From the NCBI GenBank assembly GCA_028709785.1, contig JAQUTK010000002.1, positions 1-64,000 on the forward strand: a stretch of DNA of 64,000 nucleotides, in the 5' to 3' direction. Numbering within the stretch: position 1 is the stretch's first letter; each line of letters opens with the position of its first letter. The translations under genes were made by a program, and so were the position numbers. The notes below the pieces were generated by a model. The model did not search any database and was not told where the DNA came from. It saw only the letters and a program-made list of their open reading frames with translations. Below, in pieces: positions 1 to 64,000 of this stretch. The DNA comes from Bacteroidales bacterium. Lineage in GTDB: Bacteria; Bacteroidota; Bacteroidia; Bacteroidales; JAQUTK01.

Positions 1-185
1 TTGTGAACTGTATTTCATGTTACGCCTATTTTGACCATAAAGATAACTGTTTCTTGAGATATTTGAAAGAAATAATAGAACTATTTATCTAAATATCAGT
101 TCATTACTCGAATTCAGTGAACCCTATCTATTAATCGGGAATACTTGACAGAAGAGATCCGAAAGTTCAGGAAGGCATCAGAGCT

Positions 186-232
186 ATAAATAAAAAATCT
201 CAGGACAGACGCGATCATCTATCTCTGAGATT
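186..232 (-). terminator. rho-independent terminator of nagB
   Basis: Arms AATCTCAG (196-203) and CTGAGATT (225-232) can pair around a 21-base loop. Read leftward, the hairpin is followed by a T-rich tract (A-rich at 186-197 on the top strand). It lies 19 bases beyond the nagB stop codon. The stem is short, so it may be only moderately efficient. Confidence 0.6.
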
Positions 233-250
233 ATTATATATAGAGTTGCT

Positions 251-1063
251 TTACTTCAATAAAGAGGCAGGACAAACATTATCTTTCTCAATATCCTTGA
301 AATAGCGATAAGTTCCGACTTTCAGTTCTTCTGTGGCAGCCTCATCGCAAACAATGATTCCTTTGGGATGCATCTGCAAAGCACTGATTGTCCACATCTG
401 GCAAACAGATCCTTCAACTGCCGCCTGTAATGCGCGAGACTTGTTATGCCCATTCACCATAATCAACACTTCTTTAGCATCCAACACGGTGCCTACCCCA
501 ACAGTCAAAGCGGTCTTTGGAACCATATTGACGTCGTTATCAAAGAAACGAGAGTTGGCAATAATCGTATCTGTTGTCAAAGACTTTATACGGGTACGCG
601 AAGATAAAGAAGAACCCGGTTCGTTAAACGCAATATGTCCGTCAGGTCCAATTCCACCCAGGAAAAGATCAATTCCACCTATCTTCTTGATTTTATCCTC
701 ATATTCAGCACATTCTGCATCCAGATCTGCTGCATTTCCATTGAGTATATTCACATTCTCTTTCTGAATATCAATATGACTGAAGAAATTGGTCCACATA
801 AATGTATGATAACTTTCTCTGTGATCTTTCGGAAGACCAACATACTCATCCATATTAAAAGTAACCACATTCTCAAATGAAATAAATCCTTTTTGATAAT
901 GCTCAATCAAAGCCTTATACATACCGAGAGGGGATGATCCTGTTGGTAATCCAAGAACAAACGGATGTTCTGCTGTAGGATTCGCCTTCTTGATTCTAGC
1001 TGCCACATAGTTTGCTGCCCACTGAGAAAGAGCAGAATAGTCTGGTTGAATAATTAATCTCAT
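251..1063 (-). CDS. nagB: glucosamine-6-phosphate deaminase
   Basis: This enzyme converts glucosamine 6-phosphate to fructose 6-phosphate and ammonia in the cytoplasm, joining amino-sugar catabolism to glycolysis. The 270-residue protein aligns almost without gaps to the family as I know it from E. coli NagB. The phosphate-binding LGLPTGSSP is near residue 37. FNMDEYVGL carries the proton acceptor Asp72, and [11 protein letters not shown] carries Asp141, His143 and Glu148. Ser151, Arg158 and Lys160, which form the N-acetylglucosamine-6-phosphate allosteric site in E. coli, are also present, so allosteric activation is plausible (inference). The gene is monocistronic, with its own promoter and terminator, and is divergent from a phosphatase gene. 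No nagA lies in the window. Confidence 0.97.
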
Positions 1064-1093
1064 AATTCAGTATTTAGTGTTTTTAGAAAAATA

Positions 1094-1101
1094 CAAAAAT
1101 A
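1094..1101 (-). promoter_or_regulatory. -7 box of the nagB promoter
   Basis: On the bottom strand this reads TATTTTTG, a match to the Bacteroidota -7 consensus TAnnTTTG, 31 bases upstream of the nagB ATG. No good TTTG -33 element is seen at the usual spacing. Confidence 0.55.
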
Positions 1102-1144
1102 CAAGAATTAGAATGAATGAAGTACGTTTTGAGAGATTATTTCG

Positions 1145-1152
1145 TACTTTTG
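1145..1152 (+). promoter_or_regulatory. -7 box of the phosphatase promoter
   Basis: TACTTTTG matches TAnnTTTG and lies 30 bases upstream of the phosphatase ATG. With the nagB box it forms a divergent promoter pair in a 119-bp gap. The -33 element is weak. Confidence 0.6.
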
Positions 1153-1182
1153 CCCATAGTAATTAAATAAAATTTCGTTGTG

Positions 1183-2883
1183 ATGAAGAAATCCCTGTTC
1201 AGTAGCTTCTTTCTACTCTTCTTTAGTATTGCATTATTAGCTCAACAAAAAGTCGTTAAAAACGTGATAGTTTTAATTCCGGATGGAACAAGTAATGCTG
1301 TTTTACCCATCTGTAGATGGTATAACGGTGGTGCACCGCTTCATTTGGACCCTTATATGTGCGGAATGGTCCGCACCTTTTGTTCCAATGCGCCTATTGG
1401 CGATTCAGCTCCGACAAGCAGCACGTATGCTTCCGGAGTATTATCAAGAACCGGATATGTTTCCACTGTTCCTCCCAGAGATGAAAACGACCTCTTTCCC
1501 GAAGAGATGAAAACATATGAGGCTTACCAACCTGCTTTTACTGTATTGGAAGCTGCAAAACTGCAAAAGAAGGCTACCGGACTTGTTACTACCTGCGAAT
1601 TTACGCATGCCACACCGGCAGACTTCTCAGCTCACACACCTTCACGCGGCAAGGAATATGTCATTGGTAAACAGATTGTCTACAATAATGTTGACGTTGT
1701 GCTTTCCGGTGGTACAAATTACTTATATAAAACCCGAGACGATAAAGAAGATCTTCGCAAAGTACTTCAGCAACGTGGAGTACAATATATTGAAGATGCC
1801 AAACAGTTAAACCAACTGAAAGGTCCGAAAGCATGGGGCCTCTTTGCAGAAGCTGATCTGGAATATGATGTTATGCGCGATCCTTCAAAAGAGCCTTCAC
1901 TATCAGAAATGACTCAGAAAGCCGTCGAACTTCTTTCACAAAATGAGCAGGGTTTCTTTTTGATGGTGGAAGGAAGTAAGGTGGACTGGGCAGCACACGC
2001 TCACAATACAAAATGTGTTATTACAGATTTCCTTGCTTTTGACAAAGCAGTCGGAGTTGCTTTGGACTTTGCAAGAAAGAATGGAAATACAGCTGTTGTC
2101 ATTATGCCTGACCATGGTAATGGCGGCTTAAACATCTGTAGCCCATTAACTAATGCTTACGGCTATAGCAAAGTACCTTTAAAAACACTTCTTGAACCAA
2201 CACTCAGAAGTATGGCTCCACAACAATACGCTAACCTTGCGGTAACTGTGATCCGGAAAGAAAAAGGAGACAAATCATCCTTTAACACCTTCTGTTCAGA
2301 AGCCGAAAAATCATTGACAAAAGTTCTGAGTAACAGAGAAAAGGAAGGACTGAAAAAATCTTATGATAAGATCTGTGAGATCTACGCGATTGCCGACAGC
2401 AACAAAGTTACTGCTTCAAAAAAAGAGAACATATCCTCCCTCTTTATCTCTATTCTTAACGACCGCAGTTACTTTGGCTGGACAGCCCTGGGACATACAG
2501 GAGAGGATGTTTTTCTTTCAGTCTATCATCCAAATGGGTATCGTCCACAAGGAGTTGTTCGCAATACTGAGATAAATTCATTTCTTCAGGAGATTATGGG
2601 TATATCATCACTGGAAACATTAACACGCACGTATTTTTCTGCGCTGTCAGTTTCCTCTTTAAAAAAGGGAGATTTTGTAGATACTACAATGGAAGATTAT
2701 CCGGTACTGAATATCAAAGTCGGAAAGAAACAGGTACAGATCCCTGCATATACTAATAACGTCTATCAGAAAAAAGGGAAAAAGAGTATTCTAAATCAGG
2801 AACTATCGACCATTGTTGTGTATATGAAGGAAAACAAGACCTTCTATCTTCCGGAATCATTAAAAAAAGAACTTGGATATTAA
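1183..2883 (+). CDS. alkaline phosphatase, periplasmic
   Basis: This is an alkaline phosphatase superfamily phosphomonoesterase of 566 residues, predicted to be exported. The N-terminus is a typical signal peptide: lysines, a long Phe/Leu-rich core, then Ala-Gln-Gln near residue 21. IPDGTS near residue 34 supplies a metal-binding Asp. GDSAPTSS near residue 74 contains the serine nucleophile. The segment around residues 263-275 (EGSKVDWAAHAHN) and PDHGNGG near 310 supply Asp and His metal ligands, and GHTGEDV near 438 a further His. The frame opens at a GTG at 1180, but the ATG three bases later is the likelier start. proB begins only 6 bases after the stop, so the two may be co-transcribed, although they share no obvious pathway. 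The substrate is unknown. Confidence 0.88.
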   Translation: MKKSLFSSFFLLFFSIALLAQQKVVKNVIVLIPDGTSNAVLPICRWYNGGAPLHLDPYMCGMVRTFCSNAPIGDSAPTSSTYASGVLSRTGYVSTVPPRDENDLFPEEMKTYEAYQPAFTVLEAAKLQKKATGLVTTCEFTHATPADFSAHTPSRGKEYVIGKQIVYNNVDVVLSGGTNYLYKTRDDKEDLRKVLQQRGVQYIEDAKQLNQLKGPKAWGLFAEADLEYDVMRDPSKEPSLSEMTQKAVELLSQNEQGFFLMVEGSKVDWAAHAHNTKCVITDFLAFDKAVGVALDFARKNGNTAVVIMPDHGNGGLNICSPLTNAYGYSKVPLKTLLEPTLRSMAPQQYANLAVTVIRKEKGDKSSFNTFCSEAEKSLTKVLSNREKEGLKKSYDKICEIYAIADSNKVTASKKENISSLFISILNDRSYFGWTALGHTGEDVFLSVYHPNGYRPQGVVRNTEINSFLQEIMGISSLETLTRTYFSALSVSSLKKGDFVDTTMEDYPVLNIKVGKKQVQIPAYTNNVYQKKGKKSILNQELSTIVVYMKENKTFYLPESLKKELGY

Positions 2884-2889
2884 CAACAA

Positions 2890-3972
2890 ATGAAACCATC
2901 AGTCAAACGTATCACCGTAAAGATCGGCAGCAATGTATTGACCCGCAAAGACGGGACACTCGACATCACACGCATGTCGCAAATTGTCGATCAGGTGTCC
3001 ACGCTGCACAAGCTGGGAGTGGAAGTTATTTTGGTCTCATCAGGGGCTGTAGCCTCCGGACGGAGTGAGATGAAGTCCAGCAGCAAATTGGACAGCGTGT
3101 CGCAACGCCAGTTGTTTTCGGCCGTCGGACAAGCCAAACTAATCAACCGCTACTACGAATTGTTTCGGGATCATGGTATCCGCGTCGGACAAGTACTTAC
3201 AACAAAAGAGAACTTCGGTTCGCGTCGCCACTATCTGAATCAGAAGAATTGTATGACTGTCATGCTGGCCAACGGTGTCATTCCGATTGTCAATGAAAAC
3301 GATACGATATCTGTCACCGAACTGATGTTCACGGACAATGACGAACTATCCGGATTGATCGCCTCCATGATGGATGTCGAAATGCTTATCATATTGAGCA
3401 ATATTGATGGCATCTATGACGGAGTGCCAACAAATCCTCAAGCAAAAGTTATACGCGAGATAGGCAAAGACCGGGATCTTTCCGCTTATATACAGACCAG
3501 TAAATCATCTTTCGGAAGAGGTGGTATGTTGACTAAGACATCCATTGCCGCCAAAGTAGCCGATGAAGGGATCACTGTAATTATAGCAAACGGCAAACGT
3601 GACGATATTCTCTTATCACTACTGTCACCTGAGAAAGATACAATTTGTACCCGGTTTATCCCTTCCACAGAAGGAATCTCCAGTGTCAAGAAGTGGATTG
3701 CTCACTCCGAGGGCTTTGCAAAGGGAGAGATTCATATCAACGAACTTGCCGGTAAAGCACTCCTTGGAAACAAAGCTGTAAGTCTGCTGCCTATCGGTGT
3801 GACTAAAATTGAAGGTAATTTTGAAAAAGATGATATTGTGCGCATCATCAATGCCAATGGCAAACAAATTGGTGTAGGAAAAGTATCAACAGACAGCGAT
3901 GATGCCCGCAAAGAGATTGGTAAGCATGGTCATAAACCCCTTGTGCATTATGATTACATGTGTCTGGATTGA
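2890..3972 (+). CDS. proB: glutamate 5-kinase
   Basis: This enzyme phosphorylates L-glutamate to gamma-glutamyl phosphate, the first step of proline synthesis. The 360-residue protein has an amino-acid-kinase domain (about 1-255) with VKIGSN at the N-terminus, the LVSSGAVASG glycine loop, VNENDT and FTDNDELS. A C-terminal PUA domain follows (about 270-355), as in the E. coli-type long form. The kinase domain is where proline feedback acts in the family. It lies directly before proA, the order of a standard proBA operon, with 24 bases between the genes. The start is the ATG 6 bases after the preceding stop. Confidence 0.96.
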   Translation: MKPSVKRITVKIGSNVLTRKDGTLDITRMSQIVDQVSTLHKLGVEVILVSSGAVASGRSEMKSSSKLDSVSQRQLFSAVGQAKLINRYYELFRDHGIRVGQVLTTKENFGSRRHYLNQKNCMTVMLANGVIPIVNENDTISVTELMFTDNDELSGLIASMMDVEMLIILSNIDGIYDGVPTNPQAKVIREIGKDRDLSAYIQTSKSSFGRGGMLTKTSIAAKVADEGITVIIANGKRDDILLSLLSPEKDTICTRFIPSTEGISSVKKWIAHSEGFAKGEIHINELAGKALLGNKAVSLLPIGVTKIEGNFEKDDIVRIINANGKQIGVGKVSTDSDDARKEIGKHGHKPLVHYDYMCLD

Positions 3973-3996
3973 GGTAATGATGTAAAACGAAGAACG

Positions 3997-5244
3997 ATGG
4001 ATTTAAAAGAAACCTTTCGCCTGGTTCAGGCTGCAGGTCGGAAAGCGGCCTTATTGGAAGATGAACTGATCAACAAGGTTATCCTTGATGTGGCCGATGC
4101 AATGATTGCCCGATCGGAAGAGATTCTTGAAGCAAACAAACAGGATCTTTCTAGAATGGACAGTGCCGATCCCAAATATGACCGGTTGATGCTGACTGCA
4201 GAGCGCATTGCAGCTATTGCAGAAGATCAGAGAAACGTAGTTAAACTACCCTCTCCCTTGCACTATACGCTATCTTCGACAATCCGTCCCAATGGTTTGG
4301 TCATCGAGAAAGTATCTGTGCCTTTCGGAGTAATAGGGATCATTTATGAAGCACGCCCCAATGTAACACCGGATGTCTTTTCCCTCTGCCTGAAATCAGG
4401 TAATGCCTGCATTTTGAAAGGAGGAAGCGACGCAGAAGCATCCAATAAGGCCATCATTTCTGTTATTCATGATGTCCTGGATAAACATGGATTAGATATA
4501 CATACGGCCGAACTCCTTCCTTCTGATCGTGAATCGACCACCGCCTTGTTGCATGCCGAAGGCTTCGTCGATTTGATTATCCCACGTGGAAGTGCGTCAT
4601 TGATACAATTTGTACGTACAAACGCAACTATTCCGGTCATTGAAACAGGAGCAGGGATCTGTCATACTTATTTTGATGAACAGGGTGACAAAGAAAAGGG
4701 AGCGGCTATCATTACAAATGCCAAAACACGCCGCGTCAGTGTATGCAATGCGTTGGACTGTGTCATCATTCATGAGAAACGGCTAAGCGATCTGCCCTAT
4801 CTCTGCGACAAACTTCAGGAAAAGGGAGTTTTGATATACGCAGATGAGAAGGCTTATGCGGCATTAGCAGGCAACTATCCGGCCAAACTGCTGGAACAAG
4901 CAACGCCCGAAAGTTTTGGTACCGAGTTCCTATCGTACAAGATGGCTATCAAAACCGTATCATCCATGGAAGAGGCGCTGAAACATATCGAAGCAAACGG
5001 TTCAAAACACAGTGAAAGCATTGTGACTGAATCAGAAGAGAACAAAGCGCTGTTCTGCAAACGAGTGGATGCAGCCTGCGTATACACCAACTGTTCTACC
5101 GCCTTTACAGATGGAGCACAATTCGGACTTGGTGCCGAAATAGGAATCAGCACACAGAAACTACATGCACGGGGTCCGATGGGTTTACAGGAACTGACCA
5201 CCTACAAATGGCTGATCAAGGGCGAAGGACAGACACGAGCCTGA
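3997..5244 (+). CDS. proA: gamma-glutamyl phosphate reductase
   Basis: This is the NADPH-dependent reductase that turns gamma-glutamyl phosphate into glutamate semialdehyde, the second step of proline synthesis. The 415-residue length is normal for ProA. It shows the aldehyde-dehydrogenase-fold signatures [20 protein letters not shown] and IPRGSASL. The catalytic cysteine lies in [10 protein letters not shown], and [11 protein letters not shown] is near the C-terminus. It works with ProB, probably as a complex, because the acyl phosphate is unstable (family knowledge). Downstream, a carbamoyltransferase of arginine synthesis starts 34 bases later, so two glutamate-derived pathways share this cluster. 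Confidence 0.97.
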
Positions 5245-5278
5245 TTATAAATAAGGAAAAATTAAAACAAGAATAAGT

Positions 5279-6235
5279 ATGAGACATTTCACGAATGTAA
5301 AAGACTTGGGTAATCTTCAGGATGCGTTAAAAATGGCATTTGAGATAAAGAAAGACCGCTTTAAAGATATTGAGCTGGGTCGTAACAAGACCGCTATGCT
5401 GGTATTCTTCAACTCCAGTCTCCGCACCCGTCTGAGCACACAAAAAGCAGCGATGAATCTTGGAATGAATGTAATGGTTCTCGATGTAAACCAGGGCGCA
5501 TGGAAACTGGAAACAGAACGTGGAGTAATCATGGATGGTGACAAGTCCGAGCATCTCCTGGAGGCTGTACCTGTCATGGGCAGCTATTGTGATATTATCG
5601 GCGTTCGTTCTTTCGCTCATTTTGAAAATAAGGACGAAGATTACAATGAAATGATATTGAATCAGTTTATCAAATATTCCGGTCGTCCCGTCTTCTCAAT
5701 GGAAGCTGCTACCCGTCATCCTTTGCAAAGCTTTGCTGACCTGATTACGATTGAAGAGTATAAGACCAAAGAAAGACCCAAAGTTGTACTAACCTGGGCT
5801 CCGCATCCTCGCGCTCTTCCACAGGCAGTACCAAACTCTTTTGCCGAATGGATGAACGAGACTGATTACGATTTTGTGATTGCCAATCCGGAGGGATATA
5901 ACCTCGCCCCTGAGTTTGTGGGAAAAGCAAAAGTGACCCATAACCAGGATGAAGCGTTTGAAGGAGCCGATTTTATCTATGCAAAAAACTGGGCTGCCTA
6001 TGAAGATCCCAATTACGGAAAGATCATCAGCAAAGATATGAATTGGACAGTAAGTGCGCGTCAAATGGCGTTGACTAACAATGCCCGTTTCATGCACTGT
6101 CTGCCGGTACGCAGAAATATGATTGTGACCGATGAAGTTATTGAGAGTCCGCAGTCGATCGTAATTCCGGAAGCTGCCAACAGAGAGATCTCGGCACAAA
6201 CGGTCTTGAAAATGATTCTGGAAGATCTGAAATAA
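5279..6235 (+). CDS. argF': N-succinylornithine (or N-acetylornithine) carbamoyltransferase
   Basis: This enzyme transfers the carbamoyl group from carbamoyl phosphate to an N-acylated ornithine in the Bacteroidota form of arginine synthesis. The 318-residue protein has the carbamoyl phosphate motif in the FFNSSLRTRLSTQ segment (about 44-56), the RHPLQSFADL segment (near 176) and the HCLPVRRN loop near the C-terminus. The match to the Bacteroides argF' group is close over the whole length. The residue said to select the acyl group, Pro90 in B. fragilis succinylornithine transcarbamylase and Glu92 in Xanthomonas acetylornithine transcarbamylase, aligns with Ser90 here (MDGDKSEHL). Absence of Glu argues for succinylornithine, but this needs an assay. 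A terminator follows, closing the proBA-argF' cluster. Confidence 0.9.
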   Translation: MRHFTNVKDLGNLQDALKMAFEIKKDRFKDIELGRNKTAMLVFFNSSLRTRLSTQKAAMNLGMNVMVLDVNQGAWKLETERGVIMDGDKSEHLLEAVPVMGSYCDIIGVRSFAHFENKDEDYNEMILNQFIKYSGRPVFSMEAATRHPLQSFADLITIEEYKTKERPKVVLTWAPHPRALPQAVPNSFAEWMNETDYDFVIANPEGYNLAPEFVGKAKVTHNQDEAFEGADFIYAKNWAAYEDPNYGKIISKDMNWTVSARQMALTNNARFMHCLPVRRNMIVTDEVIESPQSIVIPEAANREISAQTVLKMILEDLK

Positions 6236-6254
6236 GAAACTTCCCCCAAGAATA

Positions 6255-6294
6255 AAAAGCCTGTTTCCACCTGGAAGCAGGCTTTTCGTTGTTT
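6255..6294 (+). terminator. terminator after argF'
   Basis: AAAAGCCTG (6255-6263) pairs with CAGGCTTTT (6278-6286). Inside this, TTCCA pairs with TGGAA. A T-rich tail (CGTTGTTT) follows. This is a strong intrinsic terminator 20 bases beyond the stop. Confidence 0.85.
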
Positions 6295-6331
6295 ATGGAA
6301 ACAGATTTTGGTCCCTTCCCTATAAGATTTC

Positions 6332-6362
6332 TTTGAGTTGCAGTAAAGAATTAGTACTTTTG
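6332..6362 (+). promoter_or_regulatory. ychF promoter (-33 and -7 boxes)
   Basis: TTTG at 6332-6335 and TACTTTTG at 6355-6362 are separated by 19 bases. This is the clearest full Bacteroidota-type promoter in the left half of the window. The ychF ATG lies 39 bases downstream. Confidence 0.75.
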
Positions 6363-6401
6363 CGACCTAAATAACCTGCTAACAATATAATAACACTATA
6401 A

Positions 6402-7505
6402 ATGGCTTTACAATGTGGTATTGTCGGCTTACCCAATGTAGGTAAATCGACCCTTTTCAACTGTCTTTCCAATGCGAAAGCACAAGCGGCAAATTTCCCG
6501 TTTTGTACAATTGAACCCAATGTGGGAGTGATTACCGTACCCGATGAACGCCTGAATAAGCTTGCTGAACTGATTCATCCACAGCGTATCGTGCCTACAA
6601 CTGTCGAGATTGTCGATATCGCCGGACTGGTAAAAGGCGCTAGCAAAGGAGAAGGATTAGGCAACAAGTTTCTCGCAAATATTCGCGAGACAGATGCCAT
6701 CCTGCACGTACTTCGCTGCTTTGATGACGAAAATGTAACTCATGTGGACGGAACAATCAATCCGGTACGCGACAAGGAGATTATCGATTATGAGTTGCAA
6801 ATCAAAGATTTGGATACGATTGACAGAAACATCCAAAAGACTCAAAAGCAAGCACAAACCGGAGGTGATAAAACCGCCAAACTGGCATTAGAAGTGCTGT
6901 TACAGTACAAATCAGCTTTGGAACAGGGAAAAGCTGCACGGACCGTTCATTTCGATACAAAAGATGAACTTAAAGTTGCGAAAGATCTTTTCCTCTTAAC
7001 AAACAAGCCCGTATTATATGTATGTAATGTGGACGAAGCAAGCGCAGTAACCGGAAACAAATATGTTGAAATGGTTCGCGAAGCAGTGAAAGAAGAAGGT
7101 GCTGACATTCTGGTCGTTGCTGCAAAAATAGAATCTGAAATAGCAGAATTTGAGACCTACGATGAACGTCAGATGTTTCTCAATGAGATTGGCCTGGAAG
7201 AATCGGGTGTCAATCGTCTGATCAAAGCTGCTTACAAGCTACTTAACCTTGAAACCTTCCTCACAGCCGGCGAACCGGAAGTGCGGGCCTGGACGTATAT
7301 AAAAGGGAGCAAGGCTCCACAGTGCGCCGGTGTAATCCATAGTGACTTTGAGAAAGGATTTATCCGTGCCGAGGTTATCAAATACAACGACTATATTCAA
7401 TACAAATCAGAAGCCGCAGTCAAAGAAGCCGGCAAATTAGGAGTTGAAGGCAAAGAATACATCGTACAGGATGGCGATATCATGCATTTCCGCTTCAATG
7501 TTTAA
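6402..7505 (+). CDS. ychF: ribosome-binding ATPase YchF/Obg-like
   Basis: This is an Obg-family P-loop protein of 367 residues, near-universal and ribosome-associated. [12 protein letters not shown] (about 8-19) is the P-loop. [16 protein letters not shown] (near 70) is the switch II region. NVDE near residue 208 replaces the GTPase NKxD motif, which explains why YchF proteins prefer ATP. The C-terminal third ends in a TGS domain (about 280-365). The gene is monocistronic, between its own promoter and a strong terminator. In other bacteria YchF affects translation initiation at leaderless or stressed mRNAs; here that is only inferred. Confidence 0.97.
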
Positions 7506-7515
7506 AGCGCAATTA

Positions 7516-7562
7516 CAAACAGAGCCGGTAAAGTTTATTTTTACCGGCTCTGTTTGTTTTTG
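7516..7562 (+). terminator. terminator after ychF
   Basis: A perfect 17-bp stem (CAAACAGAGCCGGTAAA at 7516-7532 with its complement at 7540-7556) surrounds a 7-base loop. TTTTTG follows. It is 10 bases beyond the stop and is one of the strongest intrinsic terminators in the window. Confidence 0.9.
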
Positions 7563-7590
7563 TAAAAAGCTATTTTCCAAACATTATATA

Positions 7591-7598
7591 TACCTTTG
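7591..7598 (+). promoter_or_regulatory. -7 box of the first lipoprotein gene
   Basis: TACCTTTG matches TAnnTTTG, 42 bases before the ATG at 7641. No clear -33 element is at the standard distance. Confidence 0.55.
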
Positions 7599-7640
7599 CG
7601 ACCATTTTGTTCCTGTAATGTAACGATAATCTGCTACTAA

Positions 7641-9290
7641 ATGAATATTACACTGCGATCCAAACGTCTGTATACCTTTCTTGCGTACACATGCCTCATC
7701 TCCCTATTTTCCTCTTGCGTCGACAAAGAATTTGACTTAACGGAAAACACAGAAAAAGACGTTACTTTGTTCTCAAAATACATCGAACTGCCACTTGGTA
7801 ATGATACGATTCATATCAAAGATCAGATTGGTGATCTGGAAGGTATTGTAACCAATGAAAAAGGAGAATATTCTTTCGTAAAGAGTGGTCAGATCAAGGT
7901 TCAGTTTGATGAGTCTATCAATCTTGCAAATTCTATCCATTCCCAAACAACTATTGGTCTGAGCGCATTGTATGAGGTCTGCAAGAACTATCCAGCTATT
8001 CCGGCAAACAATTATCCAATAGAAACAGTCAGGAATCAATTCGACTTTGATATCAGCAAAGATGTGCTCCGACTAGACAGCGTTCATTTTACCAAGGGTC
8101 AAAATTCGTTGATAATAACCATAAACCCGAAACAGTTTGTCAATTCGAGGACAAGCAAAGGCTCTTATGCTTCGCTGAAAATACAAATGCCATACGGATT
8201 TTACTTTCAATCAACTGACAATAATATGATTGTAAATACCGACAAAGACGGACATACAACTATTTCGATAGATCAGGTTAGTCTTACACAAGCAACCTCA
8301 AAGACGCTCTATTTGAATAAAGGAATATTCAACGGCGAACTAAAAGATCTTCCTTATGAGATCAATGCAGTGATTCACAGTGACGGTACGTTACAATGCA
8401 CGGAAGGAGTTGGTTTTGACGTAAATCTGAGCGTTAACGAATTAGGCTTCGATGATATCTGGGGAGTCTTTGATATCGATGTAGCAACAAAAGATACGTT
8501 TGATTTTGATTTGACTTCAGTATGGGAGTATTTCTCGAACAAAGAGGATAGTCTTGTCTTCTACCAACCATATATTTTACTCAAGAGTAGTGCAAACGTA
8601 AGCATACCAGCAAAAATGCATTTCTCAATCGATGCCACAAACAGTCTCGGAATCAACAAGAACTTACAAAACGACTTTCAGGTAAATGTAAAAGATGCAA
8701 CAGTAAAACTTGGGTCAAAAAAACAATTTGGAGAAGAAAGCATTGAATCATTGGATATAAACGGATTACTTCAGACAAAACCAAATTCTCTGATCATTTC
8801 TGCCTCTGCCAATGCCTTACAGGACACCGCTGACCATTCATTGCAGCATTACATTTCAAAACTTCCCGAAGGCACAATCGACTATACGGTATGCATTCCT
8901 TTCTGCTATGACGAAGGAATGTGTATTTCGTTTGATGAAGATCTGAAAGATGTCTTTGATCAAGAGACAGATGATTTGCTTTTTAACGAAGGGAGCGTTG
9001 GTCTGACACTGGATATTACGAATCAACTACCGGTAGATGCAACCATGGTCATTCACTTTACCGACGAACAGGGGAAAAGCATTTGCTTCTTGGAAAGTGT
9101 TGTTTTAAAAGCAAAAAGTCAGCAGAAGGATATAATACTTGAGTTTGATTCCCAAAAAGTGAGAACAGCCAAAGGATTACGGTTTCAACTGAAAACAACA
9201 TACAGCGGAACACACGAGTTTATTACAAATAAAGACTTTATCGGCATGAATATCAAGTTATTTAAGAAAGGGGGAATAAACTTCAAATAA
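7641..9290 (+). CDS. surface lipoprotein, paralogue A (family of unknown function)
   Basis: I do not recognise a named family. The 549-residue protein begins with a basic, hydrophobic leader ending in LFSSC, a lipobox with Cys26, followed by VDKEFDL. It should therefore be a lipoprotein of the outer membrane or cell surface. The body is rich in alternating beta-type sequence with many Asp and Ser/Thr residues, and no membrane segment is seen after the leader. It shares long stretches with the next gene in the same order: DVTLFSKY, LPLG, DVLRLDS, GFDDIWGVFDI and an acidic patch after FDEGM. These are tandem duplicates. A beta-barrel protein gene follows the pair. I infer a multi-protein surface assembly; the function is unknown. 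Confidence 0.85.
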   Translation: MNITLRSKRLYTFLAYTCLISLFSSCVDKEFDLTENTEKDVTLFSKYIELPLGNDTIHIKDQIGDLEGIVTNEKGEYSFVKSGQIKVQFDESINLANSIHSQTTIGLSALYEVCKNYPAIPANNYPIETVRNQFDFDISKDVLRLDSVHFTKGQNSLIITINPKQFVNSRTSKGSYASLKIQMPYGFYFQSTDNNMIVNTDKDGHTTISIDQVSLTQATSKTLYLNKGIFNGELKDLPYEINAVIHSDGTLQCTEGVGFDVNLSVNELGFDDIWGVFDIDVATKDTFDFDLTSVWEYFSNKEDSLVFYQPYILLKSSANVSIPAKMHFSIDATNSLGINKNLQNDFQVNVKDATVKLGSKKQFGEESIESLDINGLLQTKPNSLIISASANALQDTADHSLQHYISKLPEGTIDYTVCIPFCYDEGMCISFDEDLKDVFDQETDDLLFNEGSVGLTLDITNQLPVDATMVIHFTDEQGKSICFLESVVLKAKSQQKDIILEFDSQKVRTAKGLRFQLKTTYSGTHEFITNKDFIGMNIKLFKKGGINFK

Positions 9291-9429
9291 ACGACATTGC
9301 ATTCACTCATTTTGTAACAAAACTATTGTCGGAGCACGTTTTTTTACATAAATCAACGCAAACTTCTCTTTTTTTATTAAACACCGTCATGTTTTTTCTT
9401 CGTTTTTACAGACAGTTTAATTATTTCAA

Positions 9430-9437
9430 TATCTTTG
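9430..9437 (+). promoter_or_regulatory. -7 box of the second lipoprotein gene
   Basis: TATCTTTG matches TAnnTTTG, 38 bases before the ATG at 9476. Because it lies inside the upstream extension of the reading frame (open from 9326), it rules against the longer start if it is the real promoter. Confidence 0.6.
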
Positions 9438-9475
9438 CCATGAGTCTACTAAACTTCTTAAACTTATTAGCACGT

Positions 9476-11107
9476 ATGGACACTACAAAACGACTGAACC
9501 ATCTAAAGAAAGCAGCAATAGCTATTTGCGTAGCTCTTACGATGCCTGCTTGCGTGGACAATGATTATGACTTGTCAAAAGACCTAGAGGATGATGTTAC
9601 ATTGTTCTCTAAATACCTCGAACTGCCTCTTGGCAGCGACTTTATTTTAATGAGAAATCAACTGGATAGCATCGATGGTATTGACACAACTGCATCTGGT
9701 GACTATTCTTTCTTTAAAAACGGAGAGATTACAGTAAATGTGACTGAATCGATTGACCTGACAAACGCAATTAACAGTAATACTACTGTTGATATGAGTT
9801 CAATCTATGCGCCAACCATACCGGCAGGAGAATATCCTAGTCCGGTGGTAACGAATACGTTGGACTTCACGACCAGCAGTGATGTACTTCGATTGGATAG
9901 TGCTCATTTTACGAATGGAGAAAATCTACTTAACATTACCGTAACGCCTAAAAACTTCTCCGGAAGTAATGGTTCGTATGCTACGATCAAAGTAACTTTG
10001 CCTAAACCATTGAAAATTGAGGCTAACCCCGAATACGCAGTCAAGACAGAATCAGACGGAAGAATGAGCTTTGTCTGTAACAATGCAAGTATGACCAGCG
10101 CAAGCTCTTACAGTATCAAGCTTATAAAAGGTATCTTTGAAAACAATGTATTGAAAAACCTGACTTATGATGTTACCGCATCTGTCGTTAGCGACGGAAA
10201 TTTAACCTGCTCCAATGGAATCGGTTTTGATGTCAACCTTCAAGTAGGCACCTTGGGATTTGATGATATTTGGGGAGTCTTTGATATTAATCTCGATGCC
10301 ACAGAACCATTTGATTTTGATATGTCGGCTATCTGGGATTACTTTGATAATCCAAGCGACCATCTGGTCTTTTACAGACCTTACATTCTGTTAAATACAA
10401 CATCAAACATTAGTGTTCCGGCAAACATGTCTCTTCAGATTGCAGCTCAAAACACGATCAAAACGCCTCAGACGGAAACAAGTAATTTCGGCATGAATGT
10501 TTCCGGTGGATCAGCGAAACTGGGTATAGTATCTCAATTTGCCGGAACCTCAGAAACCATTACACCGTTGGATATTAACAAGCTGATAGACGCCAAACCG
10601 GGTAATCTTCGGATTACTGCAACTGCTGCTGCCTTAAAAGATCCGACAGACCTTACTTTACAGCATCACATCACGCTTCCTGCTACAGCAAAAATAAACT
10701 ATACGATCTGTATTCCGTTCAGCTTCGACGAAGGCATGTCTATTACTTTTGATGAAGAAATAGAGGATGTATTTGACGAGGATGCTACTGACATGCTATT
10801 CAAAAAAGACAGCGCCGGATTAAAACTCGATATTGTAAACAAACTGCCTATCAATACAAAGATGCGTATCAGTTTTACGGATGATAATAATGCTGTTATC
10901 CATACGCTGGACGATGTCAATCTGCCACTTTCAAGTGATACTGTACATGTCAAACTTGGCTTCGACTCTGAGGATGTTCAGAATGCCAGAGGAATGAAGT
11001 TCCAGCTTTTCACCTCATATGGTAATTCCAATAAGATCATCAATACAAAAGATGCCATCTATCTAAAGATGAAGATGTACAAAAAAGGCGGAATCTCTGT
11101 CGAATAA
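9476..11107 (+). CDS. surface lipoprotein, paralogue B (family of unknown function)
   Basis: This is a tandem paralogue of the preceding lipoprotein: 543 residues from the chosen ATG. The frame is open from 9326, but starting at 9476 gives a proper lipoprotein leader (MDTTKRL... ending MPAC with Cys26, then VDNDYDL). That leader lines up with paralogue A, whereas the extra 50 residues do not. A promoter box at 9430-9437 supports the same start. Shared blocks include DVTLFSKY, DVLRLDS, GIGFDVNL, GFDDIWGVFDI and FDEGMSITFDEE. The C-terminus, KMKMYKKGGISVE, resembles that of A (IKLFKKGGINFK). The 185-bp gap between the copies lets them be expressed separately. The beta-barrel gene starts 34 bases downstream, probably in the same transcript. 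Confidence 0.85.
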   Translation: MDTTKRLNHLKKAAIAICVALTMPACVDNDYDLSKDLEDDVTLFSKYLELPLGSDFILMRNQLDSIDGIDTTASGDYSFFKNGEITVNVTESIDLTNAINSNTTVDMSSIYAPTIPAGEYPSPVVTNTLDFTTSSDVLRLDSAHFTNGENLLNITVTPKNFSGSNGSYATIKVTLPKPLKIEANPEYAVKTESDGRMSFVCNNASMTSASSYSIKLIKGIFENNVLKNLTYDVTASVVSDGNLTCSNGIGFDVNLQVGTLGFDDIWGVFDINLDATEPFDFDMSAIWDYFDNPSDHLVFYRPYILLNTTSNISVPANMSLQIAAQNTIKTPQTETSNFGMNVSGGSAKLGIVSQFAGTSETITPLDINKLIDAKPGNLRITATAAALKDPTDLTLQHHITLPATAKINYTICIPFSFDEGMSITFDEEIEDVFDEDATDMLFKKDSAGLKLDIVNKLPINTKMRISFTDDNNAVIHTLDDVNLPLSSDTVHVKLGFDSEDVQNARGMKFQLFTSYGNSNKIINTKDAIYLKMKMYKKGGISVE

Positions 11108-11141
11108 AAGTCAGTCTTAAATCTATAAATATACAACAAAT

Positions 11142-12602
11142 ATGAATGCAATATATATGAAACGAATCTGCTTGACCACACTTTTGGCAGCAGGAACACT
11201 GCTCTCTTTTGCACAGACACGTACCGGATATTTCATGAGAAATACGCCTCAACGTTATTCGATTAATCCGGCCCAAGCTCCTGAAAAAGGGTATCTGGGA
11301 TTGCCTGTTATTAGTGGCTTAAACTTTGAATACAACAGCAACTCATCGCTGTTTACAGCTGAGCAGTTGATCTATAAGGATGCCGCAACCGGCAACAAAT
11401 ATCTCTTTTATAACGCTCCGGCTTCCACCGGTTTTAGTTCTGCCGAATTCCTGAATAGCATTGAGGACAACAACAAGATTTCGACAAATTTTGGTCTGAA
11501 TATTCTCAATGTTGGATTCTGGACCAAAGTCGGCTTCTTTAGTTTAGACCTTAATCTCAAGAGTTCTATGAATATATCCGTTTCAAAAGGTCTGTTCGCC
11601 TTTATGCTGGATGGTATGAATGCCAACGGAACTCCCACCTCCTACAACTTTGGAATGAGATCAACGTCGGCCTCTTATATAGAAACAGCCTTGGGATACT
11701 CCCGTCCAATCAATGAAGAGTGGTCTGTGGGTGGTAAACTAAAGTTCTATAATGGACTTGTTGCTTCAGATATAAACTACGACAAAATCAACGCGACTCT
11801 TTCAGGAGACAAATGGCAAATTACGACAGATGGAACGGTTGACGTGGCAATGAGCGGTGCAAAGTTTGAAGTGGACGAGGACGGAACAGTAAACTCGAAT
11901 GGCGACTATCCTATCGATGGTTTGGACAATGATGGCTTCAAGCCAAGCGGCTTTGGTATGGGTGTTGACTTAGGTGTTGAATATAAGCCTAAGGCGGTAG
12001 AAGATCTGACTCTTTCTTTTGCGGTAAATGACCTTGGATTCATCAACTGGAGCAAAAGCAATGTGATCAGCGCAGACAGCAAAGGAACATTCACACACGA
12101 TGGATTTGAGAACATCCTGGACAATAACAACAGCAAATCGGTAAAAGACCAGATCTCTGATATGGGAGATGATCTTAAAGAAGTTTTTATGCCGTATGAA
12201 GCTGAGTCAAGATCTATGAGTACAGGTCTGACGACCAAAATTCATCTGGGAGGTGAATATGATTTCTTTCAAAAGCAACTGACTGTCGGACTTCTTTCAT
12301 CTACCTATGTGAATGACATCCGCACGATACAGGAAATAACAACAGCAGCGACTTACACTCCGATAAAATGGTTTTCACTGGCTGCAAGTTATTCTTGGGT
12401 GAACAGTGGTTTCAAAACAATGGGCTGGGCTTTAAGTCTCAATCCAAACAGTGGCGCACGCGTCTTTCTTGCCAGTGATTACATGATCGGCAAAATCAAC
12501 CCGCAAGGTATTCCAATCAGTGGAAAGAACATGAACTTATCAATGGGTATCTCTTTCTTGTTGGGTGGAAACAAAAACAATATTGAGGCATTTAATTTCT
12601 GA
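11142..12602 (+). CDS. DUF5723-like outer-membrane beta-barrel protein
   Basis: The 486-residue protein has a signal peptide (MKRICLTT...LLSFAQT) and then the opening typical of a Bacteroidota family of predicted outer-membrane barrels: FMRNTPQRYSINPAQ followed by YLGLPVISG. I match it from memory to DUF5723. Alternating hydrophobic strands and strand pairs such as NEEWSVGGKLKFYNGL run to a C-terminal strand ending in a hydrophobic/aromatic pattern. Residues about 243-266 are an acidic Asp/Gly/Asn-rich loop (VDEDGTVNSNGD, DGLDNDG) that resembles calcium-binding loops. A second ATG at 11157 is an equally good start. It is the third gene of the lipoprotein cluster and is closed by a strong terminator. 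It is probably the membrane anchor or pore for the two lipoproteins (inference). Confidence 0.8.
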   Translation: MNAIYMKRICLTTLLAAGTLLSFAQTRTGYFMRNTPQRYSINPAQAPEKGYLGLPVISGLNFEYNSNSSLFTAEQLIYKDAATGNKYLFYNAPASTGFSSAEFLNSIEDNNKISTNFGLNILNVGFWTKVGFFSLDLNLKSSMNISVSKGLFAFMLDGMNANGTPTSYNFGMRSTSASYIETALGYSRPINEEWSVGGKLKFYNGLVASDINYDKINATLSGDKWQITTDGTVDVAMSGAKFEVDEDGTVNSNGDYPIDGLDNDGFKPSGFGMGVDLGVEYKPKAVEDLTLSFAVNDLGFINWSKSNVISADSKGTFTHDGFENILDNNNSKSVKDQISDMGDDLKEVFMPYEAESRSMSTGLTTKIHLGGEYDFFQKQLTVGLLSSTYVNDIRTIQEITTAATYTPIKWFSLAASYSWVNSGFKTMGWALSLNPNSGARVFLASDYMIGKINPQGIPISGKNMNLSMGISFLLGGNKNNIEAFNF

Positions 12603-12622
12603 TCGAAGAATCATTTATTTAT

Positions 12623-12660
12623 CAAAGAGGCCTTCCTGATGGGGAGGCCTCTTTGTTTGA
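12623..12660 (+). terminator. terminator of the lipoprotein/barrel cluster
   Basis: A perfect 11-bp stem (CAAAGAGGCCT at 12623-12633 with AGGCCTCTTTG at 12645-12655) surrounds an 11-base loop. TTTGAT follows. It lies 20 bases beyond the stop of the barrel gene. Confidence 0.88.
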
Positions 12661-12739
12661 TAGGATCTCTCCTCGTATGCCCCCCGGTTTTACATCATCC
12701 TGGTACGCTCTTGAATAGCCGCTATTTCTTACCTGCTAT

Positions 12740-12801
12740 CTTTTACCATCAGACAGGAAGAAATCTCAGTTTTGTACGGTGGTAAAAGTCAGTGCTTCCT
12801 G
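12740..12801 (+). other. interleaved inverted repeats, possible RNA pseudoknot
   Basis: CTTTTACCA (12740-12748) is complementary to TGGTAAAAG (12780-12788). CAGGAAG (12754-12760), inside the loop of that pair, is complementary to CTTCCTG (12795-12801), outside it. The a-b-a'-b' order is that of an H-type pseudoknot or of two mutually exclusive hairpins. No transcript is evident; read-through from the upstream terminator would be needed. Confidence 0.3.
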
Positions 12802-12813
12802 ATAGATTATTCG

Positions 12814-12897
12814 TTTCAAACTTTGGAATAGTTATTTCGTGCTTTGAAATAATTATTCCAAAGTTTGGAATAGCTGTTTCGCGCTTTGAAATAACTA
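12814..12897. repeat. tandem pair of self-complementary 34-base repeats
   Basis: Two copies of a 34-base unit (12822-12855 and 12864-12897, period 42) begin TTTGGAATAG and contain TTTCG, then GCTTTGAAATAA. They differ at four positions, all transitions. Each unit folds on itself around a 7-base loop. The first unit with its flanks gives 25-base arms (12814-12838 and 12846-12870) that pair throughout except for two G-U wobbles. The arrangement resembles intergenic dispersed repeats or REP-like elements, not a terminator, since no T-tract follows. Confidence 0.75.
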
Positions 12898-13079
12898 AAG
12901 CATCCGTATGGCTGAAATTTATCTGACTGATCCGACTCGTTTTGTTCCCTCATGAAAGGAATTTCTTGACCGGGTGATTCTCAGATTTCAATAGAAATGA
13001 TTTGAAGATTTATCGCGTAGTAGGACACAAGAAGATCGGTAAGGAGGATACCCCCTTACAACCAAAACACCCCGAACTA

Positions 13080-13862
13080 TCAGAAATAACGCTTGATTGC
13101 TTTTAGCTGATGCGTATAGAGACCACGCTCCTCATTAAAGATCCCCTGATCATCCAGACGGTCTACCCGGACTCTACCTGATTCATGGATGATTTCTCCA
13201 CCCTCCAGGGCTATTCCTACATGAGTCACCCGGCCTTCCGCATTCTCAAAGAAAGCAAGATCGCCCGATTTGACCTGTTCGACGGAGTGTACAGTTTCGC
13301 CATGCAGGATCTGAAGGCGGGCATCACGAGGAAGAAGAATTCCATTGATCCGGAAAACGATCTGTACAAAGCCGGAACAGTCCATGCCAAGCACATTCTT
13401 TCCACCCCACAGATAGGGTACATTCAAAAAGGAAAAGGCGGTGGAGATAAGGTTTGTTTCAGGCTCCAGAGAAGGCATAGCCACACTCTCTTCGGGCACA
13501 TAATAGGTCTTTTCGAGAAGGGTGAAGTGCCCGTTCTCGTAGAAAGGAAGGATGCTTCCGGCAGAAAGAATCATCCGTTCTTTATCCGGATCAATATCCA
13601 CCTCTACAATCGGTTTGATCAACGTAGGAAGCGTAACCGATGCCAATACATCATAAAGTTCATCTGGGATAAATGAGACCATCTTTCGATCCACCCATCC
13701 TTTGTAATCATCCAGGAAAGTGTGGATATAGCACCATCTTTCTTTGATTGTAATAACCTGAAAGAACTCTCCGAATAGCAGTTGCGAGATCATCTCCGAG
13801 CATTCGCTGTCCTCGGAGCGCATAGGAAGTACTGCATGCGTATTAATACCGTAGGTTGTCAT
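13080..13862 (-). CDS. NlpC/P60 cysteine peptidase, YkfC-like
   Basis: This is a peptidoglycan-peptide hydrolase of 260 residues. The first half (about 1-130) holds SH3b-type beta segments (VITIKERWCYIHTF, GWVDRKM). The second half is an NlpC/P60 domain with the catalytic Cys in MDCSGFVQ, the first His in THVGIAL and another His in IIHESGRVR. No signal peptide is seen, so a cytoplasmic role in recycling murein peptides (gamma-D-glutamyl-L-diamino acid cleavage, as in Bacteroides and Bacillus YkfC relatives) is more likely than cell-wall remodelling. It is the last gene of the mutL operon, 9 bases after mutL. Confidence 0.85.
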   Translation of the reverse strand: MTTYGINTHAVLPMRSEDSECSEMISQLLFGEFFQVITIKERWCYIHTFLDDYKGWVDRKMVSFIPDELYDVLASVTLPTLIKPIVEVDIDPDKERMILSAGSILPFYENGHFTLLEKTYYVPEESVAMPSLEPETNLISTAFSFLNVPYLWGGKNVLGMDCSGFVQIVFRINGILLPRDARLQILHGETVHSVEQVKSGDLAFFENAEGRVTHVGIALEGGEIIHESGRVRVDRLDDQGIFNEERGLYTHQLKAIKRYF

Positions 13863-13871
13863 ATGATCGTT

Positions 13872-15755
13872 CTATAGTTTGAAAAGTTTATCGATTTCTT
13901 CATTCGAAAGAATATGAAGGATCTTCTTCCCATCGGGCGTGTAGCCGGGACTATTCGTTCGAAACAGATCATCAATCAGCTTCTGAACCTCTTCAGCAGA
14001 AAGTGCCTGACCATACGGAATGGCGGTAGACCGGGCAAGCGACAAGGCGATGCGTTCTTCTACACTCTCTTTTAAGTCATCCCCGCTACTGATGGCCGAA
14101 TGGATCATCTGCTGGATTAATGCGACCGGATTCATCCCCTCAATGCCGGAGGGAACTGCATTAATGGAATAAGCATTCTCTCCGAGCTCATTGATTTCAA
14201 AACCCATAAATTGCAGATCATCCCATATCTCAGACAGAACAATCGCATCAGAAACAGAAAGATCCATCTGTTCAGGAAACAGGAGCCGTTGTGAAAAGCC
14301 CTGTTTGTTGCGGAGACTGCTCATGTATACATCAAATAAAATACGGATATGTGCGCGGCGTTGATCAATAATCATCAAACCGGACTTCACAGAAGTCATC
14401 AGATAGTGCCCCTTGAAAGGAAGAAAAGAGGCACTCTGAGTCATCTCGCCTGATGAAAAGAACTGTCCTCGTTGTTCAGGCAGGATAGGCTGAGGTCCAA
14501 TAGAGTCCATAGCATAGTCAACTTCAGTCGTCTGTTCAGAAGGTGGAACAAGCTCTGAGTTTTCAAAACGGGAATAAAGGGTTTCCCAGCCCGTTGTTGG
14601 CTTCGAAGCGCTATATGAAGCACTGTATCCTCCCGAGCCCTTAAAAGGGTTATACGACGGATTGTAATCAATCGTAGGAGGTTTTATCTCGTCCGTGGTT
14701 GTCAGTATCGGAATTTCCGGTGCATCCTCCTGGTCAAAATCAATAGAAGGTACGGCGCTCGACTTTCCCAAAGCCTCTTTCACAGCTGCCGTCAGTATCT
14801 TCCATAAGATCGCTTCATTCTCAAATTTGATTTCTGTTTTGGTCGGATGTACATTGATATCAATCGAAGAGGGATCAACGGTGAAATAAAGAAAATAATT
14901 GGGCATCTCACCAGACGGAATCAGTTGTTCGTAACAACTCAATATGGCTTTGTGAAAATAAGGATGACGCATATAGCGTCCGTTGACAAAGAGAAACTGA
15001 ATGGCATTTCTTTTCCTGGCAGCCTGAGGATCTCCCACAAAACCATCAATAGTGCCAAGGGTCGTCTCGGCATGAATGGTAAGAAGTTGCTGACTAAAGG
15101 AGTTAAACGCCGATTTATGAGTATGCAGAATGCGTTGCTTCAGAGAAGACTCGGGCAGTTGGTACAGCTCTGCATCGTTGTGAAACAGGGAGAAAGAGAT
15201 ATCAGGATGCACCAAAACAATACGTTCAAACTCACTGATGATATGTCTGAGTTCGACGTCGTTTGACTTCAGAAACTTTCTTCTGGCCGGAACATTAAAA
15301 AAAAGGTTTTTGACCGTAAAGGAAGAGCCGACCGGCGTGGAGATTGCCTCCTGCTTCTCAATCATCGAACCGGTCATTAGGATCGAAGTGCCCAGTTCGT
15401 CATCAGCTCTTCTGGTTTTGAGTTCCACCTGTGCCACAGCGGCAATAGAAGCCAACGCCTCACCACGAAAGCCCATGGTGTGGAGGGAATAGATATCTGC
15501 TGCACTGCTGATCTTTGAGGTTGCATGCCGTTCAAAAGAGAGACGAGCATCGGTGGAAGACATTCCCATACCATTGTCTATGACCTGTATTGAGGTTCTT
15601 CCGGCATCCTTAACACGAATCTGAATAGAACTGGCTCCGGCATCAATGGAGTTTTCAACCAGTTCTTTTATGACTGAAGCGGGTCGCTGAATCACCTCAC
15701 CGGCTGCTATCTGATTAGCAACCGAATCAGGCAAAAGATGGATGACATCACTCAT
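13872..15755 (-). CDS. mutL: DNA mismatch repair protein MutL
   Basis: This is a GHKL ATPase that links MutS mismatch recognition to strand incision. The N-terminal ATPase motifs are intact: IAAGEVIQRPASVIKELVEN (about 16-35), DNGMGM and GFRGEALASI. The 627-residue protein has a dimerisation domain from about residue 430. In that domain the endonuclease motif DQHAx2Ex4E of MutH-less bacteria reads DQRRAHIRILFD (about 464-475). The usual C-terminal Cys/His metal ligands are also missing (LARSTAIPYG and YTPDGKK occupy their places). So it probably lacks nuclease activity, although no mutH is visible. The 96-residue protein gene upstream ends 3 bases before this start. Confidence 0.95.
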   Translation of the reverse strand: MSDVIHLLPDSVANQIAAGEVIQRPASVIKELVENSIDAGASSIQIRVKDAGRTSIQVIDNGMGMSSTDARLSFERHATSKISSAADIYSLHTMGFRGEALASIAAVAQVELKTRRADDELGTSILMTGSMIEKQEAISTPVGSSFTVKNLFFNVPARRKFLKSNDVELRHIISEFERIVLVHPDISFSLFHNDAELYQLPESSLKQRILHTHKSAFNSFSQQLLTIHAETTLGTIDGFVGDPQAARKRNAIQFLFVNGRYMRHPYFHKAILSCYEQLIPSGEMPNYFLYFTVDPSSIDINVHPTKTEIKFENEAILWKILTAAVKEALGKSSAVPSIDFDQEDAPEIPILTTTDEIKPPTIDYNPSYNPFKGSGGYSASYSASKPTTGWETLYSRFENSELVPPSEQTTEVDYAMDSIGPQPILPEQRGQFFSSGEMTQSASFLPFKGHYLMTSVKSGLMIIDQRRAHIRILFDVYMSSLRNKQGFSQRLLFPEQMDLSVSDAIVLSEIWDDLQFMGFEINELGENAYSINAVPSGIEGMNPVALIQQMIHSAISSGDDLKESVEERIALSLARSTAIPYGQALSAEEVQKLIDDLFRTNSPGYTPDGKKILHILSNEEIDKLFKL

Positions 15756-15758
15756 AAA

Positions 15759-16049
15759 TTACATAAAATATAGAAGATAACCAATAATAAGCAGGATGAT
15801 TAGCAGGATGATTAGTCGGGATGGTGATTTGGCTTTACGCTGATGTCTCGTTGTAAAGTTCCTCAAACCATCGTCTCCGGTCAACGCTCCTTTCATACTG
15901 GATGAATAGCCTGCTTCCGGAGGTAATAATCCCTGTTTGATCTTTGATCTCTTGATTATTTCTTCTCTACGCTCTTTTTCAGGATCCCAATAGATGGGTT
16001 TATACCTGAACTCACGCAATTTTTTTGATTGTGGAAAAAGCAAACTCAT
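15759..16049 (-). CDS. small membrane protein of unknown function
   Basis: The 96-residue protein is mostly polar and basic at the N-terminus (FRYKPIYWDPEKERREEI) with one C-terminal transmembrane helix (LIILLIILLIIGYLLYFM). It is probably a tail-anchored inner-membrane protein. It sits between the OstA-like gene (41 bases) and mutL (3 bases), in the same direction, which supports real translation. I do not recognise a characterised relative. A structural or scaffold role linked to the envelope genes upstream is only a guess. Confidence 0.75.
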   Translation of the reverse strand: MSLLFPQSKKLREFRYKPIYWDPEKERREEIIKRSKIKQGLLPPEAGYSSSMKGALTGDDGLRNFTTRHQRKAKSPSRLIILLIILLIIGYLLYFM

Positions 16050-16090
16050 AGCGCCTCCTTTACTTTTCTTAAATTAGATCGCTAAGTTAG

Positions 16091-17905
16091 TCATTTTCTT
16101 TTGTTGCGCTGACTATCAGTAATCTTTTTAACGCGTTTCTGGAAGATATCATCGCGCGACATCGGACGGATATAATCGTACCATACAAAACGATCCAGGT
16201 ACATGATCTTCTTTGTCGTAAGGTTTTCCATCGGCTTCATGATGCCTGTCGTTTCCGGATACATCTTAATACGCTGCATTTTACGGTTCTTCAACTCCAT
16301 CTCCAGAAAGCTACTCTCGCACTTTACCATTCCGATGAGCGAACTGTCCTTGCTATCCTCCGGATAATAAATGGTGAGCACATTTCCTGATACATCAATT
16401 CGCCGAAGTTCTCCCAAGGAATCAAACCGGGCAAACATCTCCGTTCCGGCTACTTGGTCAAAATGAATGGAATCGCGATTCTGACAGGCAAATACATATC
16501 CCTGAACATGGGCTTTTTCAATGGTACTGTCATTCATATAGACCTGGATAAACTCTCCGAAGAGCTGATAGTTATCGTTCCATACAATCGGATCATCATA
16601 CATATTGATAATACTGTCTTTACCGGATAGCGCTAGCGAGTCGCAGACGGCCTGCATGCGGGTGCCATAGGCTCGCACTCCGTAGTAGGCGATCACTTGT
16701 TTGTAAATCGTATCAAGAGGAACTTTCTGGGGAGCGGCCAACGCTTTGTGGGATAAAGAGTCGCTGACAGGAACACTACTTTGGGAGACAGTAGCGGAAT
16801 CAACGGGATGTGCCAAAAGAGTGTCTTTCTGAGCGACAGAATAGGTCTGATAGGTCATTGCCGTATCGCGCGACTGAACGATCGAGTCTTTTTGTGCCTC
16901 TGTTGTCTTCTTCCGTTTATTGGGGATCGGATTATTACCCCACACGGTATATGCTTTCAACGTATCAGCATGTATATAAAGGGTATCGTTCGTAGAATAG
17001 TCAATGCAAACGGCAGAATCCGTAACCATAGAATACTCTTTTAGTTCATCGTAATAGCCATAGTTTCCTTTAAGAATTGTCTTCTGAATCGTATCGTTTA
17101 CGTACATGTTGCCGAAAACTTCAGAATATCCTTTGACGCGATCATAAAAGACAGAATCACCGGTCATCAGGGTAGCTTTGTTATGGATAGAGGTGCTGTC
17201 AAGCAACATGGACGTTTCCAGCTGCGTATTGTACCAGCCTCTTTGAGAAAGAATAGTCGTGCTGTCTGAGACAATCCGGGAAGGACCCAGGATGGTCGCT
17301 ATCTTAGTAACCGTATTATAGACAAGTGTGTCAGAGAAGAGGTTCATCTGTGGATTCTTCAGTTTTACCTCGTATTGGAAGATGGCATCCTTGCTGGCCG
17401 GATTATACTGGCCGAAAGAAGAAGAAAGCTCATTTTCTTTGTCAATGACGACTCCTCCCTCAAAATAATAGGCCAAATTCAGGGTGCGGTCATAGTTAAA
17501 ACTATCTGTAAGCAGTGTAACGGTATTCTCTTTATCCTTCAGGCTTAGGCTTTCCATTCTTACGTTCTGACGCAGTCTTGCCAACTTTGTATTGCCGTCA
17601 TAATAGAGAAAGTCGCCATACACAAAGAGCGTGTCCCCTTGCTCCATACGTACATTGCCGAAAGCTTCAATCGCGTTCTTATCTTTGTAGAAATAGGCTG
17701 TATCACAATAGAGATAGGCACTGTCATGTCTGAAGATGACATCACCGGTTATAACCTGAGCACCGGGAACTTTTGTCTCATTGTAGGTCCAATCGTTTGC
17801 CTGCAGAAAATCAACCTTTGTTCTTTTCGGCTGAGGTTTTCCTTTTTGAGCAAATATCAAAGCAAAGGAAAGGAACGTAAAAAGGAATAAAAGAGTTCTT
17901 TTCAT
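16091..17905 (-). CDS. OstA/LptA-like LPS transport protein
   Basis: The 604-residue protein has a signal peptide (MKRTLLFLFTFLSFALIFAQ) and then repeated beta-strand units of the OstA/LptA jelly-roll type: VITGDVIFRHDSAYLYCDTAYF, AFGNVRMEQGDTLFVYGDFL and related segments through about residue 330. A Ser/Thr-rich spacer (about 335-395) precedes a second OstA-like portion. In the family such proteins bridge lipopolysaccharide across the periplasm. It is larger than E. coli LptA (185 residues), as is usual in Bacteroidota. It lies 6 bases after the SurA-like gene, which in enterobacteria is needed to assemble LptD, so the pairing makes functional sense. Confidence 0.85.
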   Translation of the reverse strand: MKRTLLFLFTFLSFALIFAQKGKPQPKRTKVDFLQANDWTYNETKVPGAQVITGDVIFRHDSAYLYCDTAYFYKDKNAIEAFGNVRMEQGDTLFVYGDFLYYDGNTKLARLRQNVRMESLSLKDKENTVTLLTDSFNYDRTLNLAYYFEGGVVIDKENELSSSFGQYNPASKDAIFQYEVKLKNPQMNLFSDTLVYNTVTKIATILGPSRIVSDSTTILSQRGWYNTQLETSMLLDSTSIHNKATLMTGDSVFYDRVKGYSEVFGNMYVNDTIQKTILKGNYGYYDELKEYSMVTDSAVCIDYSTNDTLYIHADTLKAYTVWGNNPIPNKRKKTTEAQKDSIVQSRDTAMTYQTYSVAQKDTLLAHPVDSATVSQSSVPVSDSLSHKALAAPQKVPLDTIYKQVIAYYGVRAYGTRMQAVCDSLALSGKDSIINMYDDPIVWNDNYQLFGEFIQVYMNDSTIEKAHVQGYVFACQNRDSIHFDQVAGTEMFARFDSLGELRRIDVSGNVLTIYYPEDSKDSSLIGMVKCESSFLEMELKNRKMQRIKMYPETTGIMKPMENLTTKKIMYLDRFVWYDYIRPMSRDDIFQKRVKKITDSQRNKRK

Positions 17906-17911
17906 ACATGG

Positions 17912-19294
17912 TTACTCTTTGACCCAACCTTTGTATTGGAAATCACATTTACGCCATTTTTCATTTATCCGGACATACGTACTCTTTTGCTTCTCAGATA
18001 TCCATTTCCTCAGGATTAAGTCTTTCTTTGACATCTCAACGATACTCTTTAATTCCTGAAAGTCCTCTCCGGTATTGGCAACATGACCTTCAATACGATT
18101 CTTTAGTTTGACAACGGCGCAGACTTTCTTGTTTGACGCTCTGTCTATCATGAGGAAAGGTTTGGACAACTCACCCACTTTCAGAGATTCAACAGTCTTT
18201 CCTACTTCAGGAGGAAGTTCATCCAACTTAAAACGAGAAGTGGAGTATGCACCTTCCATACTGTTAGCCATATTGCCACTGTTATTACGGGTAGCTTTAT
18301 CTGTTGAAAAATACATCACTGCCTGCTCAAACGATATCTCATTCTTTTTGATCGCTGTTGAGATGGAATCCAGACGGGTTAATGCGGCACCAATCTCAGC
18401 ATTTGTGGGTACCGGATTGATCAATATGTGACGGCAGTTTATCCTGTCACCCCGTTTTTCAATCAACTGAATAATATGATATCCAAACTCTGTCTTCACG
18501 ATCTTTGAAACACGTTTCGGATCGGTCAGATTAAATGCAACCTCTGCAAACTCGGGAACAAATTCCCCTTTTCCTTTAAAACCCAGTTCACCTCCTCTGC
18601 GGGAAGAGCCGTCTTCTGAATAGAGAGTGGCTAACGTAGAAAACGCTGTTTCCCCATTGTTGACCCGATCGGCAAACTCACGCAATTTGCTCTTGACATT
18701 TTCAATCTCCGCTTCAGACACCTTGGGTTCGACAATCAGAATCTGAGCCTCCACCTGTGTCGGAATAAACGGAATGCTATCGGCCGGCAATTTATTGAAA
18801 TAGCGTCTTACTTCGGCTGGAGTGGCATTCACGTTCTTCACCAGATTCTCTTGTACTTTGCCAACAATAAGCATAGTACGAGCTAATGGACGCCACTTTT
18901 CTTTAATCTGTTCCAAAGTCATACCAAAATACTGTTCCAACCTTTCTACAGAGCCTATTCTGCGCACATCATCGTTAATTTTATTCTCAACACGTTCGAT
19001 GACCTCCTGGTCAGTTACCTCAATACTATCCAGTTTGGCCTGATCAAGATAGAGCTTTTCAATGGCTAATTGTTCGGGAATAAAACAATATGGATCGCCA
19101 TCGATCTTCACTTCATCAGAAAGAAAATCTTTCAGTCTGCTTTCTACTTCGGACTTTAAAATCGGCTCGCCGCCAACCACCCAAACCACTTCATCTATGA
19201 CATTATCATTCTGCGCTGCAAGTGGATCAGTAAAAATGAAAGATTGCATCAAACCGAGGAATACAATCATATATGCTGCTATTCGTATTTTCAT
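17912..19294 (-). CDS. surA: SurA-like periplasmic peptidyl-prolyl isomerase
   Basis: This is a periplasmic chaperone and foldase for outer-membrane proteins. The 460-residue protein has a signal peptide (IAAYMIVFLGLMQSFIFTDPLAAQ), then a SurA N-terminal chaperone segment (VWVVGGEPILKSEVESRL, then a helix-rich part to about residue 170). Two parvulin-type PpiC domains follow. The first (about 180-285) is canonical, with ATLYSEDGSSRRGGELGF, FVPEFAEVAF and TEFGYHIIQL. The second (about 287-385) begins CRHILINP but is degenerate. It is in the middle of an operon with another PPIase, a foldase-like lipoprotein and OstA. Confidence 0.88.
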   Translation of the reverse strand: MKIRIAAYMIVFLGLMQSFIFTDPLAAQNDNVIDEVVWVVGGEPILKSEVESRLKDFLSDEVKIDGDPYCFIPEQLAIEKLYLDQAKLDSIEVTDQEVIERVENKINDDVRRIGSVERLEQYFGMTLEQIKEKWRPLARTMLIVGKVQENLVKNVNATPAEVRRYFNKLPADSIPFIPTQVEAQILIVEPKVSEAEIENVKSKLREFADRVNNGETAFSTLATLYSEDGSSRRGGELGFKGKGEFVPEFAEVAFNLTDPKRVSKIVKTEFGYHIIQLIEKRGDRINCRHILINPVPTNAEIGAALTRLDSISTAIKKNEISFEQAVMYFSTDKATRNNSGNMANSMEGAYSTSRFKLDELPPEVGKTVESLKVGELSKPFLMIDRASNKKVCAVVKLKNRIEGHVANTGEDFQELKSIVEMSKKDLILRKWISEKQKSTYVRINEKWRKCDFQYKGWVKE

Positions 19295-19305
19295 AAAACC
19301 CGCTG

Positions 19306-20145
19306 TTATTTCGTTATTATTACATTATCCGCTTCCTTTTCGTACAGTTTCTTCATAAATTCTTTCATGAAATCCATCTTCCGCTGATTCAAAAGTGTTT
19401 CACGGATGGATGCCAGAGCATATTCATATGGACTTTTTTGACCTTTCAGCAAATAATCGTCTATGTATAGAAAATAGATAAAAGAGCTGTCTTTTACCTC
19501 TAGTTTGTCGTTATTTTGAATAAAAGAATCATTGTTCTTAATCTCGTAAGGAATCCGATCTTTTACATCGTCGAATACCACCCATTTATCCACAAAGTAA
19601 TCGTAGTCGACCGCATTTTGAAGCGTGTATTTTTCAAGCAACTTCAAGTTCTTCGGAGTTGGGTTACAATACCATTCCCGCACCTGATTGATTTTAGGAG
19701 CTTCGACAGGGAGCTTCAGAAATAAACCTTTTATAAGACTTTCTTCCAGTATCAATTGAGCAAAATGTTCCTTGTAGTACGCCATCACTTCATCGTCACT
19801 AACAGAGGTCTTCACTTTGTTAGTCAGCAACTGTTGCTGATACTGATAGACGATTAATGAACGGCGATATTGCTCAACAAGATTATTGATTTCATCATTC
19901 TTTTCAATGTTATTTCTCGCTTTCTCGTAGAGCAATGCTTCTTCGACCCAGTTTTTTATATAGGAGTTGACATAATCCAAACTGTCTGAACCACTTATAC
20001 CTTGCGGTACCACAGACTCAAGATCTTCTTTGTATAAAAACTGCCCTTTATATTCAGCCACCGGAGTCTTTCCTGTATCATCGCCTTTTTTTGTACAGGA
20101 AAAGATGGAAAGAAGGAATATCAGAAGACAATATTTTTTATACAT
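19306..20145 (-). CDS. SurA-N-like lipoprotein without PPIase domain
   Basis: The 279-residue protein has a lipoprotein leader (MYKKYCLLIFLLSIFSC, Cys17) followed by KKGDD. After the leader comes a short strand typical of SurA/PpiC N-termini (TPVAEYKGQFLYKEDLESVV), then long helices with many Lys, Glu and Tyr residues. There is no recognisable rotamase domain. It sits between two parvulin-type foldases with 7- and 11-base gaps, so it is probably a membrane-tethered chaperone-only partner of these (inference). Bacteroidota lipoproteins with Lys right after Cys are often retained in the periplasm, but that rule is uncertain. Confidence 0.7.
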   Translation of the reverse strand: MYKKYCLLIFLLSIFSCTKKGDDTGKTPVAEYKGQFLYKEDLESVVPQGISGSDSLDYVNSYIKNWVEEALLYEKARNNIEKNDEINNLVEQYRRSLIVYQYQQQLLTNKVKTSVSDDEVMAYYKEHFAQLILEESLIKGLFLKLPVEAPKINQVREWYCNPTPKNLKLLEKYTLQNAVDYDYFVDKWVVFDDVKDRIPYEIKNNDSFIQNNDKLEVKDSSFIYFLYIDDYLLKGQKSPYEYALASIRETLLNQRKMDFMKEFMKKLYEKEADNVIITK

Positions 20146-20152
20146 AGCTACT

Positions 20153-22105
20153 TTATTTTTGGACGCTACGCAAAACTTCCTCGTTGATTTCGACTTTAAA
20201 CCGCTGTTTCAATGATTTTACCCACTCCTCTTCCAGATAATTCTGATAATCAGACGTAATCTCTCCACGAACATCTTCATAAGACTGGGGAGTGTATTTT
20301 AAATTCTTGCCTGACAGAAATACGACAGGAAACAGGGAATCAACTTTCATTTCTCCTGTTTTATACGCTAGTTTGTCCACGAAGGGATTTGTGCCTTTCT
20401 CAAACAGTCCTTTATTAAACTTTATCTGAGACTTACCGTTTTTGTTGAATTCACGAGTCAATACTGACTGGATAGAGTCTGCCGGAAGCTTTTTTATGAG
20501 CTTTTTCGCGGCTTTTGCTACTTTAGAATCTTTACATTGAACAATATATCCCTTATAATGAGGCTTCTCCCATTTGTATTTATTCTTATTCTTCTCGAAG
20601 AAACTTTGTATTTTTTCTTTTTCTTTGGTTGCTTTTTCCCAAACTTCACGATTACTAATCTCAAACAACAGGATACCATCTCTATATTCCTGCATCAGAT
20701 GCCCAAACTCGGGATATTTTGTCTCCAGATGTTTGTTTTCATAATCTAACACGGAATATACTTCAAACTCCTGCAGCTTCTCTTTCATCGCATCCAAAGC
20801 CAAAAGTGCGCGAGTCTGCGAGTTCTTGGATACATAATCGGCAAAATCTTTGATCGTAAAGGTTTCCCCTGCAAATTGGAACAAATCACCATTTTTTGTT
20901 TTCATCTCTGCTACAAATAGCGAGTCAAACGGGAAGCCGTGATCTGCCATCAAATAGAGAGATTGATAAGAGGTCGGATTAAAAGTAAAGCTATATTCTG
21001 CCTTCAACTTCTCAACGAAAGCAACTGTTGCAAGATTTTGACGGGAATTACTTCTGATCTTTTCCAACAGTTCTTTTTTCTTCTCTTCATAAGGAGGTAA
21101 AGAACGTTTGTCTTTCAACAAGACAATGTGCCATCCGTATTCGGAGCGGAAAGGCTGGGAAAGCTCTCCTTTTTGCATTGCAAAAACAGCTTCTTCAAAC
21201 TGTTTCGTCATTCTTCCGGTTCCAAACCAGGGGAGTTCACCTCCTTTTACTGCTGTTCCTTTATCATCTGATTCCTGTTTGGCAATCGCAGCAAAGTCAC
21301 CTCCATCTTTTAATTTCTGATAGATATCTTTGATTTTCTGTTCGGCAGCAGTCTGAGTCTGAGAGTCTGCATCCTTTGATACCAGTTTTAGGATGTGCGA
21401 TGCGAGAAATTCTCCCTGATCGGGTCTTCTGTTTGTTACTTTAATAATGAAATATCCCTGCTGAAACTTGGATGGCATCGAAATCTCTCCCGGCTGCATA
21501 GTATAAACAAGCGTTTCAAATTCATAGGGAGCATTGAAGATCGGGATATAACCTAAGTAACCACGATTCTTTTTCGCAGTAGGATCCTCTGAATACTCCA
21601 CGGCCAACTGATTAAAATCAGCATTTTTTTTGAGCGCTTTCTCTCGTATGGAAAGAGCTTTCTTGTATGCCGCTAAAGTATCGGAAGAAGTGCCCGGTTC
21701 GGGAATATTAATATATATATAGCTCGCTTCCACATTCTCTTTCATTCGGTTATAAGCCTCCTGAAACAGATTATCTTCCGCTTTCTTATCTGTCAGATAG
21801 GGTTCAATCAGCTGCCTGCGATATCCGTCAAGTTCATTGCGAAATGTTGATACCGTATCCAATCCTTCAGCTTCGGCCGCGGCTACCTTTAATCTGAACT
21901 TTACAAACATAGCTACATACTCATCCAGACTCTTTCGGTCGGACGAGGTTGCAGGATTATTCTTATTGTATATATATTCAAATTCAGACTTTAGTATTTT
22001 CTTCCCGTTGACAGTCATAATAACAGGATCTGCCTCTTGCGCAACAAGAGAGAAACATGAAAAAACTGAAGCTATTACCGCTATTTTTCTACCAATCTTA
22101 TGCAT
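20153..22105 (-). CDS. large periplasmic peptidyl-prolyl isomerase (PpiC/SurA type)
   Basis: This 650-residue parvulin-type foldase has a signal peptide (KIAVIASVFSCFSLVAQ). A SurA-like segment follows (VNGKKILKSEFEYIYNKN, about 31-48) with helices to about residue 125. Two PpiC domains come next: one at about 128-222 (YSEDPTAKKNRGYLGYI, QGYFIIKVTNR) and one at about 230-330 (ASHILKLVS, ESDDKGTAVKGGELPWFG, SEYGWHIVLL). The C-terminal 300 residues have no named motif but are conserved in Bacteroidota PPIases of this size. It is the first gene of a leftward operon running to the NlpC/P60 gene. No TAnnTTTG box was found in the 100 bp upstream. Confidence 0.86.
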   Translation of the reverse strand: MHKIGRKIAVIASVFSCFSLVAQEADPVIMTVNGKKILKSEFEYIYNKNNPATSSDRKSLDEYVAMFVKFRLKVAAAEAEGLDTVSTFRNELDGYRRQLIEPYLTDKKAEDNLFQEAYNRMKENVEASYIYINIPEPGTSSDTLAAYKKALSIREKALKKNADFNQLAVEYSEDPTAKKNRGYLGYIPIFNAPYEFETLVYTMQPGEISMPSKFQQGYFIIKVTNRRPDQGEFLASHILKLVSKDADSQTQTAAEQKIKDIYQKLKDGGDFAAIAKQESDDKGTAVKGGELPWFGTGRMTKQFEEAVFAMQKGELSQPFRSEYGWHIVLLKDKRSLPPYEEKKKELLEKIRSNSRQNLATVAFVEKLKAEYSFTFNPTSYQSLYLMADHGFPFDSLFVAEMKTKNGDLFQFAGETFTIKDFADYVSKNSQTRALLALDAMKEKLQEFEVYSVLDYENKHLETKYPEFGHLMQEYRDGILLFEISNREVWEKATKEKEKIQSFFEKNKNKYKWEKPHYKGYIVQCKDSKVAKAAKKLIKKLPADSIQSVLTREFNKNGKSQIKFNKGLFEKGTNPFVDKLAYKTGEMKVDSLFPVVFLSGKNLKYTPQSYEDVRGEITSDYQNYLEEEWVKSLKQRFKVEINEEVLRSVQK

Positions 22106-22205
22106 TCTCTTTGATTAATTAATAGTACGTTTATCAATAACGTAAAACGGTTTTAAAAAGTATTTATTGCCTAAATTATATCACTCGAAAGCCCTGTATG
22201 AATAA

Positions 22206-23195
22206 TTAAAACGACTTGAATCCCATAATGTCGCGCACCTCTTTTATCGTCTTTGAAGCACTCTCACGAGCTTTTTCGGCTCCCATTCTGGATACTTTCC
22301 TCAAATAATCATCATCCTTTTTTATCTCAAGGATACGCTCGCGAATGGGAGAGGTCACTGCAATAATATCAGAAGCAAGCTGTTTTTTCAAATCGCCGTA
22401 TCGTATTTCACATTTGTTCCATTTCTCTTCATAAAACTGAACAACGTCCGGTGTACTTACCACCTTCAGAATAGTAAACAGATTCTCTATATAATCCGGT
22501 TTGATTGAGTTCATGGATTCCGGTCCTTGATCTGTCAATGCTTTTTTTACTTTCTTCTCAATCTCTTTCGGATCATCCATGAGATAAATACAATTCCCTT
22601 CGGATTTTCCCATTTTTCCTGTTCCGTCTAATCCGGGGATCTTTATCAACTCAGATCCAAAATTATAAGCGGTTGGTTCGGGGAAATAGTCAACTCCATA
22701 AAAATTATTGAAACGTCGTGCAAAACGACGGGTCATTTCCAAATGCTGTTCCTGATCCTTTCCAACAGGTACTTTATTGGCTTTATGAATAATAATGTCC
22801 GTAGCCATCAAAACGGGATAAGTCAAAAGCCCGGCATTAATATTCTCTGGCTGCTTACGAGCCTTTTCTTTAAAAGAAGAAGTTTTTGCGAGTTCACCCA
22901 TGTAGGCGTGCATATTCATCAGCAGATAAAGCTCTGAAACTTCGGGAACATCACTCTGAATAAAAATAGCACTCTCTTCGGGATCTATTCCCGCAGCCAG
23001 GTAGTCTGTCAATACATTCTTGACGTTCTCATGCAAATGCTTTGGATCAGGATGCGTGGTTAATGAATGAAGGTCGGCAATAAAGAAAAAACAATTATTT
23101 TCTTTTTGCATCTTTATAAAATTGCGCAACGCGCCAAAATAATTTCCCAGATGAAGATTTCCTGTAGAACGAATTCCACTGACAACAGTTTCCAT
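22206..23195 (-). CDS. trpS: tryptophanyl-tRNA synthetase
   Basis: This class I aminoacyl-tRNA synthetase charges tRNA-Trp. The 329-residue length is normal. The HIGH-type motif is LHLGNYFGAL (about 16), preceded by SGIRSTGN. The KMSKS-type motif is GKMGKSEGN near residue 195. VGKDQEQHLEMTR and PVLMATDI are family blocks. It is transcribed on its own from a promoter box at 23237-23244, downstream of and in the same direction as polA. Confidence 0.97.
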   Translation of the reverse strand: METVVSGIRSTGNLHLGNYFGALRNFIKMQKENNCFFFIADLHSLTTHPDPKHLHENVKNVLTDYLAAGIDPEESAIFIQSDVPEVSELYLLMNMHAYMGELAKTSSFKEKARKQPENINAGLLTYPVLMATDIIIHKANKVPVGKDQEQHLEMTRRFARRFNNFYGVDYFPEPTAYNFGSELIKIPGLDGTGKMGKSEGNCIYLMDDPKEIEKKVKKALTDQGPESMNSIKPDYIENLFTILKVVSTPDVVQFYEEKWNKCEIRYGDLKKQLASDIIAVTSPIRERILEIKKDDDYLRKVSRMGAEKARESASKTIKEVRDIMGFKSF

Positions 23196-23236
23196 AAATA
23201 TACGTATAAAAGACTACTACTACTGATTTTGAGTCG

Positions 23237-23244
23237 CAAAGGTA
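23237..23244 (-). promoter_or_regulatory. -7 box of the trpS promoter
   Basis: On the bottom strand this reads TACCTTTG (TAnnTTTG), 41 bases upstream of the trpS ATG in the 128-bp gap after polA. Confidence 0.55.
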
Positions 23245-23323
23245 ATAGATTTCAGATAAAGAAGTAACTAAACCTCTTAAAAATAAACCTTTTTGAATTT
23301 CAAATACAATACCCCGGAATTTA

Positions 23324-26092
23324 TCAGTGTGCTTCAAGCCAGTTAGTACCCCATCCACAATCGGCTTTTAATGGCACACGCAACGTAATTGCCTGTTCCA
23401 TCTCTTCAATAACGATTCGTTCAACCTGCTCTTTCTCGGAGATCAAAACATTAAAGTTAAGTTCGTCGTGCACCTGAAGGATCATCTGGGAGCGAACTCC
23501 CTCTTCCTTAAACCGACGACAGATATTTACCATCGCAATCTTTATTATGTCAGCTGCACTCCCTTGAATAGGGGCATTGATTGCATTTCTTTCCGCATAT
23601 CCGCGTACAGTTGCATTGCTTGAGTTAATATCAGGCAAGAAGCGTTTCCTGTGGCACAAGGTTTCTACATAGCCCTTTTCCTTCGCCGACTGGATAGACT
23701 TGTCCATATATTCTTTCACTTGTGGATAGTTCTCGAAATATCCATCAATCAGCTCTTTTGCTTCAGCACGACTAATTGCCAAACGCTCAGAAAGGCCGAA
23801 GACAGAAATTCCGTAAATAATGCCAAAGTTTGCGGTTTTTGCTTTTCTTCTCATATCCTTATCAACGGCCTCCAAAGGCACTTTGAATATCTTTGCCGCA
23901 GTTGCGGTATGAATATCGGCACCGGAATGAAAAGCATCAATCATATTTGTATCTTGACTAAGATGTGCCATTATCCGGAGTTCAATCTGCGAATAGTCTG
24001 CAGAAAAGAACAAACACCCTTCCTCAGGGATAAAAGCCTTACGGATCTCTTTTCCTTCTTCGTCTCTGATCGGTATATTCTGAAGGTTTGGATTACTGGA
24101 GCTAAGCCGTCCGGTCGAAGTTACTGTTTGATTAAAAGAAGTATGGATTTTCCCGGTACCGGGTTGTACCAATAGAGGCAATGAATCGATATAGGTGGAC
24201 AAAAGTTTCTTAAATCCGCGAAACTCGAGAATCCTTTCTACCACCGGATGTTTGTAACGCATGCTTTCCAACACCTCTTCTGATGTAGAATACTGACCAC
24301 TTTTTGTTTTCTTCGCTTTATCAACAACATTCAGCCTGTCATATAAAACCTCGCCAACCTGTTTGGGGGAACTGATATTGAATTCGACTCCGGCAAGCTG
24401 AAATATCTCTTGCTCTATATTCTTCATTCTGGCAGTCATCTCTTGCGAAGATAAAGCCAGAGATGATGAATCAATTCTGATACCGTTGCGTTCCATGGAA
24501 GCCAACACTCTGACCAAAGGCATTTCTACATCGTAAAACAGATGCTCCAGATTATTCTTTTTTAGTTCCGGTTCAAAGACCTCCTTCAACTTCAGAGTAA
24601 TGTCCGCATCTTCTGCTGCATAAACAGCAATCTTATCAATCGGTACATCTCTCATGTTTTGCTGATTCTTTCCCTTTGGTCCGATCAACTCTTCGATCTC
24701 AATCGTTTTGTATTTTAAATAGACTTCAGCAAGATAGTCCATTCCGTGTCTCAACTCGGGTTGAAGAAGGTAGTGCGCGATCATCGTATCAAAAAGAGAG
24801 CCGCAAACTTCTACTCCATAGTTTCGAAGAACTAGCAAATCAAATTTCAGATTCTGTCCGATCTTCGTCGCGTTGTTTTGGAATAAGGGGCGAAACTGAT
24901 CAACTCTTTTTTGTGCTTCAGCTTGATCGACAGAAATGGGAACATAAAACGCCTGATTAGGAGTCACACAAAAACTCATTCCAACCAATTGAGCAACGAT
25001 AGGGTCAACTCCGGTTGTCTCTGTGTCAAAGCACCAGGAATCTGAGGAAGACAAAAGGGCTATTAAACGGGATATTTCTTCTTCATTATCAGGAATTTGA
25101 TAGTTCTGAACCTCTTGATTATAGCCTCTGAGAATCGAATATTTTTGTTCTTCCTCACTGTCGGTCGGGATTTCTGCAAAGAGATCGCCTTGAACAGCCT
25201 GTTGTTTTGCAGATTTTGAACCTGACTGTGTCAGGAGCCTTTCTGATAAATTACGGAACTCCAATTCATCAAATAATTCACGAAGACGAGATTCATCTAT
25301 TGCTTCCCGAATAAGCTCATCCATTTTCAATTCAATCGGAACATCCAATCGTATCGTTGCAAGAAATTTTGAGAACGTAATCTTTTCTCTGTTCTCCTCG
25401 ACTTTAGTTTTTATCGCACCTTTTAGCTTATCTGTATTTTCCAGAAGATTTTCAATACTACCAAAATCCGATATCAACTTTTGAGCGGTCTTCTCTCCGA
25501 CACCGGGACATCCCGGAATATTATCAGAAGCATCGCCCATGAGTCCGAGTAAATCTATTACTTGATCAGGAGTCTGTATGGCATACTTTTCACACACTTC
25601 TTTTGCACCAAGCACCTCATATTCTTTATCTCCATGCTTCGGACGATAAATAAAAACATGATCAGAGACTAACTGTCCATAGTCTTTATCCGGTGTCATC
25701 ATATACACGGTGTAACCAAGATCGCCTGCTTTACGTGACAATGTACCGATCACATCATCTGCCTCAAAGCCGGGAACCTCCAGAATAGGAATTCGGAAGG
25801 CTTTAATGATCTCTTTTATGATTGGGACTGAGATTCTAATATCTTCAGGAGTTGATTGACGTTGAGCTTTATACAGTTCATATGCTTCATGTCTGAACGT
25901 AGGCCCCGCCGGATCAAAGGCTACACCAACATGCGACGGATTCACCTTTGTCAGTACGTCATTCAGCATATTTACAAAACCAAATATTGCAGAGGTGTTT
26001 AGCCCTTTTGAATTAATTCTGGGGGTTTTGATAAACGCATAGTAAGCACGAAAAATCAGCGCATATGCATCGACGAGGAATAATTTCTCCAT
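23324..26092 (-). CDS. polA: DNA polymerase I
   Basis: This repair and Okazaki-fragment polymerase has all three domains in 922 residues. The 5'-3' exonuclease/FLAP domain (about 1-285) has FLVDAYALIFRAYYAF and LLGLMGDASDNIPG. The 3'-5' proofreading domain (about 315-500) keeps all acidic motifs: FDTETTG, the NxxxFD segment (GQNLKFD) and the YxxxD-like YAAEDAD. The polymerase domain has DYSQIELRIMAHLS, RRKAKTANFGIIYG and QVHDELNFNV. The frame is open from 26164, but the ATG at 26092 matches family N-termini, and a promoter box (26120-26127) lies between the two. It is divergent from a prenyl synthase gene. Confidence 0.97.
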   Translation of the reverse strand: MEKLFLVDAYALIFRAYYAFIKTPRINSKGLNTSAIFGFVNMLNDVLTKVNPSHVGVAFDPAGPTFRHEAYELYKAQRQSTPEDIRISVPIIKEIIKAFRIPILEVPGFEADDVIGTLSRKAGDLGYTVYMMTPDKDYGQLVSDHVFIYRPKHGDKEYEVLGAKEVCEKYAIQTPDQVIDLLGLMGDASDNIPGCPGVGEKTAQKLISDFGSIENLLENTDKLKGAIKTKVEENREKITFSKFLATIRLDVPIELKMDELIREAIDESRLRELFDELEFRNLSERLLTQSGSKSAKQQAVQGDLFAEIPTDSEEEQKYSILRGYNQEVQNYQIPDNEEEISRLIALLSSSDSWCFDTETTGVDPIVAQLVGMSFCVTPNQAFYVPISVDQAEAQKRVDQFRPLFQNNATKIGQNLKFDLLVLRNYGVEVCGSLFDTMIAHYLLQPELRHGMDYLAEVYLKYKTIEIEELIGPKGKNQQNMRDVPIDKIAVYAAEDADITLKLKEVFEPELKKNNLEHLFYDVEMPLVRVLASMERNGIRIDSSSLALSSQEMTARMKNIEQEIFQLAGVEFNISSPKQVGEVLYDRLNVVDKAKKTKSGQYSTSEEVLESMRYKHPVVERILEFRGFKKLLSTYIDSLPLLVQPGTGKIHTSFNQTVTSTGRLSSSNPNLQNIPIRDEEGKEIRKAFIPEEGCLFFSADYSQIELRIMAHLSQDTNMIDAFHSGADIHTATAAKIFKVPLEAVDKDMRRKAKTANFGIIYGISVFGLSERLAISRAEAKELIDGYFENYPQVKEYMDKSIQSAKEKGYVETLCHRKRFLPDINSSNATVRGYAERNAINAPIQGSAADIIKIAMVNICRRFKEEGVRSQMILQVHDELNFNVLISEKEQVERIVIEEMEQAITLRVPLKADCGWGTNWLEAH

Positions 26093-26119
26093 TTTCTTCA
26101 AATTTGTGGTGTAAAAGTA

Positions 26120-26127
26120 CAAAAATA
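26120..26127 (-). promoter_or_regulatory. -7 box of the polA promoter
   Basis: On the bottom strand this reads TATTTTTG, 28 bases upstream of the chosen polA ATG. It decides against the longer frame starting at 26164. Confidence 0.6.
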
Positions 26128-26149
26128 ACTTCAATACGCATTTTATTAT

Positions 26150-26157
26150 TACTTTTG
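26150..26157 (+). promoter_or_regulatory. -7 box of the prenyl synthase promoter
   Basis: TACTTTTG lies 16 bases upstream of the ATG at 26174, implying a very short leader. Together with the polA box it forms a back-to-back promoter pair within 40 bp. Confidence 0.6.
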
Positions 26158-26173
26158 TAGCCAAATTGTTTTT

Positions 26174-27151
26174 ATGAAGACCCTTTTATCAGAGATAAGG
26201 CTACCAATAGAACAAGAGCTGCAACAGTTTAAGTCCTTGTTTGAAACCGAACTGCAAACTGACAGTCCGATTTTGGAAGAGGTGCTGAAATATATCAGGC
26301 AGAAACAAGGCAAGATGATGCGTCCTGTTTTGTTTTTCTTAATATCGAAAGCGTTTGGAAAAACAACTTCGGCAACTTATCATGCAGCTCTTTCAATAGA
26401 ATTGTTACATACAGCCAGTCTTATTCACGATGATGTTGTTGATGAAAGTGATAAACGCAGAGGACAAGCGTCAGTCAATGCAATCTATAATAACAAGGTC
26501 TCTGTACTTTCAGGCGATTATTTATTAGCGTTAGCATTGGAGCAATCTGTACAAACAAACAATCTTGCTATCGTACAAAAAGTCTCGAAACTCGGACAAG
26601 TTTTAGCCCAGGGAGAACTTCTGCAATTATCTTCAGTCGCAGGAAAACTGATTAATGAAGAGACCTATTTAGAAATCATCTACAAAAAAACAGCCGCCTT
26701 ATTTTCTGCATGCTCAGAAACTGCGGCAATTTCTGCAAACAGTAAACCCGAAGATATCGAGAAAGCAAGACTCTTCGGTGAATACCTAGGGTTATGTTTT
26801 CAGATCAAAGACGACATCTTTGATTTCTTTGACTGTAAGGAAATAGGGAAACCGACAGGGAATGATTTAAAAGAGGGAAAACTCACACTGCCTGTTATCT
26901 ATGTCATAAATAACGTAGGACAAAAAGAGGCGGAAACGCTCGCCTACAAAGTAAAAGAAGGTAGCGCCAGTGAGGAAGAAATCTCCAATCTGATAGAGCT
27001 CACCAAAAAGAACGGAGGCATTGAATACGCAACTTCTGTGATGCTCAGTTACAAAAAGAAGGCTGCCGAACTTCTTTGCTCTTTACCTGAAAGCGAAATA
27101 AAGACAGCTCTCCATTTGTATCTGGATCTGATTGTTAAGCGCGAAAACTAA
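26174..27151 (+). CDS. polyprenyl diphosphate synthase (IspB-like)
   Basis: This is a trans-isoprenyl diphosphate synthase of 325 residues that probably makes the side chain of menaquinone. The first Asp-rich motif is LIHDDVVDESDKRRG (about 92-106) and the second is QIKDDIFDFFD (about 214). KMMRPVLFFL near residue 47 and GDYLLALAL near 115 are further family blocks. Chain length cannot be read with confidence from sequence. The residues before the first DDxxD are small and aliphatic (ELLHTASL), which is usual for long-chain enzymes. It converges on deoC with a 16-base gap. Confidence 0.92.
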   Translation: MKTLLSEIRLPIEQELQQFKSLFETELQTDSPILEEVLKYIRQKQGKMMRPVLFFLISKAFGKTTSATYHAALSIELLHTASLIHDDVVDESDKRRGQASVNAIYNNKVSVLSGDYLLALALEQSVQTNNLAIVQKVSKLGQVLAQGELLQLSSVAGKLINEETYLEIIYKKTAALFSACSETAAISANSKPEDIEKARLFGEYLGLCFQIKDDIFDFFDCKEIGKPTGNDLKEGKLTLPVIYVINNVGQKEAETLAYKVKEGSASEEEISNLIELTKKNGGIEYATSVMLSYKKKAAELLCSLPESEIKTALHLYLDLIVKREN

Positions 27152-27167
27152 GAGAGAATTCCTCTTT

Positions 27168-28031
27168 CTACTTCTCAAACTTCTGAATAAGGGCATCGAC
27201 CAAGCGACTTGAACCTATTCTGAATAGATCTTTGTTCAGCCACTCCTCTCCAAGCACCTCTTTGACTATTGTATAATACATAACAGCCTGTTCACAAGTA
27301 GAAACCCCTCCTGAAACTTTCAACCCGATTTTTGTATTGAACAGCTGATCGTATTTCTTTATCAATTTGCACATCACATAAACAGCTTCAGGAGTAGCCC
27401 CTCTATCTGCTTTTCCTGTTGATGTTTTGATAAAATCTGCTCCGGCAAAAATAGCAAGAAGAGATGCTTTTGCAACTCCTGACGCATCCCTAAGCATACT
27501 TGTTTCGAGGATAACCTTGAGCAGTTTGCCCCTGCACGCCTCTTTAATCTCAGAGATTTCCTCAATTAATGAATCATAGTCGCCTGCACGGAAAAGACCT
27601 TGTTGCATAACAATGTCTATCTCTTCTGCACCATCAGCAACCGCCAAAGAAACCTCTGCAATCTTTACTTCTGTAAAAGTCTGAGAAGTAGGGAAAGAAC
27701 CTGCTACAACGACGTTTTTTACATTCTCTTCTTCAAGTGTGTCTCTGACTATCTCTGCAAAACATGGATAGACACAAATGCCCGCAACGTTTGGAAATCC
27801 GGGATGTTCCTCGCCAAAGAGATTGACTCTTTCAACCAGTTTTTGAATGGATTCATCGTTATCTTCACTATTCAAACTGGTTAGATCGATACAACTAAAT
27901 AAAGACTTGTAGACCTCTATTGACTCATTTTCCTTGATTTTTGTATTCAAGATCTTATCTACCACCGCTTTTACCTGACCATCACTTTCCTCAGTTGGGA
28001 ACTTCGCGAGAATCGTTTCAAATGAATTCAT
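27168..28031 (-). CDS. deoC: deoxyribose-phosphate aldolase
   Basis: This class I aldolase splits 2-deoxyribose 5-phosphate into acetaldehyde and glyceraldehyde 3-phosphate in nucleoside catabolism. In the 287-residue protein the Schiff-base lysine is in FIKTSTGK (about residue 203). A second active-site lysine is in IGLKVSGGVST (about 238). EIDIVMQQG (about 139) contains the active-site Asp. It is somewhat longer at the N-terminus than E. coli DeoC (259). It is last in the leftward run uvrC-dtd-mazG-deoC and starts 6 bases after the MazG-like gene. Confidence 0.94.
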   Translation of the reverse strand: MNSFETILAKFPTEESDGQVKAVVDKILNTKIKENESIEVYKSLFSCIDLTSLNSEDNDESIQKLVERVNLFGEEHPGFPNVAGICVYPCFAEIVRDTLEEENVKNVVVAGSFPTSQTFTEVKIAEVSLAVADGAEEIDIVMQQGLFRAGDYDSLIEEISEIKEACRGKLLKVILETSMLRDASGVAKASLLAIFAGADFIKTSTGKADRGATPEAVYVMCKLIKKYDQLFNTKIGLKVSGGVSTCEQAVMYYTIVKEVLGEEWLNKDLFRIGSSRLVDALIQKFEK

Positions 28032-28037
28032 TTTATA

Positions 28038-28364
28038 CTATATTAATTTTTCGTTTTGTATATGCCTTTCTTTATCACGCAGTGTCTTCTTTTCAATATT
28101 TGCTTTAAAAGCCTCTGTAAGGTTCACTCCGGTCTGATTTGCCAAACAGATTAACACCCACAGTACATCGGCCATCTCATCACTCAGACTATCTTTCTTT
28201 TCGCCCTCTTTGAACGACTGTTCACCATACGTTCTTGCCATAATCCGGGCAAGCTCGCCGACTTCTTCCATTAAAACAGCAGTATTGGTCAGTTCGCTGA
28301 AATAGCGGACTCCATAAGTCTTAATCCACTGATCTACTTGTATTTGTGCTTCATCCAATGTCAT
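28038..28364 (-). CDS. MazG-like nucleotide pyrophosphohydrolase
   Basis: The 108-residue all-alpha protein has the metal-binding motifs of MazG-family NTP pyrophosphatases: EEVGELARIMART (EExxE, about 30-42) and LSDEMADVLWVLICLA (ExxD, about 63-78). Single-domain members hydrolyse (d)NTPs to monophosphates, often house-cleaning non-canonical nucleotides. The start codon shares one base with the stop of dtd, so the two are translationally coupled. The neighbours dtd, uvrC and deoC give it a quality-control and nucleotide context. Confidence 0.9.
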   Translation of the reverse strand: MTLDEAQIQVDQWIKTYGVRYFSELTNTAVLMEEVGELARIMARTYGEQSFKEGEKKDSLSDEMADVLWVLICLANQTGVNLTEAFKANIEKKTLRDKERHIQNEKLI

Positions 28365-28816
28365 TATTCCTTGTTTTTAGTGTCAAATAAAATCGTAACC
28401 GGGCCATCGTTTATTAATTCGACTTTCATATCAGCTCCAAAAATACCTTGTTTCACCTCTTTCCCTGTTTCCTGTGTCAGACGATTGCAGAAGGCTTCAT
28501 ACATTGGCTTTGAAAAGTCTCCTTTTGCCGCTCTAATGTACGAAGGACGGTTTCCTTTTTTTGTCGAAGCCAATAAAGTAAATTGACTCACCGCTAAAAT
28601 ATCGCCCCCTACTTCATCGATAGACAAATTCATCACACCATTCAGATCATCAAAGATTCGAATCTTAGCTATTTTCTGAACCAACCAGTCAATATCGTCA
28701 TTTGTATCGTCATCTTCAACACCTACGAGCAACAGGAATCCGTGACCTATTTTGGAAATCAATTCTGCATTCACAACCACAGAGGCACTCTTCACTCTTT
28801 GAATCACAACTCTCAT
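28364..28816 (-). CDS. dtd: D-aminoacyl-tRNA deacylase
   Basis: This enzyme removes D-amino acids (and glycine) wrongly attached to tRNAs. The 150-residue length is exactly that of the family. It has MRVVIQRVKSASVVV at the N-terminus, the SQFTLLAST motif near residue 77 that carries the active-site pocket, NRPSYIRAA, and the C-terminal GIFGADMKVELINDGPVT. The gene overlaps the MazG-like gene by one base and follows uvrC by 46 bases. Confidence 0.96.
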   Translation of the reverse strand: MRVVIQRVKSASVVVNAELISKIGHGFLLLVGVEDDDTNDDIDWLVQKIAKIRIFDDLNGVMNLSIDEVGGDILAVSQFTLLASTKKGNRPSYIRAAKGDFSKPMYEAFCNRLTQETGKEVKQGIFGADMKVELINDGPVTILFDTKNKE

Positions 28817-28862
28817 ATTCCAATCCTCAAAACAAAGTTCATATTATATATATTCAGGAAAG

Positions 28863-30689
28863 TTACCTTTCACTATTTAATCCCTGCAACAACAGGGTTG
28901 TTTTTTTTGTCCCGATCAACTCATCAAGCTCTTCCCTTGATGCATTCTTTATCCGCTTTACGCTTTTAAACTGTTCGAGTAACAACTGCTTCGTCTTTAT
29001 TCCGATCCCTTTTACCGCATCAAGTTCGGACAAAACCTGACTTTTACTTCTCTTTTGTCTGTGAAATGTTATCCCAAAGCGATGTGCTTCATCTCTGAGT
29101 TGTTGAATCAACCGTAAAGACTCAGAGTTTTTGTCCAGATAAACAGGAGTCGGGTCACCGGGGAAATATATTTCCTCCAATCTTTTGGCAATACCAATGA
29201 TACTCATCTTTTCAAACACTCCGATACGTTGCAAAGCAGCACAAGCAGAGCCCAATTGTCCTTTACCCCCATCCACAATGACAAGCTGAGGAAGAGGCGT
29301 CTCTTCATTCGTTAAACGGATATATCTCCGGGTTAGAATCTCTTCCATGGAAGCAAAGTCATTGGGTCCCTCAACCGTTTTGATATTGAAATGACGATAA
29401 TCCTTTTTCGAAGGTTTGGCGTTTTTAAACACAACACAAGAAGCAACAGGAAAACTCCCCTGAATATTCGAGTTATCAAAACACTCAATATGCAAAGGAA
29501 GTTCTTTTAGTCCTAAATCCTTCTGCAAGCGAAGCAAAATCCGCGTCATGCGTTGTTCAGGATTCAGTTTCTCCGCTCTTTTTAGGATATCCATCTTGTA
29601 CTGTCTGACATTACGTACGGATAGATCCAGGAGTTGCTTGCGTTCTCCCCGTTGAGGGATTGTAAAGCGTACTCCTTTCAACTCCAGTTCGACAGAAAAC
29701 GGAACAATAATTTCACTGGCCGTACTTCCAAAGCGTTGTCTCATCTCTGTTATTCCAAGCGAAAGCAGCTCTTCTTTTGTTTCATCCAGCCGTCTTTTAT
29801 ATTCAAAAGTATAAGCCTGAACGATTGCGCCACGCACAACATGCAAAAAGTTTATATAGCCAGAGGCTCCTTCTTCATCATAAGAAAATACATCGACGTC
29901 ATTAATAATACTACTCACAATAGTCGATTTACATCGGTAGTTTTCCAGAATCTGGTATTTCTGCTTCACTTTCAGAGCTTCTTCATACCGATATTCTTTT
30001 GAAAGATCCGTCATCTCCTGAAAAAGACGAGCCACAATCACCTCTACGTTTCCTTTTACAATCTCTGTTATTTCAGAAATATTATTCACATATTCGCTTT
30101 CTGGCTGTAATCCTACGCAAGGTCCACCACACTTCTTAATATGGTATTGCAAGCACACTTTATATTTGTTTCTGACAATCTCTTCGGGATCCAACTTCAG
30201 CGAACAATTGCGCAATGGATACAGTTCGCCGATCAATTCAAGAACGGTCTTTGCCATAAACACCGAACTGTAAGGTCCGAAGTAAACAGAGCCATCGCGA
30301 ACAAACTGCCTTGTAAGAAAGACCCGGGGAAACCGTTCGTTTTTAATACAAATCCAGGGATATGTTTTATCATCCTTGAGCAGTACATTGTAGTGTGGCT
30401 TATGCTCTTTAATCAGGTTGTTTTCCAGCAAAAGAGCATCCTCTTCAGATTCTACTACTATATATTTCAGATCGGCAATATGTCGCACCATAACGCGCGT
30501 CTTTGCCGATGCAATATCTTTATTGAAATAGGATGAGACTCTCCTTTTTAGGTTCTTAGCCTTCCCCACATAGATAATCACGCCTTTATCATTCAGATAT
30601 TGATAAATACCCGGCAAATCAGGCAGACTACTTACAATTCCACGTAAATATTCATCCAGCCCTTTAAATCCTTTCGCATTATTCATCAT
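28863..30689 (-). CDS. uvrC: excinuclease ABC subunit C
   Basis: This nuclease subunit of nucleotide excision repair cuts on both sides of a lesion. In 608 residues it has a GIY-YIG domain (LPGIYQYLNDKGVIIYVGKAK, about 21-41), a Cys cluster (CLQYHIKKCGGPC, about 177-189) and a UVR segment (EYRYEEALKVKQKYQIL, near 235). The RNase H-like 5' nuclease domain has CFDNSNIQGSFPVAS near 408, and a C-terminal helix-hairpin-helix pair has LDAVKGIGIKTKQLLLEQF. All key residues appear intact. The start is the first ATG of two adjacent ones. The 75-bp gap upstream, after mnmG, holds the parS site. Confidence 0.97.
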   Translation of the reverse strand: MMNNAKGFKGLDEYLRGIVSSLPDLPGIYQYLNDKGVIIYVGKAKNLKRRVSSYFNKDIASAKTRVMVRHIADLKYIVVESEEDALLLENNLIKEHKPHYNVLLKDDKTYPWICIKNERFPRVFLTRQFVRDGSVYFGPYSSVFMAKTVLELIGELYPLRNCSLKLDPEEIVRNKYKVCLQYHIKKCGGPCVGLQPESEYVNNISEITEIVKGNVEVIVARLFQEMTDLSKEYRYEEALKVKQKYQILENYRCKSTIVSSIINDVDVFSYDEEGASGYINFLHVVRGAIVQAYTFEYKRRLDETKEELLSLGITEMRQRFGSTASEIIVPFSVELELKGVRFTIPQRGERKQLLDLSVRNVRQYKMDILKRAEKLNPEQRMTRILLRLQKDLGLKELPLHIECFDNSNIQGSFPVASCVVFKNAKPSKKDYRHFNIKTVEGPNDFASMEEILTRRYIRLTNEETPLPQLVIVDGGKGQLGSACAALQRIGVFEKMSIIGIAKRLEEIYFPGDPTPVYLDKNSESLRLIQQLRDEAHRFGITFHRQKRSKSQVLSELDAVKGIGIKTKQLLLEQFKSVKRIKNASREELDELIGTKKTTLLLQGLNSER

Positions 30690-30735
30690 TACAACCTTCT
30701 AATTCAGCGCATTTAGCTACCTTCTCTTAAGTAAG

Positions 30736-30751
30736 TGTTTCACGTGAAACA
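30736..30751. promoter_or_regulatory. parS site (ParB binding)
   Basis: TGTTTCACGTGAAACA is an exact 16-bp palindrome identical to the widely conserved bacterial parS consensus. With one flanking base on each side the palindrome is 18 bp (30735-30752). It sits in the 75-bp gap between mnmG and uvrC, not within a gene. In other bacteria parS sites cluster near the replication origin and near mnmG (gidA). No parA, parB or rsmG lies in this window. Confidence 0.85.
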
Positions 30752-30764
30752 CAACACAAACAGG

Positions 30765-32639
30765 TTACCTACCCATTAAAACCAGCAATATATTAATATC
30801 GCTTGGTGAGATTCCCGGGATCCTTCCCGCTTGTGCCAATGTTTCAGGGTTGATCTTTTCTAGTTTTTGCCTAGCCTCTGTGGAAAGCGCTTGGATATCG
30901 CGGTAATTAATTTTCCCACGAATCCGAATATGCTCCAGTCTATTGACACGATCCGCAATTAACCGTTCACGTTCAATATAGCCTTCATACTTCAGTTCGA
31001 TCTCAGAAGCTTCTATAATTTCTTCTTTTCGATCCGGAATTTCATTAAGCAAAGAAGCGAGAGCAGGAATAGTATTTGAAAGAGCACTAATTGAAAGCAT
31101 CGGACGAAGAACCAACGAATGCAGCTTCACGCCTTGTTTAAGAGGCGTATCTCCAATGCTCTCAAGGAAACCGTTCACAAGGTCCGGTCTTACAGAATAA
31201 GAACGAACAAACTCAACAATTCTATTGATCCATGCTTCTTTTTCAATCAATAAAGAGTTTCGTTCAGAAGAGGCTAATCCAATGCCAAAAGATTTCGCCG
31301 ATAATCTGCGATCAGCATCGTCTTGTCTCAGCAGTATTCTGTACTCCGCACGGGAAGTAAACATACGATAAGGCTCATCGACACCTTTCGTAATTAAATC
31401 ATCAATTAAAACCCCTATATACGCCTCATCCCTTCCTAAAACAAACGACTCACCTCCGTGCGTATGCATATGTGCATTAATACCAGCCATCAGTCCCTGC
31501 CCACCTGCTTCTTCATATCCGGTAGTACCATTGACCTGTCCGGCTAAGAAGAGTCCGCTGATCAATTTTGACTCCAGATTAGTACACAACTGCGTTGGAT
31601 CGAAGAAATCATATTCGATAGCATATCCGGGTCTATACAATCTGACGTCTCGGAATGCAGGAATCTTCTTCAAGGCATTCCACTGAATTTCGATTGGCAA
31701 TGAAGAAGAAAAACCATTCAAATAATAGACATTGCTGTTTTCCGATTCAGGCTCCAAAAAGAGAGGATGAGATTGTTTATCAGCAAAAGTGATTATTTTT
31801 GTTTCTACAGAAGGACAGTAGCGAGGTCCGATACTTTTAATTTGACCATTATAGAGCGGTGATTCAGCAAGAGAAGACCGCAATATATCGTGAACATCAC
31901 TGTTCGTAGAAGTAGTATAGCAGGGTAACTGTTTCAGCGGACTTGCAATTTCCGGCAAAAAAGAGAAACCATGAGCGTACTCTTCCCCATCCTGACGTTC
32001 CATCAAATCCAAATCAACGCTTCGAATATCTATACGAGCAGGAGTACCGGTCTTCATCCGTTGAACAGACAAACCAGCTTCTTTCAATTGATCAGAAAGT
32101 CCGTACGAAGAAGATTCGGCAATACGTCCACCCGGCAACTGAGTGCGTCCGAAATGCATTATACCATTCAAGAAGGTTCCATTCGTAAGCACAACAGACG
32201 GGGCAAAAAACTCCAGTCCGAGAGAAGTACGAACGCCCTGAACAGAATTCTTATCAATAATCAGAGAAGTAACCGTATCTTGCCAGATAGCAAGACGGTC
32301 GGTATGATCAAGCACATGACGCCATTCCTGAATAAAACGATTTACATCGCATTGAGAACGTGGGCTCCACATAGCCGGACCTTTTGATCTGTTGAGCATA
32401 CGAAATTGCAAAGAACTACGATCCGTCACAATTCCCATAAAACCACCCAACGCATCAATTTCACGAACGATCTGTCCCTTTGCAATTCCACCCACAGCAG
32501 GATTACAACTCATCTGAGCAATCCTGTTCATATCCATTGTGATCAGAAGCGTCTTTGAGCCTAAGTTCGCGGCAGCCGCAGCAGCTTCACAGCCTGCATG
32601 ACCAGCGCCTACGACAATAACATCATACTTAAATACCAT
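30765..32639 (-). CDS. mnmG: tRNA uridine-34 carboxymethylaminomethyl modification enzyme
   Basis: This is the FAD-dependent partner of MnmE, which puts the carboxymethylaminomethyl group on wobble uridine 34. In 624 residues it has the FAD-binding VVGAGHAGCEAA at the N-terminus, GGIAKGQIVREIDALGG, GTFLNGIMHFG, and GLFLAGQVNGTTGYEEAGG. The helical C-terminal domain ends in RIPGISPSDINILLVLM. The frame is open from 32669, but the promoter box at 32667-32674 overlaps that ATG, so the ATG at 32639 (MVFKYDVIVVGAG) is preferred. Confidence 0.97.
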   Translation of the reverse strand: MVFKYDVIVVGAGHAGCEAAAAAANLGSKTLLITMDMNRIAQMSCNPAVGGIAKGQIVREIDALGGFMGIVTDRSSLQFRMLNRSKGPAMWSPRSQCDVNRFIQEWRHVLDHTDRLAIWQDTVTSLIIDKNSVQGVRTSLGLEFFAPSVVLTNGTFLNGIMHFGRTQLPGGRIAESSSYGLSDQLKEAGLSVQRMKTGTPARIDIRSVDLDLMERQDGEEYAHGFSFLPEIASPLKQLPCYTTSTNSDVHDILRSSLAESPLYNGQIKSIGPRYCPSVETKIITFADKQSHPLFLEPESENSNVYYLNGFSSSLPIEIQWNALKKIPAFRDVRLYRPGYAIEYDFFDPTQLCTNLESKLISGLFLAGQVNGTTGYEEAGGQGLMAGINAHMHTHGGESFVLGRDEAYIGVLIDDLITKGVDEPYRMFTSRAEYRILLRQDDADRRLSAKSFGIGLASSERNSLLIEKEAWINRIVEFVRSYSVRPDLVNGFLESIGDTPLKQGVKLHSLVLRPMLSISALSNTIPALASLLNEIPDRKEEIIEASEIELKYEGYIERERLIADRVNRLEHIRIRGKINYRDIQALSTEARQKLEKINPETLAQAGRIPGISPSDINILLVLMGR

Positions 32640-32666
32640 ATGTTTATATAATTCCTTAATCGGGTG

Positions 32667-32674
32667 CAAAGGTA
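32667..32674 (-). promoter_or_regulatory. -7 box of the mnmG promoter
   Basis: On the bottom strand this reads TACCTTTG, 28 bases upstream of the chosen mnmG ATG. It overlaps the last codons of ybeY (which ends at 32675), so mnmG can be expressed apart from ybeY. Confidence 0.6.
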
Positions 32675-33097
32675 TTACTTTTTCAGCAAAGAAAGGGCCT
32701 CATTCTCATTCGCTTCCATAACTTTGCGCGCCTGTGGTGTTTTATCCTCAATTCCACAAAGGTGCAGAATGCCATGAATAATGACTCGGTTGAGTTCCTC
32801 TTCATAGCTTGTTTTAAATTGAAGGGCATTCGAGCGTACAGTATCAAGACTAATAAATATATCACCGGATATAATACCGTCTTCTGTATAATCAAACGTT
32901 ATGATATCGGTATAATAATCATGATTGAGATATTCCTTGTTTATCTTGAGTATATGGTCATCATCACAAAAGATATAGGTGATCACGCCGATTTTCATCC
33001 CGTGAGCTGTAGCGACGGTTTTGATCCAGGAGTTCATCTCACGTTTCTTAAACGAAGGAACCTTTGCGGTTCCTTCAGCGCAATAAGATATTGCCAT
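32675..33097 (-). CDS. ybeY: endoribonuclease YbeY, rRNA maturation
   Basis: This metal-dependent endoribonuclease is needed for 16S rRNA 3'-end maturation and ribosome quality control. The family block is VIIHGILHLCGIEDK, with two metal-ligand histidines in HxxxH. The third ligand, usually His in GYDH, is replaced by Asp in GIEDK. The frame opens at 33160, but the ATG at 33097 (MAISYCAEGT) gives a normal 140-residue protein. It also avoids a 28-base overlap with the membrane-protein gene upstream. VNISIVDDEEI-like strand and NKEYLNHDYYTDIITF are typical. Confidence 0.93.
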   Translation of the reverse strand: MAISYCAEGTAKVPSFKKREMNSWIKTVATAHGMKIGVITYIFCDDDHILKINKEYLNHDYYTDIITFDYTEDGIISGDIFISLDTVRSNALQFKTSYEEELNRVIIHGILHLCGIEDKTPQARKVMEANENEALSLLKK

Positions 33098-33132
33098 TAT
33101 ATTGATATTTAGAGTGTTACGTAAAGAATACA

Positions 33133-34371
33133 TTATCCCTGATAGAAGAACAGGTAACAAAGCATGATTGCTGCAATGATGCCTGCCGCATCGGCCAGTA
33201 ATCCACAGCCCACAGCATAACGAGTCTGTTTCACACCAACACTGCCGAAATAGAGAGCGAGAATGTAAAAGGTCGTATCAGAAGCCCCTTGAAACAAACA
33301 GGAAAGGCGACCAACAAACGAATCAGCTCCATAGTTTGTCATCGCGTCCACCATCATGCCTCTTGCGCCACTGCCACTCAAAGGTTTCATGAAAGCTGTA
33401 GGAAGCGCAGGCACAAACTCAGTATTAAACCCAAGCGCCTGAAAAAGAAGACCGATTGAATCAACAACAAAATTCATCGCTCCAGAAGCCCTAAAGACAC
33501 CAATACTAACTAAAATGGCAACCAAATAGGGTATAACAGTAACGGCTGTATGGAAGCCCTCTTTGGCTCCTTCAATAAACGCATCATAGACATTGATTTT
33601 CTTTCTGATACCGGATGCTATAAAACCGATAATGATCGAGAAAAGCAGGAAATTAGAAATGGCACTGGAATAATGAGAAACCGTTGCTTCAGGCAAACTC
33701 TTTACTAAAAACAACAATCCGACAATCAATATGGATAAACCACCAAACGTAGAGAGTATCACTTTGTCCCAGATACGGATCCGTTGATAGATACATACAG
33801 AAAGAATACCGATCAGAGTGGAACAGAAAGTAGCGATAAGAATAGGCAAGAAAACATCAGAAGGGTTAGCAGCTCCCAGCTGGGCTCGATAGACCATAAT
33901 GCTGATAGGAATCAGGGTAAGTCCGGAAGTATTGATGACCAGAAACATGATCATGGGGTTAGAAGCCCTTGTCTTGTCCGTATTCAACTCCTGAAGTTCC
34001 TTCATCGCTTTCAGTCCAAGGGGAGTTGCGGCATTATCCAAACCAAGCATATTTGCCGAGAAGTTCATAAACATCGAACCGCTGGCAGGATGTCCTTTGG
34101 GTATATCAGGAAATAAGCGGGAAAACAACGGATAGACAAAGCGTGACATCGTATTGATGAGTCCCCCTCTCTCCCCGATTTTCATAATACCCAACCACAT
34201 GGAAAGAACTCCTGTTAGTCCCAGAGAAATCTCAAACGCGGTCTTTGCCGACTCAAACGTCCCGTTCATCATGGTGGTGAAGATCTCAAGATCACCTAAA
34301 AAAAGCATCTTTACGGTTGCTACAGCAAATGCTATAATGAAAAACCCTATCCAAATGTAGTTTAGTACCAT
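33133..34371 (-). CDS. fused SpmA/SpmB-like membrane protein
   Basis: This polytopic membrane protein of 412 residues has two nucleoside-recognition (Gate) domains. The N-terminal half resembles SpmA, with FMNFSANMLGLDNAATPLGL (about 103-122), and the C-terminal half resembles SpmB, with PTAFMKPLSGSGARGMMVD and FQGASDTTFYILALYFG. In spore formers these two proteins are separate and affect spore-core dehydration. This organism should not sporulate, so the substrate is unknown, and a transport role is inferred. The frame is open from 34452, but a promoter box (34430-34437) lies inside it. Of the ATGs downstream (34410 and 34371) I prefer 34371 because the first membrane helix follows at once. 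Confidence 0.88.
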   Translation of the reverse strand: MVLNYIWIGFFIIAFAVATVKMLFLGDLEIFTTMMNGTFESAKTAFEISLGLTGVLSMWLGIMKIGERGGLINTMSRFVYPLFSRLFPDIPKGHPASGSMFMNFSANMLGLDNAATPLGLKAMKELQELNTDKTRASNPMIMFLVINTSGLTLIPISIMVYRAQLGAANPSDVFLPILIATFCSTLIGILSVCIYQRIRIWDKVILSTFGGLSILIVGLLFLVKSLPEATVSHYSSAISNFLLFSIIIGFIASGIRKKINVYDAFIEGAKEGFHTAVTVIPYLVAILVSIGVFRASGAMNFVVDSIGLLFQALGFNTEFVPALPTAFMKPLSGSGARGMMVDAMTNYGADSFVGRLSCLFQGASDTTFYILALYFGSVGVKQTRYAVGCGLLADAAGIIAAIMLCYLFFYQG

Positions 34372-34429
34372 TCTCTCTGATTTGATTTGATTTGATTGGA
34401 TCGCAGACATAGATCTCACGCATAACGGA

Positions 34430-34437
34430 CAAAAATA
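34430..34437 (-). promoter_or_regulatory. -7 box of the spmAB-ybeY promoter
   Basis: On the bottom strand this reads TATTTTTG. It is 58 bases upstream of the chosen ATG. Between them are three copies of TTTGA in tandem (34381-34396), of unknown meaning. Confidence 0.55.
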
Positions 34438-34480
34438 GCAAGAATGTTCCATTAATCACTCTCAACTCATCTATTTTTGA

Positions 34481-34488
34481 TAATTTTG
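34481..34488 (+). promoter_or_regulatory. -7 box of the dehydrogenase promoter
   Basis: TAATTTTG lies 23 bases upstream of the ATG at 34512. A second match, TATTTTTG at 34472-34479, could be an alternative. The region is divergent with the spmAB promoter. Confidence 0.55.
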
Positions 34489-34511
34489 CGGACAAAATAG
34501 AAACCAATTCA

Positions 34512-35480
34512 ATGAAGAAGAAAGTACTTGTAACATACAAAATGCCGATTGAAGGATATGCTGAGCTACTAAAAGATTTTGATGTTACATTTTCCAAAGG
34601 ACAGTCCTTTACAGAGGAAGAAGTGATGGAGGTCATTCAAGATTACGATGCATTGCTTTCAATGTTTGACTTCAAAGTGACGAATGCTTTAATTGACAAG
34701 GCCAAACGTTTGAAAATAGTATCCAACTATGCGGTAGGTTATGATAATGTGGATGTAAATTATTGCACCGAGAAAGGAATACAAGTGACAAATACCCCCG
34801 ATCCGGTTACCCAGCCAACTGCAGACCAGGCATTGGGACTTATTATTGCCGTGTTGCGTAATATCGCTTTGTGTGACCGCAAGCTTCGTACACCAGGTGC
34901 TTTGAAATGGGGCTTACTGGAAAACCTGGGACTCTCGATCTACGGGAAAACCCTTGGGATCATTGGAATGGGAAGAATTGGCAAGGCTTTAGCTTTGAGA
35001 GCCAGAGTTTGCGGTATGAATATCGTCTATAACAACCGAAAAAAACTTTCGAAAGAGGAAGAAGAGTATTACCATGCCACATGGCTTCCCTTTGATGAAC
35101 TCATTACAACCTCTGACTGTATCTCTCTGAACGCACCTCTGACACCGGATACTTTTCACATAATCGGCGAACGTGAATTTGGAATGATGAAGAAGAATGC
35201 TATGGTCGTCAATACCGCACGCGGACCACTGATCGATGAAAAGGCGCTTGTCGCAGCGTTGCAGAACAAACGAATCTGGGGAGCCGGACTGGATGTATTT
35301 GAAGGAGGGGAAGTTTTGAGTCCCGAACTGCTCACACTGGACAATGTCGTACTAAATCCGCATACCGGGACACAGACCTTCGAGGTGCGCCACGAGATGA
35401 GCGTCATTGCCTCACAGAATATTATCAACTTCTTTGACGGAAAAGAACCTGTTTTCAGAGTGAACCAATTGGGAAAATAG
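34512..35480 (+). CDS. D-2-hydroxyacid dehydrogenase, NAD(P)-dependent
   Basis: The 322-residue protein is of the glycerate/lactate dehydrogenase type and reduces a 2-oxoacid or oxidises a D-2-hydroxyacid in the cytoplasm. The cofactor-binding GMGRIGKALA is near residue 155. NTARGPLIDEKALV (about 236) holds the catalytic Arg. GAGLDVFEGG follows, near the catalytic Glu position, and NPHTGTQTFEVR (about 289) supplies the catalytic His. The N-terminal catalytic lobe has SMFDFKVTNALID and NYAVGYDNVDV. Glyoxylate/hydroxypyruvate reductase is the closest resemblance, but the substrate is not certain. It is followed after 4 bases by an AlkD-like gene. Confidence 0.92.
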   Translation: MKKKVLVTYKMPIEGYAELLKDFDVTFSKGQSFTEEEVMEVIQDYDALLSMFDFKVTNALIDKAKRLKIVSNYAVGYDNVDVNYCTEKGIQVTNTPDPVTQPTADQALGLIIAVLRNIALCDRKLRTPGALKWGLLENLGLSIYGKTLGIIGMGRIGKALALRARVCGMNIVYNNRKKLSKEEEEYYHATWLPFDELITTSDCISLNAPLTPDTFHIIGEREFGMMKKNAMVVNTARGPLIDEKALVAALQNKRIWGAGLDVFEGGEVLSPELLTLDNVVLNPHTGTQTFEVRHEMSVIASQNIINFFDGKEPVFRVNQLGK

Positions 35481-35484
35481 ACAG

Positions 35485-36198
35485 ATGCATACCGCTAAAC
35501 AGATAAAGGAATCGCTGATCGAGATCGGCAGCGAAGAAAAAGCCAAAAACTTACGTTGGTTTTTCAAGACCGGCAAAGGTCAATATGGCGAAGGCGATCT
35601 GTTTCTTGGGATTACTGTTCCCGAAAACAGAATGATAGCCAGGCACTATATAAACACCTCGCTGGAAGAACTGGAGAAGTTGATTTCAGATCCATATCAT
35701 GAAGTTCGATTCTGCGCGTTGCTCATTTTGGTCGAACAGTTTAAGAAACAGAAAGAGAAAAGAGAGCAGATTGTCGACTTCTACTTAAGTCATACCCAAT
35801 ACATCAACAACTGGGATCTGGTAGACTTATCGTGCCCCACCATACTTGGCAACTATTTACTTGATAAAGAGCGTTCCCTACTGGATCAATTGATCAACAG
35901 CAAACTGCTCTGGGAACAACGCATCGCCATTGTTACAAACTGGACGTTGATTCGCAAAGGAGAACTGGACGACATCTTCAGACTCGCGGAAGTCGTGCTC
36001 TATCACCCGCATGATCTGATGCAAAAAGCTACAGGATGGATGCTCCGGGAAGCAGGGAAAAAAGACAAAGAACGTCTTTGCGAATTCCTGGACAAGTACC
36101 ACACCACAATGCCGCGTACCACGTTGCGCTATGCAATCGAAAAGTTTGATGCAGGCGAACGGGCTTATTACATGCAAAAGACGAAGAAGGAAGTATAA
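35485..36198 (+). CDS. DNA alkylation repair protein (AlkD-like, HEAT repeats)
   Basis: The 237-residue protein is built of helical repeats typical of the AlkC/AlkD family of DNA glycosylases that remove N3- and N7-alkylated purines. Visible family features are FFKTGKGQYGEGDLFLGITVP near residue 27, HEVRFCALLILVEQF, and the NNWDLVDLSCP block near 112, which holds the active-site Trp and Asp. HDLMQKATGWMLREAGK near 175 and PRTTLRYAIEKF close the protein. It probably shares a transcript with the dehydrogenase 4 bases upstream, with no obvious metabolic link. Confidence 0.93.
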   Translation: MHTAKQIKESLIEIGSEEKAKNLRWFFKTGKGQYGEGDLFLGITVPENRMIARHYINTSLEELEKLISDPYHEVRFCALLILVEQFKKQKEKREQIVDFYLSHTQYINNWDLVDLSCPTILGNYLLDKERSLLDQLINSKLLWEQRIAIVTNWTLIRKGELDDIFRLAEVVLYHPHDLMQKATGWMLREAGKKDKERLCEFLDKYHTTMPRTTLRYAIEKFDAGERAYYMQKTKKEV

Positions 36199-36702
36199 CC
36201 TGGTTATTGTATTTCTTTGCTGAGTCAAATCTGCTGAAAAAAATAGACGGATCGGTCTCGGATTTCATCCTGATGTTTGTACAAAATCATTTAGATGTTT
36301 TTGGAAAAAGGATTAGATGAAATCGCAAACTCTTCCGTATGTTTTTTCAAACTCTTCCGTACGAAAAAAGAAACGATTCTCTTCTTTGATTATCAGATAG
36401 TTAACAAAAAATCAGAACAGTCAAATCAGACAAAAAAAGGAGCTTAGAGAAGAAAGTCGGGAGTATTGAAGTCCGAACCATCAGAGGCTTATTGTCTTTT
36501 TTTCAATGAACAACACACTCTGTTCTGGGATAGGCAGTAGCTGTCAAAGGAATGAAGTAGATACTTTCAGGAAGGAGCATTAGCCACTTCCGTAGTTTAG
36601 TAGATGGGTCTTTAGTAGCTCTTCCACAAAAAGAGTATGCCGCAATGAAGGGCTAAAGTGGATAGATAGTGCATTCATTCACTACTTTAGCGTGTTAGAT
36701 AC
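36199..36702 (+). other. gene-free region upstream of metG
   Basis: No convincing gene lies in about 500 bp. It holds a two-copy direct repeat (36326-36363) and an inverted repeat GCTAAAGT/ACTTTAGC (36652-36659 with 36684-36691, 24-base loop) just before the metG promoter. Several related CTACTTTAG/GTAGTTTAG-type words also occur between 36590 and 36700. No terminator of the usual form follows the alkylation-repair gene. A small RNA cannot be excluded. Confidence 0.5.
36326..36363. repeat. two-copy direct repeat, 16 bases
   Basis: CAAACTCTTCCGTATG (36326-36341) is repeated as CAAACTCTTCCGTACG (36348-36363) after a TTTTTT spacer. The second copy is followed by AAAAAAG, which can pair with TTTTTTC before it. 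It stands alone between genes and differs in sequence from the repeat at 12.8 kb, though of similar design (two units, A/T-rich spacer). Confidence 0.7.
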
Positions 36703-36733
36703 TTTCTTGTTACCTTGGAATAATATATCTTTG
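36703..36733 (+). promoter_or_regulatory. metG promoter
   Basis: TATCTTTG at 36726-36733 matches the -7 consensus. TTTC at 36703-36706, 19 bases upstream, is a near match to the -33 TTTG. The ATG follows 39 bases later. Confidence 0.6.
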
Positions 36734-36772
36734 CACTACTTTTTACAGAAATAATAAATCACATAGATACAG

Positions 36773-38815
36773 ATGGAAAAAATATTTAAAAGAACGACTG
36801 TCACGACAGCCCTCCCCTATGCCAACGGTCCCGTACATATTGGACATTTGGCAGGCGTTTATGTACCAGCAGATATTTATGTTCGCTACCTCCGTTTGAA
36901 AAAGAGGGATGTTCTCTTCATCGGAGGATCCGATGAGCACGGAGTTCCTATCACTATCAAAGCAAAGAAAGAAGGAGTAACGCCGCAGGATATTGTGGAC
37001 CGCTATCATACTATCATCAAGAAATCATTTGAAGATTTAGGTGTTTCTTTTGATATTTATTCCAGAACGACTTCCAAGACTCATTACGAACAAGCTTCAG
37101 AGATGTTCAAGACCATCTACAACAAGGGTGGATTCATTGAAAAAACCTCTGAACAATATTATGATGAAGAGGCTCAAACATTCCTCGCAGACCGTTATAT
37201 CACGGGTACCTGTCCTCACTGCAACAGCGAAGGTGCCTATGGCGACCAGTGCGAGCATTGTGGAACTTCATTAAATCCAACCGATCTGATCAATCCCAAA
37301 TCGGCTATCAGCGGAAGCGCACCGGTTATGAAAGAAACCAAGCACTGGTTTCTTCCCCTCGACAAGCATGAAGAATGGCTTCGTCAATGGATTCTGGAAG
37401 AACACAAAGAATGGAAAACCAATGTATACGGACAATGCAAGTCCTGGTTGGATATGGGTTTACAGCCACGCGCGGTAAGCCGCGACCTGGACTGGGGTAT
37501 CCCTGTTCCTATAGAAGGAGCAGAGGGGAAAGTGCTGTATGTCTGGTTTGACGCGCCAATCGGCTATATCTCAAATACAAAGGAACTGCTTCCTGATAGC
37601 TGGGAGAAATGGTGGAAAGACGAAGATACCCGCTTGATTCACTTCATCGGCAAAGACAATATTGTGTTCCATTGCATTGTTTTCCCTGCGATGCTGAAGG
37701 CGGAAGGCTCGTTTATCCTTCCGGATAATGTTCCTGCCAATGAATTTCTTAATCTGGAAGGGGATAAAATATCAACTTCACGCAACTGGGCTGTATGGCT
37801 TCACGAGTATCTGATCGATTTTCCGGGCAAACAGGATGTGCTTCGATATGTACTCACTGCCAATGCTCCTGAGACGAAAGACAATGACTTTACCTGGAAG
37901 GACTTTCAGGCTCGTAATAACAACGAACTGGTTGCCATATTCGGCAACTTCGTCAACCGTGCTTTGGTGCTGACTCAAAAATATTTCGACGGAAAAGTGC
38001 CGGAAACAAAGGGTTTGGCAGAAGTTGACACCGATGTCTTTGCGCAGATCGTTGCTCTGAAGGATAAGATTGAAGAGAATCTCGAGAACTTCCGTTTCCG
38101 GGATGCTTTAAAGGAGGCAATGAACGTGGCTCGTATCGGTAACAAATATCTTGCAGATATGGAGCCCTGGAAACTGGCGAAGAGTGATATGGATCGTGTA
38201 GCTACCATCCTGAATATCTCTTTACAGATAGCAGCCAACCTGACGATCGCTTTCGAACCGTTTCTGCCGTTTAGCACCGATCGATTGTGCAAAATGATGA
38301 ATCTGGACAAACAAGAATGGGAATCTTTTGGCAGCAGTTTGCTGCTGACTGCCGGTCATCAGCTTGGAACTCCGGAACTGCTTTTCGAAAAAATCGAGGA
38401 TGCGGTGGTAGAAGCACAGGTTCAAAAACTTCTGGATACGAAAAAGGCAAACCAACTGGCTGCCTGGAAACCAAACGATATCAAACCGGAGATTACTTTT
38501 GATGCCTTTGAGAAGCTGGATATCCGTGTTGGAACAGTCAAAGAGTGCACAAAGGTGCCCAAGGCAGACAAATTGCTCTGCTTTAAGATTGATGATGGAA
38601 GTGGCACAGACCGTACCATCGTTTCCGGTATTGCCGCTCATTATTCTCCCGAGGAACTGACCGGCAAGCAGGTTTGCTTTATCGCCAACCTCGCTCCCCG
38701 CAAACTGAAAGGTATTGAATCGCAAGGAATGATTCTTTCGGCAGAGAGTTCGGATGGTGCCCTCAAGGTAATCACTCCTTCCGGAATTGTAACTCCCGGT
38801 TCGGAAGTAAAATAA
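36773..38815 (+). CDS. metG: methionyl-tRNA synthetase with C-terminal tRNA-binding domain
   Basis: This class I synthetase of 680 residues charges initiator and elongator tRNA-Met. HIGH motif: [13 protein letters not shown] (about 16-28). A zinc knuckle with four cysteines follows ([18 protein letters not shown], about 147-164). The KMSKS loop reads KISTSRNW (about 332), as in the archaeal/eukaryotic-like MetG subgroup. The C-terminal 110 residues are an EMAP II/Arc1p-like OB-fold ([37 protein letters not shown]) that gives dimerisation and tRNA binding. Three glycosyltransferase genes follow closely in the same direction, probably as read-through partners. Confidence 0.98.
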
Positions 38816-38828
38816 GAGCATACAAAGA

Positions 38829-39740
38829 ATGAACAGACAGGCAGCAGCAAATATATGGGTAGTCATTGTAACATACAATGGTTCGCAATGGATTGAGGCT
38901 TGTCTGGAGAGTCTACGAAACTCTGTTTGCCCTCTTTCCGTGCTTGTGATTGACAATTGCTCCACAGATCAGACGGTCTTCCTCATTGAACAAAAATATC
39001 CGGAGGTTCGTTTGATTCGCAATGTTGTAAACAATGGTTTCGGACAAGCTAATAACCAGGGGATGAGAGAAGCGCTGAACGAAGGTGCGGACTATATCTT
39101 TCTGATGAACCAGGATGCCTGGATAGATCCGGATGCGATCGGAAAGTTGACGGAAGTGGCACAGGAAAACAGCGAGTACGGGATTATCTCTCCCATTCAC
39201 ATGAACGGGAAAGGGACCGAACTGGACTTCGGCTTCTCCCGTTACACAGGATTTGATTCGCTGGATGCTCTCCGTGCTGCCGCAGGAAACAAAGCCTTGA
39301 TTGAGGTACCCTATGTCAATGCCGCTTTCTGGCTGATTCCGGCAAAGGTGCTTCGGATAACCGGCGGATTTGATTCGCTCTTCTTCTATTGCGGAGAAGA
39401 TGTCAATCTGGCCCAGAGAATACGCTATCACGGCTTTAAGATTGGATATGTGCCGGCTTCTCTGGTCTGTCATGACCGGGAAAACCGTCCTGCTTCGCAT
39501 CAGAAAGAGGTTCAGAACAATATCATTTATCACCTGAGCGAGGCACTCAATATCTTCCATTCGGGTTTCAGAGCTTTCCTGAATGGTCACGCTGCACTAT
39601 GGAAAAGAGCTGCTGTTGGTTTTATCACCTTTCACTGGAGTGATTTCTACCACTACAAACTGGCTTCCATCCGACTGTTGCTTCAAAGCTTTACCATCTG
39701 GAAACACAGACGCGAGAGCAGACAGACAAACCATTGGTAA
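38829..39740 (+). CDS. glycosyltransferase family 2
   Basis: The 303-residue GT-A-fold enzyme is of the rhamnosyltransferase-like GT2 type. WVVIVTYNGSQWIEACLESL opens the nucleotide-sugar domain, followed by VLVIDNCSTDQT. The DxD-equivalent is LMNQDAWIDPDAI (about 94-106). FDSLFFYCGEDVNLAQR (about 183-199) is the typical acceptor-side ED motif. No membrane segment is clear. It begins 13 bases after metG. With the next two genes it probably adds sugars to a surface polysaccharide or lipid-linked glycan; the acceptor is unknown. Confidence 0.88.
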   Translation: MNRQAAANIWVVIVTYNGSQWIEACLESLRNSVCPLSVLVIDNCSTDQTVFLIEQKYPEVRLIRNVVNNGFGQANNQGMREALNEGADYIFLMNQDAWIDPDAIGKLTEVAQENSEYGIISPIHMNGKGTELDFGFSRYTGFDSLDALRAAAGNKALIEVPYVNAAFWLIPAKVLRITGGFDSLFFYCGEDVNLAQRIRYHGFKIGYVPASLVCHDRENRPASHQKEVQNNIIYHLSEALNIFHSGFRAFLNGHAALWKRAAVGFITFHWSDFYHYKLASIRLLLQSFTIWKHRRESRQTNHW

Positions 39741-39753
39741 AAAGAGAGAGGCT

Positions 39754-41019
39754 ATGAGAATCGTTATACTGAATACTTTTGAGCGCACCGGTGGAGCTGC
39801 TGTAGCTGCCTCCCGTTTGAGAGAGGCTCTTCGGGCTGAAGGAGAAAAAGTGACCATGGTTGTACGCGACAAACAAACCGCTTGCGAACAGGTGATCGGA
39901 CTGAACGGTTCTTCAGTACAACGGTTGCTCAATAAGTGTCATTTCACCTGGGAACGACTAGTGATCTTCCTGCACAACCGATGCAGCAAGAAAGATTTGT
40001 TTGCGGTCTCATTAGCCAATTCTGGAAGCAAACTGACTCAGCTTCCTGCCCTACAAGAAGCAGATATCATTCATATTCACTGGATCAACCAGGGTTTTCT
40101 GTCTCTCAATGAAATAAAAGCAATTGGAAATCTTGGCAAACCCATTGTCTGGACCATGCACGATATGTGGCCATGCACAGGCATCTGTCACCATGCACGG
40201 GAGTGTAACGGATACTATTCTGATTGTGCATCCTGTCCGTTCACGGCATCGCCTACGCTGGCCAAAAACACATTGGCAAAGAAAAAACAGATCTGGGACA
40301 AACTGAACGTGACGTTCGTCACCTGTAGCAAGTGGCTTCAGGAACGAACCTCACACAGCGTACTTATGACGGATAAAAAGGTACTTTCCATTCCCAATCC
40401 GATAGATACACGCATGTTTGCTCCTATGGATCAAACGAGCTGCAGAGAGCACTTCGGATTACCTAAAGAGAAGACACTGCTCTTGTTTGGCGCGGTAAAA
40501 GCGTCGGACAAACGGAAAGGGATCGAATACATGAAAGCTGCTGTACAGTTGTTGGTTGAAAAATATCCGGGATGGAAAGAGAATCTCGAACTGGCAATCT
40601 TTGGTAAGAGTGAGTTAGATATGCAGGAACTGTTTCCCGTCAAAGTGCATCAGATTCCATACATCACAAGCGAGCAAGAGATGATTCAACTGTATAACAC
40701 CGCGGATCTTTACGTCACCTCTTCGCTGGAAGAAAACCTGCCAAACACAATCATGGAGGCTATGTCGTGCGGAGTTCCTTGTGCCGGATTCAATATCGGA
40801 GGTATTCCCGAAATGATTGATCACCTTGAGAATGGTTATGTTGCCACATACAAATCGGCGGATGATCTGGCAGACGGGATTCATCAATTGCTTCAACAGG
40901 CAGACTTCGCTCAATTAAAACAAAAAGCGCGCGAAAAAGTGATCCGGAGCTACTCCTTTGCTTCTGTTGCCAAGAGATATATAGACGTCTACACCCAACT
41001 CATAGAGCCTGTCAAATGA
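39754..41019 (+). CDS. glycosyltransferase family 4
   Basis: This GT-B-fold retaining glycosyltransferase has 421 residues from the ATG at 39754. The frame is open from 39583, inside the preceding gene, but MRIVILNTFERTGGAAVAAS is the proper family start. DIIHIHWINQGF (about 106) and VWTMHDMWPCTGICHHA (about 130) lie in the N-terminal domain, which carries five clustered cysteines (DMWPCTGICHH, ECNGYYSDCASCP). The C-terminal domain has PNPIDTRMFAP, LLLFGAVKASDKRKG, and the EEx7E-type donor motif SSLEENLPNTIMEAMSCGVP (about 328). It overlaps the next gene by 4 bases (ATGA). Confidence 0.88.
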   Translation: MRIVILNTFERTGGAAVAASRLREALRAEGEKVTMVVRDKQTACEQVIGLNGSSVQRLLNKCHFTWERLVIFLHNRCSKKDLFAVSLANSGSKLTQLPALQEADIIHIHWINQGFLSLNEIKAIGNLGKPIVWTMHDMWPCTGICHHARECNGYYSDCASCPFTASPTLAKNTLAKKKQIWDKLNVTFVTCSKWLQERTSHSVLMTDKKVLSIPNPIDTRMFAPMDQTSCREHFGLPKEKTLLLFGAVKASDKRKGIEYMKAAVQLLVEKYPGWKENLELAIFGKSELDMQELFPVKVHQIPYITSEQEMIQLYNTADLYVTSSLEENLPNTIMEAMSCGVPCAGFNIGGIPEMIDHLENGYVATYKSADDLADGIHQLLQQADFAQLKQKAREKVIRSYSFASVAKRYIDVYTQLIEPVK

Positions 41020-41768
41020 AACCACTGTTTTCAATCATTACCATCTGCTATAACGCGGGAAAAACGATCGAACAGACACTTCGTTCTGTCGCGGCTCAGA
41101 GCTATGATGCGATTGAATATATCATTATTGATGGTGCTTCGAAAGATAATACGCTCAACGTTATTGCGCCCTTCAAAAGTCGTATTGCCTGTTTGGTAAG
41201 CGAACCGGACAACGGTATTTATGATGCGATGAACAAGGGACTGGAAAAAGCGTCCGGTGATTATGTCTGGTTCATGAATGCGGGAGACACTTTTTATTCA
41301 GCTACAACGCTGCAAGAGGTGGTTTCGGGCCTAAAAGGAGAAAAACTTCCGGACATTCTTTACGGCGAGACGGCAATCATGGACTCCTCCGGCAAAATTG
41401 TTGGTTCAAGACGATTAAAGGCTCCTGAAGTGCTGACCTGGAAGAGTTTTCGACAGGGAATGCTGGTATGTCACCAGTCGTTTGTTGTGCTTCGGTCTAT
41501 CGCCGAACCGTATGACTTGAGATATCGTTATTCCGCTGATGTGGATTGGTGTATCCGCTGTATGAAAAAGGCTGACAGCATTCAAAACACACAAATGATT
41601 TTATCATCCTACCTGGACGAAGGGGCTACCACAGCCAATCGTAAGGCATCCCTGAAAGAACGTTTCAAAATAATGTGCCACTATTACGGAACCACCACCA
41701 TAGTGCTGCTTCATCTCTGGTTTGCCGTGCGTTTCTTCTGGGCCAAACTGGTGCATGGCCGGGTTTAA
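41016..41768 (+). CDS. glycosyltransferase family 2 (WcaA-like)
   Basis: The 250-residue GT2 enzyme has the standard N-terminus FSIITICYNAGKTIEQTLRS, IDGASKDNT (near 44), SEPDNGIYDAMNKGL (near 68) and the DxD-like WFMNAGDTFY (near 88). A final hydrophobic stretch (TTIVLLHLWFAVRFFWAKLV) may associate with the membrane. It starts on the last four bases of the GT4 gene, which shows translational coupling. It converges on cdaA with only 7 bases between the stop codons and no terminator. Confidence 0.9.
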   Translation: MKPLFSIITICYNAGKTIEQTLRSVAAQSYDAIEYIIIDGASKDNTLNVIAPFKSRIACLVSEPDNGIYDAMNKGLEKASGDYVWFMNAGDTFYSATTLQEVVSGLKGEKLPDILYGETAIMDSSGKIVGSRRLKAPEVLTWKSFRQGMLVCHQSFVVLRSIAEPYDLRYRYSADVDWCIRCMKKADSIQNTQMILSSYLDEGATTANRKASLKERFKIMCHYYGTTTIVLLHLWFAVRFFWAKLVHGRV

Positions 41769-41775
41769 CTGCAAA

Positions 41776-42540
41776 TTACCACACTCCTTTTGTCAGAATA
41801 TCTTCTATCTGTTCGGCTGTAACTCCAACTCTGATTTCACCCCGATAGGCAATAGAAATATGGCCGGTCTCTTCCGATACGACAACTGCATACGCATCGG
41901 TCTCTTGTGATACGCCTAATGCTGCCCGGTGACGCAGCCCTAACTTTTTAGGGATAAGCTGACTGTGAGAAACAGGAAGGATACAACCGGCAGATTTGAT
42001 CCGATTGTGTGAAATGATCATGGCTCCGTCATGAAGAGGACTGTTCTTGAAAAAGATGTTTTCAATGAGACGCGTGCTTATATCCGCATTAATCAACTCT
42101 CCGGTCGCTGAATACATCGACAGATCCACCTCTTCTTCTATAACGATCAAGGCGCCTACTTTGTCGCGGGAAAGATTCAAACAGGCCATAACGATGGGGA
42201 GAATATTCTCTTTCTTTTCTTGTCCTTCGCGTGGAAAGAAGAACTTGGCAAAGAAGTGAAGATGCTTATGAGAACCCATTGCAATGAAGAATCTCCGGAT
42301 CTCCTCTTGAAACAGAATAACCAAAGCAATAATACCAAAGTCAACCAATTTGTCCAGCAATCCACCCAGAAGCCTCATCTCGAACACATGAGAAACAAGT
42401 ACCCACGCAACAAGAAAGGCCATCACTCCAAAGAAGATATTGATCGCTCCGGACACACGCATCAGTTTGTATATGTAATACATCAGCGCGGATACAAGAA
42501 TAATATCTATAATATCTTTTATTCCAAAATCTAATAACAT
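41776..42540 (-). CDS. cdaA: diadenylate cyclase (c-di-AMP synthase), CdaA type
   Basis: This membrane-bound enzyme makes cyclic di-AMP from two ATP. In 254 residues there are about three N-terminal transmembrane helices (DIILVSALMYYIYKLM, INIFFGVMAFLVAWVLVSHV, FGIIALVILFQEEIRRF), then a DAC domain. Both catalytic motifs are intact: LHDGAMIIS (DGA, about 169) and GLRHRAALG (RHR, about 203). The DAC domain lies in the second half, as in Gram-positive CdaA. folP lies 11 bases upstream in the same operon, an arrangement I recall from other Bacteroidota. No CdaR or GlmM gene accompanies it here. Confidence 0.94.
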   Translation of the reverse strand: MLLDFGIKDIIDIILVSALMYYIYKLMRVSGAINIFFGVMAFLVAWVLVSHVFEMRLLGGLLDKLVDFGIIALVILFQEEIRRFFIAMGSHKHLHFFAKFFFPREGQEKKENILPIVMACLNLSRDKVGALIVIEEEVDLSMYSATGELINADISTRLIENIFFKNSPLHDGAMIISHNRIKSAGCILPVSHSQLIPKKLGLRHRAALGVSQETDAYAVVVSEETGHISIAYRGEIRVGVTAEQIEDILTKGVW

Positions 42541-42551
42541 TGCGTTTTCAA

Positions 42552-43412
42552 TTAAATGTTTTTTCTGAGTTCACTGACAATCCGGACTGCTTCAACAGCT
42601 TCTCGTACATCATGTACGCGGATTATATTGGCACCTTTTAGCAAAGAGACGGTATTGAGTACGGTAGTTCCATTCAGACTTCCCTGAGGATCTGTATCCA
42701 GAAGCTTATATATCATTGATTTTCTCGAGACTCCGACTAACAGCGGGAGATTAAATATCTCAAAATCGTCTAAATGAGCCATCATGTGGTAATTGTGCTG
42801 CAGCGACTTTCCAAAGCCAAATCCCGGATCAAGGATAATATCATTCACTTTCAGGTCTCGTAGTTGCTTTACTTTGTTTGAAAAGAACTGGAGGACTTCA
42901 CGTCGGAGATTCTCGTATTTTGGTGCTTTCTGCATGGATTGAGGCGTCCCCTGAATATGGGTAAGAATATAGGGAACCTGTAATTTTGCAACAGTTTCAA
43001 ACATTTGGCTGTCTATTTCACCTCCGGAAATATCATTGATTATCGATGCCTGATACTCTTTAACGCAGACCTCAGCTACTTTTGATCGAAAAGTATCTAT
43101 TGAAAACAGTGCAGAAGGATATCTGACTTTCAGCACCTCAAAAGCGGAACGCAGACGAACAATCTCCTCTTCTTCCGATACATCATCGGCTCCGGGGCGA
43201 GATGAATAAGCACCAAGATCAATCATATCAGCACCTTCGCTCAAAATCGTGTCAGCACGACGCACAATATTATCAGGGTCCATTGAACGGCATCCATCGT
43301 AAAAGGAATCCGGCGTAATGTTTAAAACACCCATGACACGCGGAACTGAAAGATCCATCAGCATTCCGTTTACGCGAATGAAATTAGTATTGCGTTCTGA
43401 ATCTCCAAACAT
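42552..43412 (-). CDS. folP: dihydropteroate synthase
   Basis: This folate-pathway enzyme joins p-aminobenzoate to the dihydropterin diphosphate and is the target of sulfonamides. The TIM-barrel protein of 286 residues has VMGVLNITPDSFYDG (about 27-41), DMIDLGAYSSRPGA (near 71), INDISGG, DIILDPGFGFGKS (near 191) and VGVSRKSMI. The frame is open from 43475, but a promoter box at 43433-43440 lies within it, so the ATG at 43412 is chosen. It is co-transcribed with cdaA and divergent from murF. Confidence 0.94.
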   Translation of the reverse strand: MFGDSERNTNFIRVNGMLMDLSVPRVMGVLNITPDSFYDGCRSMDPDNIVRRADTILSEGADMIDLGAYSSRPGADDVSEEEEIVRLRSAFEVLKVRYPSALFSIDTFRSKVAEVCVKEYQASIINDISGGEIDSQMFETVAKLQVPYILTHIQGTPQSMQKAPKYENLRREVLQFFSNKVKQLRDLKVNDIILDPGFGFGKSLQHNYHMMAHLDDFEIFNLPLLVGVSRKSMIYKLLDTDPQGSLNGTTVLNTVSLLKGANIIRVHDVREAVEAVRIVSELRKNI

Positions 43413-43432
43413 AACTTTACAAATGATTTCCG

Positions 43433-43440
43433 CAAAAATA
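43433..43440 (-). promoter_or_regulatory. -7 box of the folP-cdaA promoter
   Basis: On the bottom strand this reads TATTTTTG, 20 bases upstream of the chosen folP ATG. It faces away from the murF box 67 bases to the right. Confidence 0.55.
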
Positions 43441-43507
43441 ACATTATTTTCTGTAATAAGAGCTCGTTTTTTCAACTCAAATAGTATCAGGATTGGAGAT
43501 TGTTGTG

Positions 43508-43515
43508 TATGTTTG
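43508..43515 (+). promoter_or_regulatory. -7 box of the murF promoter
   Basis: TATGTTTG matches TAnnTTTG, 26 bases upstream of the ATG at 43542 and downstream of the frame's first start at 43500. It therefore supports the shorter protein. Confidence 0.5.
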
Positions 43516-43541
43516 TAGGCAAATTATCAAAAAAGTCTTCG

Positions 43542-44834
43542 ATGACAACGAAAGAAATATATGCATTGTTCGTAAAACACCCTTTTATAACAACGGATAC
43601 ACGAAAATGCATTCCCGGATCACTGTTCTTTGCACTCAAAGGTGAAACGTTTAATGGAAATCTTTTTGCTCAGAAAGCCCTTCAAGAAGGATGCTCCTAC
43701 GCATTTGTAGATGAACCGGAATATGCGGATAATCAACGTGTTTTTTACGTGGAAAAGGGTGGACTCAAAACTCTTCAGGATCTGGCAAATTATCATCGTC
43801 GCCAATTTACCATTCCCGTACTGGCAATCACAGGTACCAATGGGAAAACAACAACAAAAGAGCTGATTGCATCTGTTCTTTCCAAAGGTCACAAAGTTCT
43901 TTATACGCAAGGAAATCTGAATAATCATATCGGAGTACCACTTACACTGCTTCGGATGACTGGCGAACATTCTGTTGCTGTCATAGAGATGGGAGCGAAT
44001 CACCTGGGTGAAATTGCGGAATTGTGTGCGATTGCCGAACCGACTTTCGGTCTCATTACCAATGTTGGGAAGGCTCATCTGGAAGGTTTTGGTTCTTTCG
44101 AAGGAGTAAAAAAGGCAAAAGGTGAACTATATGACTATCTGAAAGCAAACAACGGTAAGATTTTTATCCAGGGCGACAATATTCATTTAAGTGAAATGAC
44201 AAATGGAAATGAATGTATGCGTTATGGTCAGGGAGAAAACAATTTGATTATCGGAAGCGTTGTCTCATGCGACCCCTACCTCACTTTCAAATGGCAGGTG
44301 AGAGGAGGCAAATATGTCTATACCGTACAAACAAAACTGACCGGCTCCTATAATCTGGACAATATCCTTGCTGCTATTGCTGTTGGCAGGCATTTTGGCA
44401 TTGCGCCGACAGATACCAACAAGGCTATTGGCGAATATGTTCCAACAAATAATCGTTCTCAGGTAAAGCAAACAGCCAAAAACACGCTGATAGTCGATGC
44501 TTATAATGCAAATCCGGCCAGCATGACTGTTGCACTGGAAAACTTTCGCGATCTGCAAATGCCTTCCAAGGTCTTAATTCTCGGAGATATGCGCGAGCTG
44601 GGCGTTGATAGCGACAAGGAGCATCAAAAGATTGCGATACTTGCGGAACAGAGTCACGCGGAACAGATCATTCTGGTTGGACCTTTCTTTGGTGCCACAA
44701 AATGCAATGCCATCAAGTTTGAATCTGCTGATGCTTTGAAAGAGTGGCTGAAAGAGCATCCACAGGAAGAAAAAACAATTCTGATCAAGGGATCAAACTC
44801 CATGCGGATGGAGTCTTTGGTTGACAGCCTTTAA
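43542..44834 (+). CDS. murF: UDP-MurNAc-tripeptide D-Ala-D-Ala ligase
   Basis: This enzyme adds D-alanyl-D-alanine to the UDP-MurNAc tripeptide, the last cytoplasmic amino-acid step of peptidoglycan synthesis. From the ATG at 43542 it has 430 residues. It shows TDTRKCIPGSLFFALKG (substrate domain), the ATP loop AITGTNGKTTTKEL (near 96), LNNHIGVPLTLL, VIEMGANHLGEI and DAYNANPASM (near 318). The C-terminal domain has ILGDMRELG. It stands alone here, not in a dcw cluster, and is divergent from folP-cdaA, so two envelope-linked functions share a promoter region. Confidence 0.96.
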   Translation: MTTKEIYALFVKHPFITTDTRKCIPGSLFFALKGETFNGNLFAQKALQEGCSYAFVDEPEYADNQRVFYVEKGGLKTLQDLANYHRRQFTIPVLAITGTNGKTTTKELIASVLSKGHKVLYTQGNLNNHIGVPLTLLRMTGEHSVAVIEMGANHLGEIAELCAIAEPTFGLITNVGKAHLEGFGSFEGVKKAKGELYDYLKANNGKIFIQGDNIHLSEMTNGNECMRYGQGENNLIIGSVVSCDPYLTFKWQVRGGKYVYTVQTKLTGSYNLDNILAAIAVGRHFGIAPTDTNKAIGEYVPTNNRSQVKQTAKNTLIVDAYNANPASMTVALENFRDLQMPSKVLILGDMRELGVDSDKEHQKIAILAEQSHAEQIILVGPFFGATKCNAIKFESADALKEWLKEHPQEEKTILIKGSNSMRMESLVDSL

Positions 44835-44854
44835 AGATTTGATTTTCTGACCGT

Positions 44855-45571
44855 TCAGAAAGATAAGTACGGCTCAAGTTTCCCACGAACTGAATCATTA
44901 AAAAGGTCATATAAGGCAAACTCGTCCAGACTACTTATATGTCCTTTTCTTTCGCGCATCTTCACTATTATTTTCGTTTGTTCCATCGATAAATAAGGAT
45001 GCCTGAGCAGTTCGCCGAACGGCGCTTTGTTTACCTGAATCTTGCGAATGCTGTCGTTTTCGACAACAAACCAGGAAACAAGGGAAGCATATCGTTCTTC
45101 CGTCATTCCATAAAGTTCTCTCAACTGCTGTACGTCATGATATCCTCCCAACAGTTCTCTGTACTTCACAATGCGGTTAGCAAAAGCAGAACCAATACCG
45201 GGAACCCGCATCAACTGCAAAGTGTCTGATAGATTAATATTAAGTACAGTTCCTTTTGAATACTTCCCGGGGTACTCAACCCATGAAGAGTCGTGCTTAC
45301 TCTTCTTCTCTCGCTGAATAGGGATGTACTCTTTCTGAGAAGATTTATAGCTTCTGGTTTTTGTGTAGGTATAGTGACGGGGGAGCGAAACAGTATCACG
45401 TTTCACTGAGTCTGCTAAAACTTTCGACTCGTTGGATAAGACTTCTTTTCTCCCGGGCGCTGCATAACGCACAAGAATTATAATTGCGATGAGAATCAGA
45501 AGCAAAAGGATCGCTGCACGTTCTCCGCGACTGAAACCGAACAAGGAATTTCCTTTGAACTGGTCACTCAT
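44855..45571 (-). CDS. helix-hairpin-helix (ComEA-like) membrane protein
   Basis: The 238-residue protein has one transmembrane helix near the N-terminus (AAILLLLILIAIIILVRYA, about 18-36) and then a basic, Ser/Lys-rich linker. Helix-hairpin-helix repeats follow: LNLSDTLQLMRVPGIGSAFANRI (about 112-134) with YRELLGGYHDVQQLRELYGM, and then a second copy (INKAPFGELLRHPYLSMEQTKIIVKMR-type). Such proteins bind double-stranded DNA non-specifically. ComEA relatives act in DNA uptake, but in Bacteroidota the role is not established. The start shares one base with the stop of the transporter gene, showing translational coupling. Confidence 0.85.
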   Translation of the reverse strand: MSDQFKGNSLFGFSRGERAAILLLLILIAIIILVRYAAPGRKEVLSNESKVLADSVKRDTVSLPRHYTYTKTRSYKSSQKEYIPIQREKKSKHDSSWVEYPGKYSKGTVLNINLSDTLQLMRVPGIGSAFANRIVKYRELLGGYHDVQQLRELYGMTEERYASLVSWFVVENDSIRKIQVNKAPFGELLRHPYLSMEQTKIIVKMRERKGHISSLDEFALYDLFNDSVRGKLEPYLSF

Positions 45572-46929
45572 CAGAGAACTCCGATTTCCTTTAAGAAAAT
45601 GCAGGCGATGAACACGGGAGCTACATATCGGATTATAAAAAGATACGCTTTAAATAAGCGGAAACGAAGAGTATTGTGGTTGGATAGCTCATCCCATAAA
45701 ATCTTCTTATCCAGATACCACCCGGTAAAGAGGGAGATAAACATTCCTCCAAGAGGCAACATCACTTTGGACGAGATAAAATCAGTAAGGGTAAAGAGAT
45801 CCAACCCAAAAACCGTCACACGACCCAGCAAACCAAATGAGAGCGAACAGTATGTTCCGATTAGCATGCAACCAAGAGTTACAATCCAGGCTGCTTTAGC
45901 TCTGGATATTCTGGTTTCTTCTTCCATAAAGGCGGTTACAACTTCGTGCATGGATATGGTAGAAGTAAGTGCAGCAAGAGTTAAAAGGATGTAGAATAAG
46001 ATAGACCACAGATATCCGCCAATCATATTCTGAAACACATTCGGTAAAGTGACAAACACGAGCTCAGGGCCGGAAGATGGATCAATTCCAAACGTAAAAA
46101 CAGCGGGGAAAATAATAACACCAGACAGAATGGCCACGGTAGTATCAAGGACGGTTACCTCCACTCCGGTTTTCACCATATTTGTGTTATCGGGGAAATA
46201 AGAGGCATACGTACAGAGGCATCCCATTCCAAGACTTAAAGAAAAGAATGCCTGTCCCAGCGCACTCAATACGACGGATGAAGTTATCTTACTGAAATCC
46301 GGATTAAACAGATAACTCAAACCCTCACGAGCCCCCGGAAGTGTCACTGATCGCCCTATCAGTACCAACATAATAATAAAGAGCATAGGCATCAGTATCA
46401 TGGATGATTTCTCAATGCCTTTCTTAATGCCCTTTACGACTATGAAATGAGTTAACAACAAAAAAAGAATCATCCACATAAGTGGACGGAAGGAAGAAGA
46501 AGTAAAGGCTGAAAACATGGAATTGAAGGCTTCCGGCTCTTTGCCACTCATATTACCTGCCACAGATTGAAAAAGATACTCAAGAGTCCAACCGCATACC
46601 ACCGAGTAGTATCCAAGAATAAGAAAACCGGCAAGTACCCCCATTCCTCCGAGCATAAACCACTTGGTTCCGGGTGCCAGCTTGAGATAAGCCCGCATGG
46701 TATTAGAGTGAGCACGACGCCCTATCGTAAACTCGGATAACATGACAGGCAGTCCTAACAGGAAAACGCAACATAAATATATCAGGATAAAAGCAGCTCC
46801 ACCATTTTGCCCTGTCATATAGGAAAATCTCCAAATATTTCCAAGTCCTACGGCAGAACCAGCTGAAGCTAATACTACTCCTATTTTAGATCCAAAACCT
46901 CCTCGCTTACTCTCTTTTATTCCACTCAT
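45571..46929 (-). CDS. SLC6/NSS-type sodium-dependent transporter
   Basis: This is a neurotransmitter:sodium symporter family protein of 452 residues with about eleven to twelve membrane helices. The N-terminal FGSKIGVVLASAGSAVGLGNIWRF segment contains the unwound-helix sodium and substrate motif of the family. GMGCLCTYASYF (near 223) and SIMHEV-type motifs are also present. Substrates of bacterial members are amino acids; which one is not readable here. The frame opens with a GTG at 46932, and the ATG three bases later is taken as the start. The coupling to a ComEA-like protein gene is unusual. Confidence 0.9.
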   Translation of the reverse strand: MSGIKESKRGGFGSKIGVVLASAGSAVGLGNIWRFSYMTGQNGGAAFILIYLCCVFLLGLPVMLSEFTIGRRAHSNTMRAYLKLAPGTKWFMLGGMGVLAGFLILGYYSVVCGWTLEYLFQSVAGNMSGKEPEAFNSMFSAFTSSSFRPLMWMILFLLLTHFIVVKGIKKGIEKSSMILMPMLFIIMLVLIGRSVTLPGAREGLSYLFNPDFSKITSSVVLSALGQAFFSLSLGMGCLCTYASYFPDNTNMVKTGVEVTVLDTTVAILSGVIIFPAVFTFGIDPSSGPELVFVTLPNVFQNMIGGYLWSILFYILLTLAALTSTISMHEVVTAFMEEETRISRAKAAWIVTLGCMLIGTYCSLSFGLLGRVTVFGLDLFTLTDFISSKVMLPLGGMFISLFTGWYLDKKILWDELSNHNTLRFRLFKAYLFIIRYVAPVFIACIFLKEIGVL

Positions 46930-46967
46930 CACTCATTACGTTGAAAGTCAATACTCTCTTTTATTTG

Positions 46968-46975
46968 CAAAAGTA
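46968..46975 (-). promoter_or_regulatory. -7 box of the transporter promoter
   Basis: On the bottom strand this reads TACTTTTG, 38 bases upstream of the transporter ATG, in a divergent region shared with the VanZ-like gene. Confidence 0.6.
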
Positions 46976-47027
46976 TTCTTTTTCAGACATAATGTAGCAT
47001 CATGACTTGAAAGAAGAAAAAAAACTT

Positions 47028-47035
47028 TACTTTTG
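47028..47035 (+). promoter_or_regulatory. -7 box of the VanZ-like gene promoter
   Basis: TACTTTTG overlaps the first possible start (47033) of the reading frame. The ATG at 47054, 18 bases downstream, must therefore be the translated start if this promoter is used. Confidence 0.6.
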
Positions 47036-47053
47036 TGCTTATTTTATCAGAAA

Positions 47054-47470
47054 ATGAAATATCATTTCAATTACATTCTCTCCCTGTTTATTGGCGCAAT
47101 AATATTGTATCTGACCCTTTTCTATAAACCGTCAGAAGATAACGAGCTGGCAAAAATTGAGAATATGGACAAGATAGTCCATGCGTTGATGTTTTTCGGT
47201 TTTGCCTGGGCAGTCGCTTTTGATTATACCAAACAGCAGATAAGCAAAAGACACTCTGACCTGAGTATGTGCATCAGGATCTTTATTCTTTCGATTGTCT
47301 ATGGGGGAGTTATTGAACTGTTACAAGGGGAATTCTTTCCGGAGCGTTACGCCGACTGGAAAGACTTTTTTTCAGATGCCTTCGGAGCTGTTGTCGGACT
47401 CTGCGTTTATCTCTTTTTCTTTAAGAAGTATACCATTCGGTACTTCACTTCCATCAGGAAGCAAAAATAA
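47054..47470 (+). CDS. VanZ-like small membrane protein
   Basis: The 138-residue protein has about four transmembrane helices ([66 protein letters not shown]). The family signature is the [13 protein letters not shown] segment, followed by [26 protein letters not shown]. VanZ-like proteins are common and mostly uncharacterised; the name comes from teicoplanin resistance in enterococci and no resistance role is implied. Its 3' end overlaps the convergent LolD-like gene by 17 bases. Confidence 0.85.
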
Positions 47471-48110
47471 GTCCATCCTTCATGGGTATAACCCGATCTG
47501 TAATCTGAGCAAGATGTTCATCGTGAGTAACAATCACAAAGGTCTGGTGGAATGTTTCCCTGAGTTTGAAAATCATCTGATGAAGTTCATTTTTATTGCG
47601 TGTATCAAGACTTCCTGACGGTTCATCCGCAAGCACAACCGCAGGCTTATTGATCAGAGCCCGTGCAAAAGCGACACGTTGTTTCTCTCCTCCTGAAAGC
47701 TGATTGGGCTTGTGCTGCATCCGATCGCTAAGACCTAAAAAGTCCAGCAATTCTTCAGCCTCTTTTAAGGCTGCTTTTTGGTTCTTGTTTGCAATCAAAG
47801 CTGGAATCATCACATTCTCAACAGCAGTAAACTCCGGAAGAAGTTGATGAAACTGAAACACAAATCCGACATGTTTGTTTCGGAAAGAGGCCAACTCTTT
47901 CTCTTTCAGCATCAGAACATCGTTGTTATTGATAATAACGCGTCCGCTATCAGGTTTATCAAGCGTCCCCAGAATTTGAAGTAACGTGGTTTTCCCCGCA
48001 CCGCTCGGTCCGACAATGGAAACAATCTCGCTCTCACCAATGGTAAGATCAATTCCTTTCAACACCTGAAGCGTTCCAAAACTCTTGGTTATTCCTGTAA
48101 CCTGTATCAT
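47454..48110 (-). CDS. lolD: LolD-type ABC transporter ATPase
   Basis: The 218-residue ATPase is of the MacB/LolD class. The Walker A is [15 protein letters not shown] (about 34-48), the signature is [15 protein letters not shown] (near 137), and the Walker B is [12 protein letters not shown] (near 158). The pattern of residues ([23 protein letters not shown]) is that of LolD, which powers release of lipoproteins from the inner membrane to LolA. No LolC/E permease gene is adjacent, so a different MacB-like partner cannot be excluded. Its stop lies inside the end of the convergent VanZ-like gene. Confidence 0.88.
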
Positions 48111-48177
48111 TTATCTTTTAATTTAAATCTTACTAATAAAACACTCACATTGATCAAATACACAAACCGACATCATA

Positions 48178-50322
48178 CTAATCTTTGAATGAGAATAGCC
48201 GTTTTATCTTAATCCATGACTTTTGAATCAAATCGCTTACTCCCAATAATGTATCACGCGTATGAACAACACTGGTCTGCAAGGGAGTAGCGAATGAATC
48301 CGGGGTCTCTGAGCCTATTTCAAACTGAGCTGGATAGATCAAAGCAATGTTCGTATTCGCGTAGTATTTTGACAATAAAACAGGGAGTTTCTCCATTTCC
48401 GAAACAAAAGAAACGGAAGAATATCTGGCATTGACCACAATGAAAAGATCCGAACGACGGATATCTCTTGAAGTTATCAAAAAGTTATCCCAATTATTCA
48501 AAACATCATACACTACCGGAAATTCATACTTCATTTCTGCGACATAGGCCTGAACCTTCACTAGTGTTTCATCGCTTACATATACCTGCATGGAAAGATT
48601 TAGCTGGCGAACAATTTCAGCTACAGTATCCACCCATTTTTCAAAGCCCGGTTCATACTCTGCTTTCGGAGGAATAACAAGAACGACTCTTTGAAACGTA
48701 TTAATCGGACTGATACACTTTAAAATAAACAGCTGTACGTTCGTCTCCTTGATCAAACGCTCAATCTTTGGTCCGTAGAAACTGTCAACCACATTAGACT
48801 TGTAATGCAATCCCATTACAACATCTGTGATATTACGTTCTTTGATCGTGTGACAAATCCCGGTCGCGATATTTAAATCATAGCGTGTCACTGGAATCAA
48901 CTCTACCTCCACAGAGGAAGTCAGTCTGGCAGCAACTTCCAGAAGTTTACGTCCCTGAGTTAATCTCTTTGAGTCTTCATTATTATCATCTATGACATTC
49001 AAACCATAAATAACACCTTTGGATTTCTTGTTTCTGACAAGTAAGGCTGACTGAACAAGGTTCTCCAAAGTCAGAGGATTGGCTATGGGTATCAAAATCC
49101 GCTGGAAGTTTTTGGATACATGCAAATGATCCGGCTCATCATTTTGTAGTGCCAAGGTGCGTGATGCCCTGTCTACAACGAAAGAACTGACGGTGCAAGT
49201 AACAAGAATCATTACAATCGTCGCATTCAGAATGACCTCGTTAAATAAACCTATTTCATAACCAATCATAACTGTCGCCAAAGCAACTGCAGCATGGGCA
49301 CTACTAAGTCCAAAAATCATGGAACGTTCGACCTTCTTTAGCTTATAAGTTTTCTGTGTCAGCCAAGCCCCTAAATATTTAGCAAAAAGAGCAACAGCCG
49401 TCACAATCAGAGAGGCTATCAAAGTTTCTGTTCCTTGAAAGAAGGCGCGAACATCAATCAACATTCCAACTCCAATCAAAAAATAGGGAATAAAAAGAGC
49501 ATTCCCTACAAATTCTAATCGATGCATTAGAGGGGAAAAAGCCGGTATTAGTCGATTCAATGCTACACCACAAAGGAAAGCCCCCAATATGCCTTCCAAC
49601 CCCGCTATTCCTGCCAGTAATGCCGAAAAGAAGACCATGGCAAGAACAAAAACAAATTGTGAAACGCCATCACTTACCCGACGGAAAAACCAACGGGTCA
49701 TCATCGGGAAAAGAATTATCACAATGAAAACAAACAAGATAAACGATATTCCGAATTGAGCCCAAAAAGAAGTATCAACGACTCCGCTTGTCATTCGAGC
49801 TACCACTGCTAATACGATAAGAGAAATCGTATCTGTTACCACCGTTCCTCCAATAGATATATTTACTGACAGGTTCTTCACTACTCCAAAACGGCTAACA
49901 ATTGGGTAGGCAATTAAGGTATGTTCTGCATACATCGTCCCCAATAAAACGGAAGCAAGCAAGCTCATATGCATCAGATAATAGCTTACCAATACACCTA
50001 TAATCATTGCAGATCCAAATGTGTAAAGGCCGAAAGTAACGCTCTTGCTTATGTTTTTCTTAAGGTCCGAAAGAGCCATTTCTATACCCGGAAGGAACAA
50101 AATATATAACATGCCAACCTTCCCAAATATCTCGAAACTACTGTCTCTCAAAAGCAATCCAAACCCCTTCGGACCAATAAACATTCCGGCAAGTATCATT
50201 CCTATGATATAAGGAACTCTGAGTCGATTCAGGAGCAAAGGGATAAACAAAATGATTGCCAATACGATAAGAAATATCAGTATCGGGTCTGTTATAGGGA
50301 ATGTCAGGTCGATATTATGCAT
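48178..50322 (-). CDS. CPA2-family cation/proton antiporter with C-terminal USP-like domain
   Basis: In the 714-residue protein the first 400 or so residues are a Na+/H+ (or K+/H+) exchanger domain with about twelve helices (ILIFLIVLAIILFIPLLL onward; GMILAGMFIGPKGFGLL, GLEGILGAFLCGVALNRLIP, FALSSAHAAVALA-like GLSSAHAAVALATV). From about residue 405 there is a soluble cytoplasmic region with a universal-stress-protein-like segment (RILIPIANPLTLENLVQ) and a second half (KAEYEPGFEKWVDT). Such C-terminal domains usually sense nucleotides or stress. The ion carried is not certain from sequence. Confidence 0.9.
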   Translation of the reverse strand: MHNIDLTFPITDPILIFLIVLAIILFIPLLLNRLRVPYIIGMILAGMFIGPKGFGLLLRDSSFEIFGKVGMLYILFLPGIEMALSDLKKNISKSVTFGLYTFGSAMIIGVLVSYYLMHMSLLASVLLGTMYAEHTLIAYPIVSRFGVVKNLSVNISIGGTVVTDTISLIVLAVVARMTSGVVDTSFWAQFGISFILFVFIVIILFPMMTRWFFRRVSDGVSQFVFVLAMVFFSALLAGIAGLEGILGAFLCGVALNRLIPAFSPLMHRLEFVGNALFIPYFLIGVGMLIDVRAFFQGTETLIASLIVTAVALFAKYLGAWLTQKTYKLKKVERSMIFGLSSAHAAVALATVMIGYEIGLFNEVILNATIVMILVTCTVSSFVVDRASRTLALQNDEPDHLHVSKNFQRILIPIANPLTLENLVQSALLVRNKKSKGVIYGLNVIDDNNEDSKRLTQGRKLLEVAARLTSSVEVELIPVTRYDLNIATGICHTIKERNITDVVMGLHYKSNVVDSFYGPKIERLIKETNVQLFILKCISPINTFQRVVLVIPPKAEYEPGFEKWVDTVAEIVRQLNLSMQVYVSDETLVKVQAYVAEMKYEFPVVYDVLNNWDNFLITSRDIRRSDLFIVVNARYSSVSFVSEMEKLPVLLSKYYANTNIALIYPAQFEIGSETPDSFATPLQTSVVHTRDTLLGVSDLIQKSWIKIKRLFSFKD

Positions 50323-50375
50323 CAGCTAATAATATTCAAAACTGTCTTATATTGGAAATCCATTGCAAAATAACA

Positions 50376-50403
50376 AAAAACATCCCGATAATCAGATGTT
50401 TTT
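50376..50403 (-). terminator. terminator of the lamin-tail protein gene
   Basis: AAAAACATC (50376-50384) pairs with GATGTTTTT (50395-50403) around a 10-base loop. Read leftward it is followed by a T-rich run. It is 15 bases beyond the stop at 50418. T-runs exist on both sides, so it may work in both directions. Confidence 0.7.
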
Positions 50404-50417
50404 GTTTTTAAATCACT

Positions 50418-52328
50418 TTACGAACCAACAATTACCGGTATTTTATACGTTCTTACCTCTCCCGAAGGATGAATACATTCGGCATGAAAGAGATAAATAC
50501 CGGGCACCACCTCATTCCCGGTATTCGTTTTTCCATTCCATACAAAACAGCCTTCTAATTCGGGCAACGAGCCGGTTTCAATACTACTTATCTTAAGACC
50601 TTGCAGGTTGTAGATAGTAAGTTTCACCTTCCAGCCTTCACAGGGAAAAGAATAAAAGAGAGTGATATGACCATCTTGATCCGGAGAAGAAGGAAGAAGA
50701 TAGTTTTGTTCCAACCAAAGCATCTCACGAGACACATTCGTCTCTTTCTGAATCTCCTCGGTTACAATCACCGTATCTTTGGTCGCCACCAAATAGGTAC
50801 GAGGCACAAGTAATCCTGACAAATCTCTCAAGCTGTCAATCGTAATGCGTGTTTCTATTTCGGAAGAAAGCGGGATATTCAGTTTGACAGCCGTTGTTGT
50901 TTGCTGTGGGTAATTGGGATAAAGTTCAATAATCTGGTAATTTGAACTATCTACCGCGTAATTATGTCCGTTAACCAGAGAGGAATAGCACATCGGTTTG
51001 GAAAACGAAAGCTCCAGTTGGTCGTCCAGAAGCAACGTTGCTTTGGTAATATGTGGAGTGATCGTATCAACAAGTACAGCCGCCACGGAGTTTACTTTAC
51101 CCGGTGTACCTCCTGAAGAAGCCATTGAAGCAATCCAGTTACAGGACTGATTGCCCAGATTGTCCGGATCAATACACTCCAGAGAATATCCACCAGCCTT
51201 CTTCTTGGCACTACGATACCATTTGTCAGAATACTCAAGACACTGAATCAGTTCGCCGGTATTATCCAATAAGTAGAGCAGTTTGCCGGTATTCAGCAGA
51301 GCAGGAAAAGAAGTACAATAGGCTATCGGCCAATCAGAATCAGTCAGAAACGACCTGTTACTCTCTTTGGTAAGCACCCAATATCCCTTTGGAGGAATAA
51401 CGGAAGCAGGAACCGCAAACCCTTTTTCTCCATAAAAAAAACTCCATCCCCGCAAACTCACAGAAGCTGTTGAACGGTTATAAAGTTCGATATATTCCAC
51501 TTCAGGCAACCCGCTAACCCCGGATGGATTAACCATGAGTTCGTTAAATACGATTTTTCCATAGTTAGTAACCAGGCTGTCTTCGTTCGCATCAGGCACA
51601 TCCGGAATGATCGGATCATCCGGATCATCCGGAATATCAGGATCATCAGGAATGTCGGGATCATCAGGGCCATCCTCTCCTTGATCAACCAGAATATCAT
51701 CCATGTAAAAGCTGGATCTTCTTGATTGGGTATACGTACAAGAAAAACCAAACCATGCTCCGTTCCGATAGGTGTTGTCTGCGACAGTTCCTTCAGTTGT
51801 GTACTCCAAATCCTCCACCCTTTTGACAGACAAAGTCCAGGTTCCATCAACGGATCGGATCACTTTGACTTGAAAAGCATTAAGAGTGCCACTCATGCGG
51901 GCCTTCTCTCCTTCAATCAGAAGCGTTGGAATGCCTTTGTCACTTCTGTACAGAGAGATCTGATCATTAGCATTTCCTATTTGCAAAAAGTATCCGTCCA
52001 AGGGTTCAAACAGATTTTGCTTGTCCGACAAGAGATAGGAACGGGCATAATTCTGATCAGATGGGTTAAAAGATAATTTGATATAAAAAGACCATGAAGT
52101 TTGGGCATCGTCCAGGTTCAGTGTAATAGGAGTGGAAAGAAAGGAGCTTTCAGAACCAACTCCTGCTGATTGCAATTGCTTTTTGTTATTTATCTTAAAC
52201 AATTCCGACGTTCCATTCCAAACAGGTTCTGAAGTAAAGTTTCCATCAGAAAAAGAGTCATTCACTTGTGAACAAAGGGGTAAAGCAATCAAAAGGAAGA
52301 CCAAAAAGAGAATATTTCGAAGAATCAT
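50418..52328 (-). CDS. secreted lamin-tail-domain protein
   Basis: The 636-residue exported protein has a signal peptide (MILRNILFLVFLLIALPLCSQ). Residues about 22-215 look like a beta-sandwich (concanavalin-type). An Asp-Pro linker follows (about 218-244, DDPDIP units), then a lamin-tail domain (about 255-390: IVFNELMVNPSGVSGLPEVEYIELYN, GWSFFYGEKGFAVP). Ig-like strands come next. The C-terminal 80 residues resemble a FlgD/T9SS-type sorting domain (WKVKLTIYNLQGLKIS, GIYLFHAECIHPSGE). Lamin-tail proteins in Bacteroidota are cell-surface or secreted; here the substrate is unknown. Whether the last domain is a true sorting signal is unproven. Confidence 0.8.
   Translation of the reverse strand: MILRNILFLVFLLIALPLCSQVNDSFSDGNFTSEPVWNGTSELFKINNKKQLQSAGVGSESSFLSTPITLNLDDAQTSWSFYIKLSFNPSDQNYARSYLLSDKQNLFEPLDGYFLQIGNANDQISLYRSDKGIPTLLIEGEKARMSGTLNAFQVKVIRSVDGTWTLSVKRVEDLEYTTEGTVADNTYRNGAWFGFSCTYTQSRRSSFYMDDILVDQGEDGPDDPDIPDDPDIPDDPDDPIIPDVPDANEDSLVTNYGKIVFNELMVNPSGVSGLPEVEYIELYNRSTASVSLRGWSFFYGEKGFAVPASVIPPKGYWVLTKESNRSFLTDSDWPIAYCTSFPALLNTGKLLYLLDNTGELIQCLEYSDKWYRSAKKKAGGYSLECIDPDNLGNQSCNWIASMASSGGTPGKVNSVAAVLVDTITPHITKATLLLDDQLELSFSKPMCYSSLVNGHNYAVDSSNYQIIELYPNYPQQTTTAVKLNIPLSSEIETRITIDSLRDLSGLLVPRTYLVATKDTVIVTEEIQKETNVSREMLWLEQNYLLPSSPDQDGHITLFYSFPCEGWKVKLTIYNLQGLKISSIETGSLPELEGCFVWNGKTNTGNEVVPGIYLFHAECIHPSGEVRTYKIPVIVGS
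51598..51675 (-). repeat. in-frame Asp-Pro repeat array
   Basis: A degenerate array of 9- and 15-base units (top strand GGATCATCC / GGAATATCA type) encodes the DDPDIP/DDPDDP linker of the lamin-tail protein. Copy number could change by slippage in steps of three residues or more without a frameshift. Confidence 0.7.
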
Positions 52329-52351
52329 GGTAAGGTGAATTAAAAAACAAC

Positions 52352-52359
52352 TATTTTTG
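52352..52359 (+). promoter_or_regulatory. -7 box, probable asd promoter
   Basis: TATTTTTG matches TAnnTTTG. It is 86 bases upstream of the asd ATG, a longer leader than for other genes here, so a nearer unrecognised promoter is possible. Confidence 0.4.
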
Positions 52360-52445
52360 TACTCTGAAGATGGTATTAGGATGCAAAGTAATCATAAATC
52401 CGCTTAAGTTCCTTTGTTTAACAGATAATATTACTAATTATTACA

Positions 52446-53459
52446 ATGAAAGTTGCAATTGTTGGCGCAAGTGGCGCAGTAGGCCAAGAATTTCTCCAGG
52501 TATTGGAGGAAAGAAACTTCCCGATGGACGAGCTCTTGCTTTTTGGTTCATCACGTAGTGCAGGAATGAAATATACATTCCGTGGAAAAGAGATTACAGT
52601 AAAGGAGCTTAAGAAAAACGATGACTTTAAGGGTGTAGATCTTGCTTTTACTTCTGCAGGTGCAGGGATTTCAAAAGAATATGCGGAGACAATCACAAAA
52701 TTCGGAGCCGTAATGATTGACAATTCCAGTGCTTTCCGTATGGATGAAGATGTTCCATTGGTGGTACCAGAAGTAAATCCGGAAGATGCAAAGATTCGTC
52801 CCCGCAATATCATTGCCAATCCAAACTGTACAACAATTCTTATGGTTGTGGCATTGAAGCCGATCGAGCAGTTGTCTCATATCAAGCGTATTCATGTTTC
52901 TACCTATCAGGCATCCAGTGGAGCCGGTGCGTCAGCAATGGCCGAATTGGTAAAACAACACGAACAACTGGTAAAAGAAGAAGCTCCGACGATTGAGAAA
53001 TTCTACTATCAGTTGGCATACAATCTGATTCCTCAGGTGGATGTGTTTACTGAAAACGGATATACCAAAGAGGAGATGAAGATGTATCACGAAACACGTA
53101 AGATCATGCATTCGGATGTTCAAACCAGTGCGACCTGTGTACGTGTTCCGGTAATGCGTGCACATTCAGAGTCAATTTGGATCGAGACAGAGCATCCTCT
53201 TGAAGTGGAAGACGTTCGTAAAGCGTTCAGTCAAGCAGAAGGACTCGTTGTCATTGATGAACCGGCTGAAAAGAAATATCCAATGCCTTTGTTTGTTGCC
53301 GGAAAAGATCCGGTCTATGTGGGACGTCTGCGCAAAGACCTTGCAAATCCTAACGGACTGACCTTCTGGGCGGTTGATGATCAGATTAAGAAAGGTGCTG
53401 CGCTGAACGCTGTTCAGATTGCTGAATACCTGGTAAAAGAAAACGACCTGAAGAAGTAA
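52446..53459 (+). CDS. asd: aspartate-semialdehyde dehydrogenase
   Basis: This NADPH-dependent enzyme makes aspartate semialdehyde, the branch point to lysine, diaminopimelate, methionine and threonine. The 337-residue protein has the nucleotide-binding [18 protein letters not shown] at the N-terminus. The catalytic cysteine is in [10 protein letters not shown] (about 127), YQASSGAGA is near 160, and the acid/base His is in [14 protein letters not shown] (about 239). It ends with [12 protein letters not shown]. It is monocistronic, with a strong terminator after it. Confidence 0.97.
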
Positions 53460-53491
53460 AGAGCTGTTCGCTGTAAACTTCTGAATATATT

Positions 53492-53533
53492 CAATGCACA
53501 CTAAAGCTTATTTTAGTGTGCATTGCTTGTTTT
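53492..53533 (+). terminator. terminator between asd and the HAD phosphatase gene
   Basis: A perfect 14-bp stem (CAATGCACACTAAA at 53492-53505 with its complement at 53512-53525) surrounds a 6-base loop. CTTGTTTTAT follows. It closes asd and lies beyond the stop of the convergent phosphatase gene, so it may serve both. Confidence 0.88.
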
Positions 53534-54182
53534 ATAATACCTGAAACAAGTCGGAGGGATGATGGATGATCTGTTGTGCTCCGGCTTGCCGCAGCTCTTC
53601 TTCTGTGCGAAAGCCCCACGTTACTCCCACGCTAAAGAAGCCTGCTCTGGTTGCCGTTTCCATATCCACATTCGTATCGCCCAAATAGATTACCTCAGAC
53701 GGTACTAGTCCCATTTGTTCGCAGATAAGCAACGCACTTGTTGGATCCGGTTTGCGAGGAAGTGTCTCTTTCAAACCAAACACGAATGCAACAGGCCATT
53801 TACTCATCAACTGACGCACGATCGGCTGCACCAGTTCGTCGGCTTTATTTGATAATACGGATATTTGTATCTTTCTTTCCACCAAGGCATCCAGAAGTTC
53901 GGGGATACCCTCATAAAGCACAGACTTCTCTACCAGACGACTCCGGTAACGAACGATCATTTCCCTATAAATTAACTCAGCCGTTTCCCTGTCTGTTTCG
54001 GGAGGGATTACCTGATCCACCAACATGCGGAGGCCTTTTCCTACAAAATACTTATACCCCTCATAATCAAACACCGGAAGGTTTCTTTGATCAAGTACGT
54101 AGTTCATCGCATCGGCAATATCTTGCAACGTGTCCACCAACGTCCCGTCAAGATCAAAAATAGCGCCTTTATATCTCTTCAT
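53532..54182 (-). CDS. HAD-family phosphoglycolate phosphatase-like protein
   Basis: The 216-residue HAD phosphatase has the nucleophile motif FDLDGTLVDTLQD at the N-terminus, a helical cap (about 15-85), VLSNKADELV (motif II), LPRKPDPTSA (motif III Lys) and YLGDTNVDMETA (motif IV). It belongs to the Gph/PGP type. It may remove 2-phosphoglycolate formed during DNA repair, but related enzymes have other substrates. The frame opens at 54218, upstream of a promoter box at 54208-54215. The ATG at 54182 (MKRYKGAIFDLDG) is the usual family start, and 54203 is the alternative. Confidence 0.88.
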   Translation of the reverse strand: MKRYKGAIFDLDGTLVDTLQDIADAMNYVLDQRNLPVFDYEGYKYFVGKGLRMLVDQVIPPETDRETAELIYREMIVRYRSRLVEKSVLYEGIPELLDALVERKIQISVLSNKADELVQPIVRQLMSKWPVAFVFGLKETLPRKPDPTSALLICEQMGLVPSEVIYLGDTNVDMETATRAGFFSVGVTWGFRTEEELRQAGAQQIIHHPSDLFQVL

Positions 54183-54207
54183 TCTTCTTTCTGATTGATT
54201 CATCACA

Positions 54208-54215
54208 CAAAAGTA
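54208..54215 (-). promoter_or_regulatory. -7 box of the HAD phosphatase promoter
   Basis: On the bottom strand this reads TACTTTTG, 26 bases upstream of the chosen ATG. It is divergent from the box of the inositol monophosphatase gene 43 bases away. Confidence 0.6.
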
Positions 54216-54257
54216 CAAGATTATTTTTGATGCGTGACAATATTGAAGAGAAACGAC

Positions 54258-54265
54258 TAACTTTG
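54258..54265 (+). promoter_or_regulatory. -7 box of the inositol monophosphatase gene
   Basis: TAACTTTG matches TAnnTTTG, 34 bases upstream of the chosen ATG at 54300. Confidence 0.55.
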
Positions 54266-54299
54266 CAATACAGGTAAAAACAACGTGCTTTATAATAAC

Positions 54300-55091
54300 A
54301 TGAATGCAATGAATCTAGCAGACATATGCACGCAAGTGCAACAGATAGCCAAAGAGAACGGCTCGTTCTTACGAGAAGAAAACAGGACGTTTGACCGAAG
54401 CAAAGTGGAAGAAAAGAGTGCTCACAATTATGTATCCTACGTTGATAAAGAGTCTGAACGACGTATCGTCGAACAGCTTTCTGCACTGCTTCCGGGCTCC
54501 GGTTTTATTGCGGAAGAAGGAACCGGCGAACTCTCCTCAGAAAAGTACTATTGGGTGATCGATCCGTTGGATGGAACGACAAACTATATACACAACCTTG
54601 CCCCCTACTGCGTAAGCATCGCACTCCGCACGAAAGAGGAGATTCTTCTTGGAGTGGTGTATGAGGTTTGCCGTAATGAATGTTTCTATGCCTGGAAAGG
54701 AGGCAAAGCTTATCTGGATGGGCAAGATATACAGGTCTCAACGGTAAGTTCACTGGACAAAGCCCTCATCTTATTGGGATTGCCATACAACGACGACGGA
54801 TACAAGCCAATGGCACTCAAACTGGTCAATGCTTGTTACGGCAATGTGGGCGGCACCCGCTTGATGGGCGCAGCCGCCGCCGAACTGTGTTACATCGCTT
54901 GCGGAAGGGCTGAGGTACGCATCGAAGCCTTTTTGGGTCCCTGGGATGTGGCCGCCGGTGGTTTTATTCTTCAGCAAGCGGGAGGCAAACTGACAGACTT
55001 CCGGGGAGACGACAACTGGTGGTCGGGAGATCAGGTACTGGCTTCCAATGGATACATGCATGCCGCTATGTTGTCTATCACAAAAGAATAA
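54300..55091 (+). CDS. inositol monophosphatase family protein
   Basis: This lithium-sensitive-type phosphatase has 263 residues from the ATG at 54300 (the frame opens with a GTG at 54285). It has the family metal motifs: IAEEGTGEL (about 66), WVIDPLDGTTNYIHNL (about 83-98) and GPWDVAAGGFILQQAGG (about 214). The bacterial substrate is often myo-inositol 1-phosphate, another sugar phosphate or phosphoadenosine phosphate (CysQ-like), and this cannot be read here. The stop codon lies inside the left arm of a large inverted repeat (55088-55205). Confidence 0.88.
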   Translation: MNAMNLADICTQVQQIAKENGSFLREENRTFDRSKVEEKSAHNYVSYVDKESERRIVEQLSALLPGSGFIAEEGTGELSSEKYYWVIDPLDGTTNYIHNLAPYCVSIALRTKEEILLGVVYEVCRNECFYAWKGGKAYLDGQDIQVSTVSSLDKALILLGLPYNDDGYKPMALKLVNACYGNVGGTRLMGAAAAELCYIACGRAEVRIEAFLGPWDVAAGGFILQQAGGKLTDFRGDDNWWSGDQVLASNGYMHAAMLSITKE

Positions 55092-55205
55092 GGAAAGAGT
55101 ACCCGCGTCTCCTTATAGCTGCGCGAGAAGGTGCTGGAATGTCTCTCGTTTCACTCGAGGCAAAATCCCGTTTCGCCCGAGTGAAACGGGAGACGCGTCC
55201 CTTAT
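55088..55205. repeat. nested inverted repeat, REP/MITE-like
   Basis: The outer arms are ATAAGG (55088-55093) with CCTTAT (55200-55205) and CGCGTCTCC (55104-55112) with GGAGACGCG (55189-55197). The inner arms are CGTTTCACTCG (55147-55157) with CGAGTGAAACG (55178-55188). A rival hairpin, TCCCGTTTC (55166-55174) with GAAACGGGA (55183-55191), uses part of the same right arm. The element is GC-rich compared with its surroundings and has no T-run, so it is not a standard terminator. It carries no gene. Confidence 0.75.
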
Positions 55206-55322
55206 GAATTTTCAAACCCTTCAGGTTGTTTTTAAGCATCTTGCTTTATCTTTTTGTGCACCAGATTACTTCCGATTGAGTTTATGTGAGTGTCGTCAAG
55301 AAGAAAATGCCAAAAGGTTGTA

Positions 55323-57152
55323 TTAATACCTTTTCTTTCTGTCAGTCGGCTTTCTTGTGCCGAAGCTACCACGGTCGTTGGTCCTGTTCACCCTGTTGCG
55401 GTCACCTTCTTTGCGTTTTGCAAAGTTGCTTTTCCTTACAGATGAATAGTCATCCTGCGATTCTGAGCGTCTGCCGTAGCTTCCGCCTCTTTCTCTATCG
55501 CCACCTTGTTTTTCCTGAGCAATCTCAACAGAGACTCTTCTGCCCAGAAACTCGGCTTTATTCATAGAGCTCATCACCTTTTCAGCCTGCGAACTTTCCA
55601 CCTCAAAGAAAGAGAAGTTTTGTAAAAGATCGATCTTTCCCAAACCTACACGTCCGCGCACATTGTGATTAATGACTTCTATTAATGTGTTCGGATAGAT
55701 ACCGTCCACTTTTCCGATATTGACAAACAAACGTGTAAAGCCGGGTTGGGTTCTGCGCGGAGCTCTGTCTCTTCCGTCTCTGCCTTCTCTTCCAGCTTCT
55801 CTTCTTCCTTCAGATGAATAGAGATCGGGAGCTTTGATCTCAGGAGCATTGCGATAATACTCCATCAGACGATTGAATTCGAGAGAAACTAACCGCTTCA
55901 GTAAGTCATCCTTTTCCAGCCATTCCAGTTTGCGGAATACGGAAGGAAGAAACTCTGTGATCTGCTCTTCTTCGACTTTTACCTTCTCGAGTTTATCCAC
56001 CCAGGCGATAAGCTGCTTTTCACAAATCGCTTTTCCGTTCGGAATATTTCTCTCTTCAAACTTCTTGCCAATCCCTTTTTCAATCAGACGGATCTTCCCC
56101 TTTTCCTTGATATGGATAATAGCGATGGAAGTTCCTGTCTTACCGGCGCGTCCTGTACGTCCGCTTCTGTGGTTGTAAGATTCTGTTTCGTCCGGCAATC
56201 CGTAATGGATAACATGCGTAAGATCATCGACATCCAGTCCGCGTGCAGCCACATCAGTGGCTACGAGCAATTGAATGTTTTTGATGCGGAACTTCTGCAT
56301 CACACTATCACGTTGCGCTTGTGACAGTTCGCCGTGCAGTGAGTCTGCACTATATCCATCCTCAATCAGATGGTCTGCAATCTCCTGTGTCTCCTTACGT
56401 GTACGGCAGAAAATAATACCGTATATTGAGGGATAATAGTCTGCGATACGTTTCAAAGCAAGGTATTTATCCTTTGCCTGAACAGTATAAAACTGATGTT
56501 TTACGTTTTCGTTACTTTCATTCTTGTTGCCGATTACAATCTCTCTCGGCTGTTTCATGTACTTCTTGGTGATCTTTGCAATTTCTGCAGGCATCGTTGC
56601 CGAAAAAAGCAGCATGTTTCTGGTTGTAGGAACTTCTGCAAGAATCTCATCGATGCTGTCTGAAAAGCCCATGTTAAGCATCTCATCCGCCTCGTCCAGA
56701 ATAACATTGCCAACCTCATCCATACGAACTGTATTTCTGCCGATCAGGTCAATCAAACGACCCGGAGTCGCTACAATAATATGTACTCCTCTTTTAAGTG
56801 AATTAATCTGACTTTCAATGCTGGAGCCACCATAGACCGGGAGCACCTTTAAATCATCTACATACTTAGAATAATCCTGAAGGTCGCCTGCAATCTGCAG
56901 ACAAAGTTCGCGTGTCGGACAAAGAATCAACGCTTGTGGTTGTTTCTTTCTGATGTCAATGCATTGAATCACAGGGATACCATACGCAGCCGTCTTCCCT
57001 GTCCCTGTTTGTGCCAAGGCAATCACATCGTTCATTTCTCCCAATAGAAAAGGAATCACTTCCTCCTGTACCGGCATAGGATTTTCATATCCCATTTCTT
57101 GTATTGCCTTGAGTATCTCAGAGGCAACACCTAGTTCTTCAAATGTCTTCAT
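55323..57152 (-). CDS. DEAD-box RNA helicase (DeaD/CsdA-like)
   Basis: This ATP-dependent RNA helicase of 609 residues probably acts in ribosome assembly and RNA turnover. All core motifs are intact: AQTGTGKT (about 47-54), PTRELCLQIA, GGSSIESQ, ATPGRLID, DEADEM (about 153), SATMP, ARGLDVDDLTHVIHY and HRSGRTGRAG. After the core comes an RNA-binding domain of the DbpA type (RLFVNIGKVDGIYPNTLIEVI, about 475-545), then an Arg/Gly/Ser-rich basic tail. It has a full promoter (57260-57292) and a leader of about 100 bases. Confidence 0.93.
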   Translation of the reverse strand: MKTFEELGVASEILKAIQEMGYENPMPVQEEVIPFLLGEMNDVIALAQTGTGKTAAYGIPVIQCIDIRKKQPQALILCPTRELCLQIAGDLQDYSKYVDDLKVLPVYGGSSIESQINSLKRGVHIIVATPGRLIDLIGRNTVRMDEVGNVILDEADEMLNMGFSDSIDEILAEVPTTRNMLLFSATMPAEIAKITKKYMKQPREIVIGNKNESNENVKHQFYTVQAKDKYLALKRIADYYPSIYGIIFCRTRKETQEIADHLIEDGYSADSLHGELSQAQRDSVMQKFRIKNIQLLVATDVAARGLDVDDLTHVIHYGLPDETESYNHRSGRTGRAGKTGTSIAIIHIKEKGKIRLIEKGIGKKFEERNIPNGKAICEKQLIAWVDKLEKVKVEEEQITEFLPSVFRKLEWLEKDDLLKRLVSLEFNRLMEYYRNAPEIKAPDLYSSEGRREAGREGRDGRDRAPRRTQPGFTRLFVNIGKVDGIYPNTLIEVINHNVRGRVGLGKIDLLQNFSFFEVESSQAEKVMSSMNKAEFLGRRVSVEIAQEKQGGDRERGGSYGRRSESQDDYSSVRKSNFAKRKEGDRNRVNRTNDRGSFGTRKPTDRKKRY

Positions 57153-57259
57153 TGTTTTTTTGTAATATCGAAGGTAGGCGGCTTATAAATTCCTTCTCGT
57201 GAGCGTCTTTTCACGCAGTAGTATGCATAATTGCGCTTCCCTGCAATCAAATTAGGGCG
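57153..57259 (-). promoter_or_regulatory. 5' leader of the DEAD-box helicase mRNA
   Basis: From the predicted start near 57253 to the ATG at 57152 is about 100 bases, long for this genome. It can fold locally, for example CGTGA with TCACG around a 7- to 8-base loop. Helicase genes of this type in other bacteria have long cold-responsive leaders, so thermal or autogenous regulation is possible (inference). Confidence 0.35.
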
Positions 57260-57292
57260 CAAAGGTAGTACTTTTTTCCTTAATGGAACAAA
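57260..57292 (-). promoter_or_regulatory. DEAD-box helicase promoter (-33 and -7 boxes)
   Basis: On the bottom strand TTTG (57289-57292) is followed after 21 bases by TACCTTTG (57260-57267). Both match the Bacteroidota consensus. Confidence 0.7.
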
Positions 57293-57334
57293 AGCTCAGT
57301 CTATTTAATGTTTTTATGGATAAACAGATAGAAA

Positions 57335-57375
57335 CTCTTCTTTTTTTTGCAATCCTCAAAAAAGGGAAAGAAGAG
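57335..57375 (-). terminator. possible terminator after the sugar kinase gene
   Basis: CTCTTCTTT (57335-57343) can pair with AAAGAAGAG (57367-57375), and neighbouring A- and T-runs extend the pairing. It lies just after the kinase stop at 57380. The stem is A/T-rich and the T-tract downstream is weak, so this is tentative. Confidence 0.4.
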
Positions 57376-57379
57376 CTTC

Positions 57380-58300
57380 TTAAATTACTTTGTCAGCAAA
57401 ATCCTTTGAGATATAGTTCTCGTAATTTTGGCAGACACTTGTAGAGAAATCTATGGCGTATCCAATTATTTTATCCCACGCACTTTCAGATAAATTGTCA
57501 ACTTCGTTTCGGGAAATATTCAGTTTTAGCAATCCGTAGGTCAGTCCCGCATTAAAATTATCGCCTGCACCGATTGTGCTTATCGGCTGGATAACAGGTA
57601 CATCATAATGCTTCCGTACAGAGTTAGTACGGAGTTCAACCCCCTTTGCTCCTAATGTGCAAATAAAGTTGGGACAGTAGAACTTTATTTTCTGATCGTA
57701 TATCTTGTCTACATCGTTCATCTTAAAGAGGTTGTAGAAGTCTTCATCTGAGCCTCGGATAATCGATGCATATTCGAGGTTCTCCAAAATAGAGGGAGCC
57801 AAACGAATTGATTCATGTGCATGTGTGATCCGAAAATTGGGATCGTAATAGATAATGGCCCGCCTCTGGGTAGCATAGTCCAGGAGTTCGACCATCCGCT
57901 CGCGAAGCGTTGGGTTAATGGCATAAAAGGAGCCAAACATGACAACATCACTGTCATTTATGTTTGGAAATGGCACATCCAGTCTTTGTTTGGGGTAATC
58001 TTTATAGAAAAGATACTCCGCATCGTTGTTTTTGTTGAGAAAAGCAAGAGAAATAGCTGATTTACCGTCCGGGAAGATGTCAATGTACTTTGTGGTCAGA
58101 TTATTCTCTTCCATAAAAGCCTTGATGATCGCTCCTACTTTGTCATTGCCAATCTCACTGATAAATTCTACAGGGACTTTTAACCGTCCCAAAGATATCA
58201 TGGCATTAAAGACAGATCCACCCGGCACTGCGGCAGACGGTTTACTGTTTTCAAAAATGATATCAAGAATCGTTTCACCGACCCCAATTACTTTTCTCAT
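57380..58300 (-). CDS. PfkB-family sugar kinase
   Basis: The 306-residue ribokinase-fold carbohydrate kinase has the N-terminal VIGVGETILDIIF and PGGSVFNAMISLGRL (about 27-41). The C-terminal catalytic and ATP motif is STIGAGDNFNAGLTYGLL (about 244-261) with the catalytic Asp. The sugar is not certain; fructokinase and 2-keto-3-deoxygluconate kinase types both look possible. The gene starts 17 bases after a SIS isomerase gene, so the two are probably an operon and may act on related sugar phosphates. Confidence 0.88.
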   Translation of the reverse strand: MRKVIGVGETILDIIFENSKPSAAVPGGSVFNAMISLGRLKVPVEFISEIGNDKVGAIIKAFMEENNLTTKYIDIFPDGKSAISLAFLNKNNDAEYLFYKDYPKQRLDVPFPNINDSDVVMFGSFYAINPTLRERMVELLDYATQRRAIIYYDPNFRITHAHESIRLAPSILENLEYASIIRGSDEDFYNLFKMNDVDKIYDQKIKFYCPNFICTLGAKGVELRTNSVRKHYDVPVIQPISTIGAGDNFNAGLTYGLLKLNISRNEVDNLSESAWDKIIGYAIDFSTSVCQNYENYISKDFADKVI

Positions 58301-58317
58301 TTGTGTAATAAGTTGTA

Positions 58318-58959
58318 TTATTTATCTACAGAAGATTGTTCTCTTGATTTTTCTCCCAGATAGCCTCCATGATGCCTCTTGGCATAATCCTGATAACCAA
58401 AGCTTGTATGTTTCATTGTGTTAACCACGAGAATATCGCCGATAACAGTCATGATGGTTGTGGAAGTGGTCGGAGTAAGTCCGAGGGGACACACTTCGGC
58501 CGGTGCACCGGTAAAGAGAGAGACGTCCGCTTTCTTTGCAAGTAAACTCTCCGGATTGCTGGTGATGACAATAAACTTTATATTCGGATAGAGACGTTTG
58601 GTAAGGTCAAGAAGTTCGATAATTTCACGTGTCTTACCGGAATTTGAGATAACAAGCATCAGGTCATTTTCCTGAATAATACCCAAATCTCCGTGTTGAG
58701 CTTCGCTGGGGTGGAGAAAGACGGATGGTGTTCCACTTGAGCAGAATGTTGTTGCCATATTTGCCGCAATCTGGCCGGCTTTACCCATTCCACTGGTTAC
58801 CAGTTTACCGTTCTTTTTATGTACTTGTTCGAGAATCAGAGAAACAGCCTTTTCGTATTCTTCTGTAATAGGAATCTGGAGTATTGCGTTAGCCTCTTTT
58901 TGGAGAAGGTTCTGAATATCGGAAAGCATATTCTCTTTATTGATTGTAGATATTTCCAT
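58318..58959 (-). CDS. kdsD: SIS-domain sugar-phosphate isomerase (KdsD-like)
   Basis: The 213-residue protein is a single SIS domain: KLVTSGMGKAGQIAANMATTF (near 50), SSGTPSVFLHPSEAQHGDLG (near 73) and VISNSGKTREIIELL (near 101). It resembles the N-terminal half of KdsD, which turns ribulose 5-phosphate into arabinose 5-phosphate for LPS Kdo. It lacks the two CBS domains of the E. coli enzyme, as in the short Bacteroides forms. The frame opens with a TTG at 58983; the ATG at 58959 is preferred. The pairing with a PfkB kinase leaves a catabolic isomerase role open. Confidence 0.82.
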   Translation of the reverse strand: MEISTINKENMLSDIQNLLQKEANAILQIPITEEYEKAVSLILEQVHKKNGKLVTSGMGKAGQIAANMATTFCSSGTPSVFLHPSEAQHGDLGIIQENDLMLVISNSGKTREIIELLDLTKRLYPNIKFIVITSNPESLLAKKADVSLFTGAPAEVCPLGLTPTTSTTIMTVIGDILVVNTMKHTSFGYQDYAKRHHGGYLGEKSREQSSVDK

Positions 58960-59022
58960 AGGTTCTGATAAATGTGAGGACAAATATCCACAATATTTTC
59001 GTAATGAACAAAGGTTTATTTC

Positions 59023-59030
59023 TATTTTTG
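59023..59030 (+). promoter_or_regulatory. -7 box of the M16 peptidase promoter
   Basis: TATTTTTG matches TAnnTTTG, 22 bases upstream of the peptidase ATG. Confidence 0.55.
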
Positions 59031-59052
59031 TGCAATCATTTAAGCACCAATC

Positions 59053-60273
59053 ATGTCATATAACGCTGCAACTCTTTCTAACGGTTTGCGAATCATTCAT
59101 CTACCTTCTCTTTCTTCAGTTTCGTATTGTGGCTTTGCGGTTCATGCCGGTACGCGCGATGAAGCTGCCGACGAACAGGGGATGGCGCATTTTATTGAAC
59201 ATATGCTTTTTAAGGGGACCTCTAAGCGAAAAGCATGGCACATACTGAATTGTATGGAGCATGTTGGAGGCGAGTTAAATGCATATACCACTAAGGAGGA
59301 AACTTTTGTTTATTCTGTCTTTTTATCTCAGGATTTTCAGAGGGCAGTCGAACTGATGTCGGATCTGCTCTTTCATTCCATCTTTCCCGATAAGGCGATT
59401 GAACGCGAGAGAGATGTTATTCTGGACGAGATTAATTCGTACAAAGATTCTCCCTCCGAACTGATTTATGATGAGTTTGAAAATATGGTTTTTGCAGGTC
59501 ATCCTATTGGAAAAAACATTCTTGGAACACCGGAGTCGCTAGAATCTTTTGATACTGACAAATGTCTTTCTTTCATGAATCGGCTCTATATTCCATCGAA
59601 TATCGTTTTCTTCTCTTCGGGATCCACTCCTTTTGATAAGGTGCTCAGATATGCAGAGAAATATATGTCGGAAACCTCCCGTGCCGGAGTGCAACTTCCA
59701 CGTCATTCGCCGGTTCCCGTTGCTCCTTCCATGCAAGTAATTCATCATGATACTTATCAGACGCACGTAACGATAGGAAGCATTGCTTACAATCTATATG
59801 ATAATCATCGCGACTCGCTCTTTTTTCTGAATAATATACTGGGAGGACCGGGTATGAACAACCGTTTGAATGTGAGCCTGAGAGAAAAGAACGGACTTGT
59901 TTATGATATCGAATCGAATGTGACCAATTACACGGATACGGGGTTGTTTACTGTTTATTTTGGCTGTGATCCTAAAAATGAAGATCGTTGTACTTCTCTG
60001 GTTCTTCGGGAATTGAGGAAATTTAGGGAGATGAAGCTTACGCATAACCAAATGGAAATGGCCAGAAAACAGCTGACAGGGCAGGTCGCCATTGCAGCGG
60101 AAAACAGAGAATCCTCCATTCTGAATGTTGCTAAGTCTTATCTCCATTTCAACAAATATGAAGAAGAATCTGAGTTATTTAAACGAATCAATGCAATAAC
60201 CAGCGAGGATCTCTTGACTACCGCAAATGAGATCTTTGATGAGAGTAAACTTTATCGCCTTGTATTCAGATAA
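59053..60273 (+). CDS. M16-family zinc peptidase (processing-peptidase-like)
   Basis: The 406-residue inverted-zincin peptidase is of the mitochondrial processing peptidase/PqqL type. The zinc motif HxxEH is MAHFIEHMLFKGTSKR (about 42-57), and the third ligand is in the ERERDVILDEINSYKD segment (about 116). The second lobe has the RLNVSLREKNGLVYDI substrate-binding block (near 273). No signal peptide is seen, so it is probably cytoplasmic. One M16 protein of this size usually makes a homodimer. It is monocistronic with its own promoter and terminator. Confidence 0.92.
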   Translation: MSYNAATLSNGLRIIHLPSLSSVSYCGFAVHAGTRDEAADEQGMAHFIEHMLFKGTSKRKAWHILNCMEHVGGELNAYTTKEETFVYSVFLSQDFQRAVELMSDLLFHSIFPDKAIERERDVILDEINSYKDSPSELIYDEFENMVFAGHPIGKNILGTPESLESFDTDKCLSFMNRLYIPSNIVFFSSGSTPFDKVLRYAEKYMSETSRAGVQLPRHSPVPVAPSMQVIHHDTYQTHVTIGSIAYNLYDNHRDSLFFLNNILGGPGMNNRLNVSLREKNGLVYDIESNVTNYTDTGLFTVYFGCDPKNEDRCTSLVLRELRKFREMKLTHNQMEMARKQLTGQVAIAAENRESSILNVAKSYLHFNKYEEESELFKRINAITSEDLLTTANEIFDESKLYRLVFR

Positions 60274-60295
60274 ATGAATCTGCTCTTCTCCTATA

Positions 60296-60340
60296 AAAAT
60301 AATAAGAGGGCGACTCAATGAGTCGTCCTCTTATTATTTG
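60296..60340. terminator. bidirectional terminator between M16 peptidase and acyl-CoA synthetase genes
   Basis: AAATAATAAGAGG (60298-60310) pairs with CCTCTTATTATTT (60327-60339), extended by CGACT/AGTCG with one G-U pair. The A- and T-runs on the two sides make it work on either strand. Both convergent genes end beside it. Confidence 0.88.
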
Positions 60341-60356
60341 ATGGAGGGGGTTGATT

Positions 60357-62012
60357 CTATTTGTTGTCGTTTTGACGAATTTCAACTCTCCGTATCTTTC
60401 CGCTGATGGTCTTAGGAAGTTCATCAACAAATTGAATAATACGTGGATACTTGTAGGGTGCGGTTACTTTCTTTACATGATCCTGCAGCTCTTTGACAAG
60501 TTCGTCTCCGGCTTTGTCTTTGTACTCTTTCGAAAGAATAACCGTAGCCTTTACTATTTGTCCGCGTATTTCATCAGGAACAGCTGTAATTGCACATTCT
60601 ACAACAGCCGGGTGAGTCATCAAAGCACTTTCCACTTCAAATGGTCCGATACGGTATCCTGAACTCTTGATTACATCGTCGGCCCGACCGACAAACCAGT
60701 AATATCCGTCCTCATCTCTCCAGGCAAGGTCGCCTGTATAATAGATATTGTCATGGTAGGCTTCGTAGGTTAGTTCGGAGTTGCGGTAGTAGCCCTTATG
60801 CAATCCGGCAGGATACCCTTTGTCTGTCCGAATAATGATTTGACCCTGCTCGCCGGCTTCGGCTGATCGTCCGTCGGGAGTGAGTAGATCCACCTCGTAA
60901 AGAGGGTTTGGAAGTCCCATGGAACCAGGCTTTGGTTCCATCCAGGGTGAGGTAATCACAACAGTGGTTGTCTCACTTTGACCAAATGCTTCGCGAAGTT
61001 TGACCCCGGTCAGATTATAAAACTGTTCGTAAACGGCCGGATTTAAAGCCTCTCCCGCAATAGTGCTATATTCCAGAGAAGAAAGATCATATTTAGTGAG
61101 ATCTTCACGGATAAGAAAGCGAAATATAGTAGGAGGCGCACAAAGAGAAGTAATCTTATATTCTTCAATCTTTTTCAGTATTTCTTGCGGCACGAATTTT
61201 TCGTGATCATAGACAAAAACCGTTGCACCTACAATCCATTGGCCATAGAGTTTTCCCCATACCGCTTTCAACCATCCGGTGTCAGCAATCGTAAGATGAA
61301 TACTGTCCGGTCGTAAGTTATGCCAAAAAGCAGCCGTGATAATATGGGCAATCGGATAGGTAAAGTCGTGTGTTACCATCTTCGGATTTCCCGTAGTTCC
61401 CGATGTAAAGCTTGCAAGCATCAGATCGTCGTTATTATTCGGAACAGAAGGTCTTACGAAAGGAGCGGCGTTTTGTACTCCTTTGTGAAAGTCTTCCCAT
61501 CCTTCAGGAATTTCCGGTCCGACGGAAATCAGACAACGAATTGTCGGAGAAGCTGCTCTTGCATCGCTGATGTGATGAATGATTATATCATCTCCGGTTG
61601 CAACAATAGCACTGATATCGGCTGCGTTGTTACGGAATATAATATCTTTTTGTGTCAGAAGATGAGTTGCCGGAATGATGACAGCACCAATCTTATGTAA
61701 GGCTACGATTGTTTGCCAGAATTCATAACGTCTTTTCAGAATAACCATGACCATATCACCGCGCTTGATTCCCACGGATTGGAAATAGGATGCTGTCTGA
61801 TCACTGAGCTGTTTCATATCAGCAAAGGTAAATTCTTTGCAATCCCCTTTGTCATTTGTCCAAAGAAGTGCTCTTCTGTTTGGTTCCTTGGCAGCCCATT
61901 CATCCACAATATCATAACCGAAATTGAAATGTTCCGGAATGATCAGTTCGAGGTTTTTCTCAAAATCCGCCTGACTAGTGAACGTAGTCTGCTTTAAATA
62001 TCTATCGATCAT
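60357..62012 (-). CDS. AMP-forming acyl-CoA synthetase
   Basis: This ANL-superfamily enzyme of 551 residues activates a carboxylic acid as an adenylate and moves it to CoA. It has the P-loop-like ASFTSGTTGNPKMV (about 202), REAFGQSETTTVV, YYTGDLAWRDEDGYYWFVGRADD (about 420-442) and the C-terminal lysine motif LPKTISGKIRR. Similarity is strongest to medium-chain acyl-CoA/acetate synthetases (AcsM type); the acid is unknown. The gene follows an XRE-cupin regulator gene by 9 bases, an arrangement seen in other Bacteroidota and Firmicutes. Confidence 0.92.
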   Translation of the reverse strand: MIDRYLKQTTFTSQADFEKNLELIIPEHFNFGYDIVDEWAAKEPNRRALLWTNDKGDCKEFTFADMKQLSDQTASYFQSVGIKRGDMVMVILKRRYEFWQTIVALHKIGAVIIPATHLLTQKDIIFRNNAADISAIVATGDDIIIHHISDARAASPTIRCLISVGPEIPEGWEDFHKGVQNAAPFVRPSVPNNNDDLMLASFTSGTTGNPKMVTHDFTYPIAHIITAAFWHNLRPDSIHLTIADTGWLKAVWGKLYGQWIVGATVFVYDHEKFVPQEILKKIEEYKITSLCAPPTIFRFLIREDLTKYDLSSLEYSTIAGEALNPAVYEQFYNLTGVKLREAFGQSETTTVVITSPWMEPKPGSMGLPNPLYEVDLLTPDGRSAEAGEQGQIIIRTDKGYPAGLHKGYYRNSELTYEAYHDNIYYTGDLAWRDEDGYYWFVGRADDVIKSSGYRIGPFEVESALMTHPAVVECAITAVPDEIRGQIVKATVILSKEYKDKAGDELVKELQDHVKKVTAPYKYPRIIQFVDELPKTISGKIRRVEIRQNDNK

Positions 62013-62021
62013 ATTCTATTG

Positions 62022-62576
62022 TTATAAGATTACTGCTAAAAATTTAACTGTCTTTCCGTTCAGAGCTTTCATACCATGTTCCAGTCCGGAATTAAAATAG
62101 ATACTGTCGCCCTCATGAAGTATTAAGTCCTTCCCGTTGATGGTCAGCTGAAGTGTTCCTTCCAGCACCATATTGAACTCCTGACCTGCATGGCTGTTCA
62201 GATGAATGGAAGTGTCTTCGGGCTTAGGCTCTACAGTGACAATGAACGGATCTGCTTTTCGGTTCTTAAATCCGGCACCCAGAGAGTTGTATTTATATGC
62301 CTTTGTGCGTTCCATTGCAATACCTTGTCCGGCACGGGTAAGGTAATATGACTCAACATGTGGTTCGTCTCCAAACAAAATAGCAGTCATTTCAACGCCA
62401 TATTGCTTGCAGATACTTTGCAAGAGACTAATGGAGATGTCTTTTTTCCCGCTTTCATAACTTTCATACTCTTCTTTCGAGATTCCGGCGGTTTTTGCAA
62501 AGTCTTCTATTGAAGCATCCAATGCGTCGCGCAGTCCTTTGAGTCGTTGCGCTATTTGCTCAATTTGATCATTCAT
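62022..62576 (-). CDS. XRE-family regulator with C-terminal cupin domain
   Basis: The 184-residue transcription factor begins with a helix-turn-helix domain (about 8-62: LKGLRDALDASIEDFAKTAG, YESGKKDISISLLQSI). A cupin domain follows (about 105-184: SHAGQEFNMVLEGTLQL, HEGDSIYFNSGLEHGMKALN). Such proteins bind a small molecule in the cupin pocket and regulate nearby genes. The neighbour 9 bases downstream is an acyl-CoA synthetase, so an acyl or carboxylate ligand is a reasonable guess. Twelve bases separate it from the TldD-like gene upstream. Confidence 0.92.
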   Translation of the reverse strand: MNDQIEQIAQRLKGLRDALDASIEDFAKTAGISKEEYESYESGKKDISISLLQSICKQYGVEMTAILFGDEPHVESYYLTRAGQGIAMERTKAYKYNSLGAGFKNRKADPFIVTVEPKPEDTSIHLNSHAGQEFNMVLEGTLQLTINGKDLILHEGDSIYFNSGLEHGMKALNGKTVKFLAVIL

Positions 62577-62588
62577 ACGTAGTCGTAA

Positions 62589-64000
62589 TTATTTTTTGAT
62601 TTTCTTATTCTTCTGTAAGTCAGCAAGCGGAGATGCAACGACAGGCTTTTTGTCACGAGTTTTAATACCGTCTTTGCTCAACTCAATATCTTCAAGCAGG
62701 ATAGAGGATGGACAAATATAAGAGGTTAGCGTTTGATTGTAGCGCATATTGGTGACGGTCTGTTCGGAACAGATTCCTGCCATCTTCTTCATTTGACGAA
62801 CATCAATATTGGAGATTGTGCCTCCCCGCATGAGTTGCTCACTTCCATCTTTCACGCTTACCCTATAAATAAGAGGTTTTGAAATGTCTGTTCCGCGAAG
62901 GATATAGGCATACTCTTCTCCTCCTTCTTTTGCCAGTTGGATTAATTTTTCTTTGAGTTGTTTCTTGCTCTCTCCATTAGTGGCTTCAAAGTTGATAACA
63001 CCGGGTTGAATGTTCGTTCTCAGAGTCGAACCGGGTGCTGACGGTTTGCAATGACCATTTGAAAGAGAAGTTCTCAGCGTAGGAATACGGTCATTGGCGA
63101 CGTTCCTAAGAATACCATTTTCGACCATAACGAGTCTCTCCGGAGGAACAACACCTTCTGCGTCCACTTCATAAGCTCCATACAATTGGACTCCATTAAA
63201 TTCTTTCAGTCCCGGAATACTGGTCACATTCAGATTGATGGGCAGGATTTTCCGGTTAAGTCTTTCTTCCATAGATTTGCGCTCATTGGAATTCAATGAT
63301 GTTCTGTAACCAGTCATTCCGGATCCGTGCACATTGAATTTGCTTAATTGAGCAACGACCTGCATGCCCTCAAAAAGTACCGGACCATCATACGTTTCGT
63401 TCACTTTCGGAGCATTCTTTAAAGCAATGATACGTTGAGCGAGTTCTTCTGCAGCACGGAGAATAGAGTCTTCAGATGGGATGTCAGCATCGTTCAGTAC
63501 TTCATAGTAAATCCGATCTGTAAGGTTTCCACCGTCTTCTGTACGAACTGTTGCTATAATTTCCAGATTGGACCAGTCTTGCGGATTAACAATCTTACTT
63601 CCTTCATTACTCATGTAGTAATCATCAGAGCTCAAAATTTGCAGCGTAAGTTGGTTGTCGATAATGTCCGGGTATTTTGTGAATACGGAAGTGACGGCTT
63701 CTGCTGTTTTTTTCCAATACTCTTTTCTGCTGAATGTCTGCTCAAAGCGATGTTCCGACTTCTTCTCTATGGGAGTGATTTTCGAAAGATCATCCAACGC
63801 CTCCATCTCCGGAGAAACGTTCATCTGCTTCCACTTTAACATTTTAGCATCATACTCTGTGGCGGCGTCTTTGTATGCTCCATCAGATGCGAGCCAAAGA
63901 TTTCGCCTTATCTCATCATAGTCATAATCGACAGGTATGTTGCCGGATTGATTTTGCTTGACGTAAGAAGCATCAGTAAAATTAAAGTTTGCCCGATGAT
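62589..64000 (-). CDS. TldD/PmbA-family protein, 5' end outside the window
   Basis: The frame is open without a stop to the right edge, giving at least 470 codons. An internal ATG at 63842 is not the real start, because coding sequence continues upstream (DYDYDEIRRNLWLASDGAY). It belongs to the TldD/PmbA family of cytosolic or secreted metallopeptidase-like proteins, with VNETYDGPVLFEGMQVVAQL, EVDAEGVVPPERLVMVENGIL and GHCKPSAPGSTLRTNIQPG. The HExxxH motif of TldD is not visible, so it may be the non-catalytic PmbA-like partner. A helix-rich basic tail ends NKKIKK. It probably heads the operon with the cupin regulator. Confidence 0.8.
   Translation of the reverse strand, partial: HRANFNFTDASYVKQNQSGNIPVDYDYDEIRRNLWLASDGAYKDAATEYDAKMLKWKQMNVSPEMEALDDLSKITPIEKKSEHRFEQTFSRKEYWKKTAEAVTSVFTKYPDIIDNQLTLQILSSDDYYMSNEGSKIVNPQDWSNLEIIATVRTEDGGNLTDRIYYEVLNDADIPSEDSILRAAEELAQRIIALKNAPKVNETYDGPVLFEGMQVVAQLSKFNVHGSGMTGYRTSLNSNERKSMEERLNRKILPINLNVTSIPGLKEFNGVQLYGAYEVDAEGVVPPERLVMVENGILRNVANDRIPTLRTSLSNGHCKPSAPGSTLRTNIQPGVINFEATNGESKKQLKEKLIQLAKEGGEEYAYILRGTDISKPLIYRVSVKDGSEQLMRGGTISNIDVRQMKKMAGICSEQTVTNMRYNQTLTSYICPSSILLEDIELSKDGIKTRDKKPVVASPLADLQKNKKIKK

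Follow-up and report, generated by a model that had tools for sequence, protein, structure and literature searches.

A canonical parS site beside mnmG in a Bacteroidales genome and the conservation of this arrangement across Bacteroidota

In the canonical model of chromosome segregation, ParB nucleates at parS and spreads along the DNA, ParA drives segregation and, in many species, Smc is loaded (PMC7333895). A proposed ancestral origin cluster comprises parA, parB, gidA, gidB, yidC, rnpA, rpmH, dnaA and dnaN (PMC2099444), and a palindrome related to parS, the Noc-binding site (NBS), is bound by a ParB paralogue. For gut bacteria including two Bacteroidetes, passages of a Hi-C study place parS at skew-defined origins and state that dnaA is not in all cases a marker of the origin (PMC10197239).

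Here, we describe a site in a 64-kb window that opens contig C65, which is 223.6 kb long and one of the 70 contigs of a 3.55-Mb Bacteroidales assembly. The site itself is of an already known kind, a canonical parS. It shares with the ParABS systems of Bacillus subtilis and Caulobacter the same 16-bp sequence, a tolerance at positions 5 and 12, a ParB whose parS recognition positions hold R and G, and a location close to the origin; it differs in that parAB neighbour the site in those systems but lie 0.2–1.3 Mb off in Bacteroidia, and in that the genome has a single strict site and no detected Smc partner. Although NBS is a related palindrome, the sequence here is that of parS, and the genome's own ParB carries R and G where Noc has Q and R at two specificity positions.

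As in the ancestral origin cluster, gidA (mnmG) is still origin-proximal with parS beside it; unlike that cluster, the arrangement in Bacteroidia is broken up, with dnaA and parAB gone and mnmG and parS left, whereas dnaA is still approximately 60 kb from the sites in G209 and approximately 27 kb in G235, both of which belong to other classes. Bacteroides caecimuris and Muribaculum intestinale, as described in the same Hi-C passages (PMC10197239), likewise have parS-like sites at a skew-defined origin, no known condensin and a dnaA that is not always at the origin; those passages mention no neighbouring gene, whereas here parS is tied to mnmG across the phylum.

Our analysis revealed that parS stays beside mnmG near the origin across almost the whole of Bacteroidota, even where the genes for ParA, ParB and DnaA lie far away. 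We consider the arrangement worth reporting: mnmG plus parS offers a simple genomic landmark for the Bacteroidota origin region, where dnaA is misleading, it opens ParABS function to testing in those gut and environmental Bacteroidota that apparently have no Smc, and it presents a centromere that, throughout a phylum, kept the same gene beside it once the genes for its own partners had left. The literature searched, which excludes the 2007 parS survey of Livny and colleagues, contained no description of phylum-wide mnmG anchoring of parS, and the novelty of this anchoring is unproven.

The site and its partner proteins

The site, TGTTTCACGTGAAACA, is intergenic and lies between uvrC and mnmG (Table 1), with 13 bp separating it from the mnmG stop codon and 46 bp from the uvrC start codon. 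Extended by 1 bp on each side, it forms the 18-bp palindrome GTGTTTCACGTGAAACAC. An earlier note on this DNA had reported the exact 16-mer, its extension and its place beside mnmG, all of which we recovered, and both flanking gene names are backed by curated HMMs with scores over the cut-off.

Table 1. Coordinates in the window of the parS site and the neighbouring genes
Feature	Position	Strand	Evidence or remark
parS site	30736..30751	.	exact match; palindrome of 18 bp at 30735–30752
uvrC	28863..30689	-	TIGR00194, 503.9 bits (cut-off 285.45)
mnmG (gidA)	30765..32669	-	TIGR00136, 759.5 bits (cut-off 524.85)
ybeY	32675..33160	-	TIGR00043; directly upstream of mnmG

Within the window, this is the sole match to TGTTTCACGTGAAACA even when up to three mismatches are allowed. 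The genome-wide scan that the earlier note had named beforehand as a check returned, over all contigs, one exact copy and not a scatter of sites, against a chance expectation of approximately 0.001 occurrences per 3.5 Mb; the next-best match in the genome has two mismatches (C67:145791). Scanning for strict parS-type sites, defined as matches to GTTNCACGTGNAAC, returned the same single site and no others, while the named relatives have 0–2 strict sites, and elsewhere in the phylum such sites are usually clustered. The suggestion that the palindrome might be a separate, accessory ParB loading point was thus not sustained, as it is the sole strict site found in the assembly. TGTTTCACGTGAAACA is probably the sole parS of the chromosome, allowing that others could lie in gaps between the contigs or be more degenerate.

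The parAB genes are, as the earlier note had stated, not nearby: parB and parA are adjacent on contig C23, and dnaA is on contig C30. The genome has one ParB that carries the full set of three domains (ParB_N, HTH_ParB and ParB_C), and the gene adjoining parB encodes a ParA-type ATPase (AAA_31, 240.8 bits). When the protein was aligned to Caulobacter ParB, the residues at the four positions that discriminate parS from NBS were R, Y, K and G, of which the R (equivalent to position 173) and the G (equivalent to position 201) are parS-type recognition residues according to published criteria (PMC7383237). We only infer strict parS specificity for this ParB because a Caulobacter ParB in which only position 184 carried lysine (RTKG) bound several sites (PMC7383237). 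The top-scoring NCBIfam model for the protein was Noc, yet its score fell below the cut-off (240 vs 315 bits).

Canonical Smc, searched for with TIGR02168, returned no match over the cut-off in this genome and eight other Bacteroidia (nine genomes); among condensins, the search was confined to Smc. Elsewhere on C65, outside the window, a weak match to the DnaA profile (28.5 bits; C65:198011–198304, L005) lies in a 267-aa frame and is possibly a DnaC/IstB-type or other AAA+ ATPase.

Chromosome position and GC skew

In Bacteroidia with large or complete contigs, parS lies 0.43–1.59 Mb from dnaA and 0.22–1.3 Mb from parB. Sampled GC skew increases from before to after parS in five relatives (permutation p 0.0037, 0.0094, 0.0097, 0.0003 and 0.03), and when the contrast is taken at dnaA or parB instead, the two complete chromosomes give a negative value and one of approximately zero, respectively. 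The skew changes sign at 0.72–0.79 Mb in JC049 and near 2.74–2.78 Mb in G300, with parS at 0.765 and 2.764 Mb, respectively. Data for Parabacteroides gordonii depended on the sampling: fine sampling placed the cumulative-skew minimum at 2.34 Mb, between sites at 2.250 and 2.580 Mb and approximately 90 kb from parS, while the best single split under coarse sampling fell at 3.21 Mb, which counts against an origin at parS.

On contig C65 itself, the cumulative-skew minimum is at 65.7 kb, compared with 30.7 kb for parS (block-permutation p approximately 0.007), and the curve is nearly flat between approximately 35 and 145 kb. Because this minimum is broad, the origin is not pinned to parS in this genome; DnaA-box clusters, sought on C65 to place oriC, were not found there. 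The proposal that the site marks the origin-proximal region is supported by the skew rise in the relatives, with less precise agreement from the genome itself, in which the broad minimum falls within approximately 35 kb of the site. The earlier note had also named dnaA as a landmark for plotting, a purpose for which it is unsuitable because it is far from the skew switch in Bacteroidia.

Conservation of the mnmG–parS pairing

Within the order, the exact 16-mer was found in 33 of 198 genomes, while its reversed-letter control was found in none (0/198). We inspected 30 loci around an exact site (29 from the 198-genome search and one from the same genus), and mnmG lay within approximately 0.6 kb of the site in 27 of them, with uvrC alongside in one more. 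A motif-independent search, in which 80 mnmG loci from GTDB genomes were gathered by protein similarity, returned a parS-like site (up to two mismatches, within the fetched DNA) at 77/80 loci against 0 for the backwards control; these loci share kinship, and the counts do not represent independent events. Nearly all of the sites (75/77) are 3′ of mnmG, 64 of those within 50 bp, at a median of 12 bp past the gene. Sites with at most one mismatch were present in 54 of 75 1-kb flanks, compared with 0 of 375 shuffled flanks.

Conservation stops at the 16-bp motif, outside which information content drops sharply, leaving a weak A/T preference in the adjacent bases, and variation among sites is nearly all at positions 1, 5 and 12. 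Three Bacteroidales mnmG loci (L075, L088 and L108) had no parS-like site within the fetched flank, and the genome of Porphyromonas catoniae (L075) had no GTTNCACGTGNAAC anywhere.

Across the phylum, GTTNCACGTGNAAC is present in 111 of 118 sampled genomes, with the backwards control giving no match in most genomes and never more than 2 in any one. In other families of the class, mnmG lies alongside in 24 of the 27 loci fetched around sites (in one of the 27, the site adjoins ybeY at a contig end), and many of these genomes carry two sites that flank mnmG and are separated by approximately 1.9 kb. The corresponding figure for other classes is 23/30 loci. In other lineages, parS is 5′ of mnmG (between ybeY and mnmG) or on both sides of it. 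In five of the apparent exceptions (G128, G209, G227, G292 and G235), wider fetches located mnmG close to a second site or no more than a few kb off, after which few real exceptions to the pairing remain. The position of parS beside mnmG is no local curiosity, being the normal arrangement across the phylum. Its presence on one or both sides of the gene suggests that a pair of parS sites may have flanked mnmG ancestrally, with later losses.

Both Parabacteroides genomes also carry a second site, GTTTCACGTGTAAC, approximately 0.3 Mb from the mnmG site (P. gordonii, G199:C1:2579853; P. goldsteinii, G201:C11:221884), which in P. gordonii is across the skew switch from the mnmG site.

Function and evolution of the site

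We consider it highly probable that the palindrome is the primary, and probably sole, chromosomal parS for ParA/ParB-mediated segregation of the origin. The ParB encoded on C23 would nucleate at the palindrome, load in its CTP-bound form and then spread across the mnmG–uvrC region, and the ParA encoded next to parB would separate the origin-proximal complex after replication.

Three other readings of the palindrome were weighed. A chance sequence without a role has nothing but the short length of the motif in its favour, and its probability is practically nil given the comparative data that refute it, namely approximately 0.001 expected occurrences per genome, a backwards control absent from all 198 genomes and sites at 77/80 mnmG loci where the control gave 0. 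An element acting in RNA, be it a hairpin or terminator at the 3′ end of mnmG or part of the uvrC leader, would agree with the place of the site just 3′ of mnmG in most relatives and with the 7-bp hairpin that its transcript can form; however, no terminator-like site and no Rfam match were detected at the palindrome, and its RNA folding is no better than that of shuffles (z 0.23). Moreover, in the mnmG orientation, C5..A12 variants, which would break an RNA pair, are not rarer (28) than T5..G12 variants, which would leave a G–U pair (19), and the palindrome precedes mnmG or flanks it in other lineages. On the variant counts, the missing terminator and Rfam matches and the folding score, we rejected this role as very improbable.

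It appears unlikely that the site is conserved chiefly so that ParB can load an arm-aligning condensin there, though this reading has points in its favour: ParB–parS loads Smc–ScpAB in B. subtilis (PMC7333895), and the Hi-C passages on B. caecimuris report an origin domain that contains parS, together with a secondary diagonal, where no known condensin was found (PMC10197239). Against this, neither this genome nor the eight other Bacteroidia returned a TIGR02168 match over the cut-off. As Smc was not detected, canonical Smc loading is unlikely, and the site is most likely conserved for origin segregation by ParA or for a role that involves a condensin of another kind.

For the evolutionary path, we infer, as the most parsimonious account, that parS lay beside mnmG in an ancestor in which mnmG was part of the origin gene cluster, and that the mnmG–parS pair stayed origin-proximal while dnaA and parAB moved off in Bacteroidia; parS would still be beside mnmG because the pair kept its place when the other genes left. 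Active selection for the link to mnmG seems quite improbable. Under such selection, ParB assembled at mnmG might tie the centromere to the expression of mnmG or of nearby genes; alternatively, mnmG plus parS might constitute the defining origin landmark of Bacteroidota. Both versions would explain why sites lie to one side of mnmG or the other and seldom far away.

Two minor observations concern mnmG and the gap behind it. The mnmG ORF as listed (start region 32639–32669) begins with TTG, and the alignment of its relatives begins at approximately residue 11; codon 11 is an ATG, and translation probably starts there, 30 bases further in. The gap at 30690–30764 is free of genes, uvrC following directly after mnmG. 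In many relatives this gap measures approximately 600 bp, and in one of them, L103, it contains the adenine phosphoribosyltransferase gene apt, itself flanked by parS sites on both sides.
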